Shown in pieces: positions 1 to 64,000 of a DNA stretch of 64,000 bases; the stretch's first letter is position 1, and each line of letters begins with the position of its first letter. The notes beneath the pieces are model-generated. The model made no database searches. It was given only the letters and a program-made list of their open reading frames with translations, and was not told the origin of the DNA. The stretch spans positions 301,501-365,500 of the forward strand of contig JAOTOL010001213.1 in the NCBI GenBank assembly GCA_034440575.1. The letters run 5' to 3'. This stretch comes from Imbricaverruca yamaguchii (taxonomy: Eukaryota > Arthropoda > Thecostraca > Neoverrucidae). The translations under genes and the position numbers were made by a program.

Positions 1-417
1 GAGACTTAATTTTGACAGGAGTTTTGAGTGATCTATTACATCAAAGCACCTGCTCAAATCCAGCAGGCAGAGAAGGGACACCTCTCCATGGTCACATGCG
101 CATAGGATCTGGTCAGATATGGAGGTCAGAGCGGTTTCCGTCGAGTGACGAGGACGGAAGCCGTGCTGAGTTTGGGAGAGGAGGTGGTTATCGGACAGGT
201 AATTGTAGAGTTGCTGGTGGACGGCACGTTCTACAATGTTCGCAATGACTGGGACGATGGAGATAGGACGGAAATTGGAAGGGTTACAAGGAACACCGGA
301 CTTGAAGATGGGATGGACGAGGGAGTGCTTCCAAGAATCAGGAACATCGGATTTGGTAATGCTGGAATTGACCAAATGCAGGAGCACCCCACCTAACGAG
401 TCGAAGCACACCCTGAA
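1..417 (-). pseudogene. LINE reverse transcriptase fragment, CR1/L2-like, running off the left edge
   Basis: The reverse strand is open from about 417 to the window edge and reads as the N-terminal half of a LINE reverse transcriptase. Visible in order: VPDSWKHSLVHPIFKSG, then NFRPISIVPVIANIVER, then QHGFRPRHSTETAL, then LLDLSRCFDVIDH, which is the RT region holding the first catalytic aspartate. The rest of the palm, including the YxDD box, lies beyond position 1. An in-frame TAG at 418-420 marks where the similarity ends upstream, so the copy is 5'-truncated or decayed. The FDVIDH wording is typical of L2/CR1-group elements, but clade assignment from this much sequence is only a guess. No endonuclease domain is seen. 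Confidence 0.8.
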
Positions 418-779
418 CTACATACTATGGGTCAAAAACGTCTTCTGACATTGCCATGCTCACTTCCACTGATGTATTTAACCTGAACTGGATAAGTGAC
501 CTGCTAAACTGAGGTCATGAAATTGGGCACGTTCGGATTCATCTCATCATGCCTGATAAGTGCGTATCACAAATCATAGCCCTATGAGCTTTTGCGGGCA
601 ATCGCTAGCAAAAGACTGACCCGACCACGCAACAAAGCGTGCGAAAATCAATGCACTCGAGTAGAATGGAGGAAAATTATCAATAGTTATCAGTAAATAA
701 ACATAGTTTGTATTTTTTGCTTCGAACGTCAATCGATGACCCGTATAGTAAATGTGGTTACAAATGTGAATATCGAGTG

Positions 780-935
780 GCTTTGTATTGTAGGGGTGGC
801 GGCTCTACCGTCGGTGGGGTGTCGGGGGTGGTGGCGGGTGTGGGTGTGCGGGGTGTAGTGGGTGTGTGGGTGGGTGGCGGGTGAGTGGGGTGTGGGGGAG
901 TGGGGTGTGGGTGAGTGGAATGTGTACGTGGGTAA
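780..935. repeat. TG/GGTG-rich low-complexity tract
   Basis: About 150 bases made almost only of G and T on the + strand, in variants of GTGGGTGTG. The short Pro/Thr/His-rich open frame on the opposite strand is a by-product of composition. The flanks 418-779 and 936-1076 show nothing recognisable. Confidence 0.7.
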
Positions 936-1090
936 AATGTGTTTTTAGCTATTGCTAAACTCACTTAAACTCGACTGAGTAGTATGGGTGTGTGAAATGT
1001 ATTTTAGATGCAGCCTAAACTCGAATGGAACTGATTGAACTACTTCAACTGACTTCTTGGGGACTTGACCTAACTCACCCCTTTGTTCAT

Positions 1091-1150
1091 ATGGGTGCTG
1101 TATAACCTCTGCAGTTGATGCGCCCTAAAACCCAAATAACTAACTAACTA
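1091..1150 (+). mobile_element. 60-bp tail-only retroposon insertion with 14-bp target-site duplication
   Basis: ACCCCTTTGTTCAT occurs at 1077-1090 and again at 1151-1164, exactly flanking 60 bases. The insert carries a GATGCGCCCTAAAACCCAAA core and a short TAAC tail. The same 3' end is seen at about 40725-40795, 53204-53257 and 58560-58620. A perfect direct duplication around only the last 60 bases of a LINE is the mark of an extremely 5'-truncated retrotransposition event. It has no coding content. Confidence 0.75.
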
Positions 1151-1164
1151 ACCCCTTTGTTCAT

Positions 1165-4100
1165 TGCCTATGTCAGTGGTGTATTATGTTGTTTTTCACC
1201 GCCAATTCCACCACACATCCCCAAACCCCATCCGTCGTGATGTTGGTTTGAGTTGCCGTCCATAACACGAATTTATATATGTGCGAGGTCAAAGTTTTGG
1301 GAACACCATATAGGTAAGTGAGAGTCTTTAGCCAGATTATAATTAATACGTTGCATGAAAGAATTAATGACAATTAAATTTCTCATTGGTTTAAATAACA
1401 TGTCCGTGTTGGGACTTTTTGGACGCTATTATTAGTATAATTTTGTGCAATGTTCCGCACGAAGTAGGTGCCTGTGTTGAGCCCCAAGCGGCTTCCGCTG
1501 ATCCTTAAATCTGCCTACTCACGTTTATTCCTCTCATTCACTTCACATTCGCTCGCCCCATTCATGCTCTCCTTATTAATTAATGAATTGCTTGGTCCCC
1601 AAATGTAGTTCCTGACCCCCCCCCCCGCACTTTCAGCGGTACACAAACACATAGATCGACAGACCAATACTCCAATTTTGATGGTATTACCGGGCCGAAC
1701 AAGTGAACCGTTCACTGCCAATCATGTCTGGCCTAGCCATTATTAACAGCGTTTCTCGCCTGGACAAAGTCTTAACTGCAACGAGAGGGCTCATCGTACT
1801 GACTCCGAGGGCTGATACAAGTGCTCTGATGTATTTGACCGACACACCTAGCCTTAAGTTCGATCGATGCCGCGCCGGGCCTTATTCGTCGTACACTTGC
1901 GACCAGGTCTGACATATCCGACGGGCGGGCACGGATTCCTACCACGTTCGGCACGTACCCGGTCGTCTTTATATCCTAGCCGGCCCTATGAGTTTTGGCC
2001 TCGGGGCTTATGGCATCCCAAACCCGTCCATGTGTCCCTCGAACTGTCTGCACCAACCGTGCTCACGTGCAGAGTTCGGGGGCGGACAAACCACCTGGCA
2101 ATGTTTTGCCTATACCCTATAGTCCGGCGCCAGACTTCCGGCGAATGCAAAGTGGTGGCCCCTTTATCGGCCGCTCCCACATGCATACCATGTCCGCCAC
2201 CTCACCTGCACCCGTGGATCGCAGATGCCAGCGTGATTTTGCGGTCAGAGATCCAGAGCAGGTGAACTAATACCCCCGAAGTGTCCGTTCATCGCACCCT
2301 CTGGCAATCAGGAGTTAACCAAACGCGCGTCATATATATAACAGCAATAATATTCTAGGCAATTTATCTGGCTTCAACAGTCACCACCATCGCCCGGAAA
2401 CGTTCAGTCCATAGAAGGACGGCTCGCAGGTCGGCTGCCTCGCTTATAAATTTACTTTATAGTACAAATTGATATCATGCACATATCCAAGCATAATTGT
2501 GTAAATCATTCCACCTTGTCGGGAAGTATTCATGGTACGATCTCCGTCTACGGGTCGGCTGTTGATGACCCGGTCAGAGCGCGCGCACCCCTCATCACCC
2601 GCGGCACGACCGCCATTTCAATTATGAACGTAAATATCCTCCCCTCCTCGCACCTGGTCGCTGAGGTATTTACTACGCGGGCACCGTTTCAAGTGGGTCG
2701 TAGTTCTGACGTCATCCATTGCTGCACTCTATCTTATTTTATCCTGCCCTGTTCTACCGATCCTCCTGTCCGTCACTGCCGAAATGCCACCACCGGTCTT
2801 TGCTGATGCCACTAGATAATTTATATGCTTACTCTAATATATTTGCCTTGACATACACCGCATCGCATCGCATTACGCACACACTGCTCATATACTTCCC
2901 GCCATCTCCGTCCACTTCCTCCCCATCCTGAACTTATCCTATTTGGTCCCACCCCTCATGAAACAGGTTGCTCCCAGCCATGAATTTGGTGAGAAGGCAG
3001 AAGCTGCGGAAAAGAATTTAGGTTGGTTCGGAAAGGTTTGGGAAAAGAGGATGACATGCCAGAAGTTTAGCACTCGCATGTCCGATGGTGAGTGGCGAGT
3101 GGCCTTGGCTGAGTGCTTCCTCTCCTCCATCCGAAAACTCAGCCATCTGGCCACCGGTGGACGGTCCTCAGGCGTCGGTCCGGCGTCCACCGCTGCGCGT
3201 ATTCCAGACCATTCTCCCTGCGTCTCTCCTCCCTTCCTCCTGTCCGTCCCGTTATGTTCTGTTCTATTGAACTTGCTATTGCTCCGCCTCTTTTTTCCTG
3301 TACCCACTGCCAGGACTTCGGGGTGAGCTCGCGCTCCTGATTGGTTTTTGATTTTTTTATGGCTTGGGTGGCGACGTCTTCACGTCCGGGGCATCGACCT
3401 CACGGGTCGATGACCCTTCTTCCGGGGGTAGACCAGATGGTGTTTGCACCTCCGGCACCCAGCTGGAGGTGCCGAGCCGTTACTTGCGCTCGCCGCTGTT
3501 GTTGTCGGACCGCCCGTTTGATCTTGGGCGCCGGCGCCACTCGCATGTGCTGCTTGTTGCCGGAACCGGCGCTTTGATGTAGGTACCGACGCCACTCGCG
3601 TGCGCTCCCTGGGCAAATGTTTGAAAGGGACAGGTAAGGTGGCCGGGAGCTGGCTGGAAGTCTGGTGGCCCGTTCGGATGGGAAAATATAAAAATGTTGG
3701 TGCCGAAAAACGTAAGCCTCCTTACAGTATCACGGAAGGTCACCTGACCTGAGGTCAAAAGGCCAAGGTTTTTAAATTTGTTTAAAATTAAAAACCGATC
3801 CCAGAAACAAAAAGAAGAGGTCTTTGCGATCCTACAGATAGGCTATATGTCTATGCTAGGTCTTAAAGTACTGGAGATGATCGCTCTCAAAGATTGACCT
3901 GCAATGTGACCTATGGAAATTTCCTCAGGCCATATCTCCGAGGTCACTGCCAGTACGAAACTAAAACTTTCACAGATTGATTCAGCGCCCATGAATAACC
4001 TATACACCCACTTAGGTTGAAATGGCTCGCATGGCGGTGTCACCCGTTGGCTGCCCGGTGATGGACCGCCCCAACTGTTTAAAGGTGAATGATGCCTTTC

Positions 4101-4424
4101 GTATGTGAAATATGATTTTTAGCTTTTACTGCAATTAAGAATGCATTTAAGGAATTTTTGACTTGCGAAGAAGTGGCATGTGCGTGCTGAATAGCCATAG
4201 CACATCACTTCGTGCGTATATTTATGGCTGGAGTCGCCCCCGAAATCAGACATAATTTTCAGGATTTGAAGTTGGAGTCTAATCTGATCATTTTGGGACA
4301 GCCAGAGTTAGGACCACCCAACTTGTAAAAGTTTCCCTGAGTTGGAACGGAGTCTGAATAGACACCACTTCTTGCGATTCACAGCTTAAGTGAACTCCGT
4401 TCAACTGAAGTGATATCTGATATA
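1165..4424. other. No supported gene
   Basis: Several open frames of 60-130 codons exist (for example at 1867-2265 and on both strands of 2939-3326), but none shows a recognisable domain and they overlap on opposite strands. A GC-rich stretch at 3340-3640 is open in several frames. A C-run lies at about 1617-1626. Direct GACCT/AGGTCA words recur near 3740-3770. Nothing here can be called a gene. Confidence 0.5.
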
Positions 4425-4765
4425 CATATATATACATATATATATATATATTATACAATAAATGGCACATAGAGAGAAAATAAATTTCCACCACAAAGCA
4501 CATCATCAACGTTTCAGCCACAGGCCTTCTTCAGGATGACGAACCTGCAAAATTTGAAAACTTTAAAAACTTGAAGCACGCAATCATGCACTTGAATTCT
4601 TTTATTCAAAACGTGACCCGAACTTCAACCTTTCGGCTGACGAACGACATAACGACTTTGCGAAATACTGCTTCGATGGGGAAAGGCAATATAGTACAAT
4701 ACAAAAACCATGGCTGGCGCTCGAGAGTCACATCCAATATCATTCACATCATCATTCGAGTGAAC

Positions 4766-4776
4766 ACACACAAACA

Positions 4777-4860
<84 letters not shown>

Positions 4861-4882
4861 CACACGCACACACGCACGCACG

Positions 4883-4914
<32 letters not shown>

Positions 4915-4935
4915 GACAGGCAGACAGACAGACAA
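4766..4935. repeat. (CACG)n / (CA)n / (CAGA)n compound microsatellite
   Basis: About 90 bases of a perfect CACG tetranucleotide, then CA dinucleotides, then GACAGGCAGACAGACAGAC. A smaller TA/CATA tract lies at about 4425-4452. Open frames on both strands across this region are artefacts of the 4-bp unit. Confidence 0.95.
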
Positions 4936-5262
4936 TGCCTTAGCCAATGTTCCTATACCTACGTCTGGGTATACACCCGCGTATATGACGTTTATAATAT
5001 CCCTCGAATATGATAATAATGTTCTAATACTATGAACATATGGTACTGTTATACCTGGCGTATCTCAACGCCAGCCACATTCACAAAAGAAGTGTAAAAT
5101 TGTAGTTGCGGCAGCCGGTACCGAATAGTGCCCGCGGTACTGGAGTGACGCCCGGGCTGACAATGTTGATACTTTTCCGCTGCAATGGAATGTTGGCAGA
5201 AATTGCTTTGATTGGGGGTCTTTGTCGGTGTTGGAATGTTTTCAGAAGTGTCCAAATTTCGC

Positions 5263-6044
5263 CTAGAGGTGTAAAACTGTGAAATTGGGTGCTGAATGTG
5301 TTGCAAGAAGTCTTTTTTTTGCGTTTTTAATGATGGTCTTACATTGTGTTCTGAGTTGTTTGTACATTGTTAGTGTTTCTGGTGTGCTGTGTCTTTCATA
5401 TCTGTGTTTTGCATGGTTCCTCGCGCGGATCGTCCGGTGGCAGTCATCACTCCACCAGGGAGCCTCGCGAGGTTTGTGTTGGCGTCGTGGTTTTGTTTGT
5501 GGTATGTGTTGGTGTGCTGTGGTGATGAGTATGTCTGCGAATTGTTCTGGTGATAGTTGGGGGCCGTGGGCTGTTTTGGACTGATAAGGATTCTGAGAAA
5601 TGGTTCCAAGAGGCTTTTTTGAGGTTCCACCGGCCAGGCTGGGGATTGGGGGGGGGGGGGGGCGGTGGTCGGGATTTGGGTGAAGGTAATGGTGATGGGT
5701 GCGTGGTCGCAAAAGTGTGGGTCTGAATCGGCGGTCCAGGATAGGGTAAGGGCTAGGCGTGATGATGAGAGGGTCACGTCTGTGGTTGTGGGGGGATGGA
5801 AACCATTTGGGACGAGGTAGGCTGGTGGTCCGGTGTTGAGTATTGTGAGGTTGTGTTTGTTCGCTAGAGTGATGAGTGTGCGTGCTCTGTTGTCAGGTGT
5901 TGTCTTGCGTGGGTTCCATAGTGTGTGGTGTGAGTTGAAATCTCCGGTTAATATTACTGGGGTGTTAATTTGGTCACGTGCTTTGTCTAGTTCCGAAAGG
6001 GTTTCTATGTTCCGTGAGGAGGATCGTATATGTTCAATCCCCAT
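5263..6044 (-). pseudogene. LINE ORF2 endonuclease domain, Jockey/I-like, frameshifted
   Basis: The reverse strand encodes part of an apurinic-type endonuclease as found at the N-terminus of Jockey/I-group ORF2 proteins. Catalytic-type signatures are TGDFNSHHTLW near residue 33 of the 5370-6044 frame, TTDVTLSS near residue 87 and CDHAPITI near residue 111. The frame breaks at the G-run at about 5650-5662; the next frame continues with the linker between endonuclease and RT (PWWSDDC, then a basic KTIIKNAKKR stretch). Coding similarity fades by about 5260, so RT and RNase H are missing. Upstream, 6060-6415 matches the 5' leader of the element at 46.7-47.05 kb, but most of ORF1 is absent here. 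The sense strand is A/C-rich, as is the RT/RNase H fragment at 25.9-27.7 kb, so the two may be one family. Not functional. Confidence 0.8.
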
Positions 6045-6059
6045 CCACCACCCACGGCG

Positions 6060-6415
6060 GCAGATGAAGAAGTCCCCGTGGGTGGTGGATCGTGGTGTTC
6101 ATGTTTGTGCTACTGTTGCTTGAATTGTGTTGTTTTGTAGTGTCGGGTACAGGGGAAAATGAGTGGCACACAATACACTGTACAGTTTTGGCGGAGGGTA
6201 AAGAAGGGGTAAAGATAGCCAGACAGGTGTAAAAATGGGGGCAGATAAACTTGAAAAGTTCACAAAGAAATCAAAAACTGTGCTTGAAGAGAGCATGGAC
6301 AGAGAGATCAGATAAAGATCATGCAGAGGGCACTAGAGGGAAGGTCGGGTGGGGGTTTGGGGGAGGCCGGGGTGGGGGAATGGCAGCACCGCCGGACTAA
6401 CCTTGTCAAGACACA
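6060..6415 (-). mobile_element. 5' leader and first ORF1 codons of the Jockey/I-like element
   Basis: This stretch matches 46680-47045 closely: shared words include GGCGGAGGGTAAAGAAGG, GGGGGCAGATAAA, CACAAAGAAATCA, AACTGTGCTTGAAG and GCAGCACCGCCGGACTAACC. In the 46-kb copy it leads into ORF1; here only the first codons of ORF1 remain (out of frame at 6060-6100) before the endonuclease begins. This copy is therefore internally deleted. Confidence 0.75.
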
Positions 6416-6435
6416 GCAGAGTTGGCTTTGACTGT

Positions 6436-6481
6436 GGAGAGTGAGAGAGAGAGAGAGTGTGTGAGAGAGAGAGAGAGAGGG

Positions 6482-6544
<63 letters not shown>

Positions 6545-6560
6545 GGGGGAGAGGGAGAGT
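6436..6560. repeat. (GA)n microsatellite
   Basis: Near-perfect GA dinucleotide run with GTGT and GGGG interruptions. It lies just beyond the 5' end of the element copy on its left. Confidence 0.95.
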
Positions 6561-6730
6561 GGTATGTATGCGCAAAAGTATGTATGCGTAAAGGTACGTA
6601 CGTGCAAATGTACATAAGCGCAAAAGTACGCAAACACAAATGTATGTATGCGCACAAAATATGCATGCGCAAATGTACGTATGCGCAGATGTACGTAAGC
6701 GCAAATGTATCTAAGCACATTTGCACTTAA
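6561..6730 (+). repeat. Degenerate 15-16-bp tandem repeat, GCGCAAATGTACGTA type
   Basis: About ten diverged units resembling GCGCAAATGTACGTA. The same unit recurs at 8195-8275 in this orientation and at 9622-10035 in the reverse orientation. From 6740 to 7128 there is no gene; a run of G sits at 7083-7101. Confidence 0.8.
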
Positions 6731-7132
6731 TCTTGCACGGTTGTAGGTAGTGGACGTGTTTTTTTTTTTGGTGCTCAATGTTCGCGATTCTTTTTTACCT
6801 TTTCTGCAACTTTGTGGGCCAGGTGTGTACATATATACAAATTGAAGTTATTTTAGCTATAATCATACTGATGCGGCTCCAAGACGTAAACGGATAAGTA
6901 CGCAGAACACTGAAGGTAAAGTAAATGATTTTCGACATAATCAATCGAAATCTGACTTGACAACTGGCATTTTGTGAACTTTTTCAAACCAGCATTTCTC
7001 TCCTCGAGCGGAAAAAGGTGACGTCTCTCACAAAAGCGTCCATTCGAAATTTTGAAAATAACATGACCACCTATTTTTTTTTGGGGGGGGGGGGGGGGGG
7101 GCGTTCAGGTTACGAGCGCTTGTCAGCATTAA

Positions 7133-7836
7133 CACTCGCACGTCTGGCGGTCCGCGCCAACTTCGCCGGCACGGGGGGGCAGATGTCTGCCCCCTCTAAG
7201 ATCTCTAGAACTATGCCAGCCAGCGACAAACGGAAAACGGTGTTGGATACCTGATGGCAAGCTCCATCGAAACTGCTTCGGTCATTTTTTCGCTTGGGTC
7301 AATATTCAGGTCATTGGATCATCATAGATCAAATTCGACCAGATGGCGTGGGACTTTCAGATATTGACACATCTCAGGACCTGTAACAGATAAAAACAAA
7401 CAGCGAACGCTATTCGTTTTACAGATAACAATCGAGGCGCCTACTACGTCCCCAAGCAGGAATAGTTCTTACTCCGAAATTATGACCTCAGGTCAAGGTC
7501 ATGAAGTAGCCTAGGGCGGTCATGTAATGCATCAATCGACACGTTTTGGCGATACAAGCACAATGACTGTAACTTCAGCCTTCTAGCTGTATGCAGTGCG
7601 ATATAATGCGCAGAAATGTGCTAGTGATCTCAGGTGACCTCAGATGACCTTGGTGGGGTCACTGATCAAAATTGTAAGCGGTAACATAGAGCATAGCTTC
7701 CAACTACACGCTACAACCTTCGTGAGGTCATTCCGAGACCAAATATGTACCAAGGAATCATTTGTATATTTACCATAGTCCCGTAATGGGGAAGCCATGG
7801 CAGCGACCTGACCTCAGGTCAATGCTAGGAAGAAAC

Positions 7837-7918
<82 letters not shown>

Positions 7919-8187
7919 TTCCTAACGAGATCATGACGTATTCTAAGTTTGAAGTTAATCGCCAAATTATTGTGGAAGTTATGCCACCTAGAACTCAGAG
8001 GGATGTTGGGTCACTTCGCCTGACCTCGTGACCTGACCTGAGATAACACAGGGTGAAACATGTATGAGGATATGCGGAAAAGATGAATGAGCAGCTATGC
8101 GAGATTTGGCCTTGCCAACCCGATTAGTATGGCGGCAAATCATGAAAAACCGCAGGGGGCAGATATCTGCCCCCGGACGTGCGCGTG
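7133..8187 (+). mobile_element. TTAA-flanked non-autonomous element (piggyBac-type MITE), copy 1
   Basis: TTAA at 7129-7132 and at 8188-8191 bound a 1055-bp segment. Its ends are 13-bp imperfect inverted repeats: CACTCGCACGTCT on the left, and CACGCGCACGTCC as reverse complement of the right. Just inside each end lies a palindromic GGGGGCAGATnTCTGCCCCC block. The layout (TTAA, C-starting TIR, GGTC/GCC block, GGGGG-AGAT block) is shared with the copy at 17664-18597. It has no coding capacity. A (TA)n run of about 75 bases sits inside at 7839-7914. TTAA duplication is characteristic of piggyBac transposons, and a piggyBac transposase relic lies at 44.5-48 kb. Confidence 0.7.
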
Positions 8188-8194
8188 TTAAGGG

Positions 8195-8275
8195 AAAAGT
8201 ACGTAAGCTAAATGTACGTCAGCGCAACAGTACCTAAACGTAACAGAATGCAAGCGTAATTGTCCGTATGAGCCA
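8195..8275 (+). repeat. Degenerate 15-bp tandem repeat, second block
   Basis: About five diverged units of the GCGCAAATGTACGTA type directly after the right TTAA of the neighbouring element, ending before a short ACATAAAG run at 8294-8320. Confidence 0.65.
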
Positions 8276-8394
8276 AGGTACGGGCTTATGCATAAAGACA
8301 TAAAGACATAAAGACATAAAATATTAGTGCAACCATGAGCCACAAGGGCCCTTCTTGGTTGCACTCTGGACACTGAACCAGTTGCCCTCCAAAT

Positions 8395-9622
8395 CTATCA
8401 ATCAGCCCTCCCTGTAATGCTGAAAACCAAGCCCTCTATTCTTATGATGATTGTCTATGCTGTTTTTAAAGATGTTCAATGCGCTGCTACTGACAATGTT
8501 TTCTGGCAGCTGGTTCCAGTGTTCTACTACCCTGTCAGTGAAGAAAGTCTGCCTTAACCTTGTTCTGCTGTGGTTAACTTTAATTTTGAATTTATGACCT
8601 CTAATTGTATCATTTCTGTTCAATTCAAACATTTCCCCAAGATATCCTCTCTCCAGACCATGGACAAATTTGAAGACCTCGATGAGATCTCCTCTCAGCC
8701 TCCTATATCTAAGTGAAAACATATTCAATTTCTTCTATCTTTCCTCATATGACAGGTTGCTTATGCTATTAACCATTTTTGTAGCCCTCTGTTGTACTCT
8801 CTCTAAAAGCCAGCAATCTTTTTCATAGCTAGGAGACCAAGCTTGGATGCAGTATTCCAAATGTGGCCTGACATATGCAAAGTAAAGCTTCCTGATGACT
8901 TCCTCACTTCTGTATGATACATTCCTATTTATTGCCCCGAGCATTCTCAGTGTCTTCTTCCTGGCTTCCTTGGTCTGTTCTGATGCCCCCAATTTTGTGT
9001 TTAGAATAACACCTAAATCCTTCTCCCGTTGAGTCACTGATAGCATTTGGCCACCCATCAAGTATGGTGCCTTCATATGATGCTTACCGACATGCATGAT
9101 TTTGCACTTATGAAAATTAAATTTCATTTGCCATTCTTTGGACCACTTCACAACTTCGTCTAAATCTTTTTGCGGCGAGATATGCTCATCTTGACCTGTT
9201 AGTGCCTTAAAGACCTTCAAATCATCCGCAAATTTCAAAACTTTACTGCTTAGGCCACTTTCATTTTTATTTACAAATATAGTGAACAGTAGTAGCCCCA
9301 GTACTGACCCATGGGGGACTCCATTAAGAACATTTTGCCATGATGACTTTGCACCATTTAGCATCACTCTTTGCTGTCTATCTGAAAGCCACACCTCTAT
9401 CCATTTTAAGATGCTACTTGCAATACCATGGGACTGAAGCTGCATCATTAACCGTTTATGGGGTACCTTGTCAAAGGCCTTACTAAAGTCAAGATATGAT
9501 ACATCAACCTGATTTCCCTGATCAAATTGTTCTGTGGCGAAGCTAAAAAAGTCCAAGATATTTGTGAGACACGATCGTCCTCTTCTAAACCCATGTTGAG
9601 TATCTTGAATAAATCTGCTATG
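8395..9622 (-). pseudogene. CR1-like LINE, 3' part of the reverse transcriptase, 5'-truncated
   Basis: The reverse strand encodes most of a CR1-group reverse transcriptase from the QHGFRRGRSCLTN block to the C-terminus. Motifs in order: YLDFSKAFDKVPHKRL, NGVPHGSVLG, KFADDLK (the catalytic FADD box), FNFHKCKIMHVG, EKDLGVIL, YVRPHLEYC and RGDLIEVFKFVHG. The protein ends with the conserved-looking LNIFKNSIDNH tail. One frame disruption lies at about 8730. The copy starts abruptly at about 9622 in a 15-bp tandem repeat, the usual 5' truncation. A diverged sister fragment lies at 17296-17500. Probably dead, although two long frames survive, suggesting moderate age. Confidence 0.92.
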
Positions 9623-10035
9623 CGTTCATGCCTTTGCGTTTACGCAGATTTGGTTAGGTGCATATGCCCTACGTACCTTTGATCTTACGTACACTTGTGC
9701 ATTTGCGCATATGCATATTTGGTCTTACGTACATTTGCGTTTGCGTTCTTTTGAACTCACGTGCACATGCACTAACGTACATTTGCACATACCTATTTTT
9801 ACGCCTACCTACATTTACGCATTCGCATTTTTGCGCTTACCGACATTTGCGCTTACGTACATTTACACTCACGTATATTAGCACATACGTACTTTTGCGC
9901 ATATGTACATTCGCCATACGTACATCTGCGCTTACAACAATTGCCATACGTAGATCTGCGTTTACGCACATCTGCTTACGTACATTTGCGTACGTACACC
10001 TACCATACGTGCATTTGCTTTAGGTGCATTTGTCC
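9622..10035 (-). repeat. Degenerate 15-bp tandem repeat, inverted block
   Basis: About 27 diverged units of TACGTACATTTGCGC, the reverse complement of the unit at 6561-6730 and 8195-8275. The CR1-like element at 8395-9622 lies between oppositely oriented blocks of the same repeat. Confidence 0.8.
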
Positions 10036-10799
10036 GGTTCCCCTTGACGTGTGTACAGGCTGCCCGACACGATGGGCATCTGGCTACCCATGCCTTCACT
10101 CGATAGTCTTGAAGATAGCCAAGGAAGCCCAGAGTCGCATTTGTTCAATATATATCAATATACGAACAGGGGAATGCAGCCTAAGACGCATAAAGCCTTG
10201 TGATAATGCAGATTTGTTGCCCACTAGAGCACAATTTGCCACCCAAGCGAAAACAGATGGCCATGGTTCATTATATTCGAGAATGGGCTGGAAGCATCTA
10301 TTTTTTTTGTATCGTTTGCTGATTTACCACTCGGATGTTTCGTTATGACAGATAGCCTGTGCCAAGATTGGCTAGATCGGCTATTAGTGTCTTTGGTGGT
10401 TTCCTTGTATATATATATATATACATATGTTTTCACTTCATACATTATTGAGTATAATTTTGCAGCGATAATATTCAGGTGGCTGAGGATTGGGAGAAAC
10501 GGAAAAAAATTGAGTACAAAACGCCACTTTTCAGAAAATGGAAACACATGTCCCCACAGCCTCCCAGTTGAGGCAGCCCCATCCGTGGCCACATATAAAT
10601 ATGCTTTGACATCAAAGTGCTTAAGATTAATCCTTATTTGTAGTCATTGTCATTCGTCTTTGGTAAATAACTTCAGTGCCCTTCATTCTTTACTCACTGG
10701 CAGGTGGCAGGTTGACAATTGTAATGCCCAGCATGAATATCTATACAGCGTTTTTACTCCATACTTTTGAAACTATGATTTTAATAATTTACTTATCAT
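10036..10799. other. No supported gene
   Basis: Apart from a short TA tract at 10408-10425, nothing recognisable; the open frames of 120-140 codons on the two strands overlap each other and carry no domain. Confidence 0.4.
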
Positions 10800-10946
10800 T
10801 CGACCCATTTCTTTTAAAGATGTGATTCAACTCACGACTCAAGACATATTTTGGGGAAAAGAATCGATTCAACTCGCGACTGATCCAAAAACGATCGATT
10901 CATGAGTCGATTCTCGATTCAACTCGAGTCGAACACAAGTCTGCTC
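10800..10946 (+). repeat. Dispersed repeat rich in ACTCGAGTC / GATTCAACTC
   Basis: A reverse-complement copy of this block is found at about 24595-24712. Shared words include GATTCAACTC, ATATTTTGGGGAAAAGAATC, TGATCCAAAAACGAT and GATTCAACTCGAGTCGA. No TIRs, tail or coding sequence are evident. The following 10947-11730 holds nothing recognised. Confidence 0.7.
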
Positions 10947-11732
10947 TCCAGTCGATCTTTACATCCATTCCAGGAAGGTGGCTTGCCAAAGAGGCTCCTA
11001 GCTTTCAAAATTAGCAGTGCTCAAAAGCGAACTGGGTATTGTCGAAAATCTCCCAACGGAATCGGCCTGAAAATGGTCAATTTTGGTTTCGAGTTATTCT
11101 GAAGATGAAAATGCCGATTTATCGTATAAAGTTTGCCTGTCGACAACAATCTATGTCTTCATTTCTGGTAAAGACGCATTATCAAACCACACGTCGCTTC
11201 ATAGTTAGCTACGCAGCGCGTATTACAGCCATAGTTCTTATGTATATATATAGCCAGAACCCATACTCTGAGAGGAATAGCTGCTAAATTGTCTGAGCCA
11301 AAGAAATATTGTGTGGAAAATCCCAGGTCATTCTTGTTTATGCGGAGGGTGAGGGTAGGGTGCAGTCGCGATTTTGCTGCCTCACCTCACTCTTGGTCGC
11401 CTCGTGCCGCCACTGTATTTAAGATGTTAGTCGCGTTTCATCTGGCCAGACATAGGAAATGTCACACAGTCGGGAGGCGAGTTACCTTTACTGCACACAG
11501 AAAGGCTTCAAATTTAAAAGGGAAACATCTGGAGAATGCGACGTTTCAAGTTCATTTCGTGTTCTTTCATATTGGTCGCCTTGCTTCCCCATATTTAGGC
11601 TGTTTCAGGTCGCTAGTATATCAGATGCCTATGGTATATCTCGACTGATGTCAGTCGAGTCTTTTGGAAGCTGGAGTGACCGTTTAAGTGTGTCCGGCTC
11701 CACTCCACTCTAGAGTCTTCCTATGAAATATG

Positions 11733-12045
11733 CTATCTAGCGGGGCTGGGGCAGAGATGCCGTAGTAGGATCGTCATCGGCTCATCACGGCGGACAGCAA
11801 TCTCCATCTGCTGCTGGAGCAGGCGGGTGAGCATCTCCGTCGAAGATTCTGCGGATTCCGACTTGGAGTCTGGATCGGGCATGTCCGTGCAGGCACGGCA
11901 GCCTACTTCCGCACGGTGCGGCAAATTATCGCTCTGGCACTGACGCCCCCGGCTCCTGCACTGGGCCGCAAATAATCACTGATCGCACGTCGAATTTTCC
12001 CGTGTCACAGTTTCACCGAACTCCCTCGTCCTACCGACCGCGCCA
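11733..12045 (-). pseudogene. Possible Ty3/gypsy-like 5' end: gag start and primer-binding site
   Basis: On the reverse strand, TGGCGCGGTCGGTAGG at 12030-12045 has the form of a tRNA primer-binding site (TGG followed by acceptor-stem complement) and directly follows a sequence ending CATCGTAACA, as an LTR 3' end would. About 120 bases further on, a 63-codon frame (11733-11924) starts MPHRAEVGC and contains an acidic stretch followed by MLTRLLQQQMEI, reminiscent of the N-terminal coiled segment of gypsy gag. The frame then stops and no further gag or pol follows, so the element is truncated. The call rests on arrangement rather than on a strong domain match. Confidence 0.35.
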
Positions 12046-12086
12046 TGTTACGATGTCCTTCGGCTCGGACTGCGTACACGATTCGC

Positions 12087-12318
12087 GTGCTGAGGTACCA
12101 CGACACAGACGCTGCTGAGGTACCGCGACACAGACGCTGCTGAGGTACCGCGACACAGACGCTGCCGAGGTACCACGACACAAACGCTGCTGAGGTACCA
12201 CGACACAGACGCTGCCGAGGTACCACGACACAGACGCTGCCGAGGTACCACGACACAGACGCTGCAGCCCCGGCCGGGCGACTATCGCGTGCTGAGGTAC
12301 CACGACACAGACGCTACA
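12087..12318. repeat. 25-bp tandem repeat (GAGGTACCACGACACAGACG core)
   Basis: Seven near-identical 25-bp units in a row, then one more unit after a short spacer at 12293. They lie inside the putative LTR to the right of 12046. Open frames on the reverse strand are artefacts of the unit. Confidence 0.9.
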
Positions 12319-12504
12319 GCCCCGGCCTCGCGACTATCGGAGACCGGGCAGTGGGACGGTCACCCCGGCGCCGCACGCCACAGCGTGGCTGGAGGCCTTG
12401 GCCATTCTACGCATGCGCGAATGCATGTGCAGCGCCGAGAACTTTGCAAGTTCTCTGGATACTCTTCGAAAACCTCTTGTAAGTTGTAACCTCTTGTAAG
12501 AACC

Positions 12505-12707
12505 TCTTGTAAAAGTCGTGAAAATCCAGCCCCCCAAGTGACGTCACTTTTGTGGGATTTTCGGGGGTAGATCCGGACCCTATTCGTCGAGCGCTTTCCG
12601 ATGACACCCCTTTCGTTTTCGTGCGACGCTTAGTTTGGATTTTATAGGGGGTACTATCCGCCCCCTCGTAACGGGGCGTGAGGATCTGACCGGAGAGACG
12701 GCGCGGG
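12505..12707 (+). mobile_element. TTAA-type MITE, right-end fragment
   Basis: Close match to the right end of the element at 15320-16157 and to 27785-28208: shared words GTCGTGAAAAT, GACGTCACTTTT, CCCTATTCGTCGAGCGCTTTCC, TTTCGTTTTCGTGCGA and GTGAGGATCTGACCGG. It is followed by CTAA at 12708-12711, a one-base change from TTAA. The left end is missing. Confidence 0.65.
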
Positions 12708-12874
12708 CTAATGGTGGAAGTATAAATATAAAATAAAAAGAAGCAACTTCGTTTTCTGCTTTCTCAAAATATATATGTGAAAGACATTTACAAATTATTA
12801 GGCGCCAATACAGCTATCACTCGCCTGCGCCATTCGTGAAATTACTGACAGCCGCCAACTGGAAATTGAGCTGT

Positions 12875-12980
12875 GTGCGCATGTAAAAGAAAATAAATAT
12901 CATTAATTCCTACACATGTAAAATAAAATAAATAACATTCATTCATGCGCATGTAAAAGAAAATAAATAGCATGCATTCT
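12875..12980. repeat. AT-rich tandem repeat of about 45 bp
   Basis: Two and a half units built on CATGTAAAAGAAAATAAATA followed by CATTcATgC. The interval 12981-14744 after it contains no gene I can support; a G-run/GC-rich patch lies at 14340-14360. Confidence 0.65.
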
Positions 12981-14744
12981 GAAGGGACATCAATAGACAT
13001 ATCTAGGAACCTGGCTGGATTAATTTGCATCTGGCTGCACAATTATTTAAGGGCATTTGAATTCTTTAAATTTATTTTTCCAATATAAATGTGGTTAACA
13101 TTATGACCACCTATGCCAACTGCAAATGCATACTTTTCGGTTGCGTCAACAACAAGAACAAAAACAAAAGGAGGCTTGTATTTGGGTAATCTAGCATGCA
13201 GAATGATTCTAAACATGTAATATAACCTAACCAAACCGGCTTACCTTACACACAAGAATAAGTGAAAAGAGCATGCATACACAACTGTTCTCTTTCAAAT
13301 AAATATAATGAAAAACTTACCTTCTCTAACCTTATCTGTTTTCAAAGACGTTTCTAACCTTTTATAGTTTAAAAAATTAACTGAAAATACAGATATAACC
13401 TAACCTAACGAAGCCAGACTTGGTCCCTGTGTTGCTTCATGAAGATAACGTGTGTAAAATGTGCCTCGTGAGTTCCTGAAGTACAGTAATACCCATGAGT
13501 GAAATCCAGAGAGTTAACCGAAATGGATAGAAGTAATTGTTCGTTAACATTAATGGCCCATGGTGGTTCCCTGGGAATGTCCATAATGAGAGCAAAGTGA
13601 TCTGGCAGATGCCTGGCCATTCTCAAAGCAGAACAACATCTAACATTTTATGTGCATTTACTTTTGCTGACTACAGTGCATTGTGACACCATTTTTTGTA
13701 AGGTAGGCAAAGGTCATGACATGAGAACGCCTGAGAAAATAGCGGGTTTGCGTTCACGGATACAAGAACACGTTAGGCTTTCATTTTGTGGTACCCGAGG
13801 CATTTCCGCACAGATCCTCCAGCCGAGGTGTCGATTTACCACCCTCCTGTCACGGATTTCGACTAAACCTTCCTCCCGGGGGGTAATCGATGGTGCTGAT
13901 CACGGCTGTTATATTTTTTCTTCTACAGCATGCGGTTTCGAAGATATAGCCTCAGGCAAGATGGCGATCCGCATATGCAAGAATATTTTCGACGGCAATT
14001 TTCACCCATATGCTATAAGGAATGTTAATAAAAATAAATGCCGGATTGTTGGGAAAGGTACATATATTAACAGTGATTCATAAACGGAAATGTACCAGTG
14101 GTAAAAAATGGAAATTTTGCGAAACTAATTTTTTAACGAATTCTCAGGAAAAATTCCGACTTCGTGTGGTTTGGCATTCTTTGTACTACGGGATCAATCA
14201 ATTAAAAAAAAGTGGAACGGACAAAGAGTAACGCGCCCCATGCGTTTAAATGTACCGATGTCGCTCCCGCTCGCACGGTAAACCCGCTCGCTGAGGGTCA
14301 CGCAGCGACGACGCTGACACGCGTGTGATGTGATCCCAGCGGAAGCGGAGGGGGGGGAGGGTGCAGACACTGATTGCGACAACCTGTCTCTTCAATGCGA
14401 AACCGGTTTCCAGTCCTTTGTTCCGATTTAACCATTGAATATCTGTGAACTTCATCGCAGTACCTTCCCTCGGGCCCACGTCGTGCCGCCCACCGCCTCT
14501 CCATCCGCCCCCTCGACAAATCACAAAATGCGCCGCTGATACCATCGTACCACCATCAAACACATCAAACACTATGCTTCTGGACTGTTCGTTTGCATGC
14601 CACATGAGACGCACGTTTGCAATGCAGCAGGAACACCAAATAAATTACAATGGTTTCAGTTTCTTGAACGAAACCAGCACAACAAGTCATTGGATCAATA
14701 ACGATTATATGATGGAACAAATGCACTTGATCGGACTTGGATCC

Positions 14745-15300
14745 AAGTCTGCATCTGATTTTAACCATCGTCAGAAGATGTTGGCACTGTTAGACAGCCA
14801 AATAAGTATACTATTATCCGGTGCCATGGGATTGTTCAAATTGTGTCTGAATTTTCGGGCAAATAACATGTTTATATAAAGAAACACGCAAAGCCGGGTT
14901 ACGGTCAGAATTTGTAATGCTCAATTCCGCATCTAGTTTTGATGATAGTGATACCGTTAGAGAGCCAAATGTCTGTACCATTGCATGGCAGGATGGTTTT
15001 TCCCTATGGCTTCAACTTCTGAGTAAATAATGGATTTGTGTTCACAAATACGACACAAACTTAATAAGCTTTCATTTTGTGGTAGCCAAGTTCGGATCTG
15101 ATTTTGACGATACCCAGAATATGTTCGCACCGTTAGATAGCCAAATAAGTATAATATCATCCGGTGCCATGGGATTATTAAAATTGTCTTAATTTTCGAG
15201 CAAATAACAGGTTTGTGTGAAAAACACGCCAAGCCAGGCCTCGGTCCGAACTCGTAATGCCCAAGTCCGCATCTAATTTTGATCGCATCACGATGTTTGT
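14745..15300. repeat. Diverged tandem duplication, about 350-bp period with half-length subunits
   Basis: The block at 14745-14930 (CAAATAAGTATACTATTATC, CCGGTGCCATGGGATT, CGAGCAAATAAC-type words) is repeated with divergence at 15095-15300, and shorter related segments (AGCTTTCATTTTGTGGTA) occur at 15065 and near 13775. No coding sense. Confidence 0.6.
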
Positions 15301-15319
15301 GACACTGGAAGATGATTAA

Positions 15320-16157
15320 CCCGTCCCGTCTCGGGGGGTGAGGGGTCTTCAACCGCCCCATCAGGTTGTTCGCGGATAGTGGACAAACGGCGCGCGGCAG
15401 CGCGCCCAAACTTAGCATGCCTTTTCCCACATCAATTTGGCACGATGTTTGACATTTTTTAAGTCAGGCCTTCTAGGGTCAACGAGTTAGTCAAGGTCAA
15501 GTGAGGTTATCTCCAAAAAAATTCAACCAGTCGTCACGGATACAGATATTTTGATGAAACTATCAGTGTTTGCTTATCTTTAGGATGCAACAAAACGTAC
15601 GAGGAAATTTTCATTTTTTCGTGTTTGACTACACATACGTTTTACGTTTCTGGCAAATTTCAGTTCAAATAGAGGATTCTGGCTAAAGTAAGCATTTCTT
15701 ATAAGGGCAAGTTGATTTCCAACAACGTTTCTCGGTCTGCTCTATCAATTCGAAAAGGAAAATTAAAGAAAATTTGAAAACTCAAAATTTTTGCAATTTC
15801 AAAAACAAAATAATTTTGGGGACCAAATTAAGCTAAAAAATGAAAGCCCTGGTCAATTTAGCTGGCATTTTCTCATTCCAAATAAAGTTTGTTTTTTCAT
15901 ATACCCCAAAATGCGCTGCCCAGAGCCACAAACATAATATAAGACGTGAAAGGTCGTGAAAATATAGCCCCCTGTTGACATCACTTTTGGGGGGAAATTG
16001 TTTTGGGGCTGGACCCGGACCCTACTCGTCGAGCACTTTCAGTTGACACCTCTTTCGTTTTCGTGCGATGCTTAGTTTGGGTTCTAGAGGAAGGTTACTA
16101 ACCGTCCCCCCCCCCCCGAGACCGGGTGTGAGGATCTGACCGGAAAGATGGCGCGGG
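15320..16157 (-). mobile_element. TTAA-type MITE, complete copy in reverse orientation
   Basis: TTAA at 15316-15319 and GTAA (a decayed TTAA) at 16158-16161 bound an 838-bp non-coding element. The left end, read on the reverse strand, aligns with the right end of the 17664-18597 copy: GGYATGC, a GCGCGC hairpin, a GGGG block and GACGGGACGGGTTAA. The right end, reversed, aligns with the left end of that copy through its GGTCAGATCC block. The right third is shared with 12505-12707 and 27785-28208. A C-run lies at 16106-16118. Confidence 0.6.
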
Positions 16158-16801
16158 GTAAGTAACTGTATTATTACTCAATGCGATGGCTTTTCTCTAA
16201 TTTCCCCTATTTAGGCCCAAGCAGGTGAATCAGCCGCAAGAAGCTCCCGTAGCGGCAGTTACAAAACCTGCCGCTGGCGGCGCTAGCTGACCCGCTGGCC
16301 GCTGTCGACTCCAATCGATATACATATGGATGTTATCACCAGATTGCTGCTATATTTCACATGACACCTTTATTGCACCAGCATTGAGCATAACTCATGC
16401 ATCCGGCATGTCATGAATTTACATGCATGCAATATTTATTTATTTATTAACATGCAAATTATACAGTAAATTAACATGCAGTGTATTAACATGCAAATGC
16501 CAATGTGTTCTGGCACCGGGTGTGGCATCTCATCACAGACGACAGCATGTGCGCTGCTCTCGTCCCTTCCGCCACCGGAAGCTTAGCTTGCCTAAAGCGG
16601 CGGGCAATGCGATTGGGCGAAGCCTACAGGATGTAGGCCCCTTTTCCAGGATTCAAAAGGTGGAATCATTGTGGCTTGGCTTCACGATGAGGGGTGCACA
16701 TTGTGTTCCCATGTGTGACTAAAGGTGCGCAGTAGCTGCGCCATCACAGAGCAGGCCTGAGTTCGCTACAGTTCATCGTGCATCCGACCCAGCATCACAG
16801 A

Positions 16802-17292
16802 AACACTGCGTGGCGACTCAGTAGCAGAATTCAGCTCTATCAGTGTGCAACACTGCGTAGCAGAATTCAGCTCTATCAGTGTGCAACACTGCGTAGCAGA
16901 ATTCAGCTCTATCAGTGTGCAACACTGCGTAGCGACTCAGTAGCAGAATTCAGCTCTATCAGTGTGCAACACTGCGTAGCGACTCAGTAGCAGAATTCAG
17001 CTCTATCAGTGTGCAACACTGCGTAGCAGAATTCAGCTCTATCAGTGTGCAACACTGCGTAGCTACTCAGCAGCAGATGTCAGCTCTATCAGTGTGCAAC
17101 ACTGCGTAGCTACTCAGCAGCAGATGTCAGCTCTATCAGTGTGCAACACTGCGTAGCTACTCAGCAGCAGATGTCAGCTCCATCAGTGTGCAACACTGCG
17201 TAGCTACTCAGCAGCAGATGTCAGCTCCATCAGTGTGCAACACTGCGTAGCTACTCAGCAGCAGATGTCAGCTCCATCAGTGTACAACACTG
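16802..17292. repeat. 36/47-bp tandem repeat (AGCTCTATCAGTGTGCAACA core)
   Basis: About eleven units in two lengths: a 36-bp form and a 47-bp form that adds an 11-bp ACTCA-containing piece. Left units carry GAATTCAGCTCTATC, right units GATGTCAGCTCCATC, so variants are spatially sorted. It abuts a CR1-like fragment on its right. The interval 16162-16801 to the left shows no gene. Confidence 0.93.
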
Positions 17293-17295
17293 CGA

Positions 17296-17500
17296 AGGCC
17301 TGGATGAGATCTCCTCTCAGCCTTCTTTATCTAAGTGAAAGCATATTCAATTTCTTCAATCTTTCCTCATATGCCAGGTTGCTGATGCCATTTACCATCC
17401 TTGTAACCCTATTTGTAGTCTCTCTAAAACCCAATAATCTTTTTCATAACTAGGAGACTAAGCTTGGACGCAGTATTCCAAAGATGGCCTGATTTCCTCA
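17296..17500 (-). pseudogene. CR1-like LINE fragment, sister of the 8.4-9.6 kb copy
   Basis: Nucleotide similarity to 8670-8880 is evident throughout: GATGAGATCTCCTCTCAGCC, ATCTAAGTGAAA, CATATTCAATTTCTTC, CTTTCCTCATATG and TAGGAGACyAAGCTTGGA. It corresponds to the thumb region (REDL/RGDLIEV and YVRPHLEY) of the reverse transcriptase, with indels that break the frame. Confidence 0.85.
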
Positions 17501-17663
17501 CCAAAGCACCAGGCCCTTCCATGCATCAGAGCACCATGCCGTCCCAATCTACCATTTTATCAAGTGGACCATCTAATTTTGTCCTCCATGACCACATCCT
17601 TGAAATTCATCCCACATTGCTGCGTAGCACACTTAAAATATTTGGCGTCATCATTCTGCTTAA

Positions 17664-18597
17664 CCCTCGCACGGCTGGTGGTCTGAGCCACCTTCGCCAG
17701 GCTGGGGGATAGATACATCACCCCCCACAGGTATCTCACGAACCACGCAAGATAGAACGAATCTGAAAATTGCATCGGATAGCTCGAAAAAGTTCCAGTC
17801 GAAAGTGCGTCGGTAGTTTTTACGCTAGGATTGGAACTTAACTATCGCACAGCTGAGGGACGTAGATTTCCCACCAAACCCCACCAAAGTTTTTCCGCGA
17901 CAGGGGGAAACGGGTTCTAGTTATAGAAAATCATGATTTTGTGTTAGGATAGAGGATCTCACAAAACATAGTTGTAAAAAACACCCAAAACTCAAAATTA
18001 AAATTCCAAAATTTTGGATTTTAGAAATATTGGATTTCCAAAATTTTGCATATTCAAAATTTCGGATTGTCAAAATTTTGGATTTTCAAAATTTTGGATT
18101 TTCAAAATTTTGGATTTTCCAAATATTGTATTTTTAAAATTTTGGAATTTTGAATTTTTCTTTTTGAAATAGGAATACGAACCAAAAATATGACGTTCTA
18201 AATCAACTTAGCATCATACAAAATTCCATAGTTCGTCTGCAATGTTGATAATAGATTAGATGAAACAAAAGTGCAAAAAGACGTCATCAAAAAATCAAAA
18301 TTAGAAAATTCTGACATTGTACGGTTTGGCGCTCAGTCAAGATAAGTAAACCGTGAAAGTTTCATTGTAATATCTTTATTATTGAAGGCGTGGCGACTGC
18401 TTAAATATTTTTGGACGTGACTTCACTTGACCCGCGATATCTCGGTGACCTTGGATGACCCGACCAGATTTTTTAGAACATGTAAAAATAGCTATTGGTA
18501 AGGTATGCCAAATGTCAGCGCGCTACCGCGCGCCATTTCCCCGCTATCGCGGGAAAACCTTCGTGGGGATAGGTATCTACCCCGAGCCGTGCGAGGG
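17664..18597 (+). mobile_element. TTAA-flanked non-autonomous element (piggyBac-type MITE), best-preserved copy
   Basis: TTAA at 17660-17663 and 18598-18601 bound 934 bp whose ends are perfect 13-bp inverted repeats, CCCTCGCACGGCT. Inside the right end lie two short hairpins (GCGCGCTACCGCGCGC and CCCGCTATCGCGGG) and a GGGGATAGGTATCTACCCC palindrome. The interior is AT-rich with about eight copies of a TTTTGGATTTTCAAAA-like unit at 17995-18160. No coding capacity. It ends about 475 bp upstream of the TATA box of the BRICHOS-peptide gene. Confidence 0.8.
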
Positions 18598-19074
18598 TTA
18601 AAAATGGCATAGTTGAGCATATCTTCTTTCAAATGCATGCAAATATCCTAATTATCCTACAACTTTTAGTTGTAGGATGGCTGGCGCACATAATATACAT
18701 TACTTTCGTGCATGTGTTAGCATGAGATGCAGTCATGATGGTGAGTTGGCTTAATAAAGGTTCGCCCTGATCTTGTTCTATCGATCTCGTGTTTACATCG
18801 AATGAATACCGTTTGACGTTGCTTGAGGCAGCGGCAGGGGAGGAGGATAGCGCACATTCTATCGTTGGTAATTATATGCCACAGCCGGTACCAGAATACA
18901 TTGGCATATGCATGTGAATATTTGTAAATTAATGAAATGCCGAACACATATTTCATGTTCAGCGCTGCCGAAGCACAGGTGCCATGTGAAATATAGCGGC
19001 GATCTGGCGGTGATATCCATATGTATATTTGACTAACAGGTGCCGCTTGGTACCACGTGGTCTGGTTTCGACAG

Positions 19075-19106
19075 TATAAAAGCCGACCTATTGCTATGCA
19101 GTTCAG
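19075..19106 (+). promoter_or_regulatory. TATA box and initiator of the BRICHOS-peptide gene
   Basis: TATAAAAG at 19075-19082 is followed 30 bases later by TTCAGG (19102-19107), a good initiator context with the likely start A at 19105. That gives a 5' UTR of about 58 bases ending CCAACC before the ATG. A CACGTG E-box is at 19053-19058. Function is inferred from sequence and spacing. Confidence 0.75.
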
Positions 19107-19162
19107 GCAGCACCGTCAGCCATAGCTCTCAGTGCACACACCTCCACACCCGGCCACCAACC

Positions 19163-19228
19163 ATGATCGGTGCTCTGGTGCTCGTCACTGCGCTGAGTCA
19201 GCTCAGCGTGCACGCCGCCCAGCCAGAG
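19163..19228 (+). CDS. BRICHOS antimicrobial-peptide precursor, exon 1 (signal peptide)
   Basis: ATG at 19163 in the context CCAACCATGA opens 22 codons, MIGALVLVTALSQLSVHA then AQPE. This is a classic secretory signal peptide: short N-region, hydrophobic LVLVTAL core and a V-H-A cleavage motif, so the product should enter the secretory pathway. The frame meets a strong splice donor, GAG|GTGAGC at 19226-19234, in phase 0. A TATA box and initiator lie at the right distance upstream. The reading frame continues past the donor into the 8-bp microsatellite, but that part is intronic. The next coding exon proposed is 21533-21997, also phase 0. An additional small exon between them cannot be excluded because polychaete precursors often have a longer linker after the signal peptide. 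Confidence 0.8.
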
Positions 19229-19264
19229 GTGAGCCAACGTGCTGATATGGAGAAATATTCTGTA

Positions 19265-19775
19265 CTCCATCTGTCCATCTGTCCATCTGTCCATCTGTCC
19301 ATCTGTCCATCTGTCCATCTGTCCATCTGTCCATCTGTCCATCTGTCCATCTGTCCATCTGTCCATCTGTCCATCTGTCCATCTGTCCATCTGTCCATCT
19401 GTCCATCTGTCCATCTGTCCATCTGTCCATCTGTCCATCTGTCCATCTGTCCATCTGTCATCTGTCATCTGTCCTTCTGTCCATCTCTCCATCTGTCCAT
19501 CTGTCTATCTGTCCATCTGTCTGTCCATCTGTCCATCTGTCCATCTGTCCATCTGTCCATCTGTCCATCTGTCCATCTGTCCATCTGTCCATCTGTCCAT
19601 CTGTCCATCTGTCCATCTGTCCATCTGTCCATCTGTCCATCTGTCCATCTGTCCATCTGTCCATCTGTCCATCTGTCCATCTGTCCATCTGTCCATCTGT
19701 CCATCTGTCCATCTGTCCATCTGTCCATCTGTCCATCTGTCCATCTGTCCATCTGTCCATCTGTCCATCTGTTCA
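19265..19775 (+). repeat. 8-bp microsatellite (CCATCTGT)n in the intron
   Basis: About 62 nearly perfect 8-bp units with a few shortened ones around 19455-19525. It lies just after the exon-1 donor. Each unit contains CATCTG, an E-box (CANNTG). Long open frames on both strands (SVHLSICP / MDRWTDGQ) are artefacts. Confidence 0.97.
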
Positions 19776-20379
19776 TCTGGCCATCTGTATATCCCTGCGA
19801 AAATATGGCGTAGAAAATGCATTGCATTGTATGCTGTGCAAGACGGCAAATTGACCTCTACCACCTCAGATGACCCCACTTGGCCCGAGGCAGTGAGGGG
19901 TTTACATGGACAACGAGGTATGCACTATGTGTATTCATCCACAACTGATATTATATTCATCACTAATGCCCGGTATGCTTTTTAAAAAGACTTCCTAAAG
20001 ATACTCCAAATCGATTTACTCCAGATGACCCGTCGCCTTCCCGGTGACCCCCAGTCAACAACAATACAAATCGATTAAAGTTATTGGGCTGTCGGATGCG
20101 TTTCAATCGTGCGCCGTGGAGCCACCGTCAGGTAAACGTCGGGGTGGTGTGGTCAGAGTTCGGCCAGCTCAGGTCTCTGACCTGACCTCAAAGAAAACTC
20201 CGAGAAATGCGTTTTGGAGACACTTTCCAATTGCGCCCACGCAGATTGTTCCATCTCAATAACTTTTCAGGTGGCATGATCTATCAATTTTCAAACATTG
20301 TTCAACGTGGTGCATTTTGACCTAAGCTAGGACGATGATCTTTCATAACCAGTGTTTGAAATTTTCACGTTAAACGCAA
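19776..20379. other. Intron sequence, nothing recognised
   Basis: Unique-looking sequence within the proposed intron. One exon-like segment, 19870-19917, has good splice signals but a stop in the needed phase. Confidence 0.5.
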
Positions 20380-20489
20380 CAATGTTCACGGAACGGTTAC
20401 CGCAAACTGTGCGGCGTTGCGAGACGCCGTTCTCCCACAGTCGCGGAGCAGATTAGGGGGACCCGAAAATACCCCCGAGACGGGTCAGA
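20380..20489 (+). mobile_element. TTAA-type MITE, right-end fragment inside the intron
   Basis: A CGGCG-TTGCGA-GACGCCG hairpin, GGGGGACCC / ACCCCCGAGACGGGT block and terminal TTAA (20490-20493) match the right-end layout of the 15320-16157 and 17664-18597 elements. The other end was not found. Confidence 0.5.
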
Positions 20490-21002
20490 TTAAGATTCCG
20501 GCTTAGAGGAGACTATGTTTGTTACTGGAACGCTGTTGGCGAGACCGCAAAAGTAAACCGTGGTTTCTGCTCGGCGCAACAAACTGCCAACGCTCATATT
20601 ACGCTGCGTTTTTTCTTCGCATTATTGCCCGACGTGATAAGAAAACCTTTAGATTGTTATCTAGGGTCCATGCTGTATGGTTCCCAGGTGCATTAAAAGC
20701 GCGGAATAATTTGGGTGATGGGCAAATAGATATATTCTGCTGGTGTGTACCCTAACCTCGGTCCTGTTCAGATGAATACTTTGTATTGATCCTTTTAAGG
20801 GGAAGTAGGTGCTGAATTCGGTCCCGTGAATTTCAAACCTGCCCCGTCCGATCGCTTTACTTGGTAACTTCGGTTCTTTCTTTAGAAAGGCGTACTCCGA
20901 TACACAATGTGTGCCCCAGATCAATTGAGGTCAAGCCCCGAACACCGCTTGTTGCTTCCTATTTCTTCCCCTCGCTGAGCATAGTTCTCCTGTTGTGATC
21001 CA

Positions 21003-21047
21003 GGGCCTTGCGATAGGATTGTCTGCGACGATCCTATCGCAAGGCCC
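21003..21047. other. Perfect 17-bp inverted repeat (hairpin) in the intron
   Basis: GGGCCTTGCGATAGGAT at 21003-21019 and its exact reverse complement at 21031-21047, with an 11-base loop. Flanked by GATCC/GGGATCACG words. No terminator-like T-run. Could be a recombination scar or the core of a small foldback element. Confidence 0.8.
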
Positions 21048-21532
21048 ATAATCATGGCGGGATCACGCAGGGCCCGGGATCACGAAGGGTTACTCTCAAC
21101 GAATTGCACATAATCACAAGACGGATGGTAGTTCGGGTGTGTGATAAGTCTCAAAGATAGGTAGCGAAGAGGACCTTCTCGTACTTGTAAACACCAATAT
21201 ATACAACTGGGCTTAGTTTCTTGAGGAAGGACACAGCCCCTTAGAATTCAGCCCTGAACCCTGGGTCAGTCAGCCACTCCTCATAGTCTTCAAGTGTACT
21301 CAGGTTTCCAATAAGGTCACCCAGTCACTGCAAAAATTCGAGGCCTCGTGCTTTCCATGCAGTGTTATGCAGCATCGAGCACAACAGACCCAGCAGCTAG
21401 GGAAATCAACGTTACTGAAAAGGTCCTGCGCCCTGAGAATATACGGACTCCGCCCAATGGGAACATGAAAATCCGCAGCGCCAGCATGTGCTTTCGGTAA
21501 GTTTCCTAAGGGACATGTCTAAATGCCCGCAG

Positions 21533-21997
21533 GTGCTGACGACGATTGGAGATTCCAATGGCAACATCATCGGGGAGGAGGTAATCCTGGACAAGGACAA
21601 CGAGGTCACCGTGCGGCGCAACTACCTGACCGAAACCATCCGGGACTACAAGACAGGGTTTGAGGCAATGCGGGGAAAGGGTCTCAAGGATGTTTGTGTC
21701 ATCAAGGAAATAGCAAAGGGCAAATCGGCTCAGGATGCGGAGGAGGCCGACACCAACAAAGAAGCCGGTAAACTACAGAACATCGAATGGAAAACTGCCC
21801 AAGCGGAACCGGCAGAAGACGACCTTGACAAGGCCGGCGCCAAGGTCAAAGGCTTTTGTGGTGAACTGCCTGCTTTCAAGCTGACTAGTGTTACCAGAGG
21901 TCGCAAAAGGGGATTTTGGGGTAAACTTTGGGGTGGAGTGAAAAGCGCACTAGTGGCCAACGCGGGCACAATTTTGATTGGGGCGGTTGGCCGCTAA
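21533..21997 (+). CDS. BRICHOS antimicrobial-peptide precursor, exon 2 (BRICHOS domain and mature peptide)
   Basis: Joined to exon 1 this gives a 176-residue secreted precursor. Acceptor CCCGCAG ends at 21532 and the exon begins GTG CTG in phase 0. Residues 27-139 read as a BRICHOS domain: beta-strand-like GDSNGNIIGEEVIL, the conserved Asp (D60 in RDYKTG), first Cys (C77 in DVCVIKEI) and last Cys (C131 in GFCGELPAFKL). A basic stretch RGRKR (144-148) is a likely proprotein-convertase site. It releases residues 149-174 (21911-21988), starting GFWGKLWGGVK and ending IGAV, then Gly-Arg-stop, a standard C-terminal amidation signal. The peptide has no cysteine, two lysines, two tryptophans and an amphipathic-helix look. 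BRICHOS is known to chaperone hydrophobic C-terminal peptides in polychaete antimicrobial precursors. The GFWxxxW start resembles nicomicins as I recall them. Activity is inferred. A possible AATAAA lies at 22327. Confidence 0.85.
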   Translation: MLTTIGDSNGNIIGEEVILDKDNEVTVRRNYLTETIRDYKTGFEAMRGKGLKDVCVIKEIAKGKSAQDAEEADTNKEAGKLQNIEWKTAQAEPAEDDLDKAGAKVKGFCGELPAFKLTSVTRGRKRGFWGKLWGGVKSALVANAGTILIGAVGR

Positions 21998-22195
21998 CGC
22001 CAGGCTGCTGAACATCCTGGACACCATCGGTTTGAAATGCAACAGTTTGACTGAAGTCATAAAGTCCATGCTTTTATCTCTCTCTCTCTCTCAGTACAGC
22101 ACTGTTCAAGGGCACGTGGTTTCGATGCATGGTGCAGGGTGTTTGGGGATTCTAACGGTTTGGGGATTCTAACATCATCCAATTGCGCAATCCTT

Positions 22196-22395
22196 TTGGT
22201 GTTACTGTTTTGACTTTGCACTGTTCGACGTATCGACGTATCGACGTATCGACGTATCGACGTGTGCAACGCTTGATAAATTACTATCCACGTATCGACA
22301 AGTGAATTTCGAATATCGATATTAGAAATAAATATATAACTAAATTGCTATCGAAATATTGATGTCGAATTATCGACGTATCGATAAGTGCAACT
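22196..22395. repeat. CGTATCGA-type short tandem repeat
   Basis: Perfect CGTATCGA units at about 22227-22262, followed by degenerate ATCGA words to about 22395. The unit is nearly self-complementary. A (TC)n run lies at 22078-22092. Confidence 0.75.
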
Positions 22396-22626
22396 CAGCC
22401 TCGCTTGATAAAGTACTATGCTGATGATGTTTTGTTCTGCCCTACAACTATTCAATACAACTGGACCTTTCGAGAATGGATCTTCGCTTGATATTGCGAA
22501 TATGGGTAATGTACCCAGGTAAGTTCGGACCGCCCATTTGAAATGCGCCTGGTTCCCCTGTGTTCGGACCCGTCCAGTCCGTCGTGAGCGCTCCGAGACG
22601 ATCGCAGACACTCGGCCGGCACCTGC

Positions 22627-22876
22627 CGACGCGACCTGACCTGACATCGGCCTCTGACGCCTCGGGCGGGGTCAGTCACTCGAGGTCGTGTTTGGTCAGA
22701 TCCAGTACCGATGCGCTGACATCGGCCTCTGACGCCTCGGGCGGGGTCAGTCGCTCGAGGTCGTGCTGGGTCAGATCCGGTACCGACGCGACCTGACCTG
22801 ACATCGGCCTCTGACGCCTCGGGCGGGGTCAGTCGCTCGAGGTCGTGCTGGGTCAGATCCGGTACCGACGCGACGA
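22627..22876. repeat. GC-rich tandem repeat, 72-82-bp unit, three copies
   Basis: Three copies of a block containing ACATCGGCCTCTGACGCCTC, GGGCGGGGTCAGTC and GGTCGTGCTGGGTCAGATCC. Interval 22877-23107 is unique GC-rich sequence without a gene. Confidence 0.9.
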
Positions 22877-23107
22877 CAGCCGGCCGCCGGGTGCTGTGCC
22901 ATGGCGCCCGGACACAGTGGCAAGTCGTCGCGCCGTGTCAGCATTGTGACACCCGTGTCACCGTTGTGCCAGGCCGTGCATGTGGGGCGTGTCCGGAGGG
23001 CTACGACCCCTTTCGCGGTGTGGTGCAATAGGTGATGCCGGCCAATGACCGGCCAGGGCGTTTGTCCAGTGGACCAACGCCTCGGCTGCTGTGTGTGACC
23101 GACGGTC

Positions 23108-23435
23108 TGCGAGGTGAGACTCTACCGCTGCGACTGAGAGGTGAGAGACGGTGAGAGGTGAGACGCTACCGCTGCGAGCTGAGAGGTGAGAGACGGTCTG
23201 CGAGGTGAGACGCTACCGCTGCGAGCTGAGAGGTGAGAGACGGTGAGAGGTGAGACGCTGCCGCTGCGAGCTGAGAGGTGAGAGACGGTCTGCGAGGTGA
23301 GACGCTACCGCTGCGAGCTGAGAGGTGAGAGACGGTGAGAGGTGAGACGCTGCGAGGTGAGACGCTACCGCTGCGAGCTGAGAGGTGAGAGACGGTGAGA
23401 GGTGAGACGCTGCGAGGTGAGACGCTACCGCGCGG
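23108..23435. repeat. GAGAGGTGAGACGCTACCGC tandem repeat
   Basis: Multiple copies of a composite unit of about 45-60 bases built from GCGAGGTGAGACGCTACCGC and CTGAGAGGTGAGAGACGGT. From 23436 to 23984 no gene is supported. Confidence 0.9.
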
Positions 23436-23984
23436 TAACACCCCGGTCGGGTAGTCCTTCACGGCCGACTGCGAACAGTTGGAGGCACAATCTGGCTGGC
23501 GCCTGCCTTCGGTTGATTGGAGGAACTGTTGAAAATGGTGCGCAAGTTGGCGCCGCTTGGCTAAATATCAGCCCGAGCAAGGAGCAAAGCGAAGTGGCTG
23601 CGTGTGGTTTTGTAGAGCCTGTTAGGTCGGGCATCAGTTATCGTGGATCGAGGAAACCCCTAGACTATCACTGCTGGGCAAGCCGAACTTGCCAACAGTA
23701 ATGTCAACACGTTCATCCCAGAGACAATTTGTTAGAACTGCAAGTGTAAAGGAGCACCGCAAAATCCAGTGCTGAAGTGCTTCATGAAATAAAACAGCTG
23801 GTCGCCACGTCCAGTGATACAAAGCTACAACTTCAAAATTGACGGCAGGTCCCACTATGTGCATTTGCCCTTCCATGCTCGGCATTGGCGCTCTAGCCCG
23901 ACATCACTTCGCTCTCAGCTCCTCCGGGAACCTCGGACCCAAAAAACATCCGGAAACAAACGCTTGTGGGACCACCAAGAACTA

Positions 23985-25430
23985 CGCCAGGCTTCGGGAA
24001 CTGCGCCAGGCTTCGGGAACTGCGCCAGGCTTCGGGAACTGCGCCAGGATCCCTAAGAACCCCGCTGTGGGCCCCAAATCTCATAAATCTCACCTGCGCC
24101 CATAATATCATATGGGGACAACGTGGTCGCGCAGTGTCCCTGAAGTGCAGCTGGTGGGCCAAAAATCGTACCAAGGCCCCTTATAATCAGATTGCGGTCC
24201 AAGAAACGTTCTGGGACTCATATAATCATATTGTGGACTCCAAAACGTGGCGCAGGGTCCCTGAATATCACATTGGTGACCCAGAAATCGTAATTCGGGG
24301 CCCTTAAAACTGACACTGCGGCTCCTAAAAGTGGGATTAAGCCATTCAAAATACCGCTGTGTACCCAAAAAGTCCCGCTGGGATCCCCGAAAAGTCGCGT
24401 CGGAGCCACCCAAAATCGCGCTGGGGCTTGAAATGGTCAGACTGCGGCCCTTTGAAATCACGCTGGTAGCCCAAAAAATGTCGCCGCCCTGAAAATGACG
24501 CTCGGGCCCCAAAAACACGGGTCAGGCCCCTGAAAATCACTCTGTTGCCCAAACCATCCGAGCGGGATACTGATAATCGGACTAGGACCAGACTTATGCT
24601 CGACTCGAGTTGAATCAGGAATCGACCCATGAATCAATCGTTTTTGGATCAGTCGCGAGTCGAATCGATTCTTTTCCCCAAAATATATCTTGAGTCATGA
24701 GTTGAACCACATATTTCTAAAAATGAGTATTATCATGAGTCGGTCATTCAAATATCATGTGTCAGCAGTATACACTGAATCCGGTGGCTCATGAGCCTGA
24801 TACAACTGAGTCGGATATGAATCTATTCGAATTCTGTCAGCCTGTTTGAGTCGAGAGTCGAATCAGATCTGAAGATCTATCAGTCGATGCGAGTCGACTC
24901 AAACAATTCGAGTCGAGCACATGTCTGACCGGAACCCCAAAAAGTGGGACCGAGGCGCATGAAAATCACGCTGGGTGCCCCAAAAAGTTGGCATCTGGGC
25001 CCCTGAAATTCACGCTAGGGTCGGACAAGTCGCTCCAGGTCCTAAAAGTCCTGAACAGGACCACCTAAAAAATGAAGCCGAAACCATAAAAAAACAATCC
25101 GGACATGTAAAATACTTTCAGGGTCCCAAAAATCGCTCCAAAAGCCCCCAAAACATGTCAGAATCTCAAAAACATGTCGAGGCCACAAAAACTCGCGTAA
25201 GGGATGCCAAGAAATGAAGACGGGGCACCAAAAATTCTACTTCAAGTGAAAAATGTCATATCACTGGCCTCGAACATCACACTGGGGAAAAAATCGCGCG
25301 GGAGCCTCACAAGTCGCAGCTGGCTTCCCAGAAATAAATCCATACCGCGAATGTCACTGGGTCCCTGGGTCCCAGCAAAATACAACGTGCCCGCCAACTT
25401 GCGCTAAGTACCCAAATATCGCGGTCTAGA
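23985..25430. repeat. Degenerate periodic repeat, about 28-30-bp unit (GGGGCCCCxAAAAATCxCxCT)
   Basis: Starts with three and a half good 18-bp units (GCTTCGGGAACTGCGCCA, 23993-24047). It then runs for about 1.3 kb as a very diverged alternation of GGGCCC(C)-like and AAAAATCGCGCTGG-like words spaced about 28-30 bases apart. It is interrupted at about 24595-24930 by a dispersed ACTCGAGTC-rich repeat. Similar texture returns at 28550-28789. No frame is conserved, so a coding origin is unlikely. Confidence 0.55.
24595..24712 (-). repeat. Dispersed ACTCGAGTC-rich repeat, reverse copy of 10800-10946
   Basis: Reverse complement of the block at 10800-10946 with about 85 percent identity by eye; further ACTCGAGTC/GAGTCGA words continue to about 24930. 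Confidence 0.7.
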
Positions 25431-25799
25431 CTCAAAATTACCGTCAGTAGTGTGTGTGTGAGTTTTGCCAGCCTGCCACCGCTTGGTGATATCGGCTGGT
25501 TCCAGTTGTGAGAAGATGTGTAAGACAGTGAGTAGCGTAGGGTAGGAGGATCAATCCGAGGTGGAGGTTTAGTAGAGTAGTCGAGCAGTGGTGAAGTAGC
25601 GATGAGATGGTCTTGAAGAGTGGAGCTGAGGTAGTCCGAATCGATTGAAGGTGTAGAGCTGGTGCAGTAGAGTTGTTTGAGAGCCGGAGATGATGAAGTC
25701 GAGAGAGAGAGAGTTAGTCCGGTCGGTGCCACATTGGGGTATTGGGTGTAGTGGGGGGGGGGGGTCGGATCATCGCCAGAAGTGAACATTGCAAGAACA

Positions 25800-27730
25800 T
25801 GAATATATATTTTTCTCTTTTTCTGTTTTCTTTTGTAACGTGTCTTTTCTCTCTTTTTCCCATTTTCCTGGTTTTGTTCATTTTCTCTTTCGTTTTTTTC
25901 ACATATCTTTTCTCTTTTTTTATTTTTCCTTTTTTCACAATTCTTCCATAATGCGTGTAGTTTTGAGAAAGTGGAAGAGGTGTTCGTGTAATGCTGGATG
26001 GTCGTCGTTGAGGAGCGTGGTGAGGTTCAGTGGGATGTTGTTCGTGGTGCAATAGTTTGTGATATGTTGTCTTTGGTTGTTGTATTTGGTGCAGTATATG
26101 AGCAAGTGTTTGACTGTGAGTGTGTGGTGGCAGGTAGTGTATTGTGGTCGTGGTTGATTGAGTAGGAGGTATGAGTGTGTGAGTGCAGTGTGTCCTATGC
26201 GTAGTCGTGTTAGTGTCCGTTCTCTTAGTCTGGTGTTTTGGTTGATGGAGTGCCAGTGTTCGTGTTTGAAGTGTATTTCGTGTAGCTGTGTTGTTACTGT
26301 GTCCCATGTTTGTTGTATGTGTGTGTTGATGGCCTGTCGTATTGTGCGGTAGTAGTCGGATTGTGAATAGGGGCATTGTGTGGTTTGTTGGAGTGTTGTG
26401 GCTATGTTTGCTTCTGTGTCTGCGTGCTCGTTGCCGTGTATGTTTGTGTGACTTGGGATCCAGAGAAGTGTTGGCCGTTGTAGTATGGTGAGCTGTTTGT
26501 GGATGCGCAGTATTTTGGGTATGAGGGGGTGTTTGTATTTGGTGTGGGGTGCTATGCTCTGTAGTGCTGATTTTGCGTCTGTGGCTATGATGTCGTGTTC
26601 AATTTTGGGGTTGTAAATGGTGCAGTATGCCGAGAAGATTGCGAATAATTCTGCTGTGTATGTGGATGCTGTGTTGTGCAGACGGGCGCGTAGGATGACC
26701 CGCGGCGGCGCTGCGTTGGTGTACAGCACCGCCGCTGCGCCCGTCTGCTGTGTATGTGATTTGGAGCCGTCTGTATATATGATGTTGTAGTTGGCGTGCT
26801 GTGCTGTGAATTGTAGGAATAGTTGTATTTCTGCGTGTGTGTATGTGCCTTTTGGCTTGTCAATGAGGAAGTGTGTGTTGGGTGTCGGCTGTTTCCACCA
26901 TGCGATGGGTTGTGGGTGTGGTGTTGTCGTTGGGAGTGTTATGTCTAGTGTGTTAGCGTGTCGGTGTATGCGGCATCCTATTGTGGTTCGTAGTCGTGTG
27001 GAGTTGATGAATTGGTGTCTGCGTGCTGTGCGGAGTTTTGGTGCCTGTGTGCATGGGTGTTGTTTCGTGAGTTGTGTTTTGTAGTGGTATCTAAGTAGTG
27101 CTTCTGTACGTCTGTGCTGTAATTCTGTGATGTGGTTGTATATGTGAAGAGAGTGAGAAGGTGAGGTGGTGAAGGCTATTTGAAGAGATCGTCGTTGAAT
27201 AGAATCTAGAATTTTGAGGTTTGATTTAGTTGCGTTTTCAAAGAGTGGGGATCCGTATTCCAGAATTGGCCGAATGAGTGATTTGTAAAGGGTCAGAAGT
27301 GTGTTTCGGTCGGATCCCCAGTGTGTGCCAGAAAGTGCTCGTAGTACGTTGATTCTTTTTGAGGCGCGTTTTTGTAAGTTTAGGAAGTGTGGCCGAAAAG
27401 TTAGTTGTTTGTCTAATGTGATACCGATAAATCTTGTTGTGGTGACAAAGGGAATGGGTGAATTGTTTATTTCTAGGGGTCGTAGGTTTGTGTCTCTGTT
27501 GTAGCCGAAAATCATACATTTGGATTTGAGTGGTGCTATATGGAGGTTTAGTGTGTCGAGTTTGTTGTTGAGTTCTGTTAGTGCGTGTTGTAATACTGTT
27601 AGTGCGTGTGCTGGTGCTTTTGTTGATGTCCGTAGTACTATATCGTCGGCGTAGATTGCAATTTTGGTCGAAAAGTTGTCGGAGACGGTGGAATTTAGGG
27701 CTAAAATGAAGACTGAGGACTGAGCCTTGC
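25800..27730 (-). pseudogene. I-like LINE ORF2: RT palm, RNase H and zinc finger, 5'-truncated
   Basis: Reverse-strand element, about 1.9 kb. It enters the RT at QGSVLS (about 27720), has one frame break, then IYADDIVL with the catalytic YADD at 27642-27653. From there a single frame runs to 25935. Downstream blocks are FIGITLDKQLTF, LYKSLIRPILEYGSPLF, then an RNase H with its acidic residues in place: IYTDGSK, TYTAELFAIF, IIATDAKSAL and HGNEHADTEAN. A C-terminal CHHTLTVKHLLIYC zinc-finger-like motif follows. RNase H after the RT places it in the I/Jockey-R1-type group. After the stop comes an A-rich 3' end (T-rich on the + strand, 25800-25935). The truncated 5' end and one frameshift make it inactive, but a 526-codon frame survives, so it is not old. 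Codon usage is strikingly Thr/His/Ile-rich, reflecting an A/C-rich sense strand. Confidence 0.93.
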
Positions 27731-27784
27731 ATTAAACTGGTGGTGGGGAATTTGGTGTCTGAGGTGTGGGGCCCAATTTTTACT

Positions 27785-28208
27785 TGAAAAGATCATTCTG
27801 GCTAAATAATGCATTTGTTGTTAGTGCAATTTGACTTCGAACAACATTTGTCGGTTCCCTCTACCCATTAGAAAAGGAAAATTAAAGAAAACTTGAAAAT
27901 GGAATTTGCTGAAACTTTTCCATGGTCCTGGTCGATTTCGCTGTCCTTTTCTCATTCCAGCTATTTTTTTTCTTTCAAATATCCCCAAAAGTGAACTTCC
28001 AGAGCAAAACATATAAGGAAAGTCATGAAAAGCTAAGCCCCTTAGTGACGTCAGTTTTGGGATTTTGTTTTGGTTGGTGTTGGCCCTACTCGTCGAACGC
28101 TTTCCTATGACAACTCTTTCGTTTTCGTGCTACGCTTAGTTTGGATATCAGAGAGGGTTACTATCAACCCCCGAGACGAGGTGTGAGGATCTGACCGGAG
28201 AGACGGGG
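27785..28208 (+). mobile_element. TTAA-type MITE, right half
   Basis: Matches the right half of 15320-16157 (GGCTAAA, GAAAAGGAAAATTAAAGAAA, CTGGTCgATTT, TTTTCTCATTCCA, CTACTCGTCGA, TTTCGTTTTCGTGC, GTGAGGATCTGACCGG) and ends GACGGGG followed by TTAA at 28209-28212. The left end is lost near the I-like LINE. Confidence 0.65.
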
Positions 28209-28549
28209 TTAAGGAAGCAATGAGGATCTGACCGGGTTAGGCAATATGGAAGAAGCACAGCGTGGCCACATGGCATCGGGAGCCGACGAAAATCAAGCCG
28301 GGAGTTCTTGAACATGGGGAGAGATTCCGAATATTCAATGTCTAAATCATGAAAATCGCCACGGAGCCAAAAACATGTCAAAGACATCAATGAAGGCATC
28401 AATATCATCCTTCAGGTAGGCCTTCAAAATTACGTACGTCCTCGACAAAACTTACCAGAGTTTGAAAAATCGAAACGGAACACAAGAATATGGTACCGCA
28501 TGCCCGATAATTCAGAAAATTATGGGTATAGAAAATTCAGAAGTCAGCA

Positions 28550-28789
28550 AATATTGCATCAAGCTCAGAACCCTGGCGTGGAATTCCACAGAACCACACG
28601 ATTGGGCCTGAGAAATGGAGCCGGGCCCCGGAGAAATTATACCGGAGCTACATGAATCGTGCTGGGGTCCCACAAAAGTGCGATCAGGAGAACCAAATAT
28701 CCACAGTGTGACCCTAAAAGCACAACGGGAAGCCGAAAATGCGCCGTGCCCTTCAAAGTGCAACGAATCACGCAAAAAGTGGCAAACCT
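28550..28789. repeat. Degenerate periodic repeat, second block
   Basis: Same loose alternation of GGGGTCCC-like and AAAAGTGCGAT-like words as at 24.0-25.4 kb, spaced roughly 28-30 bases. It ends at the TTAA at 28790-28793. Confidence 0.45.
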
Positions 28790-28793
28790 TTAA

Positions 28794-28860
28794 CAGGCGC
28801 CCTGGAGGTGGGGGAGGGGGTTAAATCCGCCCACCCCTCCGGATTTGACCTCAGATCACG
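28794..28860 (+). mobile_element. Left end of a second TTAA-type family (family B)
   Basis: TTAA at 28790-28793 followed by CAGGCGCCCTGGAGG, a G-rich block and AATCCGCCCACCCCTCCGG. The same sequence starts the element at 34145. The partner right end was not identified. Confidence 0.5.
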
Positions 28861-28879
28861 CCCGTCTTGGCTCTAAGAG

Positions 28880-29470
28880 TGGCGTTCATAAACAGCTGAG
28901 ATATTAAAGGTCAAGGGTCAGAGTCCATGAGGTCGGAAGTTTCAGATTCCATTCAAAATTTGTACACGGGTAGTACTCGATGCATTGATCATCATGAGCA
29001 TGAAAGGTGAGAGGGGCGTTCATAAACAGCTGGATTCTTCGGGTTAAAGCTTCTCCCGTTGCAAATATTCAGCAATTATAAATATCCAAGAAACTAATAT
29101 CAATCTGCAAGTCAAGTTAAATTGATATTCGATTCTTACGCGTGAAACATTTTGAAAACGAGCATACTGATGGAGTTTGGACACCTGAATTATCAGGAGC
29201 ACAATCAAGAAGCCGTATTACAAAACTCTACGGAGATATTCGGGGTCAAATGTCAAAGGTCATCGAGATTGGACTCCTTTGATTTTCCTCAAAACGGGTA
29301 CACATGTAGTACCCGATGCACTGATCATCTGGAGCATGAAAGCTAAGAGGGGCGTTCACAAACAACCGAGATATTCAAGCTAAAATGTCAGAGTCCGTGA
29401 GGTCGGATTCTTCAGATTCCATTCAAAATTGACCCAGCGGCAGCGCTCGATGCACTGATACGCACAAAAG
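28880..29470 (+). repeat. Inverted duplication, left arm
   Basis: Contains a GGGGCGTTCATAAACAGC unit repeated two to three times, each followed by GAGATATTCAAGGTC-type and TGATCATCtGGAGCATGAAA-type words. Its reverse complement lies at about 30830-31565; for example 29016-29360 aligns with 31560-31195 through AATATTCAGCAATTATAAAT, GAAAACGAGCATACT, ATCAGGAGCACAATCAAGAA and ACGGAGATATTCGGGGTCAA. Confidence 0.75.
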
Positions 29471-30829
29471 TTGAGAACTCTGGGGCGCTCTTCAACAATT
29501 GCTAGCTCTGGATTGATGTTGTCCCGGTCAAACCAGAGACGTGCGGTTGTGTGATCTAAAATCGTCCATACCGTACTTGGACTTGATGCATCAGTATTCC
29601 CGAGACTTTGGGTGCGATGGGTGCTGCTGTTGGGTATCACAGCTGCTGTTGCTGTTGGGTGTTGCTTTTCCTGTGGTGTAGGCTGAGTCGGGTCTACTTT
29701 CCGGTTTAGCGCTTCCATGGGGGTCGTCAGGACAAGAACAGAACACGGCGAGGATATGGGTATGGAAAGAAATGTCCTCCACAATTGCCATGCACTTTTG
29801 TAGCAAAGCTTCCTGTGGGGGACACTTGGAACACAGAAATCCCCCCGTTCATGTAGCGGCAGGTACCGCGACGGAAGTCGTCGTCGCTGCTAACTCGGCA
29901 ATCACCGCCAGTCGGGCTGTCGAGGCCAGTGTCTATTGTGACCCCTCCCCTCTGATCAAGTAACCTCGGCGCCGTCGACCGCCGCGGACGCCGCTGTCTC
30001 TGATGTCTGACGGAAGTTGACGTGTCAGTGTCTGACGGTCGGTTGTGGCCCTCATGGGTGTATGATGATGTGACAACTTGTTCTGGGCCGTAGCGCCACG
30101 AACTACCGGCTGCCTGTGGAAGTGCGGTTAAGCTTACGTAGACATGTTATGGGTTAATGTGTCTGTCGCCAGTCGTAGAGTCGGCCGACCGGGGCCGAGG
30201 CACAGAGGTGTCTGAGCTGACGGAATGTCTGATACAGTCTGACACGCTGCTGTAGTGCATCGAGTCCGGGCATTGCTCTGGTTAGTTCAGAGCCGCGTGA
30301 CGATGACGTGTCTCCTGGCGTGTGGCCAAGGGCGGATCCCCTGAAGCTATATAGCCGCCGAGCGAGACGGATCGCTCTCTGTTTGGACCTCACCTGACTC
30401 TCTCTGGCTGCTGGCTGTGGTCAGCCGCCCCGGGCTGACTACTGCAGGTATGTCTGGAACTAACTGTTTGAAACCGCTGCATAACTGTCGAGATGTAAGA
30501 TTGTAAGATGGGAGTAGTATGTTTGAAGATCGATCTGTGAACAAGTTGGAGATTGTGTGTGAACGTTGTTAACAAGAGATTGAGATGATATCAGACTGAG
30601 TTTATATGAAGACCTGGATGCGGATATGTGTGAGACGGCTCAGAGCTCTGAGATGGAGATTCAGAGTTATGGACATTATAACCGGGTTCACAAAATCGCG
30701 AACGTCGAGGTCCTGTAGACTATTTCACGTGCCTATAGAAGTTTACGTCAGACAATGTTGGAAATTTCTGAGAAGGCTCTGGGGAGCAAAACTTCCCTAC
30801 ACTTTATACTTACGCTTATCACATCAGGT
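29471..30829. other. Spacer of the inverted duplication; possible LTR-like segment
   Basis: No gene recognised. The part 30069-30573 starts TGTGACAAC, ends GTTAACA, carries a CTATATAG TATA-like box at about 30348 and a GCAG|GTATGT-like donor, all as in an LTR or a short promoter region. No primer-binding site or target duplication is visible. Confidence 0.3.
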
Positions 30830-31565
30830 GAAGAAGACCAAGGCGAGATTCGACCTAAAGAACCCATGCTTGATGCTTCTTTATAATCGCTGCACATCTG
30901 CACCGGGAGAAGTTTTGATCCGAATAATCCAACTGCATGTTTGCTCGCTTGTTTCCTTGTTTTCTGCTTTACTTGAAGTTTCCTAGTTGAATTTAGCTTC
31001 ACGTACATATTGATATTCGTACAATTGCTCGTGTACAATTGCTGCATATTCGCACTGTAAGAAGTCTTGACCAGAATAATGCAGCTGTTTATGAACGCCT
31101 CTCCTATATTTGAGCTCATGATGATCAGTACACAAGCTCAACCCGTGGACCTCATGGACTCCGATCTTCGACCTTGAATATCTCAGGTATTTATGAACAC
31201 CCCTCGTACCTTTTATGCTCCAGATGATCAGTGCATTGAGTACTACCTGCGAACCAATTCTGAAGAAAATTAGAGTTGTCCGATCTCGATGACCTTTGAC
31301 TTTTGACCCCGAATATCTCCGTAGTGCTTTTAATGGATTCTTGATTGTGCTCCTGATAATCAGGGTGCCGAGTTCTATTAGTATGCTCGTTTTCACGATG
31401 TTCCAGTTGCAAGCATCGAATATCAATCTAGCTTGACGTGCAGATTGATATTCTTGCTTGATGCTTTGTGCGTATTTATAATTGCTGAATATTTTCACTG
31501 GGAGAAGTTTCGACAATAATAATCCAGCCGTTTATGAACGCCCTTCTTAGCTCGTACACTCATGA
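30830..31565 (-). repeat. Inverted duplication, right arm
   Basis: Reverse-complement partner of 28880-29470. The interval 31566-32635 to its right contains no gene I can support. Confidence 0.75.
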
Positions 31566-32635
31566 TTATCAGTTCGTCGAGTTCTACCTTTGTGTAAATT
31601 TTGCAGGAGATCGGAAGAGTTTGGCCTCCTGGCCAATGTCAATCGCAACATCAATGTGAATCTGTTGCTAGTTTAACGGACATAGGAATTTCATGCCAGA
31701 ATGGAAATCTTAGGATTCCAAGTGGCCCAGAAATAAGTAATGTTTTGTTTTTTGCTGGTGTTCACAATGAATCCTGATTTAGCCTATCCCACAAGCTAGA
31801 TAGCGTGCATGCATGTTGGCTTTAAAATAAGCATCTATTTTAAGTAGAACAACCTAGCCAACCTCACGCAATCTACTGCAATAGCGTCAGCATACAACTT
31901 TATAGACCTCCTGCAATGTGTTAAAGGCTGACAGTTCGATTGCGACGCATGTGTAATGGCAATTATTTCTCCAACTCCTTTCTCGTGTTGGGACTAGTAT
32001 TGCCAGTTGTGTTTCTTATTGCAGGTTATGAATGCTCTGGAATACAAAGCATGCATTTCCAAGAAATATTCAAGATTTCATAGACAGAATGACGGAGAAA
32101 TTAGCGGTGAACCAAATAACATTAGTAGAGTACCAAATCAGGGCATCCAGACCATACCGACCCATCTCCAGCCAATTACATTGTGTTTGTCCCTGTGTGA
32201 ACCACTGCGACTGACGAAAAGGCCGCGGAGCCCGGGCATTAAAAGCGAGGGATTATCTGTACATTGTAGGCGTGGGCACATGTCTCCAAAACATCAGCTT
32301 CAATTAAGTTCTCCCTAAATTCGTGTGAAAAACGTGATGCCATTACAGAGGTGGTAAGCACCCCCGCGATGTTGGCTTTGCCCTCCCCTCCCCTCCCGAT
32401 AATGTAAACTTTAAACACGGGACTCTGCGGAGTGCGTCCCACCAGAAATCAACACCCGTAACAGTACGCATGCGTGGTGCTGTGTTGTATAATTTTTGGC
32501 AGGCTTATCCCCACTCCCAATGTTCAATGATGACCACCAATAGTTAATTTTCCCCAAATATATAACGGAAAAGACATGCAGCAAAAAGCATAAAACTGTG
32601 GGGTGCGATCGGAACGGGAGCGTCGAAGGCCCTGG

Positions 32636-32735
32636 CGATGGACCTCCCGATGGTCCCACCGATGGTCCCGCCGATGGTCCCGCCGATGGTCCCGCCGATG
32701 GTCCCGCCAATGGTCCCGCCGATGGTCCCGCCGTC
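32636..32735. repeat. 12-bp minisatellite GATGGTCCCGCC
   Basis: About eight units. Because 12 is divisible by 3, one + frame reads Asp-Gly-Pro-Ala repeats, but no start, domain or continuation supports a gene. Confidence 0.95.
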
Positions 32736-32782
32736 TTCCCGCCGATGGCCCTGGACCTATTGGCGCCCACCCGGTCACTCTA

Positions 32783-33330
32783 GTGGCCCGTCACTCAGGA
32801 ATGTCTTCAGGCGACTGTCGGCCACCGTTAACGTGGCGACTATACCCTGTAGGGTGGCCATCGTGCTGATGTTCGGAGACTCTGCGCCGACTGGCGCCTT
32901 CCGCGCTGCTGAGTATCCTTACGCCAGTGCTGACACCAGGCCTGAAGCCGAGGCTTCCAGGAATTTGTCAGCCGCGGTGGCCAGTTGGTCCAGAGGAGCT
33001 TCCTCTGACAGCGGCGATGATGGTGCCCAAGCTACCTGCAGCAGCCGTTGAAGCGAAATACTAATCAACAGCTGACGGACATGTTGGGAATCTCCTGCTG
33101 TAGCCAGTTCGGAGCGGATTGGCAGGAGCAGCTGGAGCGGCTTCTAGTCTGCGAGCTGCTGATGGCACAATAGAGCTTCTAGGAAGGCCGCTCTCCACTG
33201 CGCCAACCTACTGCTCGAAGAGTGAAGAAGGGCCACAGAACTCAACATCTGTGCCGTGATAATATCCGCACCTGCATGGTGATCGACACAAAATTGCTTC
33301 CCACCAGCAGGTTGAACTTGGTGCTGTCAT
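32783..33330 (-). pseudogene. Ty3/gypsy-like gag fragment
   Basis: On the reverse strand, 32922-33330 reads a capsid-like C-terminal region. W-R-A-A-F-L-E-A-L-L is followed by LQLLLPIRSELATAGDSQHVRQLL, matching the family pattern where short RNA-virus-like elements have E-E-L-G-D-x-x-P-S-x-L-L-R. Then come SLQRLLQ and PLDQLATAADKFLEAS, where gag of many gypsy elements has L-A-x-x-A-D-K/R-x-x-E. A stop occurs before this last block's end and another at about 33130. Past a TAA at 32919 a second frame (GYSAARKAPV to LKTFL) continues toward the nucleocapsid side. No protease, RT or LTR was found, so this is an isolated decayed piece. Whether it belongs with the LTR-like start at 12 kb is unknown. 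Confidence 0.6.
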
Positions 33331-33546
33331 CATGTATTCATGTATGTAGCAACCCGAGACGCACAGTCCGTCCGCGTCGGCTACAGAGATTTGTCTTCCC
33401 CAGAGAAAGAGGAATATTGTGACAGCCTGAACAATAGTTAGGAGAGCAGTAGTTAGGAGCAGGCACCGGGGGAGGGAACGGCGGTCATGAATCCCCTCTC
33501 ATAGAAGGTGGCCATTCGTCCGACTGGGAAGCGGCTGTCGTCCGGG

Positions 33547-33660
33547 AAGGCATTGCGACACGCTGGGATGCACACCGCCAAACGGTGATGTGTAAATACC
33601 GCGATACGGATGGGTACACACCGCAACAAGTTGGGGTACACGCGCCGACACCGTGGGGTT
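33547..33660. repeat. Degenerate 24-bp tandem repeat
   Basis: Nearly five diverged units built on GGGTACACACCGCAACA. Open frames on the reverse strand are artefacts. The interval 33661-34140 shows nothing recognisable. Confidence 0.7.
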
Positions 33661-34144
33661 GCATATTTATTGTATTCCAACTCTTCCCACAGCGCAAAAA
33701 CCCTGGCCTGTTGTTTACCTGACCATATTAGCAGCTGTCTCCAAGATAATCATTATTGAGAAAATTGTTAATGTGAACTTCTTACCTGGAGTAACAGCAA
33801 TCAAGCTGATCTCAGTCTCATGAAGGTGGTGCAACTCTGGATCTCAGTTGGCAGAGGCTGGGCTGGGGCCGACTTCTGGTGCAGGCAGAAGATCGAGACA
33901 GGAGAGGTTGGAGGCAGAAGCTATCCCTTGAGGAGAAGGTTAAGATGGATAATCCAGACTGAAAATAAGGACAGACATATACTTCAATATGCATCTTTGA
34001 GTTAACAACAATTTATTCCTAGACATCTTAGTTTAGACAATTATTTTGCCACCACAAGAACAACAAAGTTTTCAATCTTTCCAAGTACCCCATTGCATTA
34101 TCAATTCATGATTATATCTCCAATTGAAGATTAGGCGAGGTTAG

Positions 34145-35082
34145 CATGCGCCCTGGAGTAGGGGGAGGGGTCGAAATCCGCCCACCCCTCCGGTTTTTCG
34201 AACATAACTCCAGATTTTACCTGTCAATTTATGTCATTCTTTGCGTACCAGCTCAGAAATGACCGGCGCGTTGTTTAAAGCCAGAAAACGGAAAGTGGCC
34301 AATTTTTTATTAGGGGCCGTTAAAGTTTAAAAAATCGCAGCGCCAGGCAGAAATCTGCGCTGATGAGCTTCCGGTATATTGGCAAAAGGGAAGTGGTCTT
34401 GGCGACATTAGCGATTTATTTGATATGTATTGCTATGCTATATAGTTTCAAAGTCATGTTTCGTCACCTAGGTCAAGTCAGGTCAAGTCCATGACAGGTT
34501 AATGAAACCAATCTTGGTCAACTGGAGTGTTGTCATAAATGAAAGTGACCGTCATGCGCTTAATGTCACTTTGCATGTTACTCCCTACACATATTGAAAA
34601 CTACTGCTTGTCATTGTGTACCAAAGCATTTTAATATTGTATTCATGTACTTCACTCCTTTCTTTGCGGAGCCGATTGCGCCGAGCCGCCCAATGGAGCA
34701 GTCGGAAGGGCGGCCGGTTCCGGTAACTGGAGCAGGTATGGACCTGATAAAGTGCTGCTATGTAGGTGACGAGGTTAAATGCCTGTTCTAGCATTTGTAT
34801 TGCATCATTAGGAATGTCCAAAACATCATTGGTGCCCATTTTGGAGCATTTGAGCACAATCACAGCGATCCACAAGAATGGCAAGCCAATCCGCGAAAAC
34901 CAATTTTTGTTGTTTATATTTTACCTCATTTGGCCTAGAAAATAATTAGCTAAGGTCATTAAGTTTGCACACAATAGAGGTCACTACCGTATCCATCCAT
35001 CCTGCGAATTTCGTTACCCCAGCTGTAATAGGAGCCGAGATCTTAGGGGGGGGGGGGGCGGAATCCACTCTCTCCAGTGCAC
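34145..35082 (+). mobile_element. TTAA-type element, family B, 938 bp
   Basis: Left end TTAG (34141-34144) then CATGCGCCCTGGAG. Right end CTCCAGTGCACG then TTAT (35083-35086), so the ends are imperfect inverted repeats and both flanks are one base from TTAA. G-rich blocks with GGGCGGAATCC / AATCCGCCC lie just inside both ends, mirroring the layout of family A. No coding capacity. A second left end is at 28794. Confidence 0.5.
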
Positions 35083-35469
35083 GTTATTTTCTGAGGCCCT
35101 CCAGGGGCCGTGTTAGGTTCTGTTGCATTTTTTGTTTATTTTTTAAACATTGCTTTTTATCAAACTCAAAGCCTCTTTCTCGTGTTAATTTGACCACAAA
35201 CTGAAAAGTAAACAATTGCACAAAAAATGAGTGGTCCTAATCGGTGTCAGTCACATTCATAAAAATTGCATTGGAGGGGTATATTCCAAGGATTCATAAA
35301 ATGTCTTCAAGCATGAATTTACTACGTAACCTTCCATGTCAACTAAAATTGGACCAAAGACTAGACAAACAAAATCTGTTTTTGCAGAAAACATATTTCT
35401 CAGGAAAATATATTTTTAAAAGTTTCACTTTTTTTTTCAACTGAAAAGAAAAACCTAACCTCACCTAAA

Positions 35470-36340
35470 CTCCGATATCTACACCAGTCTGGTGACCAGG
35501 AGTCGCCACGGCGGCGGCGGCGGGCGGCGCCGCGCCGACCACCCCGTGGACACCCCGGGGACGGCCCCGCGACGAGCGTGCCCTCCTCTCAGTCGGGGAT
35601 AGCCGGAACCGCTCAAGGCCAGCGGCAATTCGCTGCGCCGGCCAGGCGCTCCACGCCGGGAGCGCCCGCGGTCGTGGCTCGGCGCCGCCAAGGTGTGGCG
35701 GCAGGGGCGCGCCTACTCCTGCCACGGGGAGGCGGCGCGACCGGAGCCGAGGCGGTGATGGTGGCGGCGACGGCCATGATGATGATGGTGGTGGTGGCGG
35801 TGACGACGGCATCAGCTTGCCGCTGGCGTCGGCAGCGCACCCCGAAAATATGCATCGCAGGGTGCCCGGGACGACGAAGTAGACGCCGATGTCGTCCCCG
35901 TCCCTCTCGGGCCCAAGGATAATCGAGGGGCCCAGGGAGCATATCGGCCTTCACAGAGGCGTTAAAAACGATAAAATTGGCCAAGACCAAGGCGCGGGCG
36001 GCGTCGGGAAGAGCGGACGGACACACACACAGAACCCCCCGAGGCGGCGGAGCCCACCTCAGCACAGCGACCGCCGCCGTGTCACGATGGTAGGGGAGGG
36101 GCCCACACCAAGGCAACACAACGGCGGACGGCCGTAGAGGACGTAAAACTCCACCTACCTCGAGATGTCCAGGTGCCGGGCCGCCCGCGAGAGGGTCCTT
36201 GCCGCCGTCGCCGCCACGCGCCGTGCGGGATAAAAAGGCGGTGGGTGTTCTTAAAAATATAAAGCCCCAAAACATGAAAAATCACAACACCGCCTTTTGG
36301 CGCGCGAGTCTGCGCGCCAGTCAGTAATGTTCGGTTCCCG
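35470..36340 (-). pseudogene. R2-like LINE, 5' leader and N-terminal region, 3'-truncated
   Basis: In reverse orientation the segment begins with GACTGGCGCGC, passes a leader shared with 55020-55395, 57790-58050 and 59640-60070 (GCCACGCGCCGTGCGGG, CGGCCGTCCGCCGTTGTGTT, GACACGGCGGCGGTCGCTG), and enters a GC-rich reading region. Around 35940-35880 the words GGGCCCGAGAGGGACGGGGA and GTCCCGGGCACC also occur at 57610-57670. The coding part is low-complexity (Ala/Pro/Arg with a His/Thr/Ile tract) and no zinc finger or RT is visible before it ends at about 35470. Assignment to the R2-like family is by linkage: the same leader and reading region are joined to the R2-type 3' UTR at 56.9-57.4 kb. Confidence 0.6.
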
Positions 36341-36689
36341 CACAGTCACGTGTCGCATGACATGTCATGGACATAGTTGCATGGCATGTCACCCTGATGC
36401 CACAGAAGTCTCAAAGAACTTTTTAAAAAAATGAAACCGGGACAATGAAGTATCAATCGGGACATGGAAAATAACACACACATGCAACTTCTGGGGAACA
36501 GGGGAGCAACGAGGATTTTCTTAAGTGGAGGACAGTCCAAAATTGTAAATATATCGAAAAAGGAACCACTTTTGGGGCGGGGTGCGTGCCGAATGCATCT
36601 TTGCATTGTAAATATCTCTAAATTCGCTGTATGATCTTGTGTATTTTTGGTTGGCAATGAATGTATGGCCCCATTGGCTCCAACTTTCC

Positions 36690-37060
36690 TTGAATGTCTC
36701 TGAAGCTGCTGGGGTTCGCTCTCTTCAGATTGCGGCGTGGTTCCCCTACAACGGCTGGCATACCCTCGTCTGTAGATTGTTAGGGGCACCTTGACAACGG
36801 CTAGTGTGTCCATATCCAAGCCGCATGGGTGCCTTTAAAACGACTGGGGTTTCTCCAAAGCTGTCAGGGTGCTCCTCTTTGTCGGCTGCAGAGTCGGATC
36901 TACTTCCTGGCGTCCCTATACCGACTGTGGGGTGCTCCTACAAAGCCTGAGGGTAGGTGCACCTGTGCAGCTGGGTGCTACTACAAGGACTTGGGGCAAC
37001 TCTGCACACTGGATGGGTCCAGCTACACATCCAGCGGTGCTCGTATCCAATTTGGCACGC
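36690..37060. repeat. Degenerate periodic repeat, about 28-33 bp (GGGTGCTCCTACAAAGxCTG)
   Basis: Ten or more loose units of the type GGTGCTCCTACAAxGxCTGxG, recognisable in 36730-37040. No conserved frame. The intervals 36341-36689 and 37061-37312 hold no gene. Confidence 0.5.
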
Positions 37061-37312
37061 TTTGCTTCCATGCACTGTGCCCCTCCCCAAAACAAAACCG
37101 AAGCTTACACCCATGCGCCTGCTCCTTAGATGCATGTCACGGGAAAATGTGAGGGAGCGACATTCAACATGCGTGCCTTGGCGACCGGGTGGGACCCTAT
37201 GACCTCCAAATTTTGAAGAGACCCAATAGAAGGAAGATCAAATCCGTGCAGGCATCAACATATCCTTAGAACGAAATTGAGATCTGAAAAGAAATCTCAA
37301 AACGACAAAAAG

Positions 37313-37780
37313 TCAAAATTTCGACGTGGGGCCCCGCGACGTGCGGGGCCCACCAGACGGGGATCGTCGGAACCGCTCTAGACGAGCGGTTACTCGCTGC
37401 GCCGGCGAGGCGCTCCACACCGGGAGCGCCCGCGGTCGCGGCTCGGCGCCGTCAAGGTGTGGCGGCAGGGGCGCGCCCTCTGCAGCCACGGGGAGGCGGC
37501 GCGACCGGAGCCGAGGCAGCGATGGCGGTAGCGACGCCAGCGATGGTGACGATGATGGTGGTGGTTGAGACGGCAGCTGTTCGCAGCCCCGCCTGCATGG
37601 CTGGGCGAAGTCCTCTCCGCTGCCGGGGTCCGGCGGGCCCTCCACACTGCCGGCGCTGGCTCCGCCACTGCCGGCCCGGGGCGATGGTCGCCGGGCCAGC
37701 TCGAAGGTGACCTCACCCTCGCAAGGTCGCGTGGAGGTGGCTGCGCATGCCCACGAGGGTGTCACCAGTTGCCGGTCATC
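37313..37780 (-). pseudogene. R2-like LINE N-terminal fragment, second copy
   Basis: Reverse-strand reading matches the protein at 35470-35750: PRLRSRRLPVA, GAPLPPHL, GAEPRPRALP, WSASPAQR and LERFRRSP. It is followed on the + strand at 37783 by the leader of a different LINE family. No catalytic domain is included. Confidence 0.6.
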
Positions 37781-37782
37781 TC

Positions 37783-38250
37783 TCGAGCTGAGCAGTTCCC
37801 GTGTTCGCCGTGCCACCTCTCGGGTAGTTCACACAGACTCGCACAGTTGCCGGACGTCTGTGAAGAGGGCAGTACTATCTCGCTTGTAAGTACCCGTCAT
37901 TCTTTTCTTTCGTTTCTGGGGGCGACACCCGTCGCTCTTTTCTTTCGTTTCCGGGGGTGACGCCCGTCGCTTCTCTTCCGTTTCTGGGGGTGACACCAGT
38001 CACCCCGCCCGATTTCCCCGTTGTACTTCCTTTCCCTGCGTTTCTCTGTGCTCTTCTTTGCTTCGGTTCCATTGGGTAGGGTTTTTCCACGCGATGGAAA
38101 AAAACGCAAAAAGGACATTGACCCCAGCTCGCCACCAGACTCCGAATCGGAATCTCCTCCACTAAACACACCTGCCGGCCATCGCTCGACTCCGGACTTG
38201 GCCCCTGATGCTCCCTCACTTAATCAAACCATCGATGGCCGCGAGGAGGC
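37783..38250 (+). pseudogene. Jockey/I-like LINE head: 5' leader and ORF1 start, single-copy leader form
   Basis: A leader (CTCGAGCTGAGCAGTTCCCG, CTCGCACAGTTGCCGGACGT, GGGCAGTACTATCTCGCTTG) is shared with 40813-41290. It leads to an ORF1 start reading GKKRKKDIDPSSPPDSESES then PPLNTPAGH and APSLNQTIDG, homologous to MGKKRKKSTGHSSPPDSESE at 41388. Here the leader contains a single 24-bp unit that is tandemly amplified in the other copy. ORF1 continues only about 60 codons. The TCAATCAAACCATCGATGG junction word also opens the ORF1 fragment at 52154. Confidence 0.6.
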
Positions 38251-38399
38251 TCAGCGTCTTCATAAATGCACAGGCTGTCGAATTCCCGCCAACCTTCAAA
38301 TCGTGGCGGGGCGCCGAGCTTGTGAACGTTCCATTCATGACCAGCACAAAAGTGCCCCACTTTTTAGCAGTTGTACGGACTATTAGTGACATCATGCAT

Positions 38400-39425
38400 G
38401 TATGTCGTGACTGACTTTGGATGGGGTAGAGACTGCACGAGAGGTTTTTTTTATTGTTTATGCAAAGTAATTCTGCAAAATACTCATTCATATATTGTTA
38501 AATTACAAAACTTCGAGTGACCAGTTCCCTAGGGCTCAAACATGCTATGTTAGCTGGGATAGGTAGGGGTGCCCGCTTTCAGTCATTCAACACTCCCACT
38601 CTGAGAATGTATATTGGGTCGGAGTATGGTGGGCTTTGATAGTAAGCCTGCATACGTCAAAGGACGTGACCTCTTAGTCGAATTTTCCGACTAGGCCACG
38701 TCCATCAGAGGCATAGGAACGTCTCAAAAAGTGTGCATGTGTATGTGGAAGGGGCAAAACCGCTAAGCCATGAAGTGTGGAACCATACCACTCCTCTCCG
38801 ATTTCCACACCCATGATGTTTACTCGTCTTGCCGATGCTGGTGGATTCAGTAACTGTGTAAATGGCGATGGCAGTGGCATATCCAAGGGGATAAAAGAAA
38901 ACCATTCTTGGTTTAGGGTATTTTATAATATCATGTTCAGGTTCTACCATATCCAGATACGATAATTATAATAATTGGCATTAATCTGATGCCACTCGAT
39001 CTGACTGAAAACAGACTGGTTCTACCCACACTTCGAAGCGAAGGCGGACACAAACATTTGCCTTCGCATGTGGTGACTTTAGCATTATCTATGTGACGCT
39101 GCTTGATAAATAATGCATTGAAGACGAGGTTTGTATCAGCTGATGCAGAAATTATGAATGTATCCATCACAGGTAGGGAAAAATATGTAGATAGCATACT
39201 TCATTTGTTTTGAACAATTATTTGCCAAATTTTGCATCCAGCGGCCGCGGCCACCATGCGACCCAATGGCATGCTTGCAGTTTCAATATCCGCCGCTAGG
39301 TGCTAACGAAGCGCCACCAGTAGCGTGGCCGTGCACGTCCCGTATCGATGCGCTGGGAGAATGCGAAGAAATGATCGGAATAACCTAAATATTAGTGAAC
39401 GTAATTATAAAGGTCGTAGGTTAGA
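38400..39425. other. No supported gene
   Basis: Unique-looking sequence. A 70-codon reverse frame at 38674-38886 and an 86-codon one at 38937-39197 lie close together but share no domain, and no splice model is convincing. Confidence 0.4.
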
Positions 39426-39655
39426 GCTCCCCAATTCAAGAGACAAAGGAACTCTCCAATTCAAGAGAGCATGGACCTAGCTAAGAACACTCCAATTAAA
39501 TAGTGAAGAAACCTCCAATTCAAAAGAGCATGGACCTAACTGAGAACACTCTAATTAAAGAGTGAAGGAACCTCCAATTCAAGAGAGCAATGACCTAGTA
39601 AAGAGCACTCTAATTCAAGAGTGCTTAAGGAGACCCTCCAATTCGAGAGAGCAGC
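39426..39655. repeat. Tandem repeat of about 60 bp with CTCnAATTnnnGAG hairpins
   Basis: Four diverged units, each holding two short palindromes such as CTCTAATTCAAGAG and CTCCAATTCAAGAGAG, separated by CATGGACCTAGCTAAGAA-like spacers. The interval 39656-40164 that follows has no recognised gene. Confidence 0.8.
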
Positions 39656-40164
39656 AGCATTAGGAAATGGCGTACGAAAAGCTTGGAAAGAAAGCGGAAA
39701 AAGTCGAGCACGGTAACCCAGCCGTGGGGCGAGCAGTGCTGCGCGTGGTTAAATTAATTAACTTCCACCGGTCACACACTCATCACTCCAACACTCGCTC
39801 AACGCACCCATTTCTATATTGGCGACGGCGAGACGGCAGAGGTGCAGTGCACCTGACGAGGACGACAGAAGAGGGAGGGGTGTTGACGCGCCGCTTATAT
39901 ATGAAGGTAAGGGCCAGCTGAGACAAAGAGAAGGGGGTCAATGGGTAACAAATATCCCGCACCAGCGTCGCGGCCGGCGTTCAGCAAATACGCGGAGCGA
40001 ATACGAGCGAGGCGACCGAGCCGCTCCGCCGGTCAGGCAAACACGTCGTCGCTGGACTTGTACGTCCAGCCCGATGTCGCGGCTGCCCGCGAACGGCAGG
40101 CCACAGCGCGACATGCAGTGTGAACATCACTCCCCCCGTGTTCGACTACACACGACGAACACAC

Positions 40165-40533
40165 AAACGCATGTCTTGGAGAGTGGACCTCATCCTACCG
40201 TCGGACGAGACGTGACGAGGTCGTGCTCAGCCGTCTTCGGCTTGGACACTCGCCCAACACACCATCTACTCTGTGAGGAAGACAGGTCAAGCTGCCCTCG
40301 ATTTCGTGCACCACTGTCTGTACGTCACGCCTTGGTCTCGTGCCATCTGCTCGCCGATGAGCGATGACTGTTTTTTGGAGCCGCACAGTCGCTGTCACTC
40401 CGCGACCTCCTTGGTGATCACTCGTGTGCCGTAACTTCAGGACAACTGTTCCGATTTTTATCTGATGTTGAATTCAGAGATATTTACACACCTCACCGAC
40501 GAGTAACACCACACGTTCTGAACCGTGGCATGT
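40165..40533 (+). pseudogene. Jockey/I-like LINE ORF2 C-terminus (after RNase H) with zinc-finger region
   Basis: The + strand reads LGEWTSSYRRTRRDEVVLSR then LRLGHSPNTPS, the region that follows RNase H in I-type ORF2 proteins. A frameshift at about 40275 leads to CPRFRAPLSVRHALVSCHLL, the characteristic C-x-x-P-L-S-V-R-H-x-L-x-x-C zinc-finger-like motif. A third frame continues FFGAAQSLSLRDLLGD and LFRFLSDVEFRDIYTPH and ends at a TAA at 40539-40541. The 3' UTR follows directly. RNase H itself is not present, but the RNase H fragment at 54.5-55.0 kb would fit upstream of this segment in an intact member of the same family. Two frameshifts make it inactive. Confidence 0.75.
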
Positions 40534-40795
40534 CGCTGTAATTGAGCTTCGCTTGCTCTTACTGTTTCTCTGTTTCACTGATGTTACTCCCGTTTCACTG
40601 TTTCACTGATGTGTGCTTGCGCTTGTTCTTCCTCCTTCACCGTTTCACTGACATCTGCCCGTATTCTGAACGTACGTGTACTACTGTTGGCACCATCATC
40701 CTGAGCTGCCAATCTAACACTGTTATGGTCGCTGTTTGACCGAAGCGGTCGATGCGCCCCTAAGCCCAAATAACCATCCAACCAACCGATTCCAC
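40534..40795 (+). mobile_element. 3' UTR and tail of the Jockey/I-like LINE
   Basis: GTTTCACTGATGTT-type units, then GTGTACTACTrTTGGCACCA, then GTCGATGCGCCCCTAAGCCC followed by AAATAACCATCCAACC. It matches 58110-58620. The last 54-60 bases alone are found as micro-insertions at 1091-1150 and 53204-53257. Confidence 0.75.
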
Positions 40796-40812
40796 ACGTC
40801 GCCTCCGTACGT

Positions 40813-41560
40813 CTCGAGCTGAGCAGTTCCCGTGTTCCCCGCGCCACCTGCCGGGTAGTTCCCCGCGCCACCTGCCGGGTAGTTCCCCGCGCCACCTGCC
40901 GGGTAGTTCCCCGCGCCACCTGCCGGGTAGTTCCCCGCGCCACCTGCCGGGTAGTTCCCCGCGCCACCTGCCGGGTAGTTCCCCGCGCCACCTGCCGGGT
41001 AGTTCCCCGCGCCACCTGCCGGGTAGTTCCCCGCGCCACCTGCCGGGTAGTTCCCGCGCCACCTGCCGGGTAGTTCCCGCGCCACCTGCCGGGTAGTTCC
41101 CGCGCCACCTGCCGGGTAGTTCCCCGCGCCACCTGCCGGGTAGTTCCCCGGCCACCTGCCGGGTAGTTCCCCGCGCCACCTGCCGGGTTCACACCGACTC
41201 GCACAGTTGCCGGACGTCTGTGGAGAGGGCAGTACTATCTCGCTTGCAGGTACCCGTCACTCTTTTCTTTCGTTTCTGGGGACGACACCAGTCACACCGC
41301 GAGATTTTCCCCGTCGTACTTCCTGTCCCTGTGTTTCTCTATGTTCTTGTTTGTTTCGGTTCAATTTGGTAGGTTTTTTCCCACGATAGGGAAAAAACGC
41401 AAAAAGAGCACTGGCCACAGCTCGCCACCGGACTCCGAATCGGAATCCCCTCCAATGAACACACCTGCTGACCACCGCTCGACCCCGAACTTGGCCCCTG
41501 GTGCTCCCTCTCTTAACCATCGCCAGTATTCGGCACTTTACCACCTTCGGTCATAAAGGG
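40813..41560 (+). pseudogene. Jockey/I-like LINE head: leader with amplified 24-bp repeat and ORF1 start
   Basis: Starts 18 bases after the tail of the neighbouring element, in the same orientation. The leader matches 37783-37920 except that one 24-bp segment is amplified to about 15 copies (40838-41188). After GGCAGTACTATCTCGCTTG and a pyrimidine-rich stretch comes ORF1, MGKKRKKSTGHSSPPDSESE, PPMNTPADH, APSL, a hydrophilic Ser/Pro/Glu-rich N-terminus. The frame ends at about 41556, so only the head of the element is here. From 41561 to 42003 nothing is recognised. Confidence 0.65.
40838..41188. repeat. 24-bp minisatellite in the LINE leader (GCGCCACCTGCCGGGTAGTT core)
   Basis: About 15 nearly identical units, some one base shorter. 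All reverse-strand frames are open across it (ARGTTRQV / NYPAGG), which is an artefact. Confidence 0.97.
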
Positions 41561-42003
41561 CAACGACCCCCTTGGCGATTCGAAACCGTGCATGTTATGA
41601 AAACGAGCCAGAGACCAAAGTTATAAATCTGGCTGAGATCTCTCGATTGGAATTCAATGTGGCCTAAGGTCAACAGTTGACCTCCCAGGTCAGGTCAGAC
41701 GTCTACAATATATATTTTTGTAGTTTCCTAGGAAAATCGTCAGTTATGCCGCAATTACTGTCTAAATATGCACGAAATGTCCGGAAACATGTTTATTTGA
41801 ACCTTGCGAACATAACGACATGTTGCACGATGTGATCGGACCAACATGTCATGCACCAAATGAGGTCAAAGCCGTGACCCCAAAAGATCCAACTTTGTGA
41901 AAATTAGTTCCAATTCGAAGTTTAAATTTCCATAGGGTAAAAATGGACGCTTAATTCGGATTCAGGACGAAAAATTGCCGTAGGTCAGCTTTAAAGAATG
42001 TCT

Positions 42004-42219
42004 GAGGTCACACTATGTCACACTATGTCACACTATGTCACACTATGTCACACTATGTCACACTATGTCACACTATGTCACACTATGTCACACTATGTCA
42101 CACTATGTCACGCTAGGTCACACTAGGTCACACTAGGTCACACTAGGTCACACTAGGTCACACTAGGTCACACTAGGTCACACTAGGTCACACTAGGTCA
42201 CACTAGGTCACACTAGGTC
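42004..42219 (+). repeat. 10-bp satellite, CACTATGTCA then CACTAGGTCA
   Basis: About ten units of CACTATGTCA to 42110, one CGCTAGGTCA, then ten or eleven units of CACTAGGTCA. The second form contains AGGTCA every 10 bases, i.e. direct repeats with 4-base spacing. Confidence 0.98.
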
Positions 42220-42370
42220 TGACTAGGTCTGACTAGGTCTGACTAGGTCTGACTAGGTCTGACTAGGTCTGACTAGGTCTGACTAGGTCTGACTAGGTCT
42301 GACTAGGTCTGACTAGGTCTGACTAGGTCTGACTAGGTCTGACTAGGTCTGACTAGGTCTGACTAGGTCT
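42220..42370 (+). repeat. 10-bp satellite, GACTAGGTCT
   Basis: About 15 perfect units. It differs from the preceding CACTAGGTCA in two positions and continues without a break. Confidence 0.98.
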
Positions 42371-43920
42371 GACTAGGCCATGTTGGGTGAGACTAGGCCA
42401 GACTAGGCGATGTTGGGTGAGACTAGGCCAGACTAGGCCATGTTGGGTGAGACTAGGCCAGACTAGGCGATGTTGGGTGAGACTAGGCGATGTTGGGTAT
42501 GGCAGACTAGGCGATGTTGGGTGAGACTAGGCCGAGCGATGTTGGGTGAGACTGGGCAGGGGATGTTGGGTGAGACTGAAGACTAGGCCAGACTAGGCCA
42601 TGTTGGGTGAGACTAGGCCAGACTAGGCGATGTTGGGTGAGACTAGGCCAGACTAGGCGATGTTGGGTGAGACTAGGCCAGACTAGGCGATGTTGGGTGA
42701 GACTAGGCCAGACTAGGCGATGTTGGGTGAGACTAGGCGATGTTGGGTGAGACTGGGCGATGTTGGGTGAGACTAGGCGATGTTGGGTGAGACTAGGCGA
42801 TGTTGGGTGAGACTGGGCGATGTTGGGTGAGACTAGGCGATGTTGGGTGAGACTGGGCGATGTTGGGTGAGACTGGGCGATGTTGGGTGAGACTGGCGAT
42901 GTTGGTGAGACTGGGCGAGTGACAACTGGCATGTTGGGTGAGACTGGCGATGTTGGGTGAGACTGGGCGATGTTGGGTGAGACTAGGCGACTGGGCATGT
43001 TGGGTGAGACTAGGCGATGTTGGGTGACTGATGGCTGGCGCGGGGGTGACTGGGCGATGTTGGGTGGACTAGGCGATGTTGGGTGAGACTGGCTGGATGT
43101 TGGGTGGACTGGGCGGTGCTGGGCTGGTGGACTGGCGGGGGGGGTCGGCGGGCAGACTGCATGTTGGGTGAGACTAGGCCAGACTAGGCGATGTTGGGTG
43201 AGACTAGATGTGGGTCAGACTAGGCGATGTTGGGTGAGACTGGGCCAGACTAGGCGATGTTGGGTGAGACTAGGCGAGTTGGGCGATGTTGGGTGAGAGT
43301 TGGGTAGACTAGGCGATGTTGGGTGAGACTAGGCGATGTTGGGTGAGACTAGGCGATGTTGGGTGAGACTGGGCGATGTTGGGTGAGACTGGGCGATGTT
43401 GGGTGAGACTGGGCGATGTTGGGTGAGACTGGGCGATGTTGGGTGAGACTGGGCGATGTTGGGTGAGACTGGGCGATGTTGGGTGAGACTGGGCGATGTT
43501 GGGTGAGACTGGGCGATGTTGGGTGAGACTGGGCGATGTTGGGTGAGACTGGGCGATGTTGGGTGAGACTGGGCGATGTTGGGTGAGACTGGGCGATGTT
43601 GGGTGAGACTGGGCGATGTTGGGTGAGACTGGGCGATGTTGGGTGAGACTGGGCGATGTTGGGTGAGACTGGGCGATGTTGGGTGAGACTGGGCGATGTT
43701 GGGTGAGACTGGGCGATGTTGGGTGAGACTGGGCGATGTTGGGTGAGACTGGGCGATGTTGGGTGAGACTGGGCGATGTTGGGTGAGACTGGGCGATGTT
43801 GGGTGAGACTGGGCGATGTTGGGTGAGACTGGGCGATGTTGGGTGAGACTGGGCGATGTTGGGTGAGACTGGGCGATGTTGGGTGAGACTGGGCGATGTT
43901 GGGTGAGACTGGGCGATGTT
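42371..43920 (+). repeat. 20-bp satellite, GACTrGGCGATGTTGGGTGA, with a disordered middle
   Basis: Begins as alternating 10- and 20-bp units (GACTAGGCCA plus GACTAGGCGATGTTGGGTGA). It is irregular at about 42890-43320 with truncated units, then becomes about 28 perfect 20-bp units of GACTGGGCGATGTTGGGTGA to 43920. The 163-codon reverse frame is an artefact. Confidence 0.97.
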
Positions 43921-44052
43921 AGATTAGGTTTAGGTGAGACTTAGGTGAGACTTAGGTGAGACTTAGGTGAGACTTAGGTGAGACTTAGGTGAGACTTAGG
44001 TGAGACTTAGGTGAGACTTAGGTGAGACTTAGGTGAGACTTAGGTGAGACCT
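43921..44052 (+). repeat. 11-bp satellite, TTAGGTGAGAC
   Basis: About eleven units, contiguous with the 20-bp array and sharing its GGTGAGACT word. Confidence 0.95.
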
Positions 44053-44328
44053 GGTCAGATTTTTGGAAAATTATTTTTCGATGGGAGCACATCTGGGTTC
44101 CGTATTTTTTACTACAAGCGCATAATTACGCTAAGTACGATACAAAATCGGCGTTTCCGAGGCATATACAGGTATATTTTCTAAATTATATTGTGATTTC
44201 ATATATTGTTCAGTACTACTATTACTACTGGTCGTTAGGTCTCGCGAAAGCAAATGTGTAACAGATACAATTTGTATTCCAGAGGATTGTGCAGACAAAA
44301 TGTCTCGCCGAACAGAACAGATCTGCTC

Positions 44329-44498
44329 GTCAAGCAGATCAAACGACACATGCCATCCACAACAGAACACGTCAAGCAGATCAAACGACACATGCCATCC
44401 ACAACAGAACACGTCAAGCAGACCAAACACGACACATGCCATCCACAACAGAACACGTCAAGCAGACCAAACACGACACATGCCATCCACAATGCGAG
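44329..44498. repeat. 42/44-bp tandem repeat
   Basis: Four units starting GTCAAGCAGAyCAAACGACA; the last two are 44 bp because of an added AC. Open frames across it on both strands are artefacts. Confidence 0.93.
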
Positions 44499-44539
44499 CA
44501 CTGATTCATCAAATATATCACTCGTCTCATTTCATGTGC

Positions 44540-46090
44540 ACAGATAGCACATCATTCTGGACGTGCTTGGTGCACGCTGGCCTGTTACACTGGCAGCCTC
44601 ACTCGTCGGCTGCATCTCGTGTGCACAGGTTGCACACCTCGCCTGCATTCCGGCTGTGCTTGGTACACGAGATGGCTTTTTGCACTCGCAGCAGCGCTGC
44701 TTCACTTTGTTCACGTTCTGATGTCGCGCCTTTTTGTATCCGGCTCCCTGCTGAACCACCACGCACACGTGACACCGCTGGCGCGTCTGCTCGGCGGACT
44801 CAGGTGCGGCTCGGCGGACTTGGGTGCGGCTCGGCGGACTCTGGTGCGGCTCGGCGGACTCTGGTGCGGCTCGGCGGACTCTGGTGCGGCTCGGCGGACT
44901 CTGGTGCGTCGGCTGCTGATGGCGGCGTCCTCCTCTTCAGCACAATCTCCACTGCCGCCCTGGTTTGCAGACCATGCCGTCTCTCAGCCGGCTCTCGATG
45001 GCTGGCTTGATGAGCGACATGCCCAGCTCGCGCAGGAACGCTCTCCTTCCTCCGTGCTTCGTGTCTCCGAAGGGCCCGGGCTTGTCAGTTATGACCGCCC
45101 AGCTGTTCAGAGCGGCCACGTCCGGCATCATTAAAAACATGACCATGAGCCACCTCCACGTTGGTATCTTGCGCGAGTAGTGGCCGATAATCTGGTCGAT
45201 GGTGTGGACACCGCCTTTTGTTTGGCCGTAGTAAACAATCATTTCGGGCTTTCTAGGTGGTGAGTAGGTGGTGAGGTGAGGTTGCTTTCCGACGTAGGTG
45301 AGGTTGCTTTCCAACAGGTCCTCACACAGGTCGACGCCGGTGTAGTATCGGTCGGCGGTGGCGTTCAGGCCACTATTTTTCAGGTCTCTCACCAGGTACT
45401 TCACAATGTTTGATGCGCCAGTCACATGAAGCGAATGGTCTGGTTCTTCAACCTTCCAGGGATACGGCAGCATTTCCAGCATGTACCGCGATGTCGCGTC
45501 AGCCACGTCCATGATGAGAAGTCAGTACTTTGCAGGTTTGTTCGGCGTTTGTATGACTAAGCTGCATCGTCCCCTGTAGCTGCGCAGCGTCTCATCTACG
45601 GCTACGCAGTCTGACGGATTGCAATACTTCGAGAGCAGAGCGTTGAATTATTCACACTTCACGAAGGCCGGCGAACTTGCCAGGCTTCCGCCTCTCTTCC
45701 CGATCTGAGCGGGCGTCGAAGCGGAGGATTCGCAACAGATGTTTCCAGCGGTTTTGGGTCGTGGTAGCCCCGTAGAATGGTCGTGAGAACGCTCCGTAAT
45801 ACAAGTCTTGCAGCTCACAATTGCGGTCAAACTCACACCGATGGAGCAGCATTAGGCCAATGAGAGCCATCAGCTCGTGCTGTCACTGGCACATGCGTCT
45901 TCCTTGTACTGATGGCGACTCTTTCTTCCTCTTCGTTGGTGTGCTTCAAGATTTGGGATGCTGCACAGCTCTGGCAACACCCGTTGGTCCAGTTGCATCA
46001 CGCATAATGTTGGCACTGGAAGCACGGACACGGTGATTGGGTGGCTCGGTCGACCATGTCCTTCCGGTGCGCGCCTTCATCTGAGTGGTC
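44540..46090 (-). pseudogene. piggyBac transposase, DDD core and C-terminal cysteine-rich domain, decayed
   Basis: On the reverse strand the reading begins near 46090 with ARTGRTWSTEPP and SSANIMRDATGPTGVAR, then LKHTNEEEERVA, then LMALIGLMLLHRCEFDR and RWKHLLRILRFD. NALLSKYCNPSDCVAVDETL follows with RSYRGRCSL. From 45512 a 191-codon frame carries TADRYYTGVDLCEDLL, MIVYYGQTKGGVHTIDQIIG and MMPDVAALNSW. The three catalytic aspartates expected for piggyBac (in VDET, ADRYY and TIDQ) are all present. Beyond a 20-bp repeat insertion comes CCECKK, SCTKHSRNAGEVCNLC and CNRPACTKHV, the cysteine/histidine-rich C-terminal domain. At least four stops or frameshifts disrupt it (for example near 45645 and 45530). 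The acidic N-terminus is probably 47663-47995, separated by a LINE fragment. Not functional. Confidence 0.9.
44788..44908. repeat. 20-bp tandem repeat GGCTCGGCGGACTCTGGTGC
   Basis: Six units inserted between the catalytic core and the cysteine-rich domain of the piggyBac pseudogene. Confidence 0.95.
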
Positions 46091-47045
46091 TCCTGCTCGG
46101 CCGCGTGGTCCCCCCCCCCGCAGGCGGCGCAACACAGCTCGCCGCTGTCGCACGTTTCCGTTGGGTGATTTTGTGCGCATCGGCCGGATGTGGTCGTGTT
46201 GGCTCGGCACCCCCCCCCGCGGAGTGGCCGTAGCGTTGGCAGTGCTTACAGCGCCGCGGGAGGGGTGCGCGAGGTGTTACGGGGTACCGTAGGTACCCCG
46301 CTTTGATGTGTGCTGGTGGTGTCCTTGTGGTGAACGTGAGTATAAGGAGGTGATTTGTTGTGAACCCCGGCCTCGGGGGCGGCCGGTACACGGCGGAGAC
46401 AGCCTGGTCCCCAAGCTTGAGGGCCGGTGCCTCCGCCGGTATACCGGCCAGCTCCCGGGCCAGGATAGTCCCCTGGCTATTGTTCAAGTGTGTTGCCGGT
46501 GTGATCGTGATGGGTGTGTGCTTGATTCTCCTGATTTTAGTGAGTAAGTGTCCGTCCGTTGTATCATTCGCCTGCATCAGGAGCGCCCCGGATCTGTGTT
46601 TTGGCGTGTAGGGGCGCCCCTGTGTATTGGGAATTTTTCCCTCCACCAGCCAGGGGTCCAGGGAGCTCATTGGCTCCCCGTCCCCCCGGCGGAAGATGAA
46701 AAAATCTCCCGTGGGTGGTGGATGGGTGGTGATCATGCTCGTGTAGTGCTGATAGTGTTTTGCTGTCAGGTAGTGTTGAAAAAAGATTGTAGCTGGCAGG
46801 TGCGTGGAACACTGCACACTCGACAAAAATGGCGGAGGGTAAAGAAGGGCGTGAAGAGAGCCCGACAGGTGTAGCGGAGGGGGCAGATAAAGACGAAGAA
46901 TACACAAAGAAATCAGAAACTGTGCTTGAAGGGAGCACGAATAGATAGATCAGATAAACACCGTGCAGAGGGCACTAGAGGAAAGATCGGGGGGGGGTGG
47001 GGGTTCCTGGGTGGGGAAGTGGCAGCACCGCCGGACTAACCTTGC
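46091..47045 (-). pseudogene. Jockey/I-like LINE: 5' leader and ORF1 with CCHC zinc knuckles
   Basis: Reverse strand. The leader (about 47045-46740) matches 6100-6415. ORF1 starts about MITTHPPPTGDFFIFRRGDG at 46735 and continues through an RNA-binding-like region (RIKHTPITITPATHLNNSQG, ILARELAGIPA, HIKAGYLRYPV) to RCKHCQRYGHSAGG, the first C-x2-C-x4-H zinc knuckle. Homopolymer G-runs shift the frame, after which two further knuckle-like groups can be seen (GRCAQNHPTETC and CCAACGGDH). It then adjoins the piggyBac pseudogene at about 46090, so ORF2 is missing. Since LINEs usually lose their 5' end and not the 3' end, a later deletion or rearrangement is implied. ORF1 proteins of this type coat the element RNA. 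Confidence 0.8.
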
Positions 47046-47327
47046 TGTAATCCGGCCTGAAGGTAGGTGTAGCTGGAGTATAGATGAAGCACTGCACTGA
47101 AGAGGTCTTGTAGAGGTAGATGTAGAGAAGCTGTCGGGCGCGTAGATGCAGGAGAGAAGCTTGTAGAGGTGGTGTAGCGCTAGGTGTTAGAGAAAGCTGA
47201 GAAGTAGATCCGGGAGCTCGAAGTTGAAGGTAGCTGAAAATAGGTTAGCGGAGCGGGAAGGTAGTGTTTGTTTGTAAAGGTTTGGTTTGGATCGGTGCTT
47301 GTGGTCTTGTATTTATAGTTTTGTGTA
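47046..47327 (-). promoter_or_regulatory. Likely internal promoter and leader of the neighbouring LINE
   Basis: On the reverse strand CTATAAATACAAG at about 47305-47317 is TATA-like, and the following 250 bases are a CT/CA-rich leader running into the shared 5' leader. Placement of the true 5' end is uncertain. Confidence 0.35.
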
Positions 47328-47490
47328 GGTGGCTGGTGGCTGGTGGCTGGTGGCTGGTGGCTGGTGGCTGGTGGCTGGTGGCTGGTGGCTGGTGGCTGGT
47401 GGCTGGTGGCTGGTGGCTGGTGGCTGGTGGCTGGTGGCTGGTGGCGGTTGGCGGTTGGCGGTTGGCGGTTGGCGGTTGGCGGTTGGCGGG
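47328..47490. repeat. 7-bp minisatellite, GGCTGGT then GGCGGTT
   Basis: About 17 units of GGCTGGT followed without a gap by about six units of GGCGGTT. All frames are open (LVAGGWW), an artefact. Confidence 0.97.
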
Positions 47491-47662
47491 GTTGGCGGGT
47501 GGCTGTCTTGCTTCGGTCTTCCGCCCGAGACCTCGTCCGCGTCTTCCTTCTCCTCCTCCTCCGTCAACACTTGGGGGGCCAATCTCCCGTGGCTCTTCAA
47601 GCGTTGTTCGTGCGCAGCGTCAGATCGTAGGTGCAGAAGTGCAAAACCAGATTTGTGTATGT

Positions 47663-47995
47663 CTAACCTGGTGAAGCTGGTGACCGGACAGCCGTCCTTC
47701 CCTCTGTCTCACTGTGGTCGTCAGAGGAGTTATTTTCTGCAGGTAGCTGCGGTAGTCGAGCTGCCTCGTCCTCTTCTTCGATGCACATGACGGCAGAGAC
47801 AACCTCTGGCTCTTCCTCGCTGTCTGATGTGTCTGATGCGTCTGATCCTGGTTGAAGTTCCGTATCGCTGTCGTATTCTACAGCGTTGAGGCGCATGATC
47901 TCGGTGAGAGAACGGCCAGCACGGCCACGGTTTGGTCCCGCTGATGAGGCGCCATGACCGACCTTGCGACCCCTTCCTCGTGGCATGCTCAGCAC
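47663..47995 (-). pseudogene. Probable N-terminus of the piggyBac transposase
   Basis: A 110-codon reverse frame starts MLSMPRGRGRKVGHGASSAG, followed by LTEIMRLN and a strongly acidic Asp/Ser/Glu stretch (EYDSDTELQPGSDASDTSDS, then EEEPE). Such an acidic N-terminus is usual in piggyBac transposases, and the frame lies upstream, in the same orientation, of the catalytic region at 44.5-46.09 kb. The intervening 1.5 kb is LINE leader, ORF1 and minisatellite. The link to the same gene is inferred from order and orientation. Interval 47996-48251 beyond it shows no gene. Confidence 0.5.
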
Positions 47996-48251
47996 AGCGA
48001 CACAGGTGTATCACTCCGCGCAACCGCGACAGAACTGGACAAATTAAAACGTGATATCGACCACCGACGCCGCACCGTGTGCCCATCCCTGTACTGTCAC
48101 ATTTCCCGTGTAGGGGAAACAGTTCGCCCTCAATCCGGCGGCCCGTGTCGACATCACGCGCGCGGGCGCCAGGAGACCAACAATGACGCACCATGTGCCC
48201 AGCCATTGTGCCCACACGATCGCCCAAACCGTTGACGTGGCACCGGAAATC

Positions 48252-51200
48252 ATGCGCCACCAGTCCCCTGCGACAAGGCAACCAGTCCCCACCAGTCCCC
48301 TGCGACAGGGCAACCAGTCCCCACCAGTCCCCTGCGACAGGGCAACCAGTCCCCACCAGTCCCCCTGCGACAGGGCAACCAGTCCCCACCAGTCCCCTGC
48401 GACAGGGTAACCAGTCCCCACCAGTCCCCTGCGACAGGGCAACCAGTCCCCACCAGTCCCCTGCGACAGGGCAACCAGTCCCCACCAGTCCCCTGCGACA
48501 GGGCAACCAGTCCCCACCAGTCCCCCTGCGACAGGGCAACCAGTCCCCACCAGTCCCCTGCGACAGGGCAACCAGTCCCCACCAGTCCCCTGCGACAGGG
48601 CAACCAGTCCCCACCAGTCCCCTGCGACAGGGTAACCAGTCCCCACCAGTCCCCTGCGACAGGGTAACCAGTCCCCCCCCCCACCAGTCCCCTGCGACAG
48701 GGCACCAGTCCCCCTGCGACAGGGCAACCAGTCCCCACCAGTCCCCTGCGACAGGGCAACCAGTCCCCACCAGTCCCCTGCGACAGGGCAACCAGTCCCC
48801 ACCAGTCCCCTGCGACAGCCCAGTCCCCTGCGACAGGGCAACCAGTCCCCACCAGTCCCCTGCGACAGGGCAACCAGTCCCCACCAGTCCCCTGCGACAG
48901 GGCAACCAGTCCCCACCAGTCCCCTGCGACAGGGCAACCAGTCCCCACCAGTCCCCTGCGACAGGGCAACCAGTCCCCACCGGTCCCCTGCGACAGGGCA
49001 ACCAGTCCCCACCAGTCCCCTGCGACAGGGCAACCCAGTCCCCACCAGTCCCCTGCGACAGGGCAACCAGTCCCCACCAGTCCCCTGCGACAGGGCAACC
49101 AGTCCCCACCAGTCCCCTGCGACAGGGCAACCAGTCCCCACCAGTCCCCTGCGACAGGGCAACCAGTCCCCCACCAGTCCCCTGCGACAGGGCAACCAGT
49201 CCCCACCAGTCCCCTGCGACAGGGCAACCAGTCCCCACCAGTCCCCTGCGACAGGGCGACAGGGCAACCAGTCCCCACCAGTCCCCAACCAGTCCCCACC
49301 AGTCCCCTGCGACAGGGCAACCAGTCCCCACCAGTCCCCTGCGACAGGGTAACCAGTCCCCACCAGTCCCCTGCGACAGGGCAACCAGTCCCCACCAGTC
49401 CCCTGCGACAGGGCAACCAGTCCCCACCAGTCCCCTGCGACAGGGTAACCAGTCCCCACCAGTCCCCTGCGACAGGGCAACCAGTCCCCACCAGTCCCCT
49501 GCGACAGGGCAACCAGTCCCCACCAGTCCCCTGCGACAGGGCAACCAGTCCCCACCAGTCCCCTGCGACAGGGCAACCAGTCCCCACCAGTCCCCTGCGA
49601 CAGGGCAACCAGTCCCCACCAGTCCCCTGCGACAGGGCAACCAGTCCCCACCAGTCCCCTGCGACAGGGTAACCAGTCCCCACCAGTCCCCTGCGACAGG
49701 GCAACCAGTCCCCACCAGTCCCCTGCGACAGGGTAACCAGTCCCCACCAGTCCCCTGCGACAGGGCAACCAGTCCCCACCAGTCCCCTGCGACAGGGTAA
49801 CCAGTCCCCACCAGTCCCCTGCGACAGGGCAACCAGTCCCCACCAGTCCCCTGCGACAGGGCAACCAGTCCCCACCAGTCCCCTGCGACAGGGCAACCAG
49901 TCCCCACCAGTCCCCTGCGACAGGGTAACCAGTCCCCACCAGTCCCCTGCGACAGGGCAACCAGTCCCCACCAGTCCCCTGCGACAGGGCAACCAGTCCC
50001 CACCAGTCCCCTGCGACAGGGCAACCAGTCCCCACCAGTCCCCTGCGACAGGGTAACCAGTCCCCACCAGTCCCCTGCGACAGGGCAACCAGTCCCCACC
50101 AGTCCCCTGCGACAGGGCAACCAGTCCCCACCAGTCCCCTGCGACAGGGTAACCAGTCCCCCACCAGTCCCCTGCGACAGGGTAACCAGTCCCCACCAGT
50201 CCCCTGCGACAGGGTAACCAGTCCCCACCAGTCCCCCTGCGACAGGGTCAACCAGTCCCCACCAGTCCCCTGCGACAGGGCAACCAGTCCCCACCAGTCC
50301 CCTGCGACAGGCAACCAGTAACCAGTCCCCACCAGTCCCCTGCGACAGGGCAACCAGTCCCCACCAGTCCCCTGCGACAGGGTAACCAGTCCCCACCAGT
50401 CCCCTGCGACAGGGCAACCAGTCCCCACCAGTCCCCTGCGACAGGGCAACCAGTCCCCACCAGTCCCCTGCGACAGGGCAACCAGTCCCCACCAGTCCCC
50501 TGCGACAGGGCAACCAGTCCCCACCAGTCCCCTGCGACAGGGCAACCAGTCCCCACCAGTCCCCTGCGACAGGGCAACCAGTCCCCACCAGTCCCCTGCG
50601 ACAGGGCAACCAGTCCCCACCAGTCCCCTGCGACAGGGCAACCAGTCCCCACCAGTCCCCTGCGACAGGGCAACCAGTCCCCACCAGTCCCCTGCGACAG
50701 GGCAACCAGTCCCCACCAGTCCCCTGCGACAGGGCAACCAGTCCCCACCAGTCCCCTGCGACAGGGCAACCAGTCCCCACCAGTCCCCTGCGACAGGGCA
50801 ACCAGTCCCCACCAGTCCCCTGCGACAGGGCAACCAGTCCCCACCAGTCCCCTGCGACAGGGCAACCAGTCCCCACCAGTCCCCTGCGACAGGGCAACCA
50901 GTCCCCACCAGTCCCCTGCGACAGGGCAACCAGTCCCCACCAGTCCCCTGCGACAGGGCAACCAGTCCCCACCAGTCCCCTGCGACAGGGCAACCAGTCC
51001 CCACCAGTCCCCTGCGACAGGGCAACCAGTCCCCACCAGTCCCCTGCGACAGGGCAACCAGTCCCCACCAGTCCCCTGCGACAGGGCAACCAGTCCCCAC
51101 CAGTCCCCTGCGACAGGGCAACCAGTCCCCACCAGTCCCCTGCGACAGGGCAACCAGTCCCCACCAGTCCCCTGCGACAGGGCAACCAGTCCCCACCAGT

Positions 51201-51985
51201 CCCCTGCGACAGGGCAACCCAGTCCCCGACAGGGCAACCAGTCCCCACCAGTCCCCTGCGACAGGGCAACCAGTCCCCACCAGTCCCCTGCGACAGGGCA
51301 ACCAGTCCCCACCAGTCCCCTGCGACAGGGCAACCAGTCCCCACCAGTCCCCTGCGACAGGGCAACCAGTCCCCACCAGTCCCCTGCGACAGGGCAACCA
51401 GTCCCCACCAGTCCCCTGCGACAGGGCAACCAGTCCCCACCAGTCCCCTGCGACAGGGAACCGCCCCCTCCCCTCGACAGGGCAACCAGTCCCCACCAGT
51501 CCCCTGCGACAGGGCAACCAGTCCCCACCAGTCCCCTGCGACAGGGCAACCAGTCCCCACCAGTCCCCTGCGACAGGGCAACCAGTCCCCACCAGTCCCC
51601 TGCGACAGGGCAACCAGTCCCCACCAGTCCCCTGCGACAGGGCAACCAGTCCCCACCAGTCCCCTGCGACAGGGCAACCAGTCCCCACCAGTCCCCTGCG
51701 ACAGGGTAACCAGTCCCCACCAGTCCCCACCAGTCCCCTGCGACAGGGTAACCAGTCCCCACCAGTCCCCTGCGACAGGGTAACCAGTCCCCACCAGTCC
51801 CCACCGGTCCCCTGCGACAGGGTAACCAGTCCCCACCAGTCCCCACCGGTCCCCTGCGACAGGGTAACCAGTCCCCACCAGTCCCCACCGGTCCCCTGCG
51901 ACAGGGTAACCAGTCCCCACCAGTCCCCTGCGACAGGGTAACCAGTCCCCACCAGTCCCCACCGGTCCCCTGCGACAGGGCAACA
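48252..51985. repeat. 32-bp satellite, about 115 copies (core CCCTGCGACAGGGCAACCAG)
   Basis: About 3.7 kb of a 32-bp unit with CAGTCCCCACCAGTCC linking the cores. The main variant is GGGTAACC for GGGCAACC, scattered in the left half and enriched again near the right end (51705-51960), where units with an extra CAGTCCCCACCGG piece appear. A few deletions (for example 50309, 51225, 51460) break the phase. The unit contains CCCTGCGACAGGG, a palindrome. It has no stop in any reverse frame, giving spurious frames of up to 1419 codons. Confidence 0.98.
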
Positions 51986-52153
51986 GCACGGGCGCGCCGA
52001 GCGACGAGAGAAAAGAAAACTAGAGAAAAGTCGAAGGTTGTCCCAGAAGGCACTGAAAAATCTCAGCGAGATCCGCTCATCGGTTTGGAAGGAATAAACA
52101 AAATACCTTAGGGTAACACAGTACCTTAGGCACCCCCTCCATATACGGGCGAG

Positions 52154-52690
52154 GGTCAATCAAACCATCGATGGCCCTTGTCGGAACATCGCTTTGGATG
52201 ACGTAATGGAAGCCCTCTGTCCTTCGCCGACCCCTACCCGTCCCAAGACTACGACCTCGCCTCGCAATCCAGACCAGACCATCACTCTTCATGCCGCTGA
52301 CCCTTGCTTGAACCAGACCACACTTTCTCCACCTGAACATATCCAATTCATCGAACCCTACCTGGACAGTATTGGCTGGTACGTAGTCGTTAAGCCTGTC
52401 GAGGAATCTGTCTCCTTTCGCCGTGTCAACGTTGTCTGGTCGACTTAGCAGCTAATTGTCATCTGCCCCTTATCCAGTCCCGACATTGAAGCCCCAGGCA
52501 ACGGAACCCTTGTTGTCAAGACCCAAACCCGAGCCCAGACCGAAGCCCTCCTCCGTACCACCACATTTTGTGGGAAATCCGTCACCGTCACTCTCCATTC
52601 GAACCGTAGCACCTCCAAGGGCACCGTATTCGCGCCGGAGCTCCGTTCTATGTCTGAGGAAGATGTTCAGGCGGATCTCAGACACTGTGT
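52154..52690 (+). pseudogene. Jockey/I-like LINE ORF1 fragment
   Basis: The + strand reads QTIDGPCRNIALDDVMEAL, a region also reached at the end of the heads at 38.2 and 41.5 kb, then HIQFIEPYLDSIGWYVVVK and VSFRRVNVVW. After a frame break at about 52445 it reads NGTLVVKTQTRAQTEALL, KSVTVTLHSNRSTSKGTVF and MSEEDVQADLRHC. The last blocks match the pattern of Jockey-group ORF1 just before the zinc knuckles (G-x-L-x-V-K, Q-x-x-x-L-L, V-x-V-x-x-H-x-x-x-N-x-S-K-G-x-I, M-S-x-E-E). The zinc knuckles are cut off by the BEL/Pao fragment starting at about 52694. Probably the same family as the heads at 37.8 and 40.8 kb. Confidence 0.65.
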
Positions 52691-52693
52691 ACA

Positions 52694-53834
52694 CTATTTC
52701 CCTCCCTCGTCCAACGTTTTGGTCTTGAACGTCGGGCAGTCAGCCATTTTGTATTTGCCCTTACGAACTACGCACAGGGGTAGCGATCTTGCTTCAGCTC
52801 CTTCAGCTACGTACGTCGCAACGGTTACGAGTGCCGACTTTCGCGCGGCACCATCCATGGGCGTGTGAGCCGCACGTTTACGGTCCGACGCTTCCGTTTG
52901 GACAGCGGAGAACCTGAAGATGCTCACCTGGACTCTGAGCCATTCGCTGAGCGTCTCCAGCGAAGGCTGCTCGGGTCGTAAGCGGAAGACTTCACGACCC
53001 CATTTGCGAGACAGCTCGTTTGGCAGCTTTTCCACCACTCTCCGCAAATTCTCACTGCTGGAGAGGTCACTCGCATAGCCCAAGTTGCACAGCACCGTCA
53101 GTGTGTTCAGAACGACAGCGTATGATTTCTCCATGGACGGCAGGTCGTTGCCGGCGACATAGTGAAGACGCTTCTCAAATGGGCCTGAACGGCTTCATCT
53201 CGCATGGGTGCAATACAATCCACAAGGATTGACGCACCCTAAAACCCCAATAATCATCTTCATCTCGCCCGAACCGCTCTCGTAATGTCACTAAGGCGTC
53301 TATGTGAAGACCACCGTTGAAGAGCATGCCGTCGATTGCCCCAGCATCCGGCGCATCCACCGCGTTTTGGAGCTGGGCCATCCGCTCGGAGGCCGTCAGC
53401 GGTGGCTGATCGTGCACGAGGGCCTTGAACAGGCCGATCCAGCGCGGCCACTCCTGCGCTCTTCCGCGGAACGTAGGTCGGCTCAGGCGCGGTATGCTCT
53501 TGATGAATGCCGACGGCCCTCCACTTCCGTCCGAGCATAATCCCTTCATCCAACAGGCCGGATCATACCTGACGTGCCGCACTGGCTCGGCCTCGGCAGG
53601 TGCGACAGGAATGACGTCCAGCGGGCGCGCCTGACTACCCGGCTCGCCAACGTCACGCGGCTGCTCACGTTCCTCGCTGGATCGGTCATCGTGGATCACA
53701 GGGGTATCCCTAGTCTCTTCAATGGCTTCCTCCTCGAAGTCATTCCTCCGCTCCCAATCGGGGTCAGATTCCGCTGCCATGCATAAGCGTGCCTTCATAA
53801 GGCCGTGCTCCAGCTCTTCTTCGATGCTTGTCAC
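52694..53834 (-). pseudogene. BEL/Pao retrotransposon gag, interrupted
   Basis: The reverse strand from 53834 reads an N-terminal acidic region, then KSIPRLSRPTFRGRAQEWPR and WIGLFKALVHDQPPLTASER with MAQLQNAV. This is the hallmark of BEL/Pao gag (the P-x-F-x-G-x-x-x-x-W-x-x-F...V...L-x-x-x-x-K-x-x-x-L domain, known as DUF1759). A 54-bp insertion at 53204-53257 disrupts the frame. Past it, a further frame (53134-52694) gives the second half: VLCNLGYASDLSSSENLRRV, VEKLPNELSRKW and LETLSEWL. It ends at a damaged zinc knuckle (LCVVRKGKYKMADCPTF, one Cys replaced by Arg). No protease, RT or LTR is present in the window. Confidence 0.9.
53204..53257 (+). mobile_element. 54-bp tail-only retroposon insertion with 11-bp target-site duplication
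   Basis: CTTCATCTCGC at 53193-53203 and at 53258-53268 flank 54 bases that include GATTGACGCACCCTAAAACC then CCAATAATCAT, i.e. the 3' end of the Jockey/I-like LINE. It sits inside BEL/Pao gag and breaks its frame. Confidence 0.75.
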
Positions 53835-54499
53835 ATCTCAAAGTTCATTTGATCTCTTCTGCTGTTCTTTCTGATCTTACAACTCCTCTCTGAATCTTCT
53901 TTACATTTTCTGCCTTTCCCTCGGATGCTTAACCTCGAGAGTCGTTAATTCTGCGGCGATGACTGCTTCCTTCGACGCCACCGAGGTTCTCGAACGTTGC
54001 GAGTCGCGAGACGCACTGATCTTGCTTCACTCGCGGCGTGCAGTGAGTGACTGCCGACTCTCTCTCGGGTGGGGCAGAGCGCGCCATGCCGGCTGCTGAA
54101 CAGCCGCATGCCTGATCTTAATTGCCATGCCGGTGTGCAACAGTTTCCAAATGTACTGTGCTTACCGTAAAATACGTACATCGGAATAGTACAATAATGC
54201 TGGTCTGTAGCTGTAAATGCTGTGACACCGCAAGCCAGCCGACATGCAACTCCTGAGCTGGAGTCGGCCGGTGGGTTGCCGACGGCCCGAGCCGCGGCGG
54301 CGACCGGACGTTAAAAGCGTATGATATTGTTTACAAGCCGACATTGATCTCCAGACTTCTTCACTTCGGCAGAAAGGAAATTCAGCTCATTATTTTATAG
54401 GGTTTTGTCTCGTTCCCGTCATTTTCATCTCCGGTGCAGGTCAGCGATTTCAGAGTTACATTTCATGAAAAACTGACTACCACAAAGAAGCTGTTCTAC
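53835..54499. other. No supported gene
   Basis: Unique-looking sequence between the BEL/Pao and RNase H fragments. Short reverse frames at 53945-54344 have no domain. Confidence 0.4.
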
Positions 54500-55012
54500 A
54501 AAATACGACAAACAAAAATTCCACCAGTTTCGCTCTCGTCATCGACACGTTCACTTTGTTTTCACAGACGGATCCAAAGACTAAGATAGCATAGGAAATT
54601 CCATTGTTTCAGGTACATATACACAACCATATCGCCTGCCAAACGGGCCTCCCATATTCATCGCCGAATTGCACTGACCATCGCTACATCTTCTTACTGA
54701 CCATCGCTATATCCGCAACCGTTCAAACTGTCACCCCACGCGCAATGACGTCACTTGTTCCGACTCAAAATCTGCTCTTCAATCTATTTCTTCACTTTCC
54801 TTTTCGCACCGTTACGATGTTTCCATTTATGACACACTTGAAACACTTCATTGGATGGGCATGAAGGTCCGTTTCCCGTAGGTGCCAGGTCACTGTGGCA
54901 TCCTAGGAAACAAGGAAGCGGACCATTTCGCAAAACAATTATTGCAATTACCACACAGCACAGAAATCCCGCTACACTTTGACGCCATCAAATCAGCAAT
55001 ACGACGATAAAA
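54500..55012 (+). pseudogene. LINE RNase H domain, decayed
   Basis: One + frame, with three in-frame stops, reads HVHFVFTDGSK, PPIFIAELH, TCSDSKSALQSIS and VPGHCGILGNKEADHFAKQL. These are the four acidic-residue motifs of ribonuclease H (D in TDGSK, E in IAELH, D in SDSKSAL, D in NKEAD), together with the H of the GHCGI box. The spacing is that of I-type LINE ORF2 proteins. It is cut at about 55015 by an R2-like copy in the other orientation. The zinc-finger C-terminus at 40.17-40.53 kb is what would be expected next in an intact member of such a family. Confidence 0.85.
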
Positions 55013-55015
55013 CTT

Positions 55016-55440
55016 GACTAATAAAAAACCAAAACGATAAAACTAGACCAAGACCAAGGCGCGGGCGGCGACGGGAAGAGCGGACGGACACCGACACCGA
55101 CACACATAACCCCCAAGGCGGTGGAGGCCACCTTAACACAGCGACCGCCGCCGTGTCACGATGGTAGGGGAGGGGCCCACACCAAGGCAACACAACGGCG
55201 GACGGCCGTAGAAGACGTAAAACTCCACCTACCTCGAAAAGTCCAGGTGCCGGGCCGCCCGCGATAGTCCTTGCCGCCGTCGCCGCCACGCGCCGTGCGG
55301 GGTAAAAGGGCGGTGCTGTAAAGCTAGAAAAGGTCGCAAGTCACCCCACCGCCCGCTGGGGCGCGAGCTTGCGCGCCAGTCACAATGTCCGCTCCCCGCA
55401 GTGTGCACCTGTCGCACATATTTTCCTTTCATTTACAATA
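55016..55440 (-). mobile_element. R2-like LINE, 5' leader copy
   Basis: Reverse orientation; starts near GAAGCATTTATTGTAAATG at 55433 and contains GACTGGCGCGCAAGCTCGC, GCCACGCGCCGTGCGGGG, the CGGCCGTCCGCCGTTGTGTT word and the CGCGCCTTGGTCTTGG word. Ends at about 55016 without coding sequence. Confidence 0.65.
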
Positions 55441-55449
55441 AATGCTTCA

Positions 55450-56258
55450 GTATATTGAGTACAATAGAAACAAACAATTACTAATGGCAGATATTAAGCT
55501 GATAAGAACATATTTGTCCTTTATTGACAATAAATGCTTGATCATCACATCTCGGGTTTCACAATCACAGAGCACCCACCAGTGTCCGGGCACCACACAA
55601 GTGCCCGGGCACACACAAACCTGCTCAGGTGCGCTCCCGGCGGCTGAATCCAGGCGTGGTAGGCCGCACGGGGGCGCACCACACCAAACACATATACATA
55701 GGAAACAAAACAAATACCTTTAAAACTGGCCCCGCACGGCCGCGGCCGCAACGCCAGTGTACAAGCTAAAAACGTTAAAATGGCATGTAGAATGCCGGAC
55801 GGGCCGCCCTCTAATTAAACAATAAACAATGAAAAACAAAGCACAATACCATGACAATAACATAAGTAAAAAAGGGGTGGGCCACGGCGGCCAAAAGGGC
55901 CATAATAACCGTGGCCCGAGAGACGACCCGCCCTAAAACAAACGCAAGTTAAAGACGTTAAACACCCCCACGCCGCGGCCCGCAAGACCGGCCCGGCGTG
56001 GGTACCACGCGCCCCAGCCCGGAGCGGCGCGCCAACACAACACAGTCGGCGCGCCACCCCGCGGCCCGACCGTCACGCGGCCGGGCAAAAGGCCGGGGCG
56101 GCAGCACCCAGCGCTGCTCCAGGCAGCGCCAGCCGCCGCCGCAACGCGCTAAGGGTAGGTGGGTCCTGGGGAAGGACAAGGAACCCCCAGAGCGGAGCCA
56201 TCTAGAGTCTCTCGCCCCCTCCACCCAGGGCCCCGCATGGTATGGCGCAACACCCTGC
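55450..56258 (-). mobile_element. 3' UTR of the R2-like element
   Basis: Follows the ORF stop at 56259. Contains GCGGCCCGCAAGACCGG, GGGCCAcGGttATTATGGCC, GCGGCCGCGGCCGT, GTGTTTGGTGTGGTGCGC and ends at about TTTATTGTCAATAAAGGACA (55525). A second copy is at 56900-57420 and a third, partial, at 61325-61570. AATAAA is present near the end. Confidence 0.7.
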
Positions 56259-56900
56259 CTATCCGCGGTCGTCACGTACGACCGCGGGTTGCTGGTACTG
56301 GCGACGCCCGGTGACGTGTTCGACGTACACGTCACGGGACCACCTCAGGGTATCACTCACCAACAGCTGACGCATAAGCTTCGCATAAAAGCGACTAACG
56401 CGCGGCTGTTTGAGGGCGGCCTCATTCCCCCGGCACCAAGTGCCAAGGGAGCCCACGACGAAGTCGTGGATCGAGGCCGTTTTGCCCTGCTGGCGGAGCT
56501 GCTCCACAAGGGGGGCATACTTCTCCAGCTTCCCGTCGGCAGCGGCACGCAGCGCGGCGGCTCGGTTCTCGAAGGCGATGGTAACATCGACCAACGAGAC
56601 CTCGTTGCCCCTCGTCACAACAAGGTTCGGGCGGAGAGCCGAGTCCACGCCCGGCACCCGCCGATTGACACGCAGCTCCGTGCCACCACGCTGCGGCACC
56701 GCTTTGGTGAGGCGGGACAGCACTGCGTTGTGGCGCAACTGAAACGCAGCACTCTGCGGCCTACAGTGGTTCAAAACGTGAGGCAGCGTCTCTTTGGCGT
56801 AGCCACAGCGCCGGCAGCGCCGGTCCCGTGCGCCACGCTGGTAGTTGTTCAGCTGGTGGTAGCCGTTCAGCTGGTGGTAGCCGTTCTTTTCTATATTTAA
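56259..56900 (-). pseudogene. R2-like LINE ORF, C-terminal zinc knuckle and restriction-like endonuclease
   Basis: Reverse frame reading RRCRRCGYAKETLPHVLNHC, the CCHC knuckle found between RT and endonuclease in R2-group elements, then HNAVLSRLTKAV, VNRRVPGVDSALRPNLVV, SLVDVTIAFENRAAALRAA, KLEKYAPLVEQL and FVVGSLGTWCRGNEAAL. It ends RWSRDVYVEHVTGRRQYQQP with a stop at 56259. Known R2-type endonucleases use a P-D-x(n)-D-x(n)-K active site. Here the first position reads P-N, while the second Asp (LVDVT) and the K-x-x-K-Y remain, so this copy is probably catalytically dead. The RT lies upstream in full elements but is missing: the frame begins at about 56900, where another element 3' end abuts. 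A 15-bp duplicated GCTACCACCAGCTGAAC word sits at its start. Confidence 0.85.
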
Positions 56901-58051
56901 AATGTTTCAACATTCACAAGAACAATCAGAAAGACATCCGCTCGTGGCCGGGCACCACGCTGGTGCCCGGGCACACATAAATCTGCTCAGGTGCGCTCCC
57001 GCCGGCCGAATCCAGGCGTGGTAGGCCGCACGGGAGCGCACCACACCAAACACATCAATAGTAAAACAAAAACAAATACATTAAAAACCGGCGCCGTACG
57101 GCCGCGGCCGCAACGCCAGTATAAAAGTACGAATATTAAAATGGCATATAAAATTCCGGACGGGCAGCCCTCTAATTAAACAATAACAATAACAAAAACA
57201 AACAATGAAAAACAAAACGCAATACATTAACACTCACAGATAAATGACAGGGGTGGGCCATGGTGGCCAAAAGGGCCATAAAAACCGTGGCCCGAGAGAC
57301 GGCCCGGCCCGCCCTAAAACAAACGCAAGTTAAAAGCGTTAAAAAACACCCCCACGCCGCGGCCCGCAAGACCGGCCCGGCGTGGGTACCACCGGCCCCA
57401 GCCCGGAGCGGCCCGCCCCCGAGCCGGGACCCCGACGAGGCGGCCGAGGACCCAGAGGTCCGCCCCACGCCGCCGGAGCCCGACGAACCCGCCAGGAACG
57501 CCAGCGGGCCGTCTGGCGACCAAGACAGTTGCCACGGCGTCGGCGGCAGGCGGCGCCGCGCCGACGACCCCGCCGACGTGAGGCCCCGCGACGTGCGGGG
57601 CGGATTATACAGTGCATGGTGCCCGGGACGGGGAAGTAGACGACTAGGTCGTCCCCGTCCCTCTCGGGCCCAGGAATAGTCGCGGGGCCCGGGGAGCCGC
57701 TAATGGTGCGGCTCCCTCACGCGCACCGGTTTCTGCCGTCGCCGATAAAAACGCATGTGCGGGCCGTGTAAATCGGCCCACACAGAGGCGTTAAAAACGA
57801 TGAGAAGATAAAACTTGGCCAAGACCAAGGCGCGGGCGGCGACGGGAAGAGCGGACGGACACACACACAGGAACCCCCCGAGGCGGCGGAGCCCACCTCA
57901 GCACAGCGACCGCCGCCGTGACACGATGGTAGGGGAGGGACCCACACCAAGGGAACACAACGGCGGACGGCCGTAGAAGACGTAAAACTCCACCTACCTC
58001 GAGATGTCCAGGTGCCGGGCCGCCCGCGAAAGAGTCCTTCCCGCCGTCGCC
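56901..58051 (-). mobile_element. Internally deleted R2-like copy: leader, N-terminal piece and 3' UTR
   Basis: Reverse orientation. The leader (58051-57780) matches 35.96-36.31 kb and 55.02-55.4 kb. It is followed by an Arg/Ala/Gly-rich frame MHCIIRPARRGASRRRGRRR (57617-57339), then directly by the same 3' UTR found at 55.45-56.06 kb (57400-56905), ending ATGTTGAAACATTTTAAAT. RT and endonuclease are absent, so it is a non-autonomous derivative of about 1.15 kb, further split by an insertion at 58052. Confidence 0.65.
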
Positions 58052-58452
58052 ACGGGAAGGACTTTCTTTCCCGCCGTTATCTATCCCTTTCAACAATAGG
58101 CGTGCCGAATGTTACTGTTTCACGGATGTTACTTCCTTTTCACTGTTTCACGGATGACGTTTGCTTGCGCTTGCTCTTACTGTTTCACTGATGCTGCTCC
58201 CATTTTGCGGTTTCGCTGATGTTTGGTTGCGTTTTCTCTTGCCGTGCCGCTGTTTCGCTGATGTTGCCTCCATTTCGCCGATGTTGCTCCATTTCGCCGT
58301 TTCGCTGACTATGTTGCTGGCTGAATCGCACATTATGCCTTCAGGACAGCTGTGTCTCTTTCCCTCGGATATCAAGTTTGGAGCAATCTGCAGATCTCGC
58401 GGACATGTGACACTTTTTTCTTATGAAGTTGTTTTAATCCTTACCTTTGGTT

Positions 58453-58501
<49 letters not shown>

Positions 58502-58620
58502 GTTCGTGTACTACTATTGGCACCAATCATCCTAAGCTGTGAATGCAACATTGTTATGGGCGCTGTATGACCGAAGCAGTCGAAGCGCCCCTAAGCCCAA
58601 ATAACTAACTAACTAACTAA
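58052..58620 (+). mobile_element. 5'-truncated Jockey/I-like LINE 3' end inserted in the R2-like leader
   Basis: CCGCCGTCGCC at 58041-58051 and 58621-58631 flank 569 bases. The insert carries GTTTCACTGATGTT-type units, a T-run of about 44 (58456-58498), GTGTACTACTATTGGCACCA and a (TAAC)4 tail, matching 40534-40795. The target-site duplication and interruption of the R2-like leader show it inserted after that element. Confidence 0.8.
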
Positions 58621-58631
58621 CCGCCGTCGCC

Positions 58632-59150
58632 GCCACGCGCCGTGCGGGGTAAAAAGGCTGTGCCGCAGCAGGTAAAACGTCACAATCACTGCATCGCTAC
58701 TACACTTTGGGCCCCGGAAGGCCCGGGCCCGCAGGCACGCGGCGCAGGAGCGGCCACGTCACCACCACCGATCGGGCCGCCACGCCGCGGCCCGGCCACC
58801 ACGCCGCTGAGCCACCGGGTGACGCGCGCGCTGACACTCATGCTGCGGTGGGCGGGCGGCACCTCCGACGTCGCCCTCTCCTCCACCAGCCGCCCGCCTA
58901 ACCGCAGCTCCCTCCACGGCCGCCCCAGGGCCGGGCCAGGGGCGGCCACCGCGCGCGCGTCCTCGTCCTCTTGTTCCCGTTCGCCGCGGCGGCCGGGCGG
59001 CACTTGGCGGGCCTCGTCACTGGTACGCCGCCCGGTCCGCCGCGGCCCATCCTCCAGCCGCCCCGGAGCCGAGTCCGGGGCGGCGCGCAGGCAGGCGGGG
59101 CCCGGCCGCGCCCAGCGCACCCCCTCCAAGATCAGCACCAGCCAAAGGTA
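58632..59150 (-). other. GC-rich open frame of unknown nature next to R2-like leader remnant
   Basis: 58632-58680 is the continuation of the R2-like leader interrupted at 58052. Beyond it a 150-codon reverse frame (59138-58686) is rich in Arg, Pro, Gly and Ala (AHRSMSVSARVTRWLSGVVA, GREREQEDEDARAV). I do not recognise it. It may be R2-like ORF sequence or merely GC-rich DNA, since several other frames are open too. From 59151 to 59589 nothing is recognised. Confidence 0.3.
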
Positions 59151-59589
59151 TCAGATACAAACCAACTGTATCTGGCGATACAGTTGCTCCAATGACAATG
59201 TACACAAGCAATGCGCGGCACACGGGACGATAGCCACCCGGTTGATAAAATGTCCCATCAAAATGGAAAGTTATCATTTTGACATCACTGTCAAAATGAC
59301 TGATCGCTGCCGAATCAACTCCGTTTCAAAGCACAACGCGGAAGTCAACTACCGGACTGACCCTGCTCAGGTTGCGACACACTAAGTCACTTCAACCTGC
59401 GGGATCTGTGGGGAACGTGTGTGCACCTCTTGACAGCAGAAAACAAGGGGCCCAACTTCAAGAAGCAGAAAACCGTCCTCGCACTTGACGCTCTCCTGGT
59501 CAGTCTAACGCTTGGCGCGCACAATCTCGTGAGTACTCGAGCTACTGTCATTGTTATGTGTGCTGGGTAGAAAAGAACGCTTTTCATTT

Positions 59590-60076
59590 TATTAACAAAA
59601 AATGTTTCAACACGGATTTTCGATCATGAAAATCAGTCCGAGGCCCACGTGTAGTCGCGGGGCCCGGGAGCCGCGACTACTCCCTCACGCGCATAGGCGT
59701 TGCCACAGACGCCGCCGATAAAAACGCATGTGCGGGCCGTGTAAATCGGCCCACACAGAGGCGTTAACAGATAAAATTGGCCACAGAACCCCCGAGGCGG
59801 TGGAGGCCACCTTAACACAGCGACCGCCGCCGTGTCACTATGGTAGGGGAGTGGCCCACACCAAGGCAACACAACGGCGGACGGCCGTAGAGGACGTAAA
59901 CTCCACCTACCACGAGAAGTCCAGGTGCCGGGCCGTCCACGAGAAGTCCGTGTGCCGGCTTGTCGCCGTCGCCGCCACGCGCCGCGCGGGGTAAAAGCTG
60001 TAGAAGCTAAAAAGTCCTAAAGCCGGCACAAATCACCGCACCGCCTGGTGGCCCGCGAGCTTGCGCGCCAGTCACA
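59590..60076 (-). mobile_element. Short R2-like derivative: leader joined to a 3' end
   Basis: In reverse orientation the leader (GACTGGCGCGCAAGCTCGC at 60075, GTGCCGGCTTTAGGAC, CGGCCGTCCGCCGTTGTGTT, GACACGGCGGCGGTCGCTG) leads to the GCCCGCACATGCGTTTTTAT and CGGGCCCCGCGACTA words shared with 57.66-57.77 kb. It ends with GTGTTGAAACATTTTTTG at about 59600, the same end as at 56.9 kb. Under 500 bp, non-coding: a deletion derivative behaving like a SINE-sized element. Confidence 0.55.
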
Positions 60077-60708
60077 ATGTCCGGTCCCGCACAGTGTGTA
60101 TCTGCGCCACTCACAATGTCCGGTCCCCGCACAGTGTGTATCTGCGCCAGTCACAATGTCCGGTCCCCACACAGTGTGTATCTGCGCCAGTCACAATGTC
60201 CGGTCCCCGCACAGTGTGTATCTGCGCCAGTCACAATGTCCGGTCCCGCACAGTGTGTATCTGCGCCAGTCACAATGTCCGGTCCCGGTCCCCACACAGT
60301 GTGTATCTGCGCCAGTCACAATGTCCGGTCCCCACACAGTGTGTATCTGCGCCAGTCACAATGTCCGGTCCCCACACAGTGTGTATCTGCGCCAGTCACA
60401 ATGTCCGGTCCCCACACAGTGTGTATCTGCGCCAGTCACAATGTCCGGTCCCGCACAGTGTGTATCTGCGCCAGTCACAATGTCCGGTCCCCACACAGTG
60501 TGTATCTGCGCCAGTCACAATGTCCGGTCCCGCACAGTGTGTATCTGCGCCAGTCACAATGTCCGGTCCCCGCACAGTGTGTATCTGCGCCAGTCACAAT
60601 GTCCGGTCCCCACACAGTGTGTATCTGCGCCAGTCACAATGTCCGGTCCCACACAGTGTGTATCTGCGCCAGTCACAATGTCCGGTCCCGCACAGTGTGT
60701 ATCTGCGG
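60077..60708 (+). repeat. 40-bp tandem repeat in the R2-like leader (CAGTCACAATGTCCGGTCCC core)
   Basis: About 16 units of 38-40 bp, with CCCGCA / CCCCACA variants. Single copies of the same unit occur at the leaders near 55380 and 36320. All three + frames are open (SQCPVPHSVYLR), an artefact of the unit. To the right, AATAAATGCTTGCA at 60729 matches 55435. The stretch 60740-61320 contains no gene. Confidence 0.95.
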
Positions 60709-61324
60709 ACAGATTTTCCTTTTATTCCAATAAATGCTTGCACACAGTTGTTCACATAGATACACTTTGATATTAGCTAAAAGGCCGAGAAGCGATGCAA
60801 TTTATTCATCCTTTTTCTCAGTTCATCATTCATCTTAGGTCTTTTTAGTTTTGCGGGAAATTTTGAGGTTGACGTTTCATTTAGGAAGACAAAACATATT
60901 TTTTTCATAGAGTTGGCGTCCAAAATGACGAAGAATGTCGATTTCTACACGAATAACTGCTGAGATTCGTGCATCCGCCCCTAAAATTCATTTCTAAAAA
61001 TATTTTTGCGAAAATAATTAAAAGTAGCTAGTTTATATCAAATACTACATTTTCCACACCGTGCTGACCGGCCGGCCGGCTGGTCGAGCGGCGCCCATAT
61101 CGCGTCCGCAGCAGTCAAAAGCCGGCGATTGGATTGATCCTTCACTCTCACCACCGCATGGACTATCCAAGCTATTTCAAATACCTACCAAACCGCAATT
61201 TCACCATGAATTTGCACGACTACTGGCTTTCCTGCAGATGATGCCACTGTGCCGTTATTGATGCCACAAGTGATAATTTGTTGCTGCCCACGTTTTGCAA
61301 AGTCTGATCGTATGCTCTACTAAT

Positions 61325-61570
61325 CAATAATAAAGAATGAAAACAACACAATATAATGCACAATAACGGATAAGTATAGTGAACCACGGCGGCCAAAATA
61401 GCCATAATAACCGTAGCCCGAGAGACGGCTCACCCTAAAGCAAACACATGTTAAAATATTATTTAAAAAAGACCTCCCACGCGGCGGCCCGCACGGCCGG
61501 CCCGGAGTGAGCACCATACGTACCAGCCCGGAGCGGCGCGCCAACACAACACAGTCGGCGCGCCAACCCG
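61325..61570 (-). mobile_element. R2-like 3' UTR fragment
   Basis: Reverse complement shows GCGGGCCGCCGCGTGGGAGG, GTTTGCTTTAGGGTGAGCCG and CGGGCTACGGTTATTATGGC, diverged from 55.87-56.06 kb and 57.25-57.42 kb. Lacks a tail and coding sequence. Confidence 0.65.
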
Positions 61571-62278
61571 CGGCCCGACCGTCACGCCCGCACGGGCATG
61601 CGGTGGCGGCATGCCCGTGGAACCCCCCGATGAGGCACCACCTCTACGCGGTGGGGGGATTGAGTGCCCCAATGACCCGGCGACCATCATACCGGCGAGG
61701 GGTGAGACCAGGAGTGCCTCACTCGTCCTTCCATCCACACGCTCCCATTCCAACACCAATATCATCCCAACCCATGTCCTTCACTTGGCGCCTGCCAACA
61801 CCAACTATCCCAGCTATGAGCAGGCAGGGCTTCCCCGGTCCTGCCCACCAGCTCTGTTTTATCGGGGTAGCCGCGCCCCCTCGGCCCGTCCCCAGGGGTT
61901 GACGGAGTCCTGGAGGTTGAGGTCCCCCGTCGCACGGTGCTAGTTGTGACGGGGGACCAACACACCTCTCTGGTACTGATATCCCGGAGGGGCGGGCGGG
62001 CCCGCGGGGCCTCACGCGGGCCAAGTGGCTGGTCGCCTCGGGCCGGGGGCCTGGGAATCTTCCCAGTGCCCGCCGGCCCGGCCGGCCGGGGTCAAGGGGT
62101 GGGCGGCGTTGGATCCTGGTCGGGGTGGTGAGTCTCTCTCTCCCGGCCGGACTAAGGCGCTTCCTGCCCCGTATAGATTCTCGGGCGCCTGGCGACCTCC
62201 CGTTCGCGGGACCCAGGCGTCCCCCCAGTAGGGCCCTATGCGGTGGGGCGCCCGGGGAGCTGAAACCAAACGCACTAC
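61571..62278 (+). other. Probable 5' leader of the LINE whose ORF1 starts at 62279
   Basis: GC-rich non-coding stretch directly ahead of ORF1 in the same orientation. Both strands have 100-220-codon open frames without domains, as expected from composition. The exact start of the element is not visible. Confidence 0.4.
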
Positions 62279-63989
62279 ATGGCATCAACAACCCAAAAAA
62301 ACACCCCTGGTCCCTCTCGTGGGGGCCAGACCAGCCCCCATATACGACGTGATCGGAGCTCTCCATCGGATGGTACCCCCGTACCACGTGTGCTGATTTT
62401 CCGTGGAATTAGCAAGAGTCTTGCGTCCCTGTCCCGCTTCCAAAGGCGGGACGGATGTGACAGTTTCGGTAGGATTATAAGATGCGAAAGGCTGAAGGAC
62501 GGTGCTCTGGAGGTAGAATTTGCGGCAGCAGAACAGGCAGACACAGCACTGCGATCATTTGAGTTTGTGTATGGCGTGCGTAAGAATGGGAAAAAGGAGG
62601 ACGAGACGACCACAATCACCGTAGAACCACATAGTACAAAAAAAAACACCTCGCGTGGAGTAATTAACTGCTTTGACCTAAGAGATGTTACAGAGGATGA
62701 GATCGTAGATGGGCTGGCAACTTTCGGGGTTATAGCCGCCAGGAAAATGAAAGTAAGGAGAGGTACAGACTTTATTTTGTCCAACAATATTATTTTAACT
62801 TTCAACACAACCGACCTTCCCTCGGAGATCAGGGTGGGCTACCTGCGTGTGAGAGCGAGGCAATTCCTCCCAAATCCAATGCGTTGTTTCAGATGCCAAA
62901 GATTCAGTCACACTAAACAGTCATCACCCAGCCAGTGGCCGCCCTGCGTGCAGCAGATGTGCCTCCCATGATCACATGGGTGAGCAGTGCTCCTCTGAGC
63001 ACCCTTTTAGTACGAACTGCGATTCAGGACAGGTCCCCCACACGTCGTATGACCGTACATTTCCAAATTACATAAGGGAAAAGGAAATTATTGAATTGAA
63101 GCACACGCACAACATATCGTTTAGAGAGGCCAGGGACCTCTATGAAAGATCACACCCAAAAATATCGTATTCTTCCAGAACCAAAACCAGCACAACCGCA
63201 CCAAACGTACAGCCCGACAAGGCATGCGAGTTGATCGCACAACTTACAGCTCCTCTCCGAGCTTTTGGGGTGCCCCTCGCCTCGCCTACGATGAACAGAC
63301 AGTATAGTGAAAAGAACGACAAAACAACTAAAGCCCCACCCACCACCAAAGAGTGTGCGGAAGATGTTTGCAGGCCTCTCAGCAGCCTACTCCTGACGGT
63401 GGGGAGTGGACCCAAGTCCACCGGTCCAGGAGGCCGGCGAGATCTTCCTCTTCCATCCCAGACTACCACATCTACCTATACCCCATCATCACCCAAATCC
63501 ACGCCTACTCCTTCTCCCAAAGCCACCCCCGTTAACCCTATCACTTCGGCCATCTCAGGAGGGGGCAGTGCCGCCTCCCGTCGCGTCCCGGTACAGCCTC
63601 CTCCGACATCGCGGCGATCGCAGATGACCGGGGTTCGACCAGGAGCTCCCGATATGGGGGTATCGGGTCGAGTAAACCGTGACGGGTCGCGTGACCCCTC
63701 ACTTAGCGAGCGTCCTCCCGGTCCGTCACAGGCCGAGGGCCTGCACGAATCCCTAGCCAGGACCTCTCGGGCACCCCCCCCCCTGACGGTTCCTGGAGAT
63801 ACGATGGGACCTCCACCCATTCCCCCTTGTGAGAACCTGCCACGCTCTTCCTCTATTGCCGGACGCAAAAGGGCATCACCCTGGGCAATTTTGCCATCGA
63901 GCGGTGGTATCCCTAGGAATCTAGGAATCGCCAGCGAGCGAATTCTGCGTCCGCGGAGGCTAGGATCCACACTGGTGGATCCTAATTAG
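62279..63989 (+). CDS. LINE ORF1 protein with CCHC zinc knuckles, one frameshift
   Basis: MASTTQKNTPGPSRGG opens a 230-codon frame with an RNA-binding-like region: VLIFRGISKSLASLSRF, IIRCERLKDGALEVEFAAAE, SRGVINCFDLRDVTEDEIVD, then GYLRVRARQFLPNPMRCFRC. The first knuckle is C-x2-C-x4-H with its last Cys replaced by Ser. At about 62930 the frame shifts by one and continues in the 62976-63989 frame: CSRCASHDHMGEQC (an intact C-x2-C-x4-H-x4-C knuckle), a third degenerate knuckle, then YIREKEIIELKHTHNISFRE and ARDLYE, the conserved tail of Jockey/I-group ORF1. A long Pro/Ser-rich C-terminal region ends at a stop at 63987-63989. Such proteins bind element RNA. ORF2 would begin beyond the right edge. 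Only one frameshift over about 570 codons suggests a recent insertion. Confidence 0.88.
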
Positions 63990-64000
63990 TCATTCACGTA

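Follow-up and report, generated by a model that had tools for sequence, protein, structure and literature searches.

Antimicrobial precursors that join a BRICHOS domain to a C-terminal peptide have been published from polychaetes, taken broadly enough to cover spoon worms (arenicins, alvinellacin, capitellacin, nicomicins, UuBRI, HfBRI and others), and one review calls such defence precursors seemingly restricted to marine worms (PMC6780910) and another, from 2025, places them under polychaetes (PMC11767717); BRICHOS proteins in general are widespread, insects included (PMC9627735). This polychaete-only range is the distribution recorded so far, not a mechanism. Vertebrate cathelicidins have a cathelin-like prodomain that is unrelated to BRICHOS. 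What they share with these precursors is a conserved prodomain in front of a variable antimicrobial C-terminus, an analogy that has been drawn before (PMC6265681). Among the worm systems, the nicomicins of Nicomache minor (Maldanidae) consist of a signal peptide, a BRICHOS proregion, a dibasic site and a C-terminal peptide that is helical towards its N-terminus, the precursor running to 239 residues and the 33-residue peptide closing in a disulphide loop (PMC6265681). Heteromastus filiformis alone has 13 BRICHOS precursors with unlike cargoes, some cysteine-rich and one, HfBRI-28, a cysteine-free 28-residue helix of charge +7, and five of the 13 are transmembrane (PMC10745061); this polychaete set is compared here by description, and a term search of the available part of the paper gave no mention of amidation. 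Preproalvinellacin of Alvinella belongs to a multigene BRICHOS antimicrobial family with some tandem copies and five introns, whose monomorphic peptide is under purifying selection and whose replacements are concentrated in BRICHOS and the propiece (PMC5431198). Cysteine-free helical cargo, cysteine-rich cargo and many cargoes within one species are already on record.

The gene discussed here lies in a 64-kb stretch of contig C980 (positions 301501-365500, hereafter the window) in a genome of 767 Mb and 1430 contigs that was searched for relatives. It has the precursor order of the worm proteins, namely signal, linker and BRICHOS-like domain, basic site and C-terminal peptide, in a product of 176 residues with a 26-residue peptide that, unlike that of the polychaete nicomicins, has no cysteine, ends in Gly-Arg and comes from an arthropod host; nicomicin-1 and the window peptide both start GFW and share W at 7, G at 9 and K at 11. 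A preliminary description of this DNA had drawn a promoter, a signal exon, splice sites, Asp60, Cys77 and Cys131, RGRKR, 26 residues and Gly-Arg-stop, and every one of these lies exactly where it had been drawn (Table 1). The 186-codon open frame by itself proves nothing, because the window has 168 stop-to-stop frames of at least 100 amino acids, and the frame of exon 2 is open upstream as far as 21437, so that the acceptor, judged from the window sequence alone, could sit elsewhere; the gene is taken as real because of comparison within the genome, since all five other intact close copies share the starting codon of exon 2, which stands in phase 0 behind CAG or TAG, and have a 22-codon signal exon ending in a GT donor. 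The anatomy of a two-exon secreted precursor that the preliminary description had proposed thus recurs in five further copies, and the gene model, with its transcription and splicing predicted, is backed as well as sequence alone allows.

Table 1. The gene and its parts, in positions of the window
Feature	Position	Strand	Remarks
TATA box TATAAAAG	19075..19082	+	TATA or variant at -86 to -89 from ATG in 6/6 copies; promoter aligned in 5 copies
Exon 1, predicted signal peptide MIGALVLVTALSQLSVHAAQPE	19163..19228	+	ATG at 19163; phase-0 donor GAG|GTGAGC; matching signal exons in five other copies
Intron, 2304 bases	19229..21532	+	647-1571 bases in five other copies
TCCATCTG tandem array, 523-base microsatellite	19266..19788		Within the intron
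Exon 2: linker, BRICHOS-like domain, cleavage site, peptide, stop	21533..21997	+	154 residues; opens after CCGCAG; acceptor CAG|GTGCTG; stop codon 21995-21997
BRICHOS-like domain	21632..21877	+	Residues 34-115 of exon 2; Pfam PF04089 20.9 bits, fold match 2yad
RGRKR basic cleavage site	21896..21910	+	Basic site also in paralogues
Mature peptide, 26 residues + Gly-Arg (21989-21994), predicted amidated	21911..21994	+	GR end in 4/6 intact close copies
AATAAA, possible polyadenylation signal	22327..22332	+	Present within 600 bases past the stop in only 1/5 paralogues

Around these features, transcription would start near 19105, downstream of the TATA box, which takes a variant form in one of the six copies, and promoter and exon 1 align over the five copies compared. 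A DNA search with window positions 19000-19240 found five places: the window itself and C794, C1102 (~635 kb) and C849, which match in promoter and exon 1, and C407, which matches in the promoter part only; the more diverged C1101 and C1102 (609 kb) were not reached. The stretch upstream of the gene, 18833-18958, recurs at 77% identity in a second copy that lies some 2 kb farther out in front of the C1102 (~635 kb) gene, so the upstream homology is partly repeat-derived. A simple home-made pattern for NF-kB-like sites matched nowhere in the 400 bases upstream of the six copies. The pyrimidine tract ahead of the acceptor is poor in the window copy and in its relatives alike. Within the intron there is also an inverted repeat of 17 perfectly matching bases (GGGCCTTGCGATAGGAT and its complement, 21003-21047), by eye perhaps a small mobile element.

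The window gene is not single and belongs to a family. Searching the genome with exon 2 gave 11 matches. Besides the window these are five close copies that are intact (two on C1102 and one each on C794, C1101 and C849, with 57-63% identity to the window exon), the two pieces of a broken copy on C407, and three distant copies. A search with a distant copy gave 17, comprising nine full copies, one fragment and seven close loci. The nine full distant copies are 95-100% identical and clustered on C677 (five), C404 (two) and C960 (two); these are minimum counts, alternative haplotypes may account for some of the clusters, and the distant type is described from its second exon. The seventh close copy (C407:50342-50777) has frameshifts and stops inside its BRICHOS part, and its promoter half still aligns with the window.

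The preliminary description had argued from polychaete precursors, and that setting is mistaken, since the genome belongs to an arthropod and in all likelihood to a crustacean or hexapod. A hallmark of arthropods, the RR cuticle domain PF00379, has at least 150 matches, all above its cut-off (150 scored of 340 candidates), and none in 14 controls, of which the genomes named are prokaryotes with no annelid among them. The only COX1 match in the genome falls in a mitochondrial fragment inside contig C996 that carries, on one strand, a partial proton-pump subunit (nad2 by position), cox1, a tRNA and cox2 and, on the other, rrnL, a tRNA and nad1. Both tRNAs are called by Rfam, although ARAGORN finds none in the fragment and single-strand folding gives no cloverleaf; the one between rrnL and nad1 has a single possible anticodon arm, TAG, and of three possible arms found by a loose scan between cox1 and cox2 the canonically placed one reads TAA, from which trnL(CUN) and trnL(UUR), respectively, are assigned. 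That arrangement is treated as a novelty that crustaceans and hexapods share (PMC3176236), and together with the cuticle domains it speaks against an annelid host, which is rejected here. Failure to find the annelid haemoglobin-linker family PF16915 is uninformative on its own, as the family is absent in every control too, and the 38 protein relatives of the reverse transcriptase are a weak marker, most being unnamed and the named ones coming from arachnids, a beetle and fungi at low identity. The flanks of the fragment share repeats with C677 and C1101, both carrying family members (four matches), and have no match to the window, which itself shares repeats with the paralogue contigs. The fragment (C996 ~270-275 kb; L037 3963-9080) sits within a 405-kb contig with cox1 open under code 5, and is either a recent nuclear insertion or an assembly join.

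Beyond the basic site the copies diverge strongly. The site itself is RKR with Gly at the fourth place back in the window (RGRKR). Of the five other intact close copies, three have RPKR and two have KR or RR, and all nine distant copies have RAKR. A Gly-Arg end is the usual signal for C-terminal amidation, and it closes the window peptide and those of three relatives, C849, C794 and C1102 (~635 kb); the close copies C1101 and C1102 (609 kb) instead have cysteine-containing tails, and the nine near-identical distant genes encode a cysteine-rich peptide starting QQQC whose last residues differ among copies. Counting only Lys, Arg, Asp and Glu, the net charge before Gly-Arg is +2 in the window and +5, +8 and +8 in the three sister peptides, which all start Gly-Trp and have muH values of 0.24-0.38. 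When the first 18 residues were shuffled 5000 times, 93 shuffles were as amphipathic as C849, 423 as C794, 1238 as C1102 (~635 kb) and 2330 as the window, meaning that C849 is amphipathic beyond shuffling, C794 less so and the other two not; with the lowest charge and an amphipathicity within the shuffled range, the window peptide is the least typical of the four. Its sole match in a PDB sequence search is nicomicin-1 (E 0.67), and a profile of the six mature peptides does not find nicomicin and gives three unrelated matches, so the likeness to nicomicin-1 may be convergent. Single-peptide searches of the PDB gave none for C849, four unrelated matches for C794 and one unrelated match for the cysteine-rich peptide.

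Substitution counts indicate that the two halves of the precursor evolve unequally, with the BRICHOS part constrained and the C-terminal peptide changing fast. Ka/Ks of the pro and BRICHOS part is 0.35-0.65 in all 15 pairs of the six intact close copies, which means that its reading frame is constrained. For the mature part Ka/Ks could be estimated in 14 of the 15 pairs, of which 12 lie at 0.35-0.71, many with near-saturated synonymous sites, and two exceed one, C794 against C1102 (~635 kb) at 1.89 and C1102 (~635 kb) against C849, the youngest pair, at 6.32. This youngest pair has 18 non-synonymous and one synonymous difference in 31 codons of the mature part, with no gap, against five and three in 124 codons of the pro part, and its introns differ at 32 of 645 sites and its 5' 300 bases at 13 of 299; the excess of about 18 in 72 non-synonymous mature sites over 32 in 645 intron sites has a Fisher P of 2e-7, whereas the direct test of Ka > Ks reaches only P 0.048, in a pair that stood out after the fact. 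In the other young pair, C1102 (609 kb) and C1101, the peptide has also changed (15.2 to 6.8), which is not counted as support because of indels in the tail.

The reading I prefer, and which I hold to be probable when taken as a whole, is that the locus belongs to a multigene family of secreted BRICHOS-like precursors in a pancrustacean arthropod and that the peptide it releases is a membrane-active host-defence peptide. By analogy with known families, the spliced precursor would enter the secretory pathway, where the BRICHOS-like domain, with its one disulphide, would hold the hydrophobic C-terminal peptide so that it neither aggregates nor acts on membranes of the producing cell; a convertase of the furin type would cleave after RKR, in the Gly-Arg-ending members a carboxypeptidase and an amidating enzyme would leave an amidated end, and the freed peptide would be active on membranes. 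Duplication of a constrained chaperone with a fast-changing cargo might then have built an arsenal of amidated helices and, elsewhere, cysteine-containing peptides.

Host defence had been the guess of the preliminary description as well, and the gene family and the fast change of the peptide strengthen it; the +2 charge and missing amphipathic signal of the window's own peptide weaken it. Bioactive peptides of all kinds typically carry Gly-Arg amidation ends, and the same weakly cationic peptide would suit a BRICHOS-type precursor with some other fast-diversifying, amidated cargo, be it a secreted signal, a pheromone, an adhesive or a venom-like peptide. I consider that rather unlikely, given that the three sister peptides start Gly-Trp and carry +5 to +8, though only C849 is clearly above its shuffles, and that duplicated genes joining a variable cargo to a conserved pro-part are common among defence peptides. 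This pairing is stated for metazoan antimicrobial peptides (PMC5431198). In favour of some other cargo, BRICHOS is described as carrying many kinds of it (PMC10182729).

It is similarly doubtful that the window copy is decaying or unexpressed, an idea that its intron invites by being the longest of the six (which span 647-2304 bases) and by housing the microsatellite, as do its lower peptide charge than in the other three Gly-Arg-ending copies and the existence of the broken relative on C407; against it, frame, signal exon, splice sites, cleavage site and Gly-Arg end are all intact, and the pro-part keeps its Ka/Ks of 0.35-0.65 against the five other copies.

A BRICHOS domain had been named from residue spacing, and the profile comparison proposed with it stops short of full membership: the product matches PF04089 at 20.5 and 20.9 bits (E 5.7e-4 and 4.4e-4; profile positions 6-90 of 91), its best Pfam match but below the gathering score of 25 bits, for which reason I call it BRICHOS-like rather than a curated-threshold member. 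The profile matches one of the nine family members tested at E 1 or better and none of the other eight; no match came from ten shuffled sequences, and a whole-genome search with the profile was uninformative, missing even the window's own exon. What does hold throughout is the pattern, Asp38, Cys55 and Cys109 in exon 2 numbering (Asp60, Cys77 and Cys131 of the product) being invariant in nine of nine aligned members, in keeping with the BRICHOS rule of a conserved Asp and two Cys (PMC6265681, PMC9627735). A modest, low-confidence fold model placed chains of 2yad, the human proSP-C BRICHOS domain, at Foldseek ranks 1-3 of 111 (E 0.045-0.10; first unrelated match 2.5) and two BRICHOS entries at VIA ranks 1-2; in the same model Asp38 closes a strand, Cys55 opens a strand and Cys109 closes a helix, positions such as are described for BRICHOS (PMC9714404). 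Human proSP-C resembles the product in a tentative fold match and in the Asp/Cys/Cys pattern, but its client lies N-terminal to BRICHOS and it has no antimicrobial cargo. AlphaFold2 on exon 2 alone gave a poor model (pLDDT 40.7) that was left out of the fold searches. No protein homologues emerged among 108 candidates for the product or 4222 for the nine-member alignment, none of 17 pattern stretches on viral contigs was confirmed as a relative, and exon 2 as query against PDB sequences hit three entries, all of them unrelated and at E 0.69 or worse. That the domain is an unrelated two-cysteine propeptide fold is improbable, since the best sequence-profile and the best fold match are both BRICHOS and the modelled Asp and Cys positions agree, even with the sub-threshold score in a single member, the low confidence of the model and a PDB search with the family profile that returned annexins only (six matches, best E 0.005).

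Taking the domain as BRICHOS-like, the family would extend the known range of BRICHOS defence precursors to another animal phylum. Literature on crustaceans, barnacles, shrimp and arthropods, represented mainly by titles and abstract openings with few subscription journals, contains no arthropod BRICHOS antimicrobial precursor. PpRcys1, a cysteine-rich Pollicipes peptide of 104 amino acids and 12 Cys, is a different thing, and a term search in the available part of its text does not turn up BRICHOS. If confirmed, the novelty would lie in the phylum, in the placement of BRICHOS and peptide on one exon behind a single intron, where Alvinella has five introns, in the Gly-Arg ends, which do not appear in the passages on BRICHOS peptides compared here, and in a selection pattern opposite to that of Alvinella, a contrast that becomes testable in related species. 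To the larger proposition, that an arthropod lineage possesses a cathelicidin-like BRICHOS arsenal in which a constrained chaperone shares one exon with a hypervariable cargo that is under diversifying selection and spans amidated helices, cysteine-tailed peptides and a compact cysteine-rich peptide, I would give an even chance; were it true, BRICHOS-guided defence peptides would either greatly predate annelids or have originated on two occasions, and selection would act in the reverse way to Alvinella. A single chaperone serving many cargoes would also be a natural experiment on what BRICHOS recognises, a question of amyloid biology, and the family offers a set of new peptide scaffolds.

As for the remainder of the window, the preliminary description had regarded this gene as the only convincing host gene in 64 kb, and among the 10 other frames scanned five have no Pfam match, four have transposon domains and one has DUF1759 below its cut-off. 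The transposon remains, all on the minus strand (25935-27731, 8735-9625, 5370-6098 and 44937-45521), comprise a reverse transcriptase with RNase H, a second reverse transcriptase, an endonuclease and a DDE_Tnp_1_7 transposase, presumably of piggyBac type. Further along, a 3.7-kb satellite (48257-51960) consists of about 115 copies of a 32-base unit and is open in several frames on both strands.
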